In this document: one piece after another, positions 1 to 39,210 of the stretch
Layout: each line of letters starts with the position of its first letter
Numbering within the stretch: the first letter of the stretch is position 1
From: Bacillota bacterium
Lineage (GTDB): Bacteria; Bacillota_I; Bacilli_A; Erysipelotrichales; Erysipelotrichaceae
Reading direction: 5' to 3'
Length of the DNA stretch: 39,210 nt
NCBI GenBank assembly: GCA_023249475.1
Contig: JAHFCO010000003.1
Coordinates: 69,224 to 108,433, forward strand
Notes under the pieces: generated by a model
Database searches by the model: none
Told to the model about the DNA's origin: nothing
What the model saw: the letters and a program-made list of their open reading frames with translations, nothing else
Made by a program: the position numbers and the translations under genes

Positions 1-280
1 CGCCGTAGACGACGGTCGAAGCGTGCAGGCGCGGACGCAAACGGTCCAACGAATGGTTGTTGAGGAGAAACAAGGCGTCGATCGTATACCGTAGGGCTTG
101 GATCGGTTGATCGCTGATCCGGATTTCGACGGAGTTGTTTCCGCCCCTTACCCGGCTCATGACCTCTTTCGACGTAAAGACATAGGTTTCGCGTGCGAGG
201 GTTTCGACCAGGAATTCTTCGATGATCTGTAAGCCTTGTCCGGCTTCACCCGATAAAACGATGGTAATCGAATTGTGCAT
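1..280 (-). CDS. 2-oxoacid:ferredoxin oxidoreductase, alpha (KorA-type) subunit, 5' part
   Basis: The gene runs leftward off the window, and only the first 93 codons are present. The N-terminus has the pyruvate/2-oxoacid:acceptor oxidoreductase gamma-domain signature: a glycine-rich GEAGQG at about residues 11-16, then MSRVRGGNN at about 41-49 and an IRISDQP segment. In the family this domain helps transfer electrons from thiamine-dependent oxidative decarboxylation of a 2-oxoacid to ferredoxin in the cytoplasm. A gamma domain placed first fits fused alpha/gamma subunits such as KorA, but a free gamma subunit cannot be excluded because the rest is missing. The start is supported by AAAGGAG six bases upstream on the minus strand. 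Substrate (2-oxoglutarate, pyruvate or a branched oxoacid) cannot be read from this piece. Confidence 0.8.
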   Translation of the reverse strand, partial: MHNSITIVLSGEAGQGLQIIEEFLVETLARETYVFTSKEVMSRVRGGNNSVEIRISDQPIQALRYTIDALFLLNNHSLDRLRPRLHASTVVYG

Positions 281-305
281 AAAGCTCCTTTCAATGATTT
301 CATAG

Positions 306-332
306 AAAAAGGGATCCCCTTTGTCATGACAA
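306..332. promoter_or_regulatory. Perfect 12-bp palindrome and adjacent hairpin in the leader of the oxidoreductase gene
   Basis: TTGTCATGACAA at 321-332 is a perfect palindrome. Next to it, 308-320 holds an AAAGGG/CCCTTT-type hairpin that on the minus strand is followed by a T run. Both lie between the likely minus-strand promoter (357-384) and the start codon at 280. The palindrome would sit about 20-30 bases downstream of transcription start, where a repressor could block elongation. No known regulator is assigned. Confidence 0.4.
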
Positions 333-356
333 CCCTTCTTTTTTATGAGTACCTAC

Positions 357-384
357 AGTATACCAAATCAAAGGAATCCTACAA
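357..384 (-). promoter_or_regulatory. Promoter for the leftward oxidoreductase gene
   Basis: On the minus strand TTGTAG (384-379) is followed after 16 bases by TATACT (362-357). This is a good housekeeping sigma match, and it predicts a leader of roughly 70 bases before the ATG at 280. Confidence 0.6.
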
Positions 385-424
385 TTTCCATGCCCATTTC
401 ATCCCAAAACAACGATTTTTTCCA

Positions 425-430
425 GTATAA
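425..430 (+). promoter_or_regulatory. -10 box of the GNAT gene
   Basis: A perfect TATAAT lies 22 bases before the chosen ATG at 452. No convincing -35 box is visible. The box makes the upstream in-frame ATG at 434 unlikely as a start, because transcription would begin at about that base. Confidence 0.5.
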
Positions 431-451
431 TGGATGAAAACGGGAGAGAAT

Positions 452-976
452 ATGGAACGAGTCACGAAGCGGTTGCGGTTACGCGAGTTTACGATCGAAG
501 ATCTGGACACCATGCATGTCTATGCGGGGGATCTTGAATGTGTCGAATTCATGCTTTGGGGACCCAACACGCGTGAAGATACGACGCGGTTTTTACTTGA
601 CGTACTCGCGAACCAATCGGTTTGCCCTCGACGGAAATACGACTTCGCGCTCATCGATCCCCAAGGCCGCCATATCGGGGGATGCGGGATCTACCTTGAC
701 GATACGATGAAGAAAGCGGAAGTCGGATGGATCCTGCGTAAAGAAGAGTGGAATCAAGGTTACGGGAGCGAAGCGGCGAAAGAACTGATCACGGTGGGCT
801 TCGAGAAACTCGGCCTCGATGAAATCACGGCGACCTGCGATGCCCGCAACCGGGGTTCGGCGAGGGTGATGGAGAAATGCGGGATGACACTGTCCACAAA
901 AAGAATCAATCATCGCAGGGACCGATCTCGTGAGGATCTCTTCCATGACCAGCTTGAATACTCGATTCGAAAGTAG
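452..976 (+). CDS. GNAT family N-acetyltransferase (RimJ/RimL-like)
   Basis: This is a 174-aa protein with the layout of acetyl-CoA-dependent N-acetyltransferases of the RimJ/RimL type. It opens with TKRLRLREFTIEDLD and has a central VGWILRKEEWNQGYGSEAA segment whose Gly-Tyr-Gly stretch forms the pyrophosphate-binding loop of CoA. A late NRGSARVMEKCGM segment is typical of the family. These enzymes acetylate a protein N-terminus or a small amine in the cytoplasm; the substrate here is unknown. The ATG at 452 is preferred over the in-frame ATG at 434 because it has a GGGAGAG binding site and lies properly downstream of TATAAT. The gene is divergent from the oxidoreductase and appears monocistronic. 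Confidence 0.8.
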   Translation: MERVTKRLRLREFTIEDLDTMHVYAGDLECVEFMLWGPNTREDTTRFLLDVLANQSVCPRRKYDFALIDPQGRHIGGCGIYLDDTMKKAEVGWILRKEEWNQGYGSEAAKELITVGFEKLGLDEITATCDARNRGSARVMEKCGMTLSTKRINHRRDRSREDLFHDQLEYSIRK

Positions 977-997
977 GCCGATGTAATCGCCTATTTT
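974..997 (+). terminator. Bulged terminator after the GNAT gene
   Basis: TAGGC and GAT pair with ATC and GCCTA around a GTA loop, with one bulged C, followed by TTTT. It overlaps the stop codon. The bulge and short T run make it a moderate candidate. Confidence 0.45.
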
Positions 998-1026
998 AAG
1001 TGTTGTAGGTCAAGGTGAACTATGAG

Positions 1027-1049
1027 AAAATAGACGTAGTTCTATTTTT
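1027..1049 (+). promoter_or_regulatory. Leader hairpin directly before the first kinase gene
   Basis: AAAATAGA (1027-1034) pairs perfectly with TCTATTTT (1041-1048) around a 6-base loop and is followed by TGGGG. It ends about 11 bases before the ATG at 1061. It could be a weak terminator or attenuator, or it could limit ribosome access. The second kinase gene has no equivalent. Confidence 0.4.
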
Positions 1050-1060
1050 GGGGAAACAAC

Positions 1061-3151
1061 ATGGACCAACTCACTCTGGTTAAGCTCATCAACAATGCGG
1101 CGCTCCTTCTGTCGCTCAGTCTGTTTAATCATCTCGGACACCTCATGTTTGAAAAACGTGGCCGGTTTGCGGATATCGTCGACGGTCTTTTGATCGGGAT
1201 GATCTGCATCGCCGTCATGTCGGTTCCGATGACGTTCGCCAGCGGCTTGGTTTTCGATACCCGGTCGATCTTGTTGAGTCTGAGCGCGTTGGTGTTCGGA
1301 GCGATCCCGACGATCCTTGCGGCGATCATGGCGATCGCTTTTCGTTTGTCGATGGGAGGTGTCGGCGCGCTCCCGGGGATCTTGGTCATCCTGAGCGTCA
1401 CGATCTTCGGATTGTTCTGGCGCCGTTACATTTTCCCGAAAACGCAAAAACACAAAGTCATCTATCTCTACCTCTTCGGCGTCACAACCCACATCATCAT
1501 GCTTTCATGCATGTTGGCGCTTCCGAAAGAGTTGGCGTGGTTTACGATCAAGTCGCTTTCGTTTGAAATCATGACCATCTATCCGATCGCGACCTTGATG
1601 CTGGGTTTGCTTCTGTTGTCTCAAAACGAGCGACAGGAAATGCAGATCCGGGTGCAGGAAGCCGATCTACAGTATCGCAACCTCTTTGAAAACAACCATG
1701 CGGTCATGCTGATCCTCGACCCGAAGAGCGGGATCATCGTCGATGCGAACCCGGCCGCCGAGCAATTCTATGGTTGGAGCCGTGAACAATTGACGAAGAT
1801 GAACATTAACCAAATCAACACCTTATCGCTTGATGAAATCAGAACGGAAATGGAGAAGTCGGTTACATTTAAACGGAACCACTTCGAATTCAGGCACCGG
1901 AAAGCGGATGGTTCGATCTCGGATGTGGAAGTCTACTCCGGTCCGATCCACAAGTCGGGGAATCGATTACTGTATTCCATCATTCATGACATTTCGGTAC
2001 GAATGACCGCCCAGCGCGAACTCGAAGGGAGTGAAAAACGATTCAGAACCCTCTTGGATAACGCCCCCTATGCGATTTTCATTCAAACCGAGGGGAAGTT
2101 CGCCTACTTGAATCGAACCGCCTGCCGTTTATTCGATATCGAATCCCAGTCCCGGCTCATCGGGAGCCGTGTTTTGGATCGGATCCACCCTGATTACCAT
2201 CAAAAGGTTCTTGAGAGAATCCAAGCCTTGAACGAAAAGACGGAGATCGTCCCGCCGGTCGACGAAGTCTTCCTGGATGTGAACGGGAATGCCGTCGATG
2301 TGAACGTACTTGCGGTCCCCTTCGAATACGAAGGAAGACACGGCGCGTTGGTCTTCGCATTGGACATCAGTAAAATCAAAGCGTTCGATCGGATGAAGCA
2401 TGAAATCGAAATCCAGATGCGCCAACAGCAGAAGTTGGAAGCGATCGGGACCTTGGCGGGGGGCGTCGCCCATGAAATCAACAACCCGCTTAACGGCATC
2501 ATGAACTACGCGCAGTTGATCTACGATCAAATCCAGAGACATAGCGATGCTTCGGGATATGCGAAGGAAATCATCCACGAGACCGAACGCATTTCCGAAA
2601 TCGTGAAGAACCTTCTGCAGTTTTCCAGGATGGAAAAACAGTCGCATAGCTATGCCAGCATGTACGACGTGGTGGCGAGGACGACATCGCTGATCCGAAC
2701 CATCATCAAAAACGACAATATCGATCTCGATATCCGTTTGGATGATGGCTTGCCGGATTTCAAATGCCGATCCCAACAGATTCAACAAGTCTTGATGAAC
2801 CTTTTAACCAATGCACGCGATGCGCTCAATGAGCGCTATCCGGAGATGGATCCGATGAAACGGATCGAAGTGCGTTGTTCGCTTGAAACGATCGATCAGC
2901 GAAGATGGTTGTTGCTGAGTGTAAAAGACTACGGGTGTGGAATTCCATCGCATAACCTGAATCGGATTTACGAACCCTTCTATTCGACCAAACCGAAAGA
3001 GAAGGGGACCGGGTTGGGGCTATCGATCAGTTACGGGATCGTCAAAGACCACCATGGGGAAATCTATGTCGATTCGAAGGACGGGGAGACATGTTTCTCC
3101 GTAAAGTTACCGGTAGATAACGGGTGGGAACATCCAGGGGAGGTCGCATGA
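1061..3151 (+). CDS. Membrane sensor histidine kinase: 5TM (LytS-like) - PAS - PAS - HisKA - HATPase
   Basis: This 696-aa kinase starts with about 190 residues of hydrophobic helices. They include a DTRSILLSLSALVFGAIPT stretch at about 66-84 that resembles the 5TM receptor module of LytS-type kinases. Two PAS-like domains follow at about 201-315 and 323-440. The phosphoacceptor motif is AGGVAHEINNPLNG with His471. The N box is at about 576-591, G1 is DYGCG at 623-627 and G2 is GTGLG at 649-653. It should autophosphorylate on His471 in response to an unknown membrane or PAS-bound signal and pass the phosphate to the regulator encoded next. Its stop codon overlaps that gene's start (ATGA at 3148-3151), so translation is coupled. 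A paralogue of identical length is at 5701-7791. Confidence 0.9.
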   Translation: MDQLTLVKLINNAALLLSLSLFNHLGHLMFEKRGRFADIVDGLLIGMICIAVMSVPMTFASGLVFDTRSILLSLSALVFGAIPTILAAIMAIAFRLSMGGVGALPGILVILSVTIFGLFWRRYIFPKTQKHKVIYLYLFGVTTHIIMLSCMLALPKELAWFTIKSLSFEIMTIYPIATLMLGLLLLSQNERQEMQIRVQEADLQYRNLFENNHAVMLILDPKSGIIVDANPAAEQFYGWSREQLTKMNINQINTLSLDEIRTEMEKSVTFKRNHFEFRHRKADGSISDVEVYSGPIHKSGNRLLYSIIHDISVRMTAQRELEGSEKRFRTLLDNAPYAIFIQTEGKFAYLNRTACRLFDIESQSRLIGSRVLDRIHPDYHQKVLERIQALNEKTEIVPPVDEVFLDVNGNAVDVNVLAVPFEYEGRHGALVFALDISKIKAFDRMKHEIEIQMRQQQKLEAIGTLAGGVAHEINNPLNGIMNYAQLIYDQIQRHSDASGYAKEIIHETERISEIVKNLLQFSRMEKQSHSYASMYDVVARTTSLIRTIIKNDNIDLDIRLDDGLPDFKCRSQQIQQVLMNLLTNARDALNERYPEMDPMKRIEVRCSLETIDQRRWLLLSVKDYGCGIPSHNLNRIYEPFYSTKPKEKGTGLGLSISYGIVKDHHGEIYVDSKDGETCFSVKLPVDNGWEHPGEVA

Positions 3152-4203
3152 GCAGAATTTTGATCGTCGATGATGAACCATCGATCCGCATCACCTTATC
3201 CGCTTTTTTGAAATCGGAAGGGTACGATGTCCATACCGCATCCGACGCGCTGAAGGCGCTCGAGTATTTGAAGGAACATCCCGTCGATATCCTGGTGACC
3301 GACATCATCATGCCGGGGATGACCGGTGTCGAACTGATCGACAAACTTCGGAAATTCCAAAAGGAAATCCGCGTCATCATCATGACGGGTGAACCGACCG
3401 TGGAAACGGCGGTCACCGCGGTTCAAAACGGGGCGAGCGATTATCTGGCGAAACCGATCCGGAAAGAAGATTTCCTGCGTGTCGTGAAAAATACCGCGCA
3501 AACCAAAGCGTTGATGGATGAGAAGAGGGATTTGGAAGAGCGCAACATGGAATACCAACGCAATCTGGAATACATGGTTGCGACACGGACGCATGCTTTG
3601 CATAAAGCGATGGAAAGCATCATCACGCTGCTTTCCCAAGTCGTGGAATTCAGGGACCCCTATACCGCGGGGCATCAACGGAGGGTCGGGAACCTGGCGG
3701 CGTCGATCGCCGAGAAACTCAACCTAACCAACGAACAAACCGAATTGATCCGCATCATCGGCTACATCCACGACATCGGAAAGATCACGATCCCCTCGGA
3801 GATCCTCTCCAAGCCCGGGAAACTCTCCCGTGCGGAGTTCGAACTCCTGAAGGGACATTCGTACAGCGGCTATGAAATGCTCTCCCGGGTGGACCTGCCG
3901 CCCCTGATCGCGGAAGCCATCTACCAACACCATGAGCGATTCGACGGATCGGGTTATCCCCGCGCCTTGGTGAACTCCCAGATCATGGTCGAAGCGCATG
4001 TCCTGATGGTCGCCGACGTCGTGGAAGCGATGATGTCGCACCGTCCCTACCGTCCTTCGTTGGGAAGGGATGTCGCCTTACTGGAAATCAAAGAGAAAAG
4101 CGGACGCCTCTATCGTCCCGACGTGGTGAACGCGTGCTTGGATCTTTTCAAGAACGGATATGAAATCGACGACGAAGCCCACGAAGTCATGATTCCCGTC
4201 TAG
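3148..4203 (+). CDS. Response regulator with HD-GYP output domain (predicted c-di-GMP phosphodiesterase)
   Basis: A 351-aa RpfG-like protein. The receiver domain (about 1-120) carries the acidic pair D8/D9, the phosphoacceptor Asp52 in VTDIIMPG, Thr80 and Lys102. A helical linker at about 120-165 leads into an HD-GYP domain with His176, the HD pair His208-Asp209 in HDIGK, His237, HHE at 261-263 and GSGYP at 267-271. All canonical metal-binding and GYP residues are present, so hydrolysis of cyclic di-GMP is likely, controlled by phosphorylation from the upstream kinase. The start at 3148 has GGGGAGG upstream and gives a normal receiver N-terminus (MSRILIVDDE); the longer in-frame start at 3124 would lie inside the kinase gene. 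No diguanylate cyclase is present in the window. Confidence 0.9.
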   Translation: MSRILIVDDEPSIRITLSAFLKSEGYDVHTASDALKALEYLKEHPVDILVTDIIMPGMTGVELIDKLRKFQKEIRVIIMTGEPTVETAVTAVQNGASDYLAKPIRKEDFLRVVKNTAQTKALMDEKRDLEERNMEYQRNLEYMVATRTHALHKAMESIITLLSQVVEFRDPYTAGHQRRVGNLAASIAEKLNLTNEQTELIRIIGYIHDIGKITIPSEILSKPGKLSRAEFELLKGHSYSGYEMLSRVDLPPLIAEAIYQHHERFDGSGYPRALVNSQIMVEAHVLMVADVVEAMMSHRPYRPSLGRDVALLEIKEKSGRLYRPDVVNACLDLFKNGYEIDDEAHEVMIPV

Positions 4204-4229
4204 CGCAATCCGAAACGATTGCGTTTTTT
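4204..4229 (+). terminator. Terminator after the first kinase/HD-GYP operon
   Basis: CGCAATC (4204-4210) pairs with GATTGCG (4217-4223) around CGAAAC and is followed by six T residues. It starts directly after the stop codon. Confidence 0.8.
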
Positions 4230-4230
4230 C

Positions 4231-4258
4231 TTGACCTAAACCATACTTCATGTACTAT
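4231..4258 (+). promoter_or_regulatory. Promoter of the ferredoxin-domain aldo/keto reductase
   Basis: TTGACC at 4231-4236 is followed after 16 bases by TACTAT at 4253-4258. The promoter sits immediately after the preceding terminator and gives a leader of about 20 bases. Confidence 0.6.
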
Positions 4259-4283
4259 CATAAGGATATAAAGCGAGGGAACC

Positions 4284-5411
4284 ATGGAAAAAAGAGAATT
4301 CAAGAATACCGGTTTCAAGCCATCGTTGCTGGGGTTCGGATGTATGCGATTCCCCACGTCGCCCGACGGGACGATCAACGAAACCGAAGCCGAGAAGATG
4401 CTGGATACGGCGATCGCCAACGGGGTGACCTACATCGATACGGCTTATCCGTATCATAACGGGGCGAGCGAACCGTTCGTCGGGAGAGCGCTCAAGAAAT
4501 ATGATCGTTCTTCGTTCTACTTGGCAACCAAACTTCCGATCTGGGAACTGAACGCCAAAGAAGACGTGAAACGCATTTTCGACTACCAACTGAAACGATT
4601 GGATGTGGACTATGTGGATTTCTACTTGCTTCACGCGTTGGATCAGGAAAAGTGGCAGAAAGTCCTCGACTTCAACATTGTCGAATTCTGTCTCGATCTG
4701 AAAAAGGAAGGAAAAATCCGCAATCTGGGATTCTCCTTCCACGACGATTATCCGGTTTTCGAGACGATCTTAAACCATCACGACTGGGATTTCTGTCAGA
4801 TCCAGTTCAACTATGTGGATACGGAAATCCAAGCTGGGATCAAAGGCTATGAACTGGCGACATCCAGAGGGATTCCCGTCGTCGTCATGGAACCCATCAA
4901 AGGGGGGACCCTGGCAAATCTTCCTTCCGACATCGCATCGATCTTCAAGAACCATGACGCCGATAAAAGCTTGTCTTCGTGGGCGCTGCGTTGGGTCGCT
5001 TCCTTCTCGAACGTAAAGGTGATCCTGAGCGGGATGTCGACGATGGCCCACGTGGCCGACAACCTGGCGACCTTCAACGAAGCCAAACCGATGACGCATG
5101 AAGAAATCACCTTGGTCGAAGAAGTCGCAAAGACGATGAAAGCCCGGGTAAAAAACGGATGCACCGGCTGTGCCTATTGCATGCCTTGTCCGTTCGGTGT
5201 CGATATCCCGCGTAATTTCCGAATCTGGAACGATTACTCGGTCTATCAAAACAAAGAGGCGACGATCCGTCGTTACTTCAAGTCGATGGATGCCTCCCAA
5301 CGCGCCGACCAATGTCAACTCTGCGGCGCCTGCGAAACGATGTGCCCCCAGCAGATCCAGATACGTGACGATCTAAAGCAAGTGGATCGCGATTTGTCAG
5401 GTTTACGTTAA
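4284..5411 (+). CDS. Aldo/keto reductase with C-terminal 4Fe-4S ferredoxin-like domain
   Basis: A 375-aa protein of the fused aldo/keto reductase-ferredoxin type (COG1453-like). The TIM-barrel part contains the tetrad Asp52 and Tyr57 (in YIDTAYPYHNG), Lys83 (TKLP) and His117 (LLHALD). The last 90 residues hold two cysteine clusters, Cys293/296/299/302 and Cys344/347/350/354 with CP endings, matching 4Fe-4S ligands. The family is predicted to transfer electrons between iron-sulfur clusters and a carbonyl substrate in the cytoplasm; the substrate is not known. The ATG follows AAGCGAGGG. The gene has its own promoter and terminator, so its place between two paralogous signalling operons need not mean a shared function. 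Confidence 0.9.
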   Translation: MEKREFKNTGFKPSLLGFGCMRFPTSPDGTINETEAEKMLDTAIANGVTYIDTAYPYHNGASEPFVGRALKKYDRSSFYLATKLPIWELNAKEDVKRIFDYQLKRLDVDYVDFYLLHALDQEKWQKVLDFNIVEFCLDLKKEGKIRNLGFSFHDDYPVFETILNHHDWDFCQIQFNYVDTEIQAGIKGYELATSRGIPVVVMEPIKGGTLANLPSDIASIFKNHDADKSLSSWALRWVASFSNVKVILSGMSTMAHVADNLATFNEAKPMTHEEITLVEEVAKTMKARVKNGCTGCAYCMPCPFGVDIPRNFRIWNDYSVYQNKEATIRRYFKSMDASQRADQCQLCGACETMCPQQIQIRDDLKQVDRDLSGLR

Positions 5412-5438
5412 CACTCCAAAAGGAGTGTTCTTTTTTTT
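5410..5438 (+). terminator. Terminator after the ferredoxin-domain reductase
   Basis: AACACTCC (5410-5417) pairs with GGAGTGTT (5422-5429) around AAAA and is followed by C and eight T residues. Confidence 0.9.
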
Positions 5439-5700
5439 GTTGAAGTATAAAGATCAAGCCATCCATCAAAATCCATGGTTTCGCGTTTGGGAGGAGGGGT
5501 TCAATCGGGTTGAGATTCCAATCCGATGCAAAGAATGTCGCACTATTTTTGAGAATGGCATTCATGACTTGTGGCCGATCTTTCGTGACGGCTGTGCCTA
5601 TCGAGAATCCAATCGTGAGTATGTCGTTGCGCAACAAACTAAATATTGCTAATGGTGAATCCGTATGCGAGAATGAATATATATATATGCGGGGGCAAGT
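5439..5700. other. Intergenic stretch before the second kinase gene
   Basis: About 260 bases have no convincing gene. Short open frames on both strands have no recognisable domain, and the longest forward one begins inside the terminator. A perfect palindrome GTTGCGCAAC lies at 5626-5635. Its TTGCGC could serve as a -35 box with TAATGG at 5650-5655, a weak match. The ATATATATAT run at about 5675-5685 precedes the GGGGGCAAG binding site of the kinase gene. Confidence 0.4.
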
Positions 5701-7791
5701 ATGAATGAGGAAATCAGTATTAAACTTATAAATAATATCGCGTTTTTATTGTCTCTTAGTGTTTTTAACCATATCGGGAATCTCATCTACAGAGCGCAGG
5801 GAAGAATCAAACAATTTTTCAATGGAGTAACGATAGGTATGATCGGGGTCGCAATCATCATGGTGCCGATTGTCGATACATCCACGTACAGTTTCGACAC
5901 TCGTTCGATTCTAATCGGAGTATCGGCAATCGTTTTTGGTTTCTTTCCTACGATCATCGGAGCCATCATTTCATCCATGTACTTCATCACCATCAACGGA
6001 TTTCATTGGATCGATCTTTACATGATCACAAGCATCGTAGCGCTCGGTTTGTTTTGGCGTCGTCACGTCATTCCTAATCAAGGGAAGTCAAAGATCCTGT
6101 CCGTCTATGCTTTCGGTGTGTTCAGTCATTTTCTGGTTCTTTCTTGCTTATTCATCCTACCTTTTGAACAGGCGATCGAAATCATCCAATCTGTTTCACT
6201 CAGACTGATGGTCTTGTTTCCATTGGGAACGTTGGCGTTAACGCTCCTGTTGATGTCTCAGAACGATCTTAACGAGGTACATTTGAGAGCGATCGAGGCC
6301 GATCTTCAGTTTCGCGACTTGTTTGAAAACAATGATGCCGTAATGCTCTTAATCGACCCGAAAACGGGGAAAATCAAAGATGCGAACCAAGCAGCTACCC
6401 GATTCTATGGGTGGAATCGAAAAGAACTCTTGAAGATGAACATGAATCAGATCAATGTGATGGATGCAGAACAAATCAAAAGCGAACTGGAGAAAAAGAA
6501 GAACGAGAAGCGCGTTTATTTCGAGTTTCAACACAAAAAAGCAGATGGTAGTTTTGCCGACATTGAGGAATATACCGGTCCGATCAGGAAGTATGGGAAT
6601 CATTTGCTTTATTCCATTATCCATGATGTGACGGAGAGAGTCAGAACCCGTCGGGAATTGGTGGAGAGTGAAGCGCAATTTCGAACCTTGGTCGACCGTG
6701 CTCCATTCGCGATCTTCATTGTCATCGACTACCATATTGTTTTCTTGAACGACTCGGCATATTCATTACTTGGGACATTCGAGACGAAAGACATTAAGGG
6801 CTCGTTGTTCCAGGATCGAATCCATCCTCAATCAAGAACCACCGTAAGCGAATGGATCACTTCGGTATATCAGAACGAACCAGAAATTCCGATGATCGAG
6901 CTAGAATTCCTGAAGATGGATCAAAGCATCGTAGGATGCAAAGCCATAGCGGTCACCGTCAACTTTGAGAATAAGACGGGTGCGCTCTTGTTTGTTACGG
7001 ATGTCTCGAAAGAGAAGGAACTTGAGAAGCTGAAGCTTGAGTTTGAGGCGCAGCTGCGGCAACAGCAAAAACTTGAATCGATCGGCATTCTCGCAGGTGG
7101 TGTTGCGCACGAAATCAATAACCCGCTGGGAGGCATCCTCAATTACGCCCAATTGGTCTATGATCAATTGGATGCGACGTCGGAGACTGCGGAGTATATG
7201 AACGAAATCATTAAAGAAACCGAAAGAATATCGAGAATCGTACGCAATCTTCTTCAATTCTCGAGAATGGAAAAACAGTCCCATAGCCTCGCGAAAATAG
7301 AAGACATCATCGAGGATACATTATCGCTAATGAGGTCGGTTCTCAGAAAAGACCATATCGATCTTGAGATTTCCATCGCGAAAGAGATACCGAAGGTAAA
7401 ATGCAGGTCTCAGCAGATTCAGCAAGTGATCATGAATTTGATTACCAATGCACGGGATGCATTGAATGAGCGTTTTGGCGAAAACATCGGCATGAAAAAG
7501 ATCAGACTGGGATGTTCTTTAGAGTCAGTCGAAGGTGAGAATCGGGTTTTAATCTCAGTTTCGGATAATGGTTGTGGCATTTCCGATGATGTTCAAAAGA
7601 AAATGTTCGATCCGTTTTTCTCAACAAAGCCAAAAGACAAGGGGACCGGGCTTGGACTTTCCATAAGTTACGGGATTGTGAAAGATCATAAAGGCCAAAT
7701 CCATTGTCAATCGAAAATAAACGAAGGAACAGAATTCACGATATTGCTGCCGGTCGATAATGGTTGGCAAATGGAGGATATCTATGAGTAA
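5701..7791 (+). CDS. Second membrane histidine kinase, paralogue of the first (5TM - PAS - PAS - HisKA - HATPase)
   Basis: Again 696 aa and collinear with the protein at 1061-3151. It has the same KLINN...LLSLS.FNH start, the DTRSIL membrane stretch at about 66-84, PAS-like domains at about 200-315 and 322-438, and the phosphoacceptor His470 in GGVAHEINNPLGG. It also has N-box, DNGCG and GTGLG ATP-binding motifs. The kinase core is nearly unchanged between the two copies, while the PAS regions and the outer loops of the membrane module differ most, suggesting different signals. Base composition is visibly more AT-rich than the first copy. The gene overlaps the next by eight bases, implying translational coupling with its own HD-GYP regulator. 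Confidence 0.9.
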   Translation: MNEEISIKLINNIAFLLSLSVFNHIGNLIYRAQGRIKQFFNGVTIGMIGVAIIMVPIVDTSTYSFDTRSILIGVSAIVFGFFPTIIGAIISSMYFITINGFHWIDLYMITSIVALGLFWRRHVIPNQGKSKILSVYAFGVFSHFLVLSCLFILPFEQAIEIIQSVSLRLMVLFPLGTLALTLLLMSQNDLNEVHLRAIEADLQFRDLFENNDAVMLLIDPKTGKIKDANQAATRFYGWNRKELLKMNMNQINVMDAEQIKSELEKKKNEKRVYFEFQHKKADGSFADIEEYTGPIRKYGNHLLYSIIHDVTERVRTRRELVESEAQFRTLVDRAPFAIFIVIDYHIVFLNDSAYSLLGTFETKDIKGSLFQDRIHPQSRTTVSEWITSVYQNEPEIPMIELEFLKMDQSIVGCKAIAVTVNFENKTGALLFVTDVSKEKELEKLKLEFEAQLRQQQKLESIGILAGGVAHEINNPLGGILNYAQLVYDQLDATSETAEYMNEIIKETERISRIVRNLLQFSRMEKQSHSLAKIEDIIEDTLSLMRSVLRKDHIDLEISIAKEIPKVKCRSQQIQQVIMNLITNARDALNERFGENIGMKKIRLGCSLESVEGENRVLISVSDNGCGISDDVQKKMFDPFFSTKPKDKGTGLGLSISYGIVKDHKGQIHCQSKINEGTEFTILLPVDNGWQMEDIYE

Positions 7792-8839
7792 AGTGCTGGT
7801 CGTCGACGACGAAAAATCAATCCGCTTAACCTTATGCGCTTTTTTAAGATTAGAAGGATATGAAGCATTCGATGCGAGCGATGCACATGAAGCGATCGAA
7901 ATTGTAAATAACAATGCGATCGATGTCGTAGTAACTGACATCGTTATGCCTGGGATATCGGGTGTCGATTTGATCAATGACATCCGGGCGGTATCAAAAG
8001 ATATCCGCATAATCGTGATGACCGGGGAGCCCACGCTCGAAACCGCTGTGCAATCCGTTCAAAGAGGGGCAAGCGATTATCTTTCAAAACCCTTTAGGAG
8101 AAACGACTTTCTTCGCATCGTCGGCAATGCGGCACAAATGAAGACGATGATCGATGAAAAGCAGAGGCTGGAAAAACAAAACATCGAGTATCAGCATCAC
8201 CTTGAAGAAATGGTCCGGGAAAGAACGGATGCCTTGAGGCGTGCGACGATCGGAATCGTCAATTTATTATCGCAAGTCGTCGAATTCAGAGACCCCTATA
8301 CTTCAGGTCATCAACGTCGTGTTGGAAATCTTGCTGCAAGAATCGCGGAAGAGATGAACTTAGAGAAATCGACGATCGAAAACCTCAGAATCATCGGCTA
8401 TATTCACGATATTGGCAAGGTGGCGATCCCGGCAGAAATCCTTTCAAAACCCGGAAGACTTACCTCGCCTGAAATCGAATTACTAAAAAGCCATTCCGAG
8501 TGTGGATATGAAATGGTCAAGAAGGTCGATCTGCCATCCTATTTCGCAGATGCGGTTCATCAACACCATGAACGACTCGATGGGTCAGGATATCCGAATC
8601 ACCTTAAAGGTGACGAAATTTCGATCGAGTCGTATATCTTGATGGTAGCCGATGTCGTCGAAGCGATGGAACTACATCGCCCGTATCGACCATCCCTTGG
8701 ACAAGAATCGGCCTTATCGGAGATTCAATCAAATCGCGGCGTACTTTATCATCCGAAAGTCGTCGATGCATGTCTTCGCCTTTTTGATTCCGGATACAAG
8801 ATCGATGACAAACTCTATGAAGTGAGCGTGCATCTATAA
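7784..8839 (+). CDS. Second response regulator with HD-GYP output domain
   Basis: 351 aa, the same length as the regulator at 3148-4203. The receiver has D8/D9 and the phosphoacceptor Asp52 in VTDIVMPG. The HD-GYP domain keeps HDIGK at about 208-212, HHE at 261-263 and GSGYP at 267-271, so it is predicted to be an active c-di-GMP phosphodiesterase controlled by the kinase encoded just before it. The start at 7784 follows ATGGAGGATATCT and gives MSKVLVVDDEKS; an upstream in-frame ATG at 7760 would extend into the kinase gene and lacks a binding site. The two regulators are most alike in their catalytic segments, so insulation between the two systems probably rests on receiver surface residues. 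Confidence 0.9.
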   Translation: MSKVLVVDDEKSIRLTLCAFLRLEGYEAFDASDAHEAIEIVNNNAIDVVVTDIVMPGISGVDLINDIRAVSKDIRIIVMTGEPTLETAVQSVQRGASDYLSKPFRRNDFLRIVGNAAQMKTMIDEKQRLEKQNIEYQHHLEEMVRERTDALRRATIGIVNLLSQVVEFRDPYTSGHQRRVGNLAARIAEEMNLEKSTIENLRIIGYIHDIGKVAIPAEILSKPGRLTSPEIELLKSHSECGYEMVKKVDLPSYFADAVHQHHERLDGSGYPNHLKGDEISIESYILMVADVVEAMELHRPYRPSLGQESALSEIQSNRGVLYHPKVVDACLRLFDSGYKIDDKLYEVSVHL

Positions 8840-8872
8840 AGGGTATCCTACTTGGACGGTCCTGGATGACAA

Positions 8873-8909
8873 GATGAAAAACATCCTGATTCTTTCAGGA
8901 TGTTTATTT
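8873..8909. terminator. Bidirectional terminator between convergent genes
   Basis: AAACATCCTGA (8879-8889) pairs with TCAGGATGTTT (8895-8905) around TTCTT. On the plus strand TTATTTC follows the stem core, and on the minus strand a run of five T follows. The minus-strand stop codon (8904-8906) lies inside the stem. Confidence 0.75.
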
Positions 8910-9119
8910 CTTTCGTTTGAGATAGTTGGCTTTGATCCAATTGAAATTCAGATAGACGTGGACGGCGATCAGAAAAGCGAAAGTGTACCCGGTCAGAGGA
9001 TGTAATTTCGAGAAGACCGCATAGGGGATGAAGTCATTGAAGAGTCCGGAAAACACGAGGCCAAGGATAAGGAAAGCGATCGAGGCGTTGACGATGCGTA
9101 GGGCTTTAAGTCGGTTCAT
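8904..9119 (-). CDS. Small two-helix membrane protein, DUF4405-like
   Basis: A 71-aa protein with two hydrophobic helices (about 7-29 and 41-59) and a basic C-terminus (YLKRKK). The second half, with a KLHPLTGYTF segment and then AVHVYLNFNW, resembles the DUF4405 pattern, in which paired membrane histidines suggest heme binding as in b-type cytochromes. That role is an inference. The start at 9119 is chosen because GAAAGGAG lies ten bases upstream on the minus strand; the in-frame ATG at 9149 has no binding site. It follows the leftward nucleotidyltransferase gene by 85 bases and may be read from its own promoter. Confidence 0.65.
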   Translation of the reverse strand: MNRLKALRIVNASIAFLILGLVFSGLFNDFIPYAVFSKLHPLTGYTFAFLIAVHVYLNFNWIKANYLKRKK

Positions 9120-9204
9120 GGTTCTTTCTCCTTTCAACCAATGTATCATGGAACGCTTGACTTCGAAAGGTTCATGCTTACGAAAGTCAAACGGTATGGG
9201 ACAT

Positions 9205-9954
9205 CTAGAGCAGCGCTTCGATCTCCTTGATCATCGCTTCATTCAACATCCCCAACGTGAGGGTGAAGTCAAGCAACGCCTTGGCGGAGAAGGGGACGCG
9301 GTCGATCCCTTGGACAAACGTAGGAAGGAAGTTTGCTAGGGCGGGGAAGCGGAATTCGACCCGTCGTTCCAGATTGTAGGCGTCGATGAAGTCGTTTTCC
9401 TCGTCGGCGAAATGATGATAGATGGAAAGCAGGCGATTCACCGCATGGTATTCGATCAGCCGTTGGGCCGCAAGTTTCTCGCCACGGCGATAACGCTGCA
9501 TCCCGACCAAAAGGTTGGTCAGCAGTTCGTTGAGGGCGAAATCGATGTTGTCTTCTTTGATTTCGTGGATTTCGACGACCGGTTGTTCACTGACATGACA
9601 ACCATCCTTCTTAAAGATGAAACGACCTTCGCTATAGGCGATCGCGCTCATTTCACGCTCTTCAAAAACGGCGAACTCGCCGTAGACCCCGTCTTCAAAC
9701 AAGACCTTGTATCCGTCGACGGTGTTGCGAAAAGAATAAACCAGGGGTTTGACCTCATTCAACCAGTCAAGATCGTTGAGATAATCCACTTTCGTCCCTT
9801 CCGCGACGATGACGAAAAAGTCGAGGTCGGAATACTCGTCGCATCGCTTCAGTTCCTTTCCGACGGAACCCAGTCCCAACAACGCAAGGCTACTCTCCCG
9901 TTTCGCCAGGGATGCACCCAATTCTTCGATCCGTTCCAACGCTTTTACAGTCAT
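9205..9954 (-). CDS. Nucleotidyltransferase-domain protein (MNT/ANT-like), paralogue of the one at 34645
   Basis: A 249-aa protein with the polymerase-beta-like nucleotidyltransferase signature: Gly29-Ser30 in LGLGSVG and the metal-binding pair Asp43/Asp45 in YSDLDFFVIV. A predicted helical C-terminal half follows. Such enzymes transfer an NMP group to a small molecule (for example aminoglycosides or lincosamides) or to a protein or tRNA; the target here is unknown. The same organisation, spacing and many residues recur in the protein at 34645-35403, so the two form a local family. The start at 9954 is preferred over 9969 because AGGAAG lies six bases before it and the Gly-Ser then falls at the same position as in the paralogue. 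It is divergent from an aldo/keto reductase gene. Confidence 0.75.
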   Translation of the reverse strand: MTVKALERIEELGASLAKRESSLALLGLGSVGKELKRCDEYSDLDFFVIVAEGTKVDYLNDLDWLNEVKPLVYSFRNTVDGYKVLFEDGVYGEFAVFEEREMSAIAYSEGRFIFKKDGCHVSEQPVVEIHEIKEDNIDFALNELLTNLLVGMQRYRRGEKLAAQRLIEYHAVNRLLSIYHHFADEENDFIDAYNLERRVEFRFPALANFLPTFVQGIDRVPFSAKALLDFTLTLGMLNEAMIKEIEALL

Positions 9955-9981
9955 TCTTATCTTCCTCATCGAACTTTCTTG

Positions 9982-9987
9982 TATAAT
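9982..9987 (+). promoter_or_regulatory. -10 box in the divergent promoter region of the aldo/keto reductase
   Basis: TATAAT preceded by TTG lies 33 bases before the ATG at 10020. No clear -35 box is visible. The leftward nucleotidyltransferase must be transcribed from the same roughly 60-base gap; TATACA on the minus strand overlaps this box, so the two promoters may compete. Confidence 0.5.
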
Positions 9988-10019
9988 GACATTGTAACAT
10001 GCAACACAGGAGGAGCACC

Positions 10020-10835
10020 ATGCCACAATTAACCGATGTGTATACCTTATATAACGGAGTGAAGATTCCGAAGATCGGATATGGGACTTGGCAGATTCCC
10101 GACGAAGTCGCCTACGAGGCGACCCTGGCGGCATTGCGTAGCGGTTATCGCCACGTCGATACCGCCAAAGCCTACCGCAACGAGAGCGCGGTCGGACGCG
10201 CCGTGAAGGATTCAGGCATCCCGCGCAGCGAGATCTTCGTCACAAGCAAACTGCCCGCCCAGACCAAAGGCTACCAAGAAACCTTGGACGCATTCGAGTC
10301 GACGATGAAGGCGTTGGGCTTGGATGTGTTGGATCTCTACTTGATCCACGCCCCCTGGCCATGGGATCAGATCGGCAAGGACTGCACCGAAGGCAACATC
10401 CAATCCTGGAAAGCCATGGAGAAATTGTACAAAGACGGACGCATCCGCTCCATCGGCGTCAGCAACTTCTCCCCCAAAGACATCCAAGCCCTGATCGATA
10501 CCTGCGAAATCCTGCCGATGGTCAACCAGATTTCGTTCTACGTCGGTCACTCGCAGAAAGAAACCAAGGCGTTCTGCGATGCGAAAGGGATTTTGGTCGA
10601 AGCCTATTCCCCCTTGGCGACGGGACGCGTCTTCAATGAAACCGTGCTGAAGGACATCGCCGACGACAATAACGTGACGGTCGCCCAGCTCTGCATCCGC
10701 TATTGCCTGCAGAAGGGGACCTTACCCTTACCCAAGACGACCAAGGAATTCCGGATGGTCGAAAACGCCCGGGTCGATTTCAAGATCAGTGAGAGCGACA
10801 TGGCGAAACTCGACGCCCTCGACCAAGGAAAATAA
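10020..10835 (+). CDS. Aldo/keto reductase (2,5-diketo-D-gluconate reductase type)
   Basis: A 271-aa NADPH-dependent oxidoreductase of the AKR5-like group. The catalytic tetrad is Asp47 and Tyr52 (in YRHVDTAKAYRNE), Lys77 (VTSKLP) and His110 (LYLIHAPWPW). The C-terminal LPLPKTTKEFRMVENA segment is the dinucleotide-binding loop. Members reduce aldehydes or ketones such as methylglyoxal or ketogluconates; the substrate cannot be told here. The start at 10020 has a strong AGGAGG seven bases upstream; the in-frame ATG at 9999 lacks one. Unlike the reductase at 4284, this protein has no iron-sulfur domain. It ends at a strong terminator, so it is a single-gene unit. Confidence 0.9.
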   Translation: MPQLTDVYTLYNGVKIPKIGYGTWQIPDEVAYEATLAALRSGYRHVDTAKAYRNESAVGRAVKDSGIPRSEIFVTSKLPAQTKGYQETLDAFESTMKALGLDVLDLYLIHAPWPWDQIGKDCTEGNIQSWKAMEKLYKDGRIRSIGVSNFSPKDIQALIDTCEILPMVNQISFYVGHSQKETKAFCDAKGILVEAYSPLATGRVFNETVLKDIADDNNVTVAQLCIRYCLQKGTLPLPKTTKEFRMVENARVDFKISESDMAKLDALDQGK

Positions 10836-10841
10836 CAAAGA

Positions 10842-10870
10842 AAAGATTCTTCATCGCGAAGAATCTTTTT
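10842..10870 (+). terminator. Terminator after the aldo/keto reductase
   Basis: AAAGATTCTTC (10842-10852) pairs with GAAGAATCTTT (10858-10868) around ATCGC, with two further T residues. Confidence 0.85.
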
Positions 10871-10898
10871 GATTTCATGCCGCGTATACTATACAATA
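10869..10898 (+). promoter_or_regulatory. Promoter of asnA
   Basis: TTGATT (10869-10874) is followed after 18 bases by TACAAT (10893-10898); an alternative -10 box TATACT is at 10886-10891. The -35 box overlaps the tail of the preceding terminator. Confidence 0.45.
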
Positions 10899-10923
10899 GG
10901 TACAACATTGAAGCGAGGTCCCC

Positions 10924-11946
10924 ATGATAACGAATTTCAACGGCGTAATGGTTCCCGAAGGCTATGATTCCTCCTTGGATATCCGGGAAACCGAACATGC
11001 GATCAAACTGATCAAAGACTATTTCGAACACGATCTCTCCTCCCAACTGAACCTGACCCGTGTGTCGGCACCCTTGTTCGTGCGTCCGCAAACCGGACTC
11101 AACGACAATCTCAACGGAATCGAGCGTCCGGTGGCGTTCGGGGTGAAGTGCATCGACGAGGAAATCGTCGAAGTCGTCCACTCGTTGGCGAAATGGAAAC
11201 GCAACGCCTTGAAACGCTATGGTTTCAATGTCGGCGAGGGGCTCTACACCGACATGAACGCGATCCGCAGGGATGAAGAGACCGACAATCTCCACTCGAT
11301 CTACGTCGACCAATGGGATTGGGAACTCAACATCAAGAAAGAAGATCGTACGATGGAGACCTTGAAAGAGACGGTACGCAAGATCTATAAAGTATTGAAG
11401 GATACGGAACTGTTGGTGAAGACGCGCTATCCCAAACTGCAGCCGATCCTTCCCCACGAGATTTTCTTCATCACGTCGCAGGAACTCGAAGATCTCTATC
11501 CAAGTTTGACACCGAAGGAAAGGGAAGACAAGATCTGCGAAGATAAGAAAGCCGTGTTCATCCTTCAGATCGGAGGGGTGTTGAAATCCGGTCAGAAACA
11601 TGACGGAAGAGCCCCCGACTACGACGATTGGCTGCTCAACGGCGACATCGTCGTATGGAACCCCGTGCTTGAACGTTCGTTTGAACTTTCTTCGATGGGT
11701 ATCCGGGTCGACGAGGAAGCGCTGGATCGTCAACTGACCTTGGCGGGATGCGACGATCGCCGTTCGATGCCTTTCCACAGGGCGTTGTTGGCGGGGGAAC
11801 TTCCGTATTCGATGGGGGGAGGGATCGGTCAATCCCGACTCTGCATGTTCTTCCTTCATAAAGCGCATATCGGGGAAGTCCAGGCTTCCGTCTGGCCGGA
11901 CGAGACCGAAGAGCTCTGCCGTAAATTCAACATCAAACTTCTTTAG
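10924..11946 (+). CDS. asnA: Aspartate--ammonia ligase (asparagine synthetase A)
   Basis: A 340-aa cytoplasmic enzyme that makes asparagine from aspartate, ammonia and ATP. It is a class II aminoacyl-tRNA-synthetase-like fold. Recognisable AsnA segments include VSAPLFV and [13 protein letters not shown] near residues 45-68, the [12 protein letters not shown] segment near 110-121, YVDQWDWE near 129-136, an APDYDDW stretch in the middle and [14 protein letters not shown] near the C-terminus. Length matches the family (about 330-340). The ATG follows AAGCGAGGTCCCC. Promoter and terminator flank it, so it is monocistronic. Using AsnA rather than glutamine-dependent AsnB implies reliance on free ammonia. 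Confidence 0.97.
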
Positions 11947-11967
11947 CCGACATGCGTCGGCTTTTTT
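11946..11967 (+). terminator. Terminator after asnA
   Basis: GCCGAC (11946-11951) pairs with GTCGGC (11956-11961) around ATGC and is followed by six T residues. It overlaps the last base of the stop codon. Confidence 0.9.
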
Positions 11968-12043
11968 CTTAATCTTGGCTTAACTTGTAGTTTGGTAAAC
12001 TTGCGGTGTAGCGCGAGAAAGCTCGCTGGAATGGAGCGTATTC

Positions 12044-12562
12044 ATGAAGAAAATCCTACTTTTGGTTTTAGGTCTTGGTTTGATTTTGGGAGGATGTGCC
12101 GGCACGGCGAAGTTCACGAAGGCCGACATGGACAAGGCGGTCGCCGCCGTGAAAGCGGAATACGGGGAAAACTACATCCCGTCCAATCCCATCAGTGCGA
12201 CGCAGCTGGAAGAAGTGATGAAAGTCAAAGCGGCCGATGTGGAAGCTTTCTATGCGGAAGGCCCGCTGATGAGTCTGAACGTCGACACCTTCATCGCGGT
12301 GTTGGCGAAAGACGGGAAAGTCGAAGACGTCAAGAAGGCGTTGGAAGACTATCGGGATTATCTGATCAACGACGGCTTCAACTATCCCATGAACATGGAC
12401 AAGGTCAAAGCGACCCAAGTCCTCGTCGAAGGCAACCTCGTTTTCTTCTTATTGTTGGGGAATTATGATGATCGTACGGATGCGACCGATGCGGAACGCA
12501 CGGAATTCGCGGAAGCCGAAGTTCAACGCGGGGTCGATGCGATCCTTGAAGCGTTGAAGTAG
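12044..12562 (+). CDS. Lipoprotein of unknown function
   Basis: 172 aa. The first 17 residues form a lipoprotein signal peptide with lipobox LGGC and acylated Cys18, so the mature protein is predicted to sit on the outer face of the membrane. The remainder is mostly charged and probably helical, with hydrophobic LVFFLLLGNYDDRTD near residue 128. It ends with an acidic/alanine-rich helix. No known domain is recognised. It lies 16 bases before the O-acyltransferase gene, which has an AAAGGGG binding site in the gap, so it is probably the first gene of an operon with the O-acyltransferase and DHHW genes. A role in the same envelope modification is an inference from position only. Confidence 0.75.
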   Translation: MKKILLLVLGLGLILGGCAGTAKFTKADMDKAVAAVKAEYGENYIPSNPISATQLEEVMKVKAADVEAFYAEGPLMSLNVDTFIAVLAKDGKVEDVKKALEDYRDYLINDGFNYPMNMDKVKATQVLVEGNLVFFLLLGNYDDRTDATDAERTEFAEAEVQRGVDAILEALK

Positions 12563-12578
12563 TAGAAAGGGGTAAGGC

Positions 12579-13952
12579 ATGGTCTTCTCCAGTGTCCTCT
12601 TTGTGTTCAAATTCCTACCCATCGCCTTACTCCTTCTTTTTTTAACCCCGAAAAGACATCGTAATGCGGTACTTCTGGCGTTAAGTCTGATTTTCTACGC
12701 CTGGGGTGAAGTGAAATACATCTCGATCATGTTCGCCTCGATCTTCATCGACTACTTCTGTTCAAACGGGATCGAGAATCATCGGGATGACAAGAAACGT
12801 ACACGGGTGTATCTCTCGATTTCGATCTTGATGAATCTCGGTTTATTGTTTTTCTTCAAATATTCCGACTTCGTCATCCGTTCGATCAATCTTCTGTTTC
12901 AATCCGACCTTCCTTTACTGAATCTCACCTTACCCTTGGGGATCAGTTTCTATACCTTCCAAACGATGTCCTACACCTTTGATGTCTACCGCGGAAACCT
13001 GAAAGCGGAGCGCAACATCATCGACTTCGGCGCGTTCGTCTGTCTCTTCCCGCAGTTGATCGCAGGGCCGATCGTCACCTATGGCCAGATCGCCAAGGAA
13101 CTGAAGGAACGGGTCGTGACCTGGGCGAAATTCAACGACGGAGTGATGTTGTTTCTTGCCGGGTTGGCGTCCAAGGTCCTCCTGGCGAACAATATCGGCA
13201 TGCTATGGGACGACGTCCTGTTGTTGGGTCCGCAGCGCATTTCGACCCTTGGGGCATGGCTCGGCCTGGTCGCCTTCGGGATGCAGATCTACTTCGACTT
13301 CAGCGGTTATTCGCTGATGGCGATCGGCATGGGCAAGATGATGGGTTTCGAATTCCCCCAAAACTTCAACTATCCCTACATCTCGAAAAGCATGACGGAA
13401 TTCTGGAGTCGCTGGCATATGACCCTCGGGACCTGGTTTCGCGACTATGTCTATATCCCTTTGGGCGGTAACCGAAAGGGCATCAAGACCCAGCTTCGCA
13501 ACCTGTTCATCGTCTGGTTCCTCACCGGACTCTGGCATGGGGCCGACTATAACTTCGTCCTCTGGGGTCTGTATTTCTTCGTGTTGCTGACGTTGGAGAA
13601 ACTGGTGCTGCTGAAGTACTTCAAAAACCATCCGGCCGTCGCACGATCGTACTTCATCGTCGGGATTCTGATCGGCTGGGCGATCTTCGCCATCCCCGAC
13701 CTCTCCCTTCTGGGTTCCTATCTCCTGGTCCTTTTCCGCTTCAATCCCGGTTTGGACTGGGTCTATTTCCTAAGGAACTATGCTTTGATTCTTGTCTTAT
13801 GTATCGTATTTTCAATGCCGATCATCAATCGGCTGAAGAAAATCCGTTGGATGAACCCTCTCCTGAATCTTGGGATGTCGATCGCGTTTGTCATCGTGGT
13901 CGCCTATCTTGTGGATTCGACGTATAATCCCTTCTTGTATTTCCGCTTCTAG
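12579..13952 (+). CDS. MBOAT family membrane O-acyltransferase (AlgI-like)
   Basis: A 457-aa polytopic membrane protein with the AlgI/DltB/PatA pattern. Features are PLGISFYTFQTMSYTFDVYRG near 119-138, the FDFSGYSLMAIGMGKMMG segment near 239-256, EFWSRWHMTLGTWFRDYVYIP at about 274-294 with His280, and LTGLWHGADYNF with the catalytic-type His320. Family members move an acyl (usually acetyl) group across the membrane to an exported polysaccharide or teichoic acid. The next gene, 12 bases downstream, encodes a DHHW/AlgJ-like partner, which supports glycan O-acetylation at the cell surface. No polysaccharide synthase is nearby, so the acceptor is not known. Confidence 0.92.
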   Translation: MVFSSVLFVFKFLPIALLLLFLTPKRHRNAVLLALSLIFYAWGEVKYISIMFASIFIDYFCSNGIENHRDDKKRTRVYLSISILMNLGLLFFFKYSDFVIRSINLLFQSDLPLLNLTLPLGISFYTFQTMSYTFDVYRGNLKAERNIIDFGAFVCLFPQLIAGPIVTYGQIAKELKERVVTWAKFNDGVMLFLAGLASKVLLANNIGMLWDDVLLLGPQRISTLGAWLGLVAFGMQIYFDFSGYSLMAIGMGKMMGFEFPQNFNYPYISKSMTEFWSRWHMTLGTWFRDYVYIPLGGNRKGIKTQLRNLFIVWFLTGLWHGADYNFVLWGLYFFVLLTLEKLVLLKYFKNHPAVARSYFIVGILIGWAIFAIPDLSLLGSYLLVLFRFNPGLDWVYFLRNYALILVLCIVFSMPIINRLKKIRWMNPLLNLGMSIAFVIVVAYLVDSTYNPFLYFRF

Positions 13953-13964
13953 AAAGGAGCCGCG

Positions 13965-15053
13965 ATGAAAACCCTACCCTCCAAACTCTTCTTGCTTGTC
14001 CTCGCCGCTCTTTTCATTGCGGACTCGGTCAAACCGGTCCGTGCGTTTTCCGACTTCGAGAAACGCGCCTTGGCGCAGTTTCCCCGCTTCGATCTTTCTT
14101 CCCTCATCGACAACGACTACACGAAAGACCTTGAGTCCTACATCAACGACCAGTTCTTCGGCCGGGACTTCTGGGTATCGTTGAAATCGTCCATCGAGAC
14201 CGGGCTTGGCAAATCGGAAAACAACGGCATCCTCCTTGGTTCGGATCACTATCTCTTCGAAAAGAATTTCACCCTCCCCCAACAAGCGATCCTGAACATC
14301 GGATACTTGAAGGAATTCAAAGAACTGTATGCGGATTTCCCGTTGACCATCCTATTGACGCCGAACTCGGATGCGGTCTACAGCGAAAAACTTCCTGTCG
14401 GCACGCCGCAGTTCGACCAGATCGCTCAAATCAAGCAATGGGAAGATGAACTCGGCTTCTTGAATGTCTCGGATAAACTGGTTCAACAGAAAGACTCGTC
14501 GCTGTATTATCTCAGCGACCATCACTGGACTCTGGACGGCGCCTACCTTGCCTATCAAGCCGTGATGGAATCGTGGGGGCTCATCCCGATGGATTTGGAC
14601 TCCTTCGATGTGAAGGAAGTCGAGGGGTTCCTTGGCACCTATTACAATAAAGCCCGGCCGAAGGATTATCCTTCCGAAACGCTCGGCTACATCGATCCGC
14701 AGATCGTAAGTTATCTCGCAGGGGATAAAATCCATGACTCATTGATCGATAAGGACGCGTTGGGTTCTTCCGATAAATACGGTGCGTTTCTGCATGGCAA
14801 CCACGGTTATGCCCAAATCATCGTAAGGGAGACCTTGATCCCCAACCGCATCCTGGTCATCAAAGATTCCTATGCGAACAGTCTGATCCCTTTTCTTACC
14901 TCCCATTTCGATGTCATCGATGTCGTGGACCTGCGTCACTTCAACGGTTCGCTCAAGACCTTGATCACCGGATCCGACTACAAGCAGATTCTCTATCTTC
15001 AGAACTTCAACCAGTTCAGCCTCGATGTCAACGTGGCGAAACTCAGATACTAG
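13965..15053 (+). CDS. DHHW-motif secreted/membrane-anchored protein, AlgJ/AlgX-like partner of the O-acyltransferase
   Basis: 362 aa. A hydrophobic N-terminal segment (about 6-20) would serve as signal anchor and leave the body outside the membrane. The defining motif YLSDHHWTLDG holds Asp185-His186-His187-Trp188. A late IKDSYANSLIPFL segment has the Asp-Ser-Tyr arrangement seen in SGNH-like acyl transferases and could supply the active serine. AlgJ/AlgX-type proteins complete the transfer of acetyl groups from an MBOAT channel to polysaccharide. The ATG follows AAAGGAG. The stop at 15051-15053 comes 60 bases before the next gene. Confidence 0.85.
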   Translation: MKTLPSKLFLLVLAALFIADSVKPVRAFSDFEKRALAQFPRFDLSSLIDNDYTKDLESYINDQFFGRDFWVSLKSSIETGLGKSENNGILLGSDHYLFEKNFTLPQQAILNIGYLKEFKELYADFPLTILLTPNSDAVYSEKLPVGTPQFDQIAQIKQWEDELGFLNVSDKLVQQKDSSLYYLSDHHWTLDGAYLAYQAVMESWGLIPMDLDSFDVKEVEGFLGTYYNKARPKDYPSETLGYIDPQIVSYLAGDKIHDSLIDKDALGSSDKYGAFLHGNHGYAQIIVRETLIPNRILVIKDSYANSLIPFLTSHFDVIDVVDLRHFNGSLKTLITGSDYKQILYLQNFNQFSLDVNVAKLRY

Positions 15054-15081
15054 TGCTTTCATCGTGTCGCGCCGTGTCCCC

Positions 15082-15092
15082 TATGATAGAAT
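15082..15092 (+). promoter_or_regulatory. Possible -10 box before the small membrane protein
   Basis: Overlapping TATGAT (15082-15087) and TAGAAT (15087-15092) lie 22-32 bases before the ATG. No good -35 box is seen. Confidence 0.35.
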
Positions 15093-15113
15093 GGACGGGT
15101 ACGGAGAGCTACG

Positions 15114-15479
15114 ATGAACAAAAAAACGAAGAAGTTTCTGATACAAGTATTCGGACTCGCGGGGATCGGATTCCTGCTCTATTCATCCTATGGTTATTTT
15201 ATCGAAGGACTGTATTTCGATCTCTTCGTGAATCTCGAATTGATCGTCTTGATGGTCGTCGTGATTTCCATCCATGAGAACCAATACAAACTCTACGATG
15301 CGATGTCGTTGATGGCGATGATCCACCTCGGCGCCACTGCGCTAGCGGGGGCGATGGAAGCGAACTGGATCCGTGCCGGATCGGCGTTCGCGGCGTTGGT
15401 CGGATTTGGATACTTCAAATACATCAATAGCCGCAAAACCCGTTTGATTCTGAGTCCGAAGTATCGGGTAAAGAAATAA
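15114..15479 (+). CDS. Small membrane protein of unknown function
   Basis: 121 aa with three to four predicted membrane helices (about 8-30, 36-53, 63-81 and 87-103), basic at both ends (MNKKTKKF and KYRVKK). No family is recognised. The ATG is preceded by ACGGAGAG. It lies 60 bases after the DHHW gene and could be its last operon member or have its own promoter at 15082-15092. It ends well before a terminator and the PadR unit, so it is separate from that operon. Confidence 0.65.
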   Translation: MNKKTKKFLIQVFGLAGIGFLLYSSYGYFIEGLYFDLFVNLELIVLMVVVISIHENQYKLYDAMSLMAMIHLGATALAGAMEANWIRAGSAFAALVGFGYFKYINSRKTRLILSPKYRVKK

Positions 15480-15542
15480 TCCGGTATTACAATATCGATA
15501 TGATGATTGGTAGGCTAGATGTTCTATAACTAAGTTGAACGA

Positions 15543-15562
15543 AAAGTGCGAAAGCACTTTTT
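15543..15562 (+). terminator. Terminator before the PadR operon
   Basis: AAAGTGC (15543-15549) pairs with GCACTTT (15554-15560) around GAAA, with a short T tail. Confidence 0.7.
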
Positions 15563-15565
15563 ATG

Positions 15566-15594
15566 TTGATATGTATCGAGTATCGATATATAAT
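15566..15594 (+). promoter_or_regulatory. Promoter of the PadR-DUF2812 operon
   Basis: TTGATA (15566-15571), a 17-base spacer and a perfect TATAAT (15589-15594) form one of the best promoters in the window. The leader is about 10-15 bases with an AGAGGGATC binding site. Confidence 0.75.
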
Positions 15595-15597
15595 CGA
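15574..15597. promoter_or_regulatory. Overlapping inverted repeats, candidate PadR operator
   Basis: TATCGA-GTA-TCGATA (15574-15588) is a perfect inverted repeat inside the promoter spacer. TCGAT-N5-ATCGA (15583-15597) overlaps the -10 box and shares its left arm with the first repeat. PadR repressors commonly regulate their own operon through such sites; assigning these repeats to this PadR is an inference. Confidence 0.5.
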
Positions 15598-15611
15598 AAT
15601 AGAGGGATCCG

Positions 15612-15926
15612 ATGGCTCGTCAACAATTACAGAACCTAACCGAACCGATGTACTACGTATTGTTGAGCCTGGTCGAGCCGCGACACGGCTATGGCATCAT
15701 GCTTTTCGTTCGCGAGATGTCGCAGGGCAGGGTGCAGATCGGAGCCGGGACGCTTTACGCATTGTTGAGTCGATTCGAATCCGAACAATTGATCGATCTT
15801 GTGAGTAATGTTGAAAACAAGAAAACCTATCGGTTGAGTCAAGAAGGCAAAGAAATGTTGATGAAGGAAGTCAAGCGTCTGCAAACCTTGGTCGGGGATG
15901 GCCAAAAAATCCTGGGGGAACCATGA
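15612..15926 (+). CDS. PadR family transcriptional regulator
   Basis: A 104-aa PadR winged-helix protein: LTEPMYYVLLSLVEPRHGYGIM at about 9-30 contains the family's Leu-rich first helix and HGYGI motif. GAGTLYALLSRFESEQLI at about 43-60 is the recognition helix and wing region, followed by YRLSQEGKEML. The short C-terminal helix makes it a subfamily-2-like PadR. It shares an ATGA overlap with the following DUF2812 gene, so it is co-translated with the membrane proteins it probably controls. An autoregulatory site is suggested by inverted repeats in the promoter. Confidence 0.92.
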   Translation: MARQQLQNLTEPMYYVLLSLVEPRHGYGIMLFVREMSQGRVQIGAGTLYALLSRFESEQLIDLVSNVENKKTYRLSQEGKEMLMKEVKRLQTLVGDGQKILGEP

Positions 15927-17167
15927 AACAGAAAATCACGTTGTCTTATTTGAACCCGTGTTTCTTGCCAAACATTGAAGATGAATTTACGAAACAAGCC
16001 GCCAAGGGGTGGTTGATCGATGAGATTTTCGAGTTGACGATGAAATACAAGAGAACAGAACCGCAAAACTTGAAGTTCAACATCATCCTTCATCCAACTC
16101 AAGCAATGGATAACCGGGATTACGAAAAGTTAAGCGAATATGAAACACTCTGTGTCCAAAGCGGTTGGGAACTGCGGACTCGTCATAAAGAATACTCGGT
16201 ATTTTCGACCGACAAGCTGGATGCCGTTCCGCTTCACTTCGAATCTCAGGATCATGAGAATAACGTAAAGAAGAAGATCGATCGATTCCGCAACGGGAAT
16301 ATCGCAATCATCCTGTTGACTCTTCTTTTGCTTTATCTTTTTATCGGTTCACATGATTATCTGGATGATCTCTCTTATTATTCTTTTGGACAAACCCTAT
16401 CCTTTGCTTTGGTCACGTGTGGCCTGTTGTTCAACCTCGTACTTGTTTGGATGTGGACGAAGCGAAGCGCAGTCCGTCATCACAATGAAAGTTTGGAATT
16501 CAGTGACTTGATCTATCGAGGGTCAAAAGCCGTCAACCTATTGTTTGTCGTCGGTTTCCTCTTGCATTTGGCATTCACAGAGCGATTCCAAATGTTTGGA
16601 GGATACTATCTTGTGATCTATATGATCTACACCAACATTAAAACGTACCGGCATTCACGAGCGACAAAGCGAAAATATTCGGCATCGCTTGAAGATGTCG
16701 TGATTTTATCGGCTTCGGTTCTATTGATCCTATTGAATTATTCCGGGGGTGTTAATCTACTTTACAGAGATCGTTTCACCTCGGATCGCGCGTTGAAACT
16801 TGGCGATTTCGTCACGAATCCCATGCCCGAAGAAATCACGGATCATCCGCAAGCCGGACCGCATATCCTGACGATCACCGATTACTTTGAGCAGGACGGG
16901 ACACATTATGTCCAAACGAAAATCATGAAGTTCGACTCGCAAAAGAAACTTCAATCTTTCTGGAATGAATTACTTAAGCATCATCGCCTTGGGGGTGAAA
17001 CGATTGTTGAATGGGGAGTAATCGGTTACTACGTCGAGGAAAACGGATTGATTTATCGCGATAAGGATGAAATCGTCATCATCTATACGGATTTCGATTT
17101 GAAAAGCGAAGCGAATCAAGCGATCGTTAAGAATAGACTAGGACTGAATCTAGTCGGAGTTGAGTAA
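15923..17167 (+). CDS. DUF2812 membrane protein, first copy
   Basis: 414 aa. The N-terminal 1-95 is a DUF2812 domain (NPCFLPNIEDEF, GWLIDEI, then GWELRTRHKEYSVFS). Five predicted membrane helices follow at about 125-143, 155-178, 203-218, 225-240 and 257-273. A C-terminal soluble part of about 130 residues is shared with the next protein, including an IGYYVEENG/RDKDEIVIIYTDFDL stretch. The function of DUF2812 proteins is unknown; they frequently sit next to PadR regulators, as here. The ATG overlaps the padR stop. Base composition is more AT-rich than in the O-acyltransferase genes upstream. Confidence 0.85.
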   Translation: MKQKITLSYLNPCFLPNIEDEFTKQAAKGWLIDEIFELTMKYKRTEPQNLKFNIILHPTQAMDNRDYEKLSEYETLCVQSGWELRTRHKEYSVFSTDKLDAVPLHFESQDHENNVKKKIDRFRNGNIAIILLTLLLLYLFIGSHDYLDDLSYYSFGQTLSFALVTCGLLFNLVLVWMWTKRSAVRHHNESLEFSDLIYRGSKAVNLLFVVGFLLHLAFTERFQMFGGYYLVIYMIYTNIKTYRHSRATKRKYSASLEDVVILSASVLLILLNYSGGVNLLYRDRFTSDRALKLGDFVTNPMPEEITDHPQAGPHILTITDYFEQDGTHYVQTKIMKFDSQKKLQSFWNELLKHHRLGGETIVEWGVIGYYVEENGLIYRDKDEIVIIYTDFDLKSEANQAIVKNRLGLNLVGVE

Positions 17168-17168
17168 G

Positions 17169-18416
17169 ATGAAACGCAAGACGATCCTCCTTAGTTTTAA
17201 CCCTCTATTTTTCCCTAGTATTGAAAATCAGTTGGCTAACATGGCGAAAAGAGGGTGGATTCTGGATGAAATCAATGAATATTCGATGATTTTCAAGTTT
17301 TCAGAATCTCAGAATCTTGTTTTTGGTACCCTCGTCCAGTCAAAACAAAATCCAAGTAAATATGATGATTCTCTAGATGAAGCTGAAATGATGTGTCGCG
17401 AAGATGGTTGGGAGTTAAGGGCGAGGTATCGAAACTTCTCGGTGTTTTCGAATGTGAGTCCGAATGCAACACCGATCCACACCGATTCATCGCATCGCTA
17501 CCAAACCGTTTTAAGTAACACCGTTTTCGCAGGATCTATTTTCGGAGTGCTACTATTGATCCTCTTGTTTTTTGATCGGTCTGTCAATGGATTGGAAACA
17601 TATCTATGGTTTGAACCAGTCATCGCAAGTTATGTCATCACTTTATACCTTTTTGGCGCAATAGGTGTGATTACCCTTGCACCGGCAATTACTTGGTTAG
17701 CGATGAATCGTGATAAATTCGAGATCCCGAAATTCGAGTTTCCGGATTTCTTTGTCGGGCTTCAAACAAAATTGCTCTTTATTCTCTATTGTCTCCCTTC
17801 AATACTTATCCTGTCTTACCCGTTCTTAATGCAAAAAAGAAATCTTTCCACGGGAGTTTATCTTTTTGGATTTATCGGTGTAGCGATTGTATTCAGTGTA
17901 GCAAAATGGAAAAGATTCATTCAGGGCAAAAGAGGTATGACGATCGAATCAACAATTTTCGCGATTATCTTGTTTGCAATGACTGGACTTCTTTCCGTAG
18001 GTGGAGACCGATTTATCCAATCGTTTATTTTTCAGCCTGATCGATACCTAAAGATGTCGGATTTCAATTTTGAGTCAGCGGATGTCAACGTATATGAGAA
18101 TGCGAGTGTTGGTTTACTCGGGTTTGAGAAAGTGAACTATACCGAAAGTGGAGAACAGGGTAGCATTATGACCCAGATCATGGTTTTCTACACCGAAGGG
18201 CACAAGGAAAAATATTGGGATACGCTGAGAAGAGACTATCAGTTTGATACCGCGATTATTGTGGACCAACAATTCATCGGATACTACCTCAAAGAGAATC
18301 GCGGGGTATTGCTTAGGAACGGCAATGAAATCGTGCTTATCATTTCTACATTTGATCTATCGGAATTCGGTCGACTTCAGACGATACTTGAACGGCTGAA
18401 GATAACCCCCAGGTAG
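17169..18416 (+). CDS. DUF2812 membrane protein, second copy
   Basis: 415 aa and the same architecture as the preceding protein: an N-terminal DUF2812 domain (FNPLFFPSIENQL, GWILDEI, then GWELRARYRNFSVFS), several membrane helices, and a C-terminal domain with IGYYLKENR and NEIVLIISTFDLSE. The membrane helices differ most between the two copies. It is probably a tandem duplication. The ATG at 17169 is chosen because GGAG lies nine bases upstream and it starts just after the previous stop; an in-frame TTG at 17160 overlapping that stop is less likely. This gene is among the most AT-rich in the window. It is the last gene of the operon. Confidence 0.85.
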   Translation: MKRKTILLSFNPLFFPSIENQLANMAKRGWILDEINEYSMIFKFSESQNLVFGTLVQSKQNPSKYDDSLDEAEMMCREDGWELRARYRNFSVFSNVSPNATPIHTDSSHRYQTVLSNTVFAGSIFGVLLLILLFFDRSVNGLETYLWFEPVIASYVITLYLFGAIGVITLAPAITWLAMNRDKFEIPKFEFPDFFVGLQTKLLFILYCLPSILILSYPFLMQKRNLSTGVYLFGFIGVAIVFSVAKWKRFIQGKRGMTIESTIFAIILFAMTGLLSVGGDRFIQSFIFQPDRYLKMSDFNFESADVNVYENASVGLLGFEKVNYTESGEQGSIMTQIMVFYTEGHKEKYWDTLRRDYQFDTAIIVDQQFIGYYLKENRGVLLRNGNEIVLIISTFDLSEFGRLQTILERLKITPR

Positions 18417-18713
18417 GGATTGAAGAAATCCTATCTGTGTATTCAATCCGAGCAAATAAAGCAAAGAATTGCAAAACAAGTCGTAGCGCATCCCATTGGC
18501 ATCGTATCTATCGTTCATCAGGATTTAGGACGAGTACGTGTCATCAACTAGATCGTATAGTTCACGAGATGAAACAATCGAAGAGATGAAAAATGATCCA
18601 TTCTCAAAGTGGATCATTTTCTATGCTTTGCATAGCTTGTCATTCGATCGATTCAACAACCCATCATCTTGAAGTTCAATCGCATGATGTACAGGACAAT
18701 CAACAGTATCGAC
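18417..18713. other. Gap between the convergent DUF2812 and nucleotidyltransferase genes
   Basis: About 300 bases with no gene-like frame. The only structure seen is the strong hairpin at 18590-18620, listed separately. No promoter is expected because both neighbours end here. Confidence 0.6.
18585..18620. terminator. Bidirectional terminator-like hairpin
   Basis: AAAATGATCCA (18590-18600) pairs with TGGATCATTTT (18610-18620) around a 9-base loop. On the minus strand the stem ends in TTTTT, so it best serves the leftward nucleotidyltransferase gene. On the plus strand only TTTT inside the stem is available. Confidence 0.6.
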
Positions 18714-19742
18714 TCATCCTTTTTTGAATGCATCTTCAACGTCGTGGAAGCCGGTCACATCGCATCCAAGTTCCGATAGTTTCGATTTGAAGTCGTTCCA
18801 TCGCTCGGAAACATGCTGCTTCAGGTCAAAAAGCGAAGCATCGCTTTCAAGGTCAAGAAGAGGAAGGATCCCGATTCCCATTTCATCCTCCACGAACATC
18901 ATCTCTTTTTGAAGATGCGCAGTCGCGAGATAAGCCCAACGTGAATCCTCCGCATCGCATGCGGCGAGGACTTTGTGGTAGGTCGAGATGGCTTCCTGAT
19001 AAAACGCCGTCAGGTCGTCGACATTCGGAGTTTTGGTAACCGGAGCTTCGTTTGAGATAAAAGAAGTTGCGATTCGCATTCCTTCAAGGACAAGAGACAA
19101 ACAGATCGACGGATCTTTTTGATGGGGCAGAGCATCGAACACGTCGGTCAATCCGGTCGGGAAGTCATGAACCTGGGCGATGTCATGACTGAAGTTGCGG
19201 ATTCCGTTGAGGTGTACGATTCCCCGTGAGAGTAGTACGGCATCGATGCACTCTTCGATCCGACAGAGGGATTCTTGAAGGATCGCCGAATGATCGGACA
19301 GTAATGACATCTTGCCAAGACGTTGGGTCGCTTCATCGATTCTCTGCTTCGCGACCCTGTTGCGATACAGCGGATCGTTTAGATACGTCGTCGCTTGGTT
19401 TTGGAGCTGGATAAAACGGGACGCTTCCTTGGGTGACTGTGCATAAAGAACCTTTCCCTTTACAAGGAGAGGAATCAAAAATTCATTGAGACGCGCGATG
19501 TTTTCCAAGCGTTCCCAAGAAATCGGAAAGAGGTCGTAGCCGACATCCTGGATCAAATAGGTTTTACAGAGTTCCTGGCTCCGACTCGTTTTCGGGACAT
19601 AAAACAAGTCGACATCGGATTTCGCATGGGTGTTCCCGTTCACATACGATCCATACAGAACCAAAAGGTCGATGTCGGAAGCGTAATCCGTTTCGATACG
19701 TTTCAGGATTTCTTCAAGATAGCGTTCGTTTTGTGTTTTCAT
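18714..19742 (-). CDS. Nucleotidyltransferase-domain protein (ANT/MNT-like) with long helical C-terminus
   Basis: 342 aa. The N-terminal nucleotidyltransferase fold has Gly31-Ser32 in LYGSYVNG and the metal pair Asp43/Asp45 in SDVDLFYV, followed by YDLFPISWERL, which could carry the third carboxylate. The remaining 230 residues are predicted helical with no recognised domain; an HEPN-like or substrate-binding role is possible. It belongs to the same superfamily as the proteins at 9205 and 34645 but is longer and only distantly similar. The start at 19742 is chosen for the AAGCGAGG site five bases upstream; ATG at 19745 directly precedes it and 19781 has no site. It is divergent from proC. Confidence 0.75.
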   Translation of the reverse strand: MKTQNERYLEEILKRIETDYASDIDLLVLYGSYVNGNTHAKSDVDLFYVPKTSRSQELCKTYLIQDVGYDLFPISWERLENIARLNEFLIPLLVKGKVLYAQSPKEASRFIQLQNQATTYLNDPLYRNRVAKQRIDEATQRLGKMSLLSDHSAILQESLCRIEECIDAVLLSRGIVHLNGIRNFSHDIAQVHDFPTGLTDVFDALPHQKDPSICLSLVLEGMRIATSFISNEAPVTKTPNVDDLTAFYQEAISTYHKVLAACDAEDSRWAYLATAHLQKEMMFVEDEMGIGILPLLDLESDASLFDLKQHVSERWNDFKSKLSELGCDVTGFHDVEDAFKKG

Positions 19743-19774
19743 CATAACCTCGCTTCTAAAATAGTTTAGCATGT

Positions 19775-19803
19775 TTTTCATTTGGAATGAAATCCGTTAT
19801 AAT
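19775..19803 (+). promoter_or_regulatory. Promoter of proC
   Basis: TTTTCA (19775-19780), a 17-base gap and a perfect TATAAT (19798-19803) precede the AAGCGAGG binding site at 19810-19817. The -35 box is weak. The divergent nucleotidyltransferase gene starts only 33 bases to the left of this -35 box. Confidence 0.55.
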
Positions 19804-19825
19804 ACAGAAAAGCGAGGATAGACGT

Positions 19826-20629
19826 ATGGAAAGAACCATCGGGTTTGTGGGATGCGGGAATATGGCGAGTGCGATGATCCAGGGATGGGTGCAAGCCGGG
19901 ATTCAAGGGGATCAAATCATCGTATCCAACCGGACACCCGAGAAACCGATCAAGATCCAACAGGCATTCGGCGTTCGGATCGGAAGCAACCTCGACGTCG
20001 CACGTAGTGCGAAGTGGGTGGTGTTGGCGGTGAAACCCAAAGACATCGAAAGCGTGCTGGATGAGATTCGCGGTCAATTGACAAGCGGGTCCATCGTCGT
20101 CAGCTTGGCCGCAGGGGTGACGCTTGAAACTTTGGAGAGAAAACTGGATCCTTCGATCAAAATACTCCGGATGATGCCCAATACTGCGGCGGCTCTGAAC
20201 CAAGGGGTCATCGCGTGCGTTAAAGGAAGAAACATTACATCGGTCGACTTCAATGAGACCGAAGAACTATTTAAAAAGCTTGGGTATTTCCTGCCGATCG
20301 AGGAGAAGCAAATGCATGGGGAAATCGGATTAAGCGGATCGGCCATCGCGATGTTCTACCTGATGGCGGATGCGATGGGGGATGCGGGGGTGACTTTGGG
20401 GTTCACCAAAGCCGAAGCGATCCGTCTTGCCGCGGCGACGATGTCGGGAGCGGGGGCGATGATGCTTCAATCGCAGAAACATCCGATCCAACTGAAAGAC
20501 GAAGTGTGTTCGCCGGGCGGGACGACGATCGAAATGGTCCGCAGCCTTGAAGCGACGGGTTTTCGGAATACGGTGATTGAAGCGGTGTTGGCGGCGGCGG
20601 CGAAATCAAAAGCGTTGTCGGAAAAATAA
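19826..20629 (+). CDS. proC: Pyrroline-5-carboxylate reductase
   Basis: A 267-aa enzyme that reduces 1-pyrroline-5-carboxylate to proline with NAD(P)H, the last step of proline synthesis. The N-terminal Rossmann motif is GFVGCGNMASAMI. VLAVKPKDIESVL, RMMPNTAA (near 113-120) and the C-terminal signature with ELKDEVCSPGGTTIEMV-like sequence (here QLKDEVCSPGGTT) are all family hallmarks. Length is typical. The start at 19826 gives MERTIGFVG and follows GCGAGGATAGACGT; the in-frame ATG at 19787 lies upstream of the -10 box and is excluded. A GNAT gene follows directly. Confidence 0.95.
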   Translation: MERTIGFVGCGNMASAMIQGWVQAGIQGDQIIVSNRTPEKPIKIQQAFGVRIGSNLDVARSAKWVVLAVKPKDIESVLDEIRGQLTSGSIVVSLAAGVTLETLERKLDPSIKILRMMPNTAAALNQGVIACVKGRNITSVDFNETEELFKKLGYFLPIEEKQMHGEIGLSGSAIAMFYLMADAMGDAGVTLGFTKAEAIRLAAATMSGAGAMMLQSQKHPIQLKDEVCSPGGTTIEMVRSLEATGFRNTVIEAVLAAAAKSKALSEK

Positions 20630-20630
20630 G

Positions 20631-21131
20631 ATGGAATATCGGAAAGCAAGAAGCGAGGAAGTGACGGCGATCATGGAAGTGATCCATGAAGCGATCGCGG
20701 CGATGCAATCGCAGGGCATCCATCAATGGGACCAACATTATCCGACAAGCCATTGGATTCAAAAGGACATCGAGGAAGGCAGTGGGTTCGTCGTGGCGGA
20801 TCAAACCGAAATCCTCGCCTATGTCTGCGTCAACGAAGACCAGCCGGATGAATATGCATTGATAAAGTGGGAAGATGAAGACGGGAAGTGTTGCGTCATC
20901 CACCGTCTGGTCGTCCATCCGAAACATCAAGGGAAGGGGATCGCGAAATTCCTGATCGCATCCTATGAAGACGATGCCCGCGACCAAGGCTATACTTCCG
21001 TTCGATTGGATACGTTTAGCGAGAATCCGATCTCGATGAGACTCTATCCGAATCTTGGGTATTTACGTCGGGGTGAAGTGAAGTTCACTCATCGTGAATC
21101 GATGTTTCCTGTCTTCGAGAAGAAACTCTAG
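20631..21131 (+). CDS. GNAT family N-acetyltransferase
   Basis: 166 aa. The opening MEYRKARSEEVTAIMEVI and the DQPDEYALIKWE segment resemble the YdfE-like GNAT subgroup. Acetyl-CoA binding is by VIHRLVVHPKHQGKGIAKFL, where Gln-Gly-Lys-Gly is the classic Q/RxxGxG/A loop. MRLYPNLGYLRRGEVKF near the C-terminus is also typical. The substrate is unknown. It starts one base after the proC stop, with only a weak GGAAAAA site, so translation likely depends on ribosomes finishing proC. Earlier in-frame starts lie inside proC. Confidence 0.85.
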   Translation: MEYRKARSEEVTAIMEVIHEAIAAMQSQGIHQWDQHYPTSHWIQKDIEEGSGFVVADQTEILAYVCVNEDQPDEYALIKWEDEDGKCCVIHRLVVHPKHQGKGIAKFLIASYEDDARDQGYTSVRLDTFSENPISMRLYPNLGYLRRGEVKFTHRESMFPVFEKKL

Positions 21132-21152
21132 CACCCTCTCCGGGTGCTTTTT
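21130..21152 (+). terminator. Terminator after the proC-GNAT operon
   Basis: AGCACCC (21130-21136) pairs with GGGTGCT (21142-21148) around TCTCC, followed by TTTT. Confidence 0.85.
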
Positions 21153-21250
21153 CATGTTCATCGTACCGCCATGATTGTCCATACTACGGTTCCTTTGAGA
21201 GCGGCGCATGTCCACATTCGATGCGTATACTCCGGGTGTGAGGTGAGTGT

Positions 21251-21931
21251 ATGATCGAATCCTGTTACCGAAACGAGATGAAATACATCGTTTCATCCTC
21301 GACCAAACAACTCTTGAGTCGACGGTTGAAGAACGTGCTCAAGATGGACCCGCATGCGGAAGAAAACGGCTACTTGGTGAAAAGCGTTTACTTCGATGAT
21401 TTTTACGACGGGGCGCTGATGGATAACCTGATGGGTTCGCCATTGCGTGAGAAGTTCCGCATCCGCTACTATAACGACGATACGAAGGTCATCCATCTGG
21501 AGAAGAAAGTGAAAGTGATGGACAAGGGCTTGAAACGGATCACCCGGATCACCTTGGATGAAGCACTGCGGATGATCCGCGGCGAGTACGGCTTTCTGGC
21601 GGAGAGAGAAGACGAGCTATTAAGAGAGTTCTATGCGAAAGCGAAGCACACCGGATTAAGGGCGAAAATCATCGTGATCTATCGTCGCGAACCGTATGTC
21701 TTTCAGGCCGGTAACGTGCGTGTCACCTTGGATGACGAAATCAAGAACAGTACCGACGTGCTGCGCTTCTTCGATCCGTCGATCCCCCTGGTTCCTCAAA
21801 CACGCGACTGTCTGATGGAAGTGAAGTTCGACCATGTGTTACCCGACATCGTCCGCGACGTGATCCAAACGCCCGAAACCCGCCAAACCGCGCACTCGAA
21901 ATACGGGATCAGCCGCTTGATCCAACTTTGA
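21251..21931 (+). CDS. VTC-type polyphosphate polymerase domain protein
   Basis: 226 aa. The N-terminal YRNEMKYIVSS, the VKSVYFDD segment (about 45-52), basic REKFRIRYYND (about 66-76), LEKKVKVMDKG (about 84-94) and the late CLMEVKFDH (about 193-201) fit the VTC domain, a tunnel-shaped fold that polymerises polyphosphate from ATP in yeast vacuoles. Bacterial versions are widespread with DUF4956 partners, and their product has not been firmly established to my knowledge. It is 13 bases before a DUF4956 gene and forms an operon with it. The ATG follows GTGAGGTGAGTGT, and a TATACT -10-like box lies at 21227-21232. Confidence 0.88.
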   Translation: MIESCYRNEMKYIVSSSTKQLLSRRLKNVLKMDPHAEENGYLVKSVYFDDFYDGALMDNLMGSPLREKFRIRYYNDDTKVIHLEKKVKVMDKGLKRITRITLDEALRMIRGEYGFLAEREDELLREFYAKAKHTGLRAKIIVIYRREPYVFQAGNVRVTLDDEIKNSTDVLRFFDPSIPLVPQTRDCLMEVKFDHVLPDIVRDVIQTPETRQTAHSKYGISRLIQL

Positions 21932-21944
21932 AAGGGAATGAACC

Positions 21945-22616
21945 ATGACATTCGATGAAATCTTCAAATCCAGTTTCCTGGAAAACCTGACCGCCGTCTC
22001 ACTGACGGACTCGATCCTTGCTTTACTCAGCGCCTTCGCCTTAGGCATGTTCATCTACAACGTCTACAAGAAGACGTTCCAAGGGGTCATGTACAGCGAA
22101 CCGTTCAACCTCAGCCTGCTCCTTCTGACCTTGTTGACGACCTTCATCATCCTTGCGGTGACGTCCAACGTCGTCTTGTCGTTGGGCATGGTCGGGGCGT
22201 TGTCGATCGTCCGCTTCCGTACCGCCATCAAAGACCCCTTGGACCTGGTCTTCCTGTTTTGGGCGATCGGCGGGGGGATCGTATTGGGGGCGGGCTTGAT
22301 CCCCTTGGCGCTTATCGGATCCGCCTTGATCGGAACGATCCTTCTGTTCAAAGGGAAAGGGAATTCCGGGATCCATCCTTATCTGGTGATCTTGTCGATT
22401 TCGGATCCGACCATCGAAACGAAAGCCGTGGCGATCATGAATGAACGGTCGACGAAAATCCGGTTGAAATCGAAGACACGCAACCAAAATGACATCGAAC
22501 TGATCTACGAAACACAGTTGGTTCAAAACGATTCGTCGTTCATCAACGACATCGCTCTGTTGACCGGGGTGAACCATGTCCAATTGGTGAGTTTCAACGG
22601 TGACTACGCTGCATAG
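21945..22616 (+). CDS. DUF4956 membrane protein
   Basis: 223 aa. Four or so N-terminal helices (about 20-39, 50-70, 75-95 and 100-135) contain LSLGMVGALSIVRFRTAIKDP, a DUF4956 hallmark. The C-terminal 85 residues are soluble. The family is known mainly from its constant pairing with VTC-domain proteins and is predicted to form the membrane part of a polyphosphate-related or envelope system. GAAAGGGAATGAACC precedes the ATG. It lies between the VTC and beta-helix lipoprotein genes with short gaps (13 and 15 bases), so all three are one transcript. Confidence 0.88.
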   Translation: MTFDEIFKSSFLENLTAVSLTDSILALLSAFALGMFIYNVYKKTFQGVMYSEPFNLSLLLLTLLTTFIILAVTSNVVLSLGMVGALSIVRFRTAIKDPLDLVFLFWAIGGGIVLGAGLIPLALIGSALIGTILLFKGKGNSGIHPYLVILSISDPTIETKAVAIMNERSTKIRLKSKTRNQNDIELIYETQLVQNDSSFINDIALLTGVNHVQLVSFNGDYAA

Positions 22617-22631
22617 CGGAAAGGAAGAAAC

Positions 22632-24413
22632 ATGAAAACAAAATTGAGAAAAGGAGGGGTCTTACTCATCAGCCTACTCCTAAGCGCTTGTTCGACAAGC
22701 GCCGTCATAACGGATGAAAACGAAAACAACGAGGAAGGGTCGACGCAAACGACGACGACCCTGGATGTCGCCTGGAGTGATCTGGATGGGTTGACGGACT
22801 ATGACGCCGCGACGGTCGTAACGATCGCCTTAAACGAAACCAGCGTCGACGAAACCTCCGGGAATGTGGAGGTCGACAACAAGGTCATCACGATTTCCGC
22901 AGGCGGGGACTACCTGATCCAAGGGAGTCTGGACGACGGCCAGTTGGTGGTCGATGCGGGGGACGATGCGAACGTCCATCTTGTTTTCGACGGGGTGGAA
23001 CTCACCAACGAAAAAGGTGCGGCGTTGGTGGTCCTCAATGCGGACAACGTCGTGATTACACTGGCGCAAGGGAGCGAGAATACCCTGAGCGACGGGCGTT
23101 TCTACACCTTGAGCGGCGATGAAGACCCGGATGCGACGATCTATGCGAAGGATGATTTGACGATCAATGGCGAGGGTTCCTTGACGATCAACGGGAACTA
23201 CAATCATGGGATCCATGGTACCAATGAGGTCAACTTGGTTGGCGGAGAGATCGTCGTCAATGCGTCGGCGGATGGAATCAAAGGGAAAGACAGCGTCAAG
23301 ATCAAAGAGGCCGACCTGACCGTCAACGCAGCGCATGACGGGATCCAATCCACCAATGCGGAAGAAGAAGGAAAAGGGTTCGTCTACATCGAGAGCGGGG
23401 AGCTCCGCATCGTCGCCGGGTTGGATGGCATCCAGGCGCAGACGCAGGTTCTTGTTTCAGGAGGCGAGATAAGCATACAAGCCGGTGAAAAAGCAAGCGA
23501 AGACGAGTCCGGGAAAGGGATCAAGGCGGTCCTCGACGTTCATATCGAAGATGGGAAACTTAATGTTTCTTCATCAAGCGACGACGCGCTGCATTCCAAC
23601 GGGACGCTGACCATCGACGGCGGCATCCTGACATTGAACGCCGGCGACGACGCGATCCATGCGGATCGGACGCTTACCCTGAATGGCGGGGAGATCGACA
23701 TCGAACGCTCCTATGAAGGGCTTGAAGCACAGGACATCAAGATCACTTCAGGCGATGTCTCGATCGTGGCCGAGGATGACGGGATCAACACATCGGCAAG
23801 TACGACCGCTGCGGTCGCTGCCGGTCCGGGCGGACAGGGCATGATGCAGGACGATGGGTCGACCTTGAGCATCACCGGGGGCAACATCCTGATCGATGCG
23901 GACGGGGACGGGGTGGATAGCAACGGGACCATCACGATGAGCGATGGCACCTTGATCGTCTTTGGGCCAAGCGTAAACAACGAAGCGCCCATCGATTATA
24001 ACGGATCCTTCACACTGAGCGGCGGGACAATCTTGGCGGTCGGTTCGTCCGGGATGGCCCAACAGGCTTCCACCTCGTCCATCCACACCGTCATGATCAA
24101 TACAAACACCTTCAGTGAAGGCGAGCTGGTGGCGATTCTGGATGACGCCGGTGAACTTGTGGTCGCGTTCGAGGCTCGAAAGTCCGCAAGCAACATCGTA
24201 TTCGCCTCGGAGTCCTTCTCCGACGGAACCTATTCGCTCATGAGCGGGGGAACGCTGAACTCTTCCCTCGATGATTCCGTCTCGATGGAGGGAAGCTATA
24301 CAGGCGGCTCAACACTGCTCGAGTTTACGATCAGTTCGGACATCACGATGGTCGGGACGTCCCAGGGTGGAACGATGCCGGGAGGCGGGCAACCGCGTCC
24401 GGGACGGAAGTAG
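22632..24413 (+). CDS. Cthe_2159-type beta-helical carbohydrate-binding lipoprotein
   Basis: 593 aa. The signal peptide ends at lipobox LSAC with Cys20, so it is membrane-anchored outside the cell. An acidic Thr-rich linker follows (about 27-46). From about 75 to 480 there are many beta-solenoid turns with repeats of the type DLTINGEGSLTINGN, GGEI.I.A..DGI and GDDAIHADRTLTLNGGEI, as in the parallel beta-helix of Cthe_2159, a protein reported to bind polygalacturonate-like acidic sugars. A glycine/methionine-rich tail ends in PGGGQPRPGRK. It is co-transcribed with the VTC and DUF4956 genes. In many relatives a CotH-like kinase gene belongs to the same cluster; none is seen here. Confidence 0.85.
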   Translation: MKTKLRKGGVLLISLLLSACSTSAVITDENENNEEGSTQTTTTLDVAWSDLDGLTDYDAATVVTIALNETSVDETSGNVEVDNKVITISAGGDYLIQGSLDDGQLVVDAGDDANVHLVFDGVELTNEKGAALVVLNADNVVITLAQGSENTLSDGRFYTLSGDEDPDATIYAKDDLTINGEGSLTINGNYNHGIHGTNEVNLVGGEIVVNASADGIKGKDSVKIKEADLTVNAAHDGIQSTNAEEEGKGFVYIESGELRIVAGLDGIQAQTQVLVSGGEISIQAGEKASEDESGKGIKAVLDVHIEDGKLNVSSSSDDALHSNGTLTIDGGILTLNAGDDAIHADRTLTLNGGEIDIERSYEGLEAQDIKITSGDVSIVAEDDGINTSASTTAAVAAGPGGQGMMQDDGSTLSITGGNILIDADGDGVDSNGTITMSDGTLIVFGPSVNNEAPIDYNGSFTLSGGTILAVGSSGMAQQASTSSIHTVMINTNTFSEGELVAILDDAGELVVAFEARKSASNIVFASESFSDGTYSLMSGGTLNSSLDDSVSMEGSYTGGSTLLEFTISSDITMVGTSQGGTMPGGGQPRPGRK

Positions 24414-24432
24414 CCTTCGGTCGTCCTCGTTG

Positions 24433-24463
24433 ACACTTTATCCCGGTTCGGATAAAGTGTTTT
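24433..24463 (+). terminator. Hairpin between the beta-helix and rhodanese genes
   Basis: ACACTTTATCC (24433-24443) pairs with GGATAAAGTGT (24450-24460) around CGGTTC, followed by TTT. It lies in the 64-base gap and either ends the VTC operon or allows partial read-through to the rhodanese gene, for which no separate promoter is evident. Confidence 0.65.
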
Positions 24464-24477
24464 CATTGAGGTGGAAC

Positions 24478-24849
24478 ATGAAAAGAAACTTACTGATCGT
24501 AACGATGGTCTTATTTTTGGGAGCTTGTTCAACGACGGGAGCGAAATCGATGAAAATCAGCGCACAGGATGCCAAGACGAAAATGGATGCCAGCATGGGG
24601 TTTGTGTTGTTGGATGTCCGGACACCGGAAGAATTCAACGACGAGCGGATTCCCGGGGCGATCAATTTGCCCTTGGATGAAATCGAGGAAAAAGTAGAAT
24701 CCGTGGCGAGCGATTTGAATCAAGAAATCTACGTGTACTGTCGTAGCGGAAACCGTTCGGCCCAAGCCGCCAAGATTTTGGTGGAACTCGGGTATACGAA
24801 GGTCTACGATTTCGGCGGGATCATCGACTGGCCATACGACAAAGAATAA
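24478..24849 (+). CDS. Rhodanese-domain lipoprotein
   Basis: 123 aa. Lipobox LGAC with Cys17 predicts attachment to the outer face of the membrane. The rhodanese fold follows: LLDVRTPEEFNDERIPGAINLP (about 44-65) and the active-site loop CRSGNR with Cys88. Single-domain extracytoplasmic rhodaneses may carry persulfide sulfur or act in thiol redox chemistry; the acceptor is unknown. Start at 24478 is chosen for the TTGAGGTGG site and because it yields the signal peptide; the long in-frame extension to 24271 would overlap the beta-helix gene and is rejected. A strong terminator follows. Confidence 0.88.
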   Translation: MKRNLLIVTMVLFLGACSTTGAKSMKISAQDAKTKMDASMGFVLLDVRTPEEFNDERIPGAINLPLDEIEEKVESVASDLNQEIYVYCRSGNRSAQAAKILVELGYTKVYDFGGIIDWPYDKE

Positions 24850-24868
24850 CGCCAACCTACCCCTACAG

Positions 24869-24899
24869 ACTGTCGACGCCTACGTCGGCAGTTTTTTTT
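24869..24899 (+). terminator. Terminator after the rhodanese gene
   Basis: ACTGTCGACG (24869-24878) pairs with CGTCGGCAGT (24883-24892), with one T-G wobble, around CCTA, followed by a run of eight T that begins at the last base of the stem (24892-24899). Confidence 0.9.
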
Positions 24900-25022
24900 G
24901 TGCTGGTGACCTTTGAATACGTCCATCTGCGGATGATATACGCCAAAAGCAAGCGACATGGCGGCCGATTTCACGATCGCGGACATTGTCACGACAAGCG
25001 GAGAAAAAATTCTAGAAATGTA

Positions 25023-25051
25023 TTGACAGATGTAATCGCTTACGATAGTAT
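25023..25051 (+). promoter_or_regulatory. Promoter of the LacI-family regulator
   Basis: A perfect TTGACA (25023-25028), a 17-base spacer and TAGTAT (25046-25051). This is the strongest -35 box in the window and sets transcription start at about 25058, inside the operator-like palindrome. Confidence 0.8.
25031..25044. promoter_or_regulatory. cre-like site in the lacI promoter spacer
   Basis: TGTAATCGCTTACG fits the CcpA cre consensus (TGWAANCGNTNWCA) at all but the last position. It sits between the -35 and -10 boxes, so binding would block RNA polymerase. Carbon catabolite control is a plausible reading, but another LacI-family protein could use it. Confidence 0.45.
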
Positions 25052-25055
25052 TTAG

Positions 25056-25069
25056 GTGTAACGTTAAAC
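25056..25069. promoter_or_regulatory. Candidate operator 1 of the local LacI regulator
   Basis: GTGTAACGTTAAAC is a near-perfect palindrome centred on CG, lying at the predicted transcription start and just before the AAGGAG site. It matches 12 of 14 bases of the site at 26137-26150. Confidence 0.6.
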
Positions 25070-25082
25070 TAAGGAGATGGAG

Positions 25083-26099
25083 ATGGCTTCAATTACAGAA
25101 ATCGCCAAGCGCGCGAATGTGAGTACGATGACTGTTTCCAACGTCATCAATAAGAAATACCAAAAAGTATCTTCATCGACGCGTGAACGCGTTGAGAAAG
25201 TCATCGAAGAGATGAATTATGTGCCCAATCTCTCGGCGAGGAGTTTAAAGTCGAACAATTCGAAGATCATCGTCTTTGCGATTCCTCAAACCATCGTGGA
25301 CGACCCCAATAAAGATTCGGCGTTTACGAATCCGTTCTATGGGGAATTGATCAATAGCATCGAGTTTCATCTTCGCGAAAAAGGATATTATCTGATGTTC
25401 CGATTCGTCAACGATGATGAACGGCTGAGTTCGATGGTTAAAACGTGGAGCGTGGATGGTGTCATCGTGCTAGGGGCCTTGGAAAAAGAACTCTCGACGA
25501 TCTTCGCGGATATCCACGTACCGTTGATTTTAATCGATACGTATATCGACTCACCGGAGTATGACTGCATCACGACCGAGGATGAAGCCGGAGGTCGGAT
25601 GGCGACGGAGTACTTATTGGATCATGGGTATCGGAAACTTGGCATGGTCGCAAGTTCGATCGGGGAAACCGGTGTCGCGCAGAAACGTTATCAAGGATAT
25701 CGCGACGCATTGGCATCGCGAGGTATGAGATTCGAAGAATCGATGTTGTTTGAAGGGTTCCCGTCGTATGAGTTCGGGATCGAGGTTGCATCGCGAATCG
25801 CAAAACGCAAGGATGAGTTCGATGCCATGTTCGTCTATTCGGATCTGGTCGCGATCGGTTTGATCAATGGTCTAAAGAACCAGGGGATTCGCGTCCCTCA
25901 AGATATCGCAGTCATCGGGTTTGACGGACTCTTCATCGGCGAGCTATGCGAACCCAGACTCACGACGATCAAACAGGACATCGGGGCGAAGGGTCAAAAA
26001 GCCGTCGAGTTGTTGGTGAGAAAACTGAATCGGGATTCGGAGGGTGTCGAAAACATCGTCTTGCCGGTGACCATCGTCGAAAGGGATTCCGTAGTATAA
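25083..26099 (+). CDS. LacI/GalR family transcriptional regulator
   Basis: 338 aa. The N-terminal helix-turn-helix ITEIAKRANVSTMTVSNVIN and hinge helix NYVPNLSARSLKSN (about 45-58) are typical. The rest is a periplasmic-binding-protein-like sugar-binding core with the DGVIVLGA stretch and a GFDGLFIGELCEPRLTTI segment near the C-terminus. It should repress the downstream alpha-glucoside genes until an inducer sugar binds. The ATG at 25083 is chosen because AAGGAG at 25071-25076 is six bases away; the ATG at 25077 touches the AAGGAG and is too close. Palindromes at 25056 and 26137 are likely its operators, implying autoregulation. Confidence 0.93.
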   Translation: MASITEIAKRANVSTMTVSNVINKKYQKVSSSTRERVEKVIEEMNYVPNLSARSLKSNNSKIIVFAIPQTIVDDPNKDSAFTNPFYGELINSIEFHLREKGYYLMFRFVNDDERLSSMVKTWSVDGVIVLGALEKELSTIFADIHVPLILIDTYIDSPEYDCITTEDEAGGRMATEYLLDHGYRKLGMVASSIGETGVAQKRYQGYRDALASRGMRFEESMLFEGFPSYEFGIEVASRIAKRKDEFDAMFVYSDLVAIGLINGLKNQGIRVPQDIAVIGFDGLFIGELCEPRLTTIKQDIGAKGQKAVELLVRKLNRDSEGVENIVLPVTIVERDSVV

Positions 26100-26100
26100 A

Positions 26101-26122
26101 TTTCAGCCTTCACAGGCTGAAA
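26101..26122 (+). terminator. Hairpin between lacI and the GH13 gene
   Basis: TTTCAGCCT (26101-26109) pairs with AGGCTGAAA (26114-26122) around TCAC. An A run rather than a T run follows on the plus strand, so it may only partly terminate or may protect mRNA ends. TTCACA (26109-26114) with CATAAA (26131-26136) could be a weak promoter overlapping it. Confidence 0.4.
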
Positions 26123-26136
26123 AAATATAGCATAAA

Positions 26137-26150
26137 GTTTAACGATAAAC
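26137..26150. promoter_or_regulatory. Candidate operator 2 of the local LacI regulator
   Basis: GTTTAACGATAAAC is palindromic except for the central A/T and abuts the GGAGGG binding site of the GH13 gene. Repressor bound here would block transcription into the whole sugar operon. Confidence 0.65.
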
Positions 26151-26160
26151 GGAGGGTGTC

Positions 26161-27810
26161 ATGAAACACTGGTGGCAAGAGTCTGTCGTTTACCAAATCT
26201 ATCCTCGAAGCTTCTGTGATTCAAACGGAGACGGTATCGGAGATCTTCGTGGAATCATTCAAAAACTTGAGTATCTCGCCTACCTTGGGGTCGATGTGAT
26301 CTGGCTGTGTCCGGTCTATGCCTCGCCCAACGAAGACAACGGATACGACGTCAGCGACTACACGGCGATCCATCCCGATTTCGGGACGATGGAAGACATG
26401 GACGAGTTGATCGACAAGGCCAGAGAACATGGCATCAAGATCATCATGGATATCATCGCCAACCACACTTCCGATCAACATCCTTGGTTCATCGAAGCCG
26501 GAAAATCACGCGATAGCATCTATCGAGACTATTATGTCTTCCGACCCGACCAAGGGGGGCTTCCCAGCGATCTTCAATCGATTTTCTTGGGACCGGCCTG
26601 GGATAAGCATCCGCGACTTGGCGACTATTACCTTCACCTGTTTGCGAAAAGCCAACCGGATCTCAATTGGCATCATCCGGAGGTCAGAGAAAACATCAAC
26701 GGCATTTTGAACTTTTGGCTCGATAAAGGCATCGGGGGATTCAGGTTTGATGTCATCGACCTGATCGCGAAGGAGATCGATAAAGGCATCATCGCGGACG
26801 GACCGAAACTTCATGAATACATCCAGGAGATGAACCGGAAGTCGTTTGGTCAACACGATGTACTGACGGTCGGGGAAACCTGGGGTGCGACGGTCGAAAA
26901 AGCGAAGAAGTATTCCAATCCTGACGGCAGTGAGTTCTCGATGATCTTCAATTTTTCACACATCCTCCTCGATTCATTGCCGGGTAAAGAAAAATGGGAC
27001 TACATCGACTTGGATTTGTTGAAGCTAAAAAACGTATTCGATCAGCAGCAAACCCAACTGTACCAAGCGGGATGGAACTCGCTTTTCTGGAACAACCACG
27101 ATCTACCGCGCATCGTTTCGCGTTGGGGGAATGATCAGGAGTACAGGGTCCAATGCGCGAAGATGTTCGGGATACTGCTCCACTTCATGCAAGGAACCCC
27201 CTATATCTATCAAGGGGAAGAACTAGGAATGACCAATGTCAGATTCGACGACTTCGCCGACTATCGGGATATCGAGACCAAAAACATGATCGATCAACGA
27301 CGGAAAGCGGGATACAGTGAAGAATCGATCCGGAATGCGATCTGGAAAATCGGCAGGGACAACGCTCGAACTCCGATGCAATGGGATGCGACACGGAACG
27401 CGGGGTTCACCACGGGTGAACCGTGGATCAAACTGAATCCGAATTATCCGCAGATCAACGTCGCCTCGCAGATCGATGACGAGGAATCTGTCCTTCAACT
27501 GATGCGGAAACTGATTTGGTATCGCAAAGAGAGCGAATTGAAGACGTTGATCCGAGACGGAAGCTTCAACCTCATCTTGACACAACATCCTGACATTTTC
27601 GCTTATCAAAGAACGTATTCAGGCGAACAGTTGACCGTGATCTGCAACTTCCACGGGAATGAATGTTCGCTGGATCTCGATACAACGAATTGGGTTCGGA
27701 TCCTTGGCAACTATTCTGGAAAAGATGCTGAAATCGGTTTACACTTAAGACCATACGAGGCTGTTGTCTTTAGGGGTGAAGTTGGACAAAAAACAGGCTT
27801 GCGGGATTAA
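26161..27810 (+). CDS. GH13 alpha-glucosidase, oligo-1,6-glucosidase type
   Basis: 549 aa with no signal peptide, so cytoplasmic. The GH13 barrel opens with WWQESVVYQIYPRSF, has a DSNGDGIGDL calcium-type loop and MDIIANHTS. The nucleophile is Asp197 in GFRFDVID, the acid/base Glu239 in VGETWG and the third acid Asp314 in NNHDLPR. The residue after the nucleophile is Val198; in the GH13_31 group Val here goes with alpha-1,6 specificity (isomaltose-like substrates), while Ala/Thr goes with alpha-1,4. It heads the sugar operon and should hydrolyse imported oligosaccharides to glucose. Start has GGAGGGTGTC immediately upstream. Confidence 0.93.
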   Translation: MKHWWQESVVYQIYPRSFCDSNGDGIGDLRGIIQKLEYLAYLGVDVIWLCPVYASPNEDNGYDVSDYTAIHPDFGTMEDMDELIDKAREHGIKIIMDIIANHTSDQHPWFIEAGKSRDSIYRDYYVFRPDQGGLPSDLQSIFLGPAWDKHPRLGDYYLHLFAKSQPDLNWHHPEVRENINGILNFWLDKGIGGFRFDVIDLIAKEIDKGIIADGPKLHEYIQEMNRKSFGQHDVLTVGETWGATVEKAKKYSNPDGSEFSMIFNFSHILLDSLPGKEKWDYIDLDLLKLKNVFDQQQTQLYQAGWNSLFWNNHDLPRIVSRWGNDQEYRVQCAKMFGILLHFMQGTPYIYQGEELGMTNVRFDDFADYRDIETKNMIDQRRKAGYSEESIRNAIWKIGRDNARTPMQWDATRNAGFTTGEPWIKLNPNYPQINVASQIDDEESVLQLMRKLIWYRKESELKTLIRDGSFNLILTQHPDIFAYQRTYSGEQLTVICNFHGNECSLDLDTTNWVRILGNYSGKDAEIGLHLRPYEAVVFRGEVGQKTGLRD

Positions 27811-27835
27811 GAGAAATAAACAAAAGGAGAAAATG

Positions 27836-29080
27836 ATGAAAAACCTAATGATGAAGTGTTGTGTCGTTCTGGCCACGCTGGTGCTCTTGGTTGCTTGCGC
27901 ACCTGCCAAAGAAGAGAATGTACAGATTAAGTTTATGAATTATTCGTCCAACGGAGGGAATGAAGATGCACTCGAAGCCATGGTTAAGGCGTTCGAAGAT
28001 CAGAACCCGACCATCGATGTCGTCATCGAGACCTACGGTTACAATGATTACTTCACTCAGTTGGCGACGCGTGTCGCCGGCGACCAAGCACCCGACGTGT
28101 TTGAACTCAACATCGAAAACTTCCGTGCCTATGCGGACAAGGGAGCGATCGCCGAGCTGGACAGTGTTCTTGAAGACAATGACATCGATGTCAGTTTGAT
28201 TCACCCGAAAGCCTTGTCGGCTTTCCAAATCGACGGGAAACAATATGGTTTACCGACGAAGTTCTCGAATGTCGTACTCATCTATAATAAAGACCTCTTT
28301 GATCAGGCCGGGATCGCCTATCCGACCGAAGACTGGACTTGGGATGAAGAACTTGCCGCGGCGCAAAAGATCCGTGCCCTCGGTGACGACATTTATGGAA
28401 TCTTCCGTCCTGTCCAAACATGGGAATTCTACAAGACCGTCGTGCAAAACGGCGGTGCGATGATGAATGCCGACCAAAGCGAATTCACCTTGAATTCGGC
28501 GGAAAACATCGAAGCGTTGTCGATGATGGTCGATCGCATCAATGTCAGCAACGTCACGCCGACCACCGAACAGATGAGCGGCATCGGGGATTGGGACCTG
28601 TTTATCTCCGGACGACTCGGCATGATCGTCACCGGTATCTGGGCGTTCGGTAAGTTTACGACCGATTGCACCTTCGACTGGGATATCGCCGTCGAACCGG
28701 GCATTGAAGAACATGCGACCCACTTTTTCTCGGATGCCTTGGTCGTCAGTGCCGACTCCGCTGAAAAAGACGCGGCGGCCTTGTTCAGCGCCTTTATCGC
28801 CGGCAGTGAAGAGTCCGCGAAACTTCGCGTCGAAGCAAACTGGGACCTCCCGGTTGTCCTTTCCGAGGATGTCATCGCCGACTACATGGCCGTCACGCCT
28901 CCGGCAAACAAACAAGCCGTGTTCGATTCGCTGGATTACCTGGTCATGCCTCCGTCACTGGAAAAATTCAGCGCGGTCGCCGATGACCTGCAAGTCTATC
29001 TCTCCAAAGCCATCAGCGGTGAATTGACTGCGAAAGAAGCATTGGATCAAGCGCAAGCCACCATTAGCGCAAAGTATTAA
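27836..29080 (+). CDS. ABC transporter sugar-binding lipoprotein (family 1)
   Basis: 414 aa. Signal peptide with lipobox LVAC and Cys21 anchors it outside the membrane. The mature protein has the MalE-like layout: VQIKFMNYSS, a VIETYGYNDYFTQLATRVAGDQAPDVF region near 65-91, YNKDLFDQAGI near 144-154 and DLFISGRLGMIVTG in the C lobe. It should bind an oligosaccharide and deliver it to the two permeases downstream. The second of two adjacent ATGs (27836) is chosen because it gives the better six-base spacing to GGAG. The upstream in-frame extension overlapping the GH13 gene is rejected. It begins 25 bases after GH13. Confidence 0.93.
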   Translation: MKNLMMKCCVVLATLVLLVACAPAKEENVQIKFMNYSSNGGNEDALEAMVKAFEDQNPTIDVVIETYGYNDYFTQLATRVAGDQAPDVFELNIENFRAYADKGAIAELDSVLEDNDIDVSLIHPKALSAFQIDGKQYGLPTKFSNVVLIYNKDLFDQAGIAYPTEDWTWDEELAAAQKIRALGDDIYGIFRPVQTWEFYKTVVQNGGAMMNADQSEFTLNSAENIEALSMMVDRINVSNVTPTTEQMSGIGDWDLFISGRLGMIVTGIWAFGKFTTDCTFDWDIAVEPGIEEHATHFFSDALVVSADSAEKDAAALFSAFIAGSEESAKLRVEANWDLPVVLSEDVIADYMAVTPPANKQAVFDSLDYLVMPPSLEKFSAVADDLQVYLSKAISGELTAKEALDQAQATISAKY

Positions 29081-29095
29081 AGTGATGTAGAATGC

Positions 29096-29121
29096 GGATA
29101 GCCCCTTTCGGGGGGCTATCC
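29096..29121 (+). terminator. Hairpin between binding-protein and permease genes
   Basis: GGATAGCCCC (29096-29105) pairs perfectly with GGGGCTATCC (29112-29121) around TTTCGG. There is no T run. Such hairpins after binding-protein genes usually stabilise that part of the transcript or give partial termination, leaving more binding protein than permease. Confidence 0.55.
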
Positions 29122-29141
29122 CATCTTTGAGGAGGATCGCC

Positions 29142-30023
29142 ATGCGAAACATGCAGAAACAAACGAAAATCTTCCTGATCCTATTTCTTGTCCCCAGTGT
29201 CTTCGGCTTCATCGTCTTTTCACTGATCCCCATGATTTCGGCGTTCTATCTCAGTTTTACATCCTGGGATGTCATCGGGGGAGCCCCTGAGTGGATCGGC
29301 ATGAAGAACTACATCGATATCTTCCGGAGCGAAGAATTCTATCGGGTCATGCGGAACACGTTGAAGTTCATCACGTTCTATATCCCCTCGATCATGGTCT
29401 CATCCTTATTGGTCGCCCTGTTGTTTGATCGTAAAATCAAAGGGATGGGGATGTTCAGGGTCTTGCTTTTCATCCCGGTCCTGACTTCCTGGATCGCAGG
29501 CGCAATCATCTGGCGATCCGTCCTTAGCGGACAGTACGGATTGATGAATAATCTTCTTGCACTCTTCTCGATCAAAGGACCGGCATGGTTGACCGATCCG
29601 GATTGGGCGATGATCGCGGTCGTGATGGTCAGTGTTTGGAAAGATTTAGGCTTTTTCTCCTTGATTCTGTTTGGCGGGCTTCGCGGCATCGACAAGACGC
29701 TTTATGAAGCTGCAAAAATCGATGGAGCGACATCGTTTCAAGTTCTCCGAAGGATCACGATCCCGTTGTTGACACCGACCATCTTCTTCGTCTTGGTCAC
29801 GACGATCATCAATTCGTTCCAACTTTTCCCACAAGTCATGGTAATGACCGGAGGGGGTCCGGATGGTGCGACGCAGGTCATGGTCGAACGCATCTACACT
29901 TATGGGTTCAGGTATTTCGAGATGGGGTATGCGGCGGCCATGGCGGTTATCCTCCTGCTGATCATCGTCATCGTCACCATCGTCCAAATGAGACTTCAGA
30001 AAAAATGGGTGTTTTATGAATAA
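29142..30023 (+). CDS. ABC sugar transporter permease, MalF/UgpA-like
   Basis: 293 aa with six predicted membrane helices. The permease EAA loop is YEAAKIDGATSFQVLRRI with IPLL after it, which contacts the ATPase. N-terminal FLVPSVFGFIVFSLIPM is the typical first helix of this sugar permease group. It pairs with the next protein to form the membrane channel. The ATG at 29142 follows GAGGAGG with six-base spacing; an in-frame TTG at 29127 has no site. It overlaps the second permease gene by eight bases. Confidence 0.93.
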   Translation: MRNMQKQTKIFLILFLVPSVFGFIVFSLIPMISAFYLSFTSWDVIGGAPEWIGMKNYIDIFRSEEFYRVMRNTLKFITFYIPSIMVSSLLVALLFDRKIKGMGMFRVLLFIPVLTSWIAGAIIWRSVLSGQYGLMNNLLALFSIKGPAWLTDPDWAMIAVVMVSVWKDLGFFSLILFGGLRGIDKTLYEAAKIDGATSFQVLRRITIPLLTPTIFFVLVTTIINSFQLFPQVMVMTGGGPDGATQVMVERIYTYGFRYFEMGYAAAMAVILLLIIVIVTIVQMRLQKKWVFYE

Positions 30024-30840
30024 AAAACTTAAATTGGAAAATACCGGCGTTCTCGTCGTTCTGTTTACACTGACGTTCATCAGTATCCTGCCATTCCTTT
30101 GGATGATTTCGACATCCCTTAAATCAAACGGGGCGCTACTTTCGATTCCGGTCGAGTGGATTCCAAAGACGGTTTCCTGGGCGGCGTTCATCAAGGTGTT
30201 TACACGTCTTCCTTTCATCGGCGCCCTGGCGAACAGTACGTTCATCACCATGACCTCGACGACCATCACCTTGATCTCATCCAGCCTGGCGGCGTTCGTT
30301 TTCGCCAAGTTCGAGTTCAAGTACAAGAACCTTCTTTTCACGCTTTTCCTCGCAAGCATGATGATTCCGATCCAGGTGACGGGCATTCCGATCTTCATCA
30401 TCCTCACGAAGCTGAACCTGACGAATTCCTATCTCGGCGTGATCTTCCCGACCGTCTTCAACGTTTTCGCGATTTTCCTTCTGCGCCAATACATGAAAAA
30501 CATTTCCAACGATTTCATCGAAGCGGCATTCATGGATGGCGCCAACTTCTGGCAAGTCTATTGGAAAATCGTACTCCCGATGAGCATCGTCCCGTTGACG
30601 ACACTGTTCGTGATCAATTTCATGAATTATTGGAACGATTACTTCTGGCCGCTCATCATCTTGAGCGATCCGAACAAGATGACGCTTCCTGTTCTACTCA
30701 GCAAACTCAATGCGCAATATACGACGGAGTACAATACACTGATGGCGGGATCGCTCGTCTCGATGGTTCCGATTCTCATCGTTTATGCCTTTGCGCAGAA
30801 ATATTTCATCGCAGGCATCCAGGAAGGTGGAATAAAGTAA
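30016..30840 (+). CDS. ABC sugar transporter permease, MalG/UgpE-like
   Basis: 274 aa with six predicted helices. The EAA loop is FIEAAFMDGANFWQVYWKIVLP. SILPFLWMISTSLK near the start and QKYFIAGIQEGGIK at the end are standard for this half of carbohydrate permeases. No ATPase gene is present in this operon, so a shared MsmX-like ATPase from elsewhere would have to energise it (known for similar importers in Bacillota). Eight-base overlap with the previous gene suggests coupled translation. The next gene starts two bases after the stop. Confidence 0.93.
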   Translation: MNKKLKLENTGVLVVLFTLTFISILPFLWMISTSLKSNGALLSIPVEWIPKTVSWAAFIKVFTRLPFIGALANSTFITMTSTTITLISSSLAAFVFAKFEFKYKNLLFTLFLASMMIPIQVTGIPIFIILTKLNLTNSYLGVIFPTVFNVFAIFLLRQYMKNISNDFIEAAFMDGANFWQVYWKIVLPMSIVPLTTLFVINFMNYWNDYFWPLIILSDPNKMTLPVLLSKLNAQYTTEYNTLMAGSLVSMVPILIVYAFAQKYFIAGIQEGGIK

Positions 30841-30841
30841 A

Positions 30842-32677
30842 ATGTATCCGGGAATGACATTCATCGGGACCGGGAAGTTCGCCGGCCTCTACGGACTAAA
30901 CGAAACCATCGTCGACCAAAAGGCGACCGGCCTCCAACACTTCTTCATCGGCGACTATCGGAAAGACCTGATCCATACCGCGTGCAGCGTCGCCATCATC
31001 GACGACAAAGCGTATTTCGGGGATCGGATCAAACCGAAGGTCGGGCATCCCAATCGCGTGCGATTGAAGTCGTCAGTCGAAGGCCATGGGGTCTTCGTCG
31101 ATACGCTAACGCAAGACCGGTTTCTCAAGACGGATCGCGTCGGGACGCTTCGCGACGACATGCTTTATTTCGAAACGGAAATCATCAATCAGAGCGAAGA
31201 GACGATGGATGTGAAGGTAGCTTCGTTGGTGATCACTCAACGAAACGCGGAGTTCAAGATTAAGAAAGCAGGGGGCGCGATCATGTTCGAGTGCGAAGGC
31301 AAGCACTTTGCGATGATGGCGCAAGAAGGGATGACCTATCATGCTTCGTTGGATGCCCCAAGCGGGTTCATGTATCATGGAATCGAAGATCTTCTCTATG
31401 CGAAAAACGAGTTCGATACCTCATTGGCGTCCGAAACCCCGATCTCCGTTTCGATAGAATCGCGAGTATCGATCAAGGCGCACGATGCCTATCTTTTCCG
31501 GTGGATGCTTGTGGTCGGGGATCACGAAGAAGAACTTCGTGTCAAACTCGACGCCTTATCGTTCGACCATGCAATCGAAAGAATCAAATCCTATTGGCAA
31601 ACGTGGTTGAACCGATCGACCGTTCAAAGCAGATTCCCTGAAGTGAGCGATACGATGTTGGTTGCTCTTAAGGCGGCGACTCTCAATGGGTTTCTACCGG
31701 CGGATTTGACCGGGCATTACTTTGCGAATGGTAAGGCTTGCTTCTATGTACGGGATGCGTTGATGGGAGCCCGTGCCTTTCTCTATTCAGGTCACCGGGA
31801 AGAGTTTCTACAGGTCGTTCGCACGCTTCTGGACTGTCCCAGAAAAGAGAACGGAGAATTCTATCAACGATACAATCCGGATTTATTACCCGATGAAGGC
31901 GCCAATAACAATGTCTTCTCGCAGATCGATGCGATCGGTTATTTTGCCCGGGTCGTGAGCGATGATTTCTCGATGCATCATGAACGAATCGTCGACTTCG
32001 CTTATTTGCGAAGCGTCGTGGATGGATTGAATCATGTGGCTCAAAAGAACGGGTTGTACGGACCCGAGGGCGGGGTGAATGAAGGGGTTTTCGGACCGGC
32101 TTTCATCACGTCGACGAACATGTTCATCGCCGGAGGGCTGTTCGGCGCTGCCGAGTTGGCGACCTCTTTGGGTAAGGAAGATGAAGCGAAACGCTGGAAA
32201 ACCATGGCTGAGCGGCTCGTAGAAAGCATCGAATCCTGTTTTCTCGAAGAAGGGTACTATGCATATGGATATGTGGAGTACCACGACGAGATCCTCAGAA
32301 AATACGACACGCCCCAGTTTTTTGCGGCAAGCCTCGGTTATCCATTGACGGAGAACTACGAAAAAAACTACAAAGTGCTTGACCGAGCGGCATCGTTCTT
32401 TCAAGACGGTATCGGGTACAGTGAGCAAGAATACCATCATGGCCCGTGGCTGTTCAACACCGCGGCTTCAGCCCAAGTCGCCCGATCGCTCGGCGATGTG
32501 GAAGGGTATGAGCGTAAGGTGAAGTGGATGGCGGATCATCGCAACGAGTATGGACTTCTTCCTGAAGCGATCGATGCGACCGACGAAAGACGATGCTTCA
32601 TCAATCCCTTGATGTGGGCGAGTGCCGAATGTGTCTGTGCCTGCTACGTTGACGAAATCATGAAATTAAGGAGATAA
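30842..32677 (+). CDS. Glucoamylase-like (alpha/alpha)6 glycosidase, family not certain
   Basis: 611 aa, no signal peptide. The N-terminal 1-240 looks like a beta-sandwich domain, and 250-611 a six-hairpin helical barrel. Pointers to the GH15/debranching-like clan are FYVRDALMGARAFLYSGHREEFL (about 301-323) and GVNEGVFGPAFITSTNMFIAGGLF (about 411-434), where Glu413 could be catalytic, with the following AELATSLG helix. It is not a close match to any family I can name, and a GH15-like or amylo-1,6-glucosidase-like role is an inference. Its place between the permeases and GH31 supports action on the same imported alpha-glucan. The ATG is two bases after the permease stop, with GGTGGAATAAAG upstream. 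Confidence 0.7.
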   Translation: MYPGMTFIGTGKFAGLYGLNETIVDQKATGLQHFFIGDYRKDLIHTACSVAIIDDKAYFGDRIKPKVGHPNRVRLKSSVEGHGVFVDTLTQDRFLKTDRVGTLRDDMLYFETEIINQSEETMDVKVASLVITQRNAEFKIKKAGGAIMFECEGKHFAMMAQEGMTYHASLDAPSGFMYHGIEDLLYAKNEFDTSLASETPISVSIESRVSIKAHDAYLFRWMLVVGDHEEELRVKLDALSFDHAIERIKSYWQTWLNRSTVQSRFPEVSDTMLVALKAATLNGFLPADLTGHYFANGKACFYVRDALMGARAFLYSGHREEFLQVVRTLLDCPRKENGEFYQRYNPDLLPDEGANNNVFSQIDAIGYFARVVSDDFSMHHERIVDFAYLRSVVDGLNHVAQKNGLYGPEGGVNEGVFGPAFITSTNMFIAGGLFGAAELATSLGKEDEAKRWKTMAERLVESIESCFLEEGYYAYGYVEYHDEILRKYDTPQFFAASLGYPLTENYEKNYKVLDRAASFFQDGIGYSEQEYHHGPWLFNTAASAQVARSLGDVEGYERKVKWMADHRNEYGLLPEAIDATDERRCFINPLMWASAECVCACYVDEIMKLRR

Positions 32678-32680
32678 CCT

Positions 32681-34657
32681 GTGAACCCGATAACATGGAG
32701 AATTAGCCGAAACACTAAAAGACGGGAATCCGTTTTCGATCACGAAATCCTTGTCGAGAAGGGGTCGATCACGATCCGACTCTCGGATCATGAACGCGTA
32801 GTGGGTTTTGGCGAGCGGTTCGATGCGGTTGATCAGCGAAACCATGTCTTTGACAACCATGTCGTCGACCACTTTTGCCATCAAAACGACCACACGTATT
32901 TCCCTCTACCTTTCTTTCTCACCACACGGCATTTCGCGATGTTTTTGGAAACGAAGAAAATCGTCCGCTTCGATTTGACGAACGATCTTGTCATCGATCT
33001 TCTGAAGGATGATGATGAAGTGAACATACATTTCCTTGGCGGTAACCCGCGTACTCAAATCGCATCTTTCATCCAACTGACCGGAAGAACACTGTGTCCT
33101 CCGAAGTGGGCTTTCGGTCCGTGGATGAGTGCGCATCGATGGAATAGCGACCGATTGGTCGATGAACAACTCAGAATCATCAATGACTTACGCTTCCCGT
33201 TCACGTCGATGGTTCTGGAGCAGTGGAGCGACGAAGCGACATTCTACATCTTCAACGGGGCGAAGTACGTCACGAAAGAAGAGTGGACTCCAACCTACGG
33301 TGATTTCGAATTCGATGAGAACGGACCCTGGAAAGACCCCAGAGCGTTGATTCAACGGATCCATGATCAAGGGTTGCGTCTCTTGCTTTGGCAATGTCCG
33401 ATCATCAAGGAACTTGAACCCAAAGACGGTACGAACGAACAACACGCGTTGGATCAAAAGGCGGTTATTCGGAATGGACTCGTCTGCCTGCTTCCCGATG
33501 CATCGCCATATAAAATCCATCCGGGACACTGGTTCCCCGGGTCGATGATCCCGGATTTCTCAAACCCGGATATGAAAGAATGGTGGTTTTCGAAACGAAA
33601 ATACCTGCTGGAAATCGGGGTCGATGGTTTTAAGACGGATGGCGGGGAATTCATCTATCAGGACGACGTTTGCTTTCGATCCGGCTTGACGGGGAAAGAC
33701 ATGGTCAACCAATACAGTCACGACTACATCGAAGCCTATGCGGAATTTGTCGGGGAGGGTCGAACCCTCTTTAGCCGGGCGGGGTATGTCGGTCAGCAGT
33801 CGGTCGGGATTCAATGGGCCGGTGACCAGAAATCCACCTGGTCGGAATATCAGAGCGTCTATCGCGCTGGATTGAATGCCGGACTCAGCGGTCAAACCTT
33901 CTGGAGTTTCGATATCGCAGGCTTCGCCGGGGATCTTCCGGAGCCGGAGCTCTATCGTCGTGCGACCCACGTGGGGGTGTTCACCCCGGTCATGCAACTT
34001 CATTCCGAGCCGGTCGGCGGGCAATTCTCGCTTCTGACCAAAGAAAGGGTGTTTGTCAACGACCGCACGCCTTGGAACATGGCGGAACAGTTTGGTGACG
34101 TCGCGTTGGTCGAGGATTGCCGCAAATACTACTGGTTACGTATGAATTTATTGCCGCATATCTACAGCGAGTCGCTGAAGTGTGTTCAAAACGATCACGT
34201 CCTTTTTAAGCACATGATGATCGATTATCCGGATGACCCGACGGCTTGCCGGATCGATGACCAACATCTCTTAGCGAATCTTTTGGTCGCCCCGGTGTTG
34301 GCCAAGGGGGTCCAAGCGCGCGACATCTATCTTCCTGAGGGCGACTGGTATGATGTATTCGACCAGCACAAGTTCAAAGGGAATGCGATCTATCACGTAG
34401 AGACTCCGATGAATCGTCTGCCGGTCTTCGTAAAGTCCGGATCCGCACTTTGCCTGAATCTTGGCGATTCGTGTGAACTTATGAGCGATGTGGGGAATGA
34501 CCTCGACGTAGGCCCGAATCATCTTTGGATCTACGGCGACGCAGGGAAACACCGCATCGTCAACGAGGACGAGGATTTCGAAATCATTTGGAACAACGAT
34601 ACGATCGACTATGTCGGAAGACTCCACAGGTCGTATCAAGTAAAATGGATTCGCTGA
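32681..34657 (+). CDS. GH31 family glycosidase (alpha-glucosidase/alpha-xylosidase type)
   Basis: 658 aa, cytoplasmic. GH31 hallmarks are GFGERFD (42-48), a PKWAFGPWMSAHRW segment (141-154), VDGFKTDGGE with nucleophile Asp320, the acid/base Asp382 in WAGDQKSTW, and FWSFDIAGFAG (408-416). C-terminal VAPVLAKG and LPEGDWYDVF belong to the beta domains. GH31 members cleave alpha-glucosides or alpha-xylosides; the residues seen do not decide between them, though the operon suggests alpha-glucans. It starts with GTG at 32681, supported by AAGGAG seven bases upstream, an uncommon start in this window. Its 3' end overlaps the nucleotidyltransferase gene by 13 bases. Confidence 0.9.
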   Translation: MNPITWRISRNTKRRESVFDHEILVEKGSITIRLSDHERVVGFGERFDAVDQRNHVFDNHVVDHFCHQNDHTYFPLPFFLTTRHFAMFLETKKIVRFDLTNDLVIDLLKDDDEVNIHFLGGNPRTQIASFIQLTGRTLCPPKWAFGPWMSAHRWNSDRLVDEQLRIINDLRFPFTSMVLEQWSDEATFYIFNGAKYVTKEEWTPTYGDFEFDENGPWKDPRALIQRIHDQGLRLLLWQCPIIKELEPKDGTNEQHALDQKAVIRNGLVCLLPDASPYKIHPGHWFPGSMIPDFSNPDMKEWWFSKRKYLLEIGVDGFKTDGGEFIYQDDVCFRSGLTGKDMVNQYSHDYIEAYAEFVGEGRTLFSRAGYVGQQSVGIQWAGDQKSTWSEYQSVYRAGLNAGLSGQTFWSFDIAGFAGDLPEPELYRRATHVGVFTPVMQLHSEPVGGQFSLLTKERVFVNDRTPWNMAEQFGDVALVEDCRKYYWLRMNLLPHIYSESLKCVQNDHVLFKHMMIDYPDDPTACRIDDQHLLANLLVAPVLAKGVQARDIYLPEGDWYDVFDQHKFKGNAIYHVETPMNRLPVFVKSGSALCLNLGDSCELMSDVGNDLDVGPNHLWIYGDAGKHRIVNEDEDFEIIWNNDTIDYVGRLHRSYQVKWIR

Positions 34658-35403
34658 TCCGAGCTTTGGCGGAAGGGTTGTGGAAACTTCCCGACATCGA
34701 AGCGCTGCTTCTCTTCGGTTCTGTTTCACGACAACAGAACGATGCGTATTCGGATCTCGATTTCCTGGTAATCGTGAAGGAAAGCGCGGTTCCTCTTTAT
34801 ACCGCCGATTTGGATTGGCTGAGTCGATGCGTCACGATCGATGCGGTTTCAAGAGAAGGCGAGGATTCGTTCAACGTGTTGTTTGCTGGAGGGATCGTCG
34901 GGGATTTCGGAGTCGTCTCGTTAAAGCACTTCGGTGAATACCCACATGAAGCGGGGGTCGTTGTTTTTCAGCGAGAGAACATCGATCTTTCGTCCAGCAA
35001 TATCAGGATCCTTCCGTCGGTGCGTACCCAAGAAGAGTGGCTGAACCGCTTCCTGTTTAAACTCTATCTCGGACTGGGACGATATCTCAGAGGTGAACGC
35101 ATCAATGCCCACACGTTGATCGAAGGGGAGGCGCTGCATGCCTTTCTGCATCTGGTCAAAACGCCCGGGGCTGTTTATGACCCTTATCAGATCGATCGAC
35201 ACTTCGAGTCGATCCATCCTTCGGGTGACTTCTTGAGCGAAGATTACATTGGCTCACTGACCGACTTGCCGGACATCGGACGGAGAATGTTGTCTGAAGT
35301 CAGGTCGCGTTATCCGATCCATCCTGAGTTTGAATCTCGAATCACTTATCGCTTCGAAGAGTGCGAGAGGGTAAAAACAATCATAAAGATGACCGAAAAA
35401 TAA
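34645..35403 (+). CDS. Nucleotidyltransferase-domain protein, paralogue of the one at 9205
   Basis: 252 aa. Gly25-Ser26 in LFGSVSRQ and Asp37/Asp39 in YSDLDFLVIV form the nucleotidyltransferase active site; GDFGVV further on may give the third carboxylate. The C-terminal half is helical. It aligns along its length with the 249-aa protein at 9205-9954, including the DLDWL and VLF..G..G(D/E)F segments. The ATG at 34645 lies inside the end of the GH31 gene (13-base overlap), so it is the last gene of the sugar operon and is probably translated by coupling. No direct link between nucleotidyl transfer and sugar breakdown is known to me; the modified substrate is unknown. Confidence 0.75.
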   Translation: MDSLIRALAEGLWKLPDIEALLLFGSVSRQQNDAYSDLDFLVIVKESAVPLYTADLDWLSRCVTIDAVSREGEDSFNVLFAGGIVGDFGVVSLKHFGEYPHEAGVVVFQRENIDLSSSNIRILPSVRTQEEWLNRFLFKLYLGLGRYLRGERINAHTLIEGEALHAFLHLVKTPGAVYDPYQIDRHFESIHPSGDFLSEDYIGSLTDLPDIGRRMLSEVRSRYPIHPEFESRITYRFEECERVKTIIKMTEK

Positions 35404-35422
35404 CGCCTGAAAGGCGTTTTTT
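35402..35422 (+). terminator. Terminator of the alpha-glucoside operon
   Basis: AACGCCT (35402-35408) pairs with AGGCGTT (35412-35418) around GAA, followed by further T residues. It begins at the stop codon. Confidence 0.85.
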
Positions 35423-35497
35423 CGTGATTGGATGTGGGATGAAACGGCGGATAAGGCGAAGAGGATGAAAAAGAATATAAATAAGTAAAATAAGTAC

Positions 35498-35525
35498 TTG
35501 AAGAAAATAGGAAAAGTAATATAAT
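35498..35525 (+). promoter_or_regulatory. Promoter of the 122-aa protein - NfeD - SPFH operon
   Basis: TTGAAG (35498-35503), a 16-base spacer and a perfect TATAAT (35520-35525). The surrounding 35465-35535 is almost all A, G and T on this strand and very A-rich, like an UP element. Confidence 0.75.
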
Positions 35526-35547
35526 ATAAGAGAAAGAAGGTGACGTT

Positions 35548-35916
35548 ATGTTCGAATGGATCCCGGGGAACGCAGTCCAACTTCTTTTGACGCTCAATCC
35601 CGGAAACCTAACGCTTAATGCAGCCGCCGCCCGCTATCTGGACGAGGTCCGCTATGTGTCGATCGGATTGGATAAAGCCCACCGACGCATCGCCATCAAA
35701 CCCGTGACCAAACGCGAGATCGATCTCCAATTGGTTCCAAACGAGCATCTCCACAAAGTGACCATCGGGAACGGCTATGCACGCATCACATCCAAATCCG
35801 TATGTGATTCGATTTGTGAAATGGCTAAGGTGAAAGCTGACGGAAGTAAGTTTAAAATCGTGTATAATGAAGTGGATAAGATGTTGATCGTCGACTTTAG
35901 TCGACCGTCGATTTGA
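35548..35916 (+). CDS. Unrecognised 122-aa cytoplasmic protein in an NfeD/SPFH operon
   Basis: No known domain is recognised. The protein is soluble, without signal peptide or membrane helix. It is rich in short predicted strands (VSIGLDKAHRRIAIKPV near 37-53, IDLQLVP near 58-64 and FKIVYNEVDKMLIVDF near 102-117) and two Cys residues at about 85 and 89 in SVCDSICEM. The basic, strand-rich composition could fit a small nucleic-acid or protein-binding fold, but this is speculation. It has a strong promoter and the GAAGGTGACGTT binding site. The nfeD-type gene begins about ten bases after its stop, so it is first in the operon and may work with the membrane proteins. Confidence 0.75.
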   Translation: MFEWIPGNAVQLLLTLNPGNLTLNAAAARYLDEVRYVSIGLDKAHRRIAIKPVTKREIDLQLVPNEHLHKVTIGNGYARITSKSVCDSICEMAKVKADGSKFKIVYNEVDKMLIVDFSRPSI

Positions 35917-35926
35917 GGTGAACATC

Positions 35927-36367
35927 ATGCTAGACTGGTTATGGATTATCGTCTTCCTAAGCGCGATCCTCGTGGAAGTCGTGACCTTGGGTCAATTGGT
36001 TTCCATCTGGTTCGCCGTCGGGGCGGCCGGAGCGTTGCTTGTCCAATGGATGGGCGGGGAATTCGTGTTGCAAATGTTTACGTTCATCGGTGTTTCCGTA
36101 TTGGCGATGTTGGCGGTACGTCCTTTGGCGGCGGCTTACCTTCGCGGGAACGTCGTTTCGACCAACGTGGACCGTTTCATCGGACAACAAGTTCATCTCA
36201 TCAAAGGCATCAGTGAAGGTAGTTGGGGCGAAATCAAATTCAACGGTTTGATTTACGCTGCGATCAGCGTTGACAACCGAGCGATCGAGGCCGGGGAACT
36301 GGTCGAAATCGTGGCGATCGAAGGTGCAAAACTCATCGTTCGTAAAATCGATTCGATAGAAAGGTAG
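35927..36367 (+). CDS. NfeD family membrane protein (short form)
   Basis: 146 aa. Two to three N-terminal helices (about 4-22, 24-42 and 49-70) are followed by a C-terminal OB-fold-like domain (about 85-146, with GQQVHLIKGISEGSWGEIKF and GELVEIVAIEGAKLIVRKI). This is the short NfeD1b-type protein without the serine protease domain. NfeD proteins act with stomatin/SPFH partners in membrane microdomains, and here an SPFH gene is six bases downstream. ATG at 35927 is preferred because GAGGTG lies six bases upstream; a GTG at 35918 within that site is in frame but unlikely. Confidence 0.88.
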   Translation: MLDWLWIIVFLSAILVEVVTLGQLVSIWFAVGAAGALLVQWMGGEFVLQMFTFIGVSVLAMLAVRPLAAAYLRGNVVSTNVDRFIGQQVHLIKGISEGSWGEIKFNGLIYAAISVDNRAIEAGELVEIVAIEGAKLIVRKIDSIER

Positions 36368-36373
36368 GGAACC

Positions 36374-37312
36374 ATGGATTATCTCATTCCGCTGTTTATT
36401 TTCCTCTTCGTCATCCTGTTGGTCATCATCGTGTTGACGTACACCGTCAGGATCATCCCGCAATCCAATGCTTATGTCGTTGAACGCTTGGGGGCGTACG
36501 ACCGTACGCTTCAACGCGGTCTGCATGTCATCATCCCGATCATCGACCGTGTCTCCAGCCGTGTCAGTTTGAAGGAATTGGTGAAGGATTTCGCACCGCA
36601 ACCGGTCATCACGAAGGACAATGTCACCATGATGATCGACACCGTCGTCTATTTCGCGATTTTGGATCCGAAGCTGTACACCTACGGTGTCGTCAATCCG
36701 ATCAATGCGATCGAGAACCTGACGGCGACGACCTTGCGTAACATCATCGGTGAACTGGAGTTGGACGAAACGCTGACTTCCCGTGAAATCATCAACACGA
36801 AGATGCGCGTGATTTTGGATGAAGCGACCGACCCTTGGGGAATCAAGGTCAACCGTGTCGAAGTCAAAAACATCATTCCTCCGCGCGACATCCAAGAAGC
36901 GATGGAAAAGCAGATGCGTGCGGAACGCGACCGTCGTTCGGCCATCCTGAACGCGGAAGGCGAAAAGCGTTCTGCGATCTTGATCGCGGAAGGTGAAAAA
37001 GAATCCGTCGTCCTGCGTGCCGAAGCGAAGAAGCAAGCGTTGATTTCCGAAGCCGAAGGGCAGGCGCAGGCGCTTGAAAGAGTCTACCAAGCCCAAGCCC
37101 GTGGGATCAAACTGATCAACGACGCTTCGCCGAATGAAGCCTATATCACCTTGCGCGGATACGAGACCTTCGAAAAGGTTGCCAACGGGCAAGCGACGAA
37201 GATCATCATCCCTTCCGAATTGCAGAACATGGCCGGGTTGTTGGCCGGTGCGAAAGCGATGCTGGAAAAGGATGAACCTGCGAAAGTCATCGAACCTGTC
37301 AAAGAAGGGTAG
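36374..37312 (+). CDS. SPFH/band 7 (stomatin/QmcA-like) membrane protein
   Basis: 312 aa. One N-terminal membrane helix (about 4-26) is followed by the SPFH domain: IPQSNAYVVERLGAYDRTLQRGLH (about 28-51), VVYFAILDP and IENLTATTLRNIIGELELDE. A long charged coiled coil then carries alanine/glutamate repeats (GEKRSAILIAEGEKESVVLRAEA). Such proteins form large rings and scaffold membrane domains or regulate proteases such as FtsH. It is translated just after its NfeD partner; the ATG follows AGGTAGGGAACC. Length matches QmcA/HflC-like proteins. It closes the operon with a terminator. Confidence 0.92.
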   Translation: MDYLIPLFIFLFVILLVIIVLTYTVRIIPQSNAYVVERLGAYDRTLQRGLHVIIPIIDRVSSRVSLKELVKDFAPQPVITKDNVTMMIDTVVYFAILDPKLYTYGVVNPINAIENLTATTLRNIIGELELDETLTSREIINTKMRVILDEATDPWGIKVNRVEVKNIIPPRDIQEAMEKQMRAERDRRSAILNAEGEKRSAILIAEGEKESVVLRAEAKKQALISEAEGQAQALERVYQAQARGIKLINDASPNEAYITLRGYETFEKVANGQATKIIIPSELQNMAGLLAGAKAMLEKDEPAKVIEPVKEG

Positions 37313-37331
37313 CCAAACGGCTGCCTTTTTT
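37308..37331 (+). terminator. Terminator of the NfeD/SPFH operon
   Basis: GGTAGCC (37308-37314) pairs with GGCTGCC (37319-37325), one T-G wobble, around AAAC, followed by six T residues. Confidence 0.85.
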
Positions 37332-37373
37332 CTTTTGATCCACGATAATCCGTCACGGTTGGAACGTATCGAT

Positions 37374-37379
37374 TATAAT
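37374..37379 (+). promoter_or_regulatory. -10 box before the third GNAT gene
   Basis: A perfect TATAAT lies 31 bases before the ATG at 37411. The best -35 candidate (around 37351) is poor. Confidence 0.5.
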
Positions 37380-37410
37380 GAAAAGTAAAGATAAGCAACA
37401 AGGAGAAGCT

Positions 37411-37959
37411 ATGAAAACATTGGAGACAAACCGTCTGATACTCAGGGGATTCCGGGAATCCGACGTGGACGACACCTATGCCTATTGCATCGACCCGGAT
37501 GTCGGACCCAACGCGGGGTGGATGCCCCACAAAAACAAGGAAGAAACCCTGACCATCATCCATCACTTCATGTTGAACGAAGAAGTATGGGCGATCGTCG
37601 AGAAGGAGAGTATGAAAGTCATCGGATCGGTGGGTCTGCATGCGGACCGTAAGCGGAGTACGCCGGATGTGAAGATGATCGGCTATGTCCTGGCGAAACC
37701 GACCTGGGGGAAAGGGTATGCGGTCGAAGTGGTGAAGAGCGTGCTGGAATATGCTTTCGAGGAAATGAAACTGAAGATGGTCACCGTCTATCATTTCCCC
37801 TTCAACACCCGGTCACGTCGCGTCATCGAGAAAACCGGCTTCCACTATGAAGGGACCTTGCGATATTCCACGAAACTCCCTGACGGGCGAATCACGGACG
37901 ATGTTTGTTACTCGATGGACGTGGATGAATATTACCATTTGCGTGAATCGAAGGGATGA
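37411..37959 (+). CDS. GNAT family N-acetyltransferase, RimJ/RimL-like
   Basis: 182 aa. KTLETNRLILRGFRESDVDD at the start, an IGYVLAKPTWGKGYAVEVVKS stretch with the acetyl-CoA loop (W-G-K-G-Y-A), and NTRSRRVIEKTGFHYEGTLR are standard for RimJ/RimL-like acetyltransferases, which modify ribosomal protein N-termini or small molecules. The ATG at 37411 follows AAGGAGAAGCT; the in-frame ATG at 37378 overlaps the -10 box and is rejected. It shares the type but not close sequence with the GNAT at 452. It appears to be a single-gene unit. Confidence 0.87.
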   Translation: MKTLETNRLILRGFRESDVDDTYAYCIDPDVGPNAGWMPHKNKEETLTIIHHFMLNEEVWAIVEKESMKVIGSVGLHADRKRSTPDVKMIGYVLAKPTWGKGYAVEVVKSVLEYAFEEMKLKMVTVYHFPFNTRSRRVIEKTGFHYEGTLRYSTKLPDGRITDDVCYSMDVDEYYHLRESKG

Positions 37960-38086
37960 CGTAAGCGAAAACGTCATTGATTGACAGTAAGGTTCGTGCG
38001 AAGGGTAGTGAAAACGAACCTCCCAAAAGTTGGTAAGGATTTTCAAGAGATGGAACCAAAAAACCGAAAATTGAATCGAAATTAGT
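37956..38086. other. Gap before the PTS genes with two hairpins
   Basis: ATGACGT (37956-37962) pairs with ACGTCAT (37971-37977) at the end of the GNAT gene, without a T run. AGGTTCG (37990-37996) can pair with CGAACCT (38015-38021) across an 18-base loop. TTGACA at 37981-37986 lacks a good -10 box. The role of these elements is unclear; a weak terminator and a structured leader are possible. Confidence 0.35.
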
Positions 38087-38115
38087 AAGACAAACCGATG
38101 AAATTAAGATACAAT
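38087..38115 (+). promoter_or_regulatory. Promoter of the PTS genes
   Basis: AAGACA (38087-38092), a 17-base spacer and TACAAT (38110-38115). The leader is about 48 bases and ends in a strong GAGGAGG site. Confidence 0.55.
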
Positions 38116-38169
38116 AAGGAAGAAATCACGAAGAACACCGTGACAAAGAACCACCGAGGAGGACGAAGC

Positions 38170-38472
38170 ATGAAAAAGATCGTACTATTATGCGCAGCCG
38201 GGATGTCAACCAGCCTATTGGTCAACAAAATGAAAGCTGCAGCCGCTGCTGAAGGTTTTGAATGTGATATCGAAGCGTACCCTGTCGCCGAAGCAAGCCG
38301 CGTCGGAAAAGAAGCCGATGTCATTTTGTTGGGCCCGCAAGTCCGTTATAACTTGAATAACGTTAAGAACCAATTGCCAGGCAAACCGGTCGAAGCGATC
38401 GACATGGTGGCCTACGGTATGATGGACGGCAAGAAAGTCATCGCCCAAGTCAAGAAAGCGTTGGGACTTTAA
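38170..38472 (+). CDS. PTS lactose/cellobiose-type IIB component
   Basis: A 100-aa cytoplasmic phosphocarrier. KKIVLLCAAGMSTSLLVNKM carries the phosphorylated Cys8 and the P-loop that follows. VILLGPQVRY and KPVEAIDMVAYGMMDG are also typical of cellobiose/chitobiose IIB proteins. It receives phosphate from IIA and passes it to the sugar bound at IIC. The ATG at 38170 has GAGGAGG eight bases upstream; the longer frame to 38098 is rejected. The IIA gene follows after two bases, but no IIC is seen before the window ends. Confidence 0.93.
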   Translation: MKKIVLLCAAGMSTSLLVNKMKAAAAAEGFECDIEAYPVAEASRVGKEADVILLGPQVRYNLNNVKNQLPGKPVEAIDMVAYGMMDGKKVIAQVKKALGL

Positions 38473-38474
38473 TC

Positions 38475-38783
38475 ATGGAAGGGATGGAACTGCTTTCGTT
38501 TCAGATCATTTCCGCCGTCGGCACCGCCCGCTCGATGTACATCGAAGCGATCCAGGAAGCCAAGAACGGAAAGTTCGATGAAGCCGAGGCATTGATCAAG
38601 GAAGGTTCCGATATGTTCGTCCAAGGACATCACGCGCATGCCGAATTGATCCAGAAAGAAGCTTGCGGCGAACAAACACCGTTCTCCTTGCTGCTCATGC
38701 ATGCCGAAGACCAATTGATGAGTGCGGAAGCGTTCAAAATCATCGCTGAAGAACTGATTGCAGTTTACAAGCGTTTAGGTTAA
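38475..38783 (+). CDS. PTS lactose/cellobiose-type IIA component
   Basis: A 102-aa helical protein. Hallmarks are ISAVGTARSMYIEAI, GHHAHAELIQKEA (about 51-63) and SLLLMHAEDQLM with the phosphoacceptor His76. It is a trimer-forming carrier in the family, taking phosphate from HPr and giving it to IIB. It starts two bases after the IIB stop, so the pair is co-translated. The start at 38475 is the only one upstream of the conserved core apart from the close internal ATG at 38484. Confidence 0.93.
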   Translation: MEGMELLSFQIISAVGTARSMYIEAIQEAKNGKFDEAEALIKEGSDMFVQGHHAHAELIQKEACGEQTPFSLLLMHAEDQLMSAEAFKIIAEELIAVYKRLG

Positions 38784-38787
38784 GCGG

Positions 38788-39210
38788 ATGGAATTGGGAC
38801 TGATATTACTCAATCAGATCGAATTGATGTTCGTTCTGATGGGGATCGGTACCCTGATGTATAAAAAAGGAATCATCAGCGCCCAGGGCTCAAGAGAACT
38901 GGGCGCTCTCTTATTATACGTGGTGACCCCTTTGGTCATGATCAGGGCATACTCGATCGAAGCGACGCCTGAGCGGACTTCCGGATTGATCGTGTCGGCG
39001 CTTTTGGGGGCCGTCGCCTTTGGGATCAGCGTTCTGGTTGCGAGGGTCTTCTTCCGTCACCATCGCCTGGAACAATTCGGCGTCGCTTTCTCCAATGCCG
39101 GGTTCATCGGGATTCCCTTGATCCAGGCCTCGTTGGGGACCGAAGCCGTCTTCTACTTGTCCGCCTTCCTGATCCTTACCTCCATCGCGATGTGGACCTA
39201 CGGCATCGCG
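38788..39210 (+). CDS. AEC (auxin efflux carrier) family transporter, 5' part
   Basis: The first 141 codons are present and the gene continues past the window. Helices at about 5-22, 40-54, 68-86, 98-115 and 124-139 alternate with short loops. LMGIGTLMYKKGIIS, LLLYVVTPLVMI and FSNAGFIGIPLIQASLG are AEC-family signatures; bacterial members export or exchange carboxylates such as malate or malonate. It starts four bases after the PTS IIA stop with only a weak AAGCGG site, so it is likely co-transcribed with the PTS genes, an unusual partner. A frame to the window end is uninterrupted. Confidence 0.85.
   Translation, partial: MELGLILLNQIELMFVLMGIGTLMYKKGIISAQGSRELGALLLYVVTPLVMIRAYSIEATPERTSGLIVSALLGAVAFGISVLVARVFFRHHRLEQFGVAFSNAGFIGIPLIQASLGTEAVFYLSAFLILTSIAMWTYGIA

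Follow-up and report, generated by a model that had tools for sequence, protein, structure and literature searches.

The best-known parallel to the modules described here is the RpfC/RpfG pair of the Xanthomonas DSF system, where a multi-helix membrane kinase phosphorylates a regulator composed of a receiver and an HD-GYP domain that lowers c-di-GMP, and where the regulator RpfG is activated by phosphorylation (PMC4504480). RpfC is a hybrid kinase, with a receiver and an HPt domain of its own and a five-helix DSF input. The membrane sensor of our modules has other relatives, the LytS/BtsS-type kinases (PF07694). These are reported to have seven helices (PMC10653868, PMC11109136), as was shown experimentally for BtsS (PMC10653868), a kinase that phosphorylates a DNA-binding regulator of the LytTR type. 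Concerning the output, a review states that the majority of HD-GYP enzymes hold two metals and that those which do perform only one-step hydrolysis; certain HD-GYP proteins show no activity on c-di-GMP or act on 3'3'-cGAMP (PMC8177086). In the literature searched we found neither a published description of a family of modules with a LytS-type sensor and an HD-GYP regulator nor biochemistry on its members.

The DNA analyzed here, hereafter the window, is a stretch of 39,210 nucleotides from a 2.09-Mb draft genome in 60 contigs (G000), whose nearest named relative is Erysipelotrichaceae bacterium UBA12416 (L023). It carries two modules, M1 and M2, each with a membrane histidine kinase (K1, K2) and a response regulator (R1, R2) (Table 1). 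In the two modules the Pfam domains follow one order: 5TM-5TMR_LYT, PAS, PAS, HisKA, and HATPase_c, and then Response_reg and HD_5/HD. The features of a cognate pair, i.e. the catalytic histidine (H471 in K1), the D52 of the receiver, and adjoining genes that overlap (by 4 nt in K1/R1 and 8 nt in K2/R2), are present in both modules. An earlier note on this DNA had described genes of these lengths, an identical domain order, overlapping start and stop codons, and a reductase between the modules, and our annotation agrees with it. The length of R1 and R2 is counted from an internal ATG, the longest ORFs beginning 24 nt upstream. We considered the aldo/keto reductase as a component of the system and rejected it. 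It is flanked by terminator-like stems and, apart from the window, adjoins the module in UBA12416 alone; relatives outside the genus have no such neighbor. Hence, we regard it as separate from the modules.

Table 1. Features of the region carrying the two modules (positions in the window).
Feature	Position	Strand	Remarks
Module M1 (K1+R1)	1061-4203		
K1, membrane histidine kinase, 696 aa	1061..3151	+	LytS-type (5TMR_LYT) seven-helix domain, two PAS, HisKA (H471), HATPase_c
R1, response regulator, 351 aa	3148..4203	+	Receiver (D52) and HD-GYP phosphodiesterase domain
Terminator-like stem 3' of R1	4202..4225	+	
Aldo/keto reductase (Aldo_ket_red), C-terminal 4Fe-4S domains	4284..5411	+	Separate unit
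Terminator-like stem 3' of the reductase	5410..5429	+	Not present in UBA12416; marks the left boundary of the lineage-specific segment
M2-bearing segment, approximate edges	5412..8873	+	Absent from UBA12416 (L023)
Module M2 (K2+R2)	5701-8839		
K2, membrane histidine kinase paralogous to K1, 696 aa	5701..7791	+	Same architecture as K1; Phe at the position of BtsS Arg99
R2, paralogous receiver/HD-GYP regulator, 351 aa	7784..8839	+	
Bidirectional terminator-like stem 3' of R2	8879..8905	.	Counterpart 3' of the reductase in the sister species

We consider it likely that each module is a two-component system controlling the breakdown of c-di-GMP, M1 being the resident copy and M2 an old paralogue or co-orthologue with an altered sensor pocket. 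In contrast to RpfC, K1 and K2 are simple kinases, with no receiver or HPt domain by Pfam, and their input is a seven-helix LytS-type domain followed by PAS domains. They also differ from BtsS, since their core matches HisKA and their partner is a receiver/HD-GYP enzyme instead of a LytTR regulator. In the mechanism we propose, the LytS-type seven-helix domain and the two PAS domains would detect a small molecule, in K1 probably a carboxylate, together with a cytoplasmic cue, the kinase would autophosphorylate (at H471 in K1), and the phosphate would pass to the receiver of the regulator encoded by the overlapping gene. The phosphorylated receiver would then switch on the two-metal HD-GYP phosphodiesterase, a direction of control that we infer, and this enzyme would cut c-di-GMP, most likely to pGpG. 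With its catalytic parts kept and the pocket of its membrane sensor altered, M2 would probably make the shared c-di-GMP pool respond to a signal other than that of M1.

The residues of the output are intact in both regulators. The receivers have D8, D9, D52, T80, and K102, and the HD-GYP domains (118 and 124 bits for Pfam HD_5) have the metal ligands H176, H208, D209, H237, H261, H262, and D290 as well as the GYP motif. We placed the HD-GYP residues by alignment to PmGH (PDB 4mcw, E 2e-34), the solved HD-GYP domain closest in sequence to R1 and R2; D170 and K212, equivalent to D183 and K225 of PmGH, are also intact in the two proteins. Seven of the eight PmGH metal ligands are kept. The eighth, the E185 that holds the third metal in PmGH, is Tyr172 in R1, R2, and all aligned relatives, i.e. 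the glutamate of the trinuclear PmGH type is missing. Both regulators are thus predicted to be HD-GYP proteins of the two-metal type, and since such enzymes carry out one-step hydrolysis, pGpG would most likely be their product from c-di-GMP. The two proteins also match the NosR-family response regulator c-di-GMP phosphodiesterase (NF053512) over nearly their full length, with scores (220 and 217 bits) that are, however, well under the curated cut-off of 400 bits.

The earlier note had proposed that two sensors converge on c-di-GMP hydrolysis, and that a genome lacking GGDEF proteins would speak against a paired c-di-GMP system. Matches in the genome comprise 13 full GGDEF domains plus a partial one, two EAL domains, four HD-GYP domains (two lying in reading frames that also match GGDEF), a single PilZ domain, and a single c-di-GMP-I riboswitch; with 13 GGDEF matches, a c-di-GMP system is present. 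The proposed convergence fits the intact residues of R1 and R2, while the hydrolysis itself is a prediction. One could instead suppose that c-di-GMP is not what one or even both of the modules act on, and that their HD-GYP regulator is an adaptor or cuts another cyclic dinucleotide, because the substrates of HD-GYP proteins vary and every member of the family has a tyrosine in place of the third-metal glutamate of PmGH. Yet, the remaining metal ligands, the GYP motif, D170, and K212 are intact, two metals are what most HD-GYP proteins have (PMC8177086), and the GGDEF set of the genome is large, so we hold this to be improbable. Some other elements of the genome relate to c-di-GMP. The sole PilZ domain (G000:C22:10954-11247, L132) is in a 744-aa protein resembling processive glycosyltransferases, with intact RxxxR and DxSxxG motifs, and this protein is a plausible candidate target of c-di-GMP. 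The only c-di-GMP-I riboswitch match (G000:C2:35950-36027, L118) adjoins a gene whose product matches the RsgI-like anti-sigma central domain. Finally, a GGDEF protein (G000:C2:66331-66792, L001) lies in an open frame of 476 aa around 3 kb upstream of the window.

The membrane domain of both kinases is well recognized by PF07694 (5TMR_LYT), with 69.8 bits for K1 and 51.5 for K2 against a cut-off of 24.6. The "5TM" of the earlier note is merely the name of the Pfam family: models covering residues 1-330 of the two kinases (mean pLDDT of 84 for K1 and 85 for K2) have seven helices in the membrane region, as in BtsS, followed by a PAS domain. A fold search with the K1 model gave, among the matches listed, only PAS domains. 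Aligned to BtsS of Escherichia coli, K1 keeps both of the pyruvate-binding arginines, Arg72 and Arg99 (R68 and R95 in K1). The positions of Cys110 and Ser113 of BtsS are Gly and Val in K1 and in most members; therefore, the ligand need not be pyruvate, and from this alignment K1 may bind another carboxylate. Of the 27 distinct sensors compared (28 rows of the alignment, one of them a duplicate), 25 have the equivalent of Arg99, the exceptions being K2, which has Phe and keeps only the equivalent of Arg72, and L043, which has Ser. In view of this conservation, the input of K2 has probably changed. Since K2 and L043 are apart in the tree, their losses of the arginine look independent. We do not link the loss to genomes with several copies, as two cases are too few to claim it. 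A more specific reading is that M2, through the loss of the second arginine, is blind to the ligand of its ancestor and adjusts or cross-wires the control of c-di-GMP by M1, and that such erosion recurs beside an intact copy (M2 and, independently, L043); we find this rather unlikely.

Whether the two modules exchange phosphate bears on the cross-talk suggested in the earlier note. Guided by the specificity residues of EnvZ (PMC2991266), we located six kinase positions by their distance from the catalytic histidine. Five are identical between K1 and K2, in favor of cross-talk, and the first one differs (Asn/Gly). On the regulator side, however, R1 and R2 differ at about nine positions in helix 1 and the beta5-alpha5 loop. 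Cross-phosphorylation between K1/K2 and R1/R2 is therefore a possibility that these comparisons do not allow us to predict with confidence.

The two modules have diverged extensively, with 51% identity between K1 and K2 and 61% between R1 and R2. Among kinase regions, the identity is 43% in the membrane domain, 61% in PAS1, 36% in PAS2, 74% in DHp, and 56% in the ATPase. The view that the kinase cores are almost unchanged is thus too strong, since only DHp is well kept and the ATPase is less conserved than PAS1. Similarly, the identical length of the two kinases is real, but it results from two one-residue indels that cancel out, and kinases of the family span 559-850 aa (regulators are normally 351-354 aa), which makes it uninformative. 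The path between M1 and M2 in the tree is 1.35 changes per column, compared with 0.12 between M1 and the UBA12416 orthologue, and the copy is therefore old. A recent duplication is excluded by this long path and by the 51-61% identity.

The association of a LytS-type sensor with an HD-GYP output, regarded as an uncommon pairing in the earlier note, turned out to be the usual arrangement of a family with members across the Erysipelotrichaceae and Clostridia. When named genomes were scanned and genomes of the same order added, we found 27 modules in which the kinase immediately precedes the regulator, including the two of the window, and 26 of these have a LytS-type sensor. The close relatives of R1 in the named genomes were found in Erysipelotrichaceae and Clostridia, including Papillibacter, Acidaminobacter, and Anaerotalea. 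Nine relatives were run through Pfam, and eight have the LytS-type domain and one to three PAS; in the others the DTR motif of LytS-type domains was seen in the alignment. The ninth is a sensor swap: in genome G296 (L123, 5338-8487, minus strand) a regulator of this type has as its partner a GAF/PAS kinase lacking the LytS-type domain. Regulators were detected at E 1e-60 in 10 of the 315 genomes of the order, and six of these 10 have two or three copies, some adjacent. One locus (L041, 5526-12827) has two adjacent modules that belong to separate subclades and both have relatives elsewhere, in further genomes; it is an older tandem pair in another genus. In another genome (G303:C38; L044, L117), a stop interrupts the reading frame of the regulator, which is probably a decaying third copy. 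M1 and M2 are genuine modules of this widespread type and old paralogues of each other.

To trace the origin of M2 we compared the window with UBA12416, the genus being sampled by two genomes. UBA12416 has the same order of acetyltransferase, K1, R1, and reductase, and lacks M2: the stop of the reductase is directly followed by the terminator found 3' of R2 in the window. The flanks of this empty site are 85% and 91% identical. M1, which the sister species also has, is the resident copy, and M2, inside an otherwise syntenic stretch, would be either an old paralogue or a co-orthologue taken up from a relative richer in AT. The earlier note had proposed just these two origins, and not a recent copy, and both the path lengths and the clean site in the sister species bear it out. 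Its description of the second set as AT-richer also holds once tabulated: GC is 0.43/0.46 and GC3 0.52/0.48 for K2/R2, whereas GC3 is 0.67/0.70 in M1 (0.66-0.70 with the reductase included). Among the long reading frames that were sampled in the source genome, M2 falls toward the lower end of the GC3 values. The same pattern was observed for a second DUF2812 gene (17160-18416 in the window), which is AT-rich (GC3 of about 0.43), has 27% identity to its neighbor at 15923-17167, and is absent from an otherwise syntenic site in the sister species.

Trees of the regulator, of the kinase core, or of their concatenation gave no resolution among M1, M2, and the pair from the genus g55. With an alignment of 1045 columns, M1+M2 is weakly preferred in the best tree (77/69), M2+g55 is not rejected (p-AU 0.31), and M1+g55 without M2 is rejected (p-AU 0.022). 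A placement of the two copies in distant clades, which according to the earlier note would argue against a paired system, was looked for and not seen. The trees weakly prefer M1+M2 and are compatible with both origins.

We give about an even chance to a horizontal gain, in which M2 came as a co-orthologue from an AT-richer relative in the Erysipelotrichaceae or Clostridia and landed behind the reductase. Its composition resembles that of AT-richer relatives of the family (GC3 of 0.34-0.54), the site is cleanly empty in the sister species, and the grouping with g55 is not rejected. The donor is harder to find: no close one was detected in the 315 genomes of the order, in a sample of 392 genomes of the phylum (where a search with R2 at E 1e-80 retrieved only its own genome), or in plasmids, whose best relatives are distant (around 40% identity). 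Viral contigs had no relative of M2, and we rejected a phage or plasmid source on these grounds. There is also no mobile-element remnant at the left edge (5412-5700), and the landing of a module beside its own homologue calls for an explanation. The alternative is an old tandem duplication in an ancestor of the lineage, followed by loss in the sister species. Tandem paralogous modules do occur in other genera (L041, G300, G303). This origin also agrees with the best tree, with the neighboring DUF2812 paralogue likewise missing from the sister species, and with a terminator after the reductase only where M2 is present, as a deletion would have fused the reductase to the downstream terminator. 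The AT-richness would then reflect relaxed constraint instead of transfer. Yet the GC3 of M2 is far under that of its neighbors and matches AT-richer relatives, while a resident gene of such age is expected to show the composition of its host, and the region upstream of M2 has no counterpart elsewhere in the genome. We therefore hold duplication and loss as a serious but tentative possibility, a little short of an even chance.

The mechanism of these modules is ordinary, and the second copy is the moderately interesting part. The module, yet unnamed, is recurrent in anaerobic Firmicutes, where it would couple a LytS-type membrane sensor to the breakdown of c-di-GMP. In M1 and M2 there are two naturally occurring paralogues of which only the first retains a known ligand residue, a setting in which to test how sensors diverge when the output is kept.
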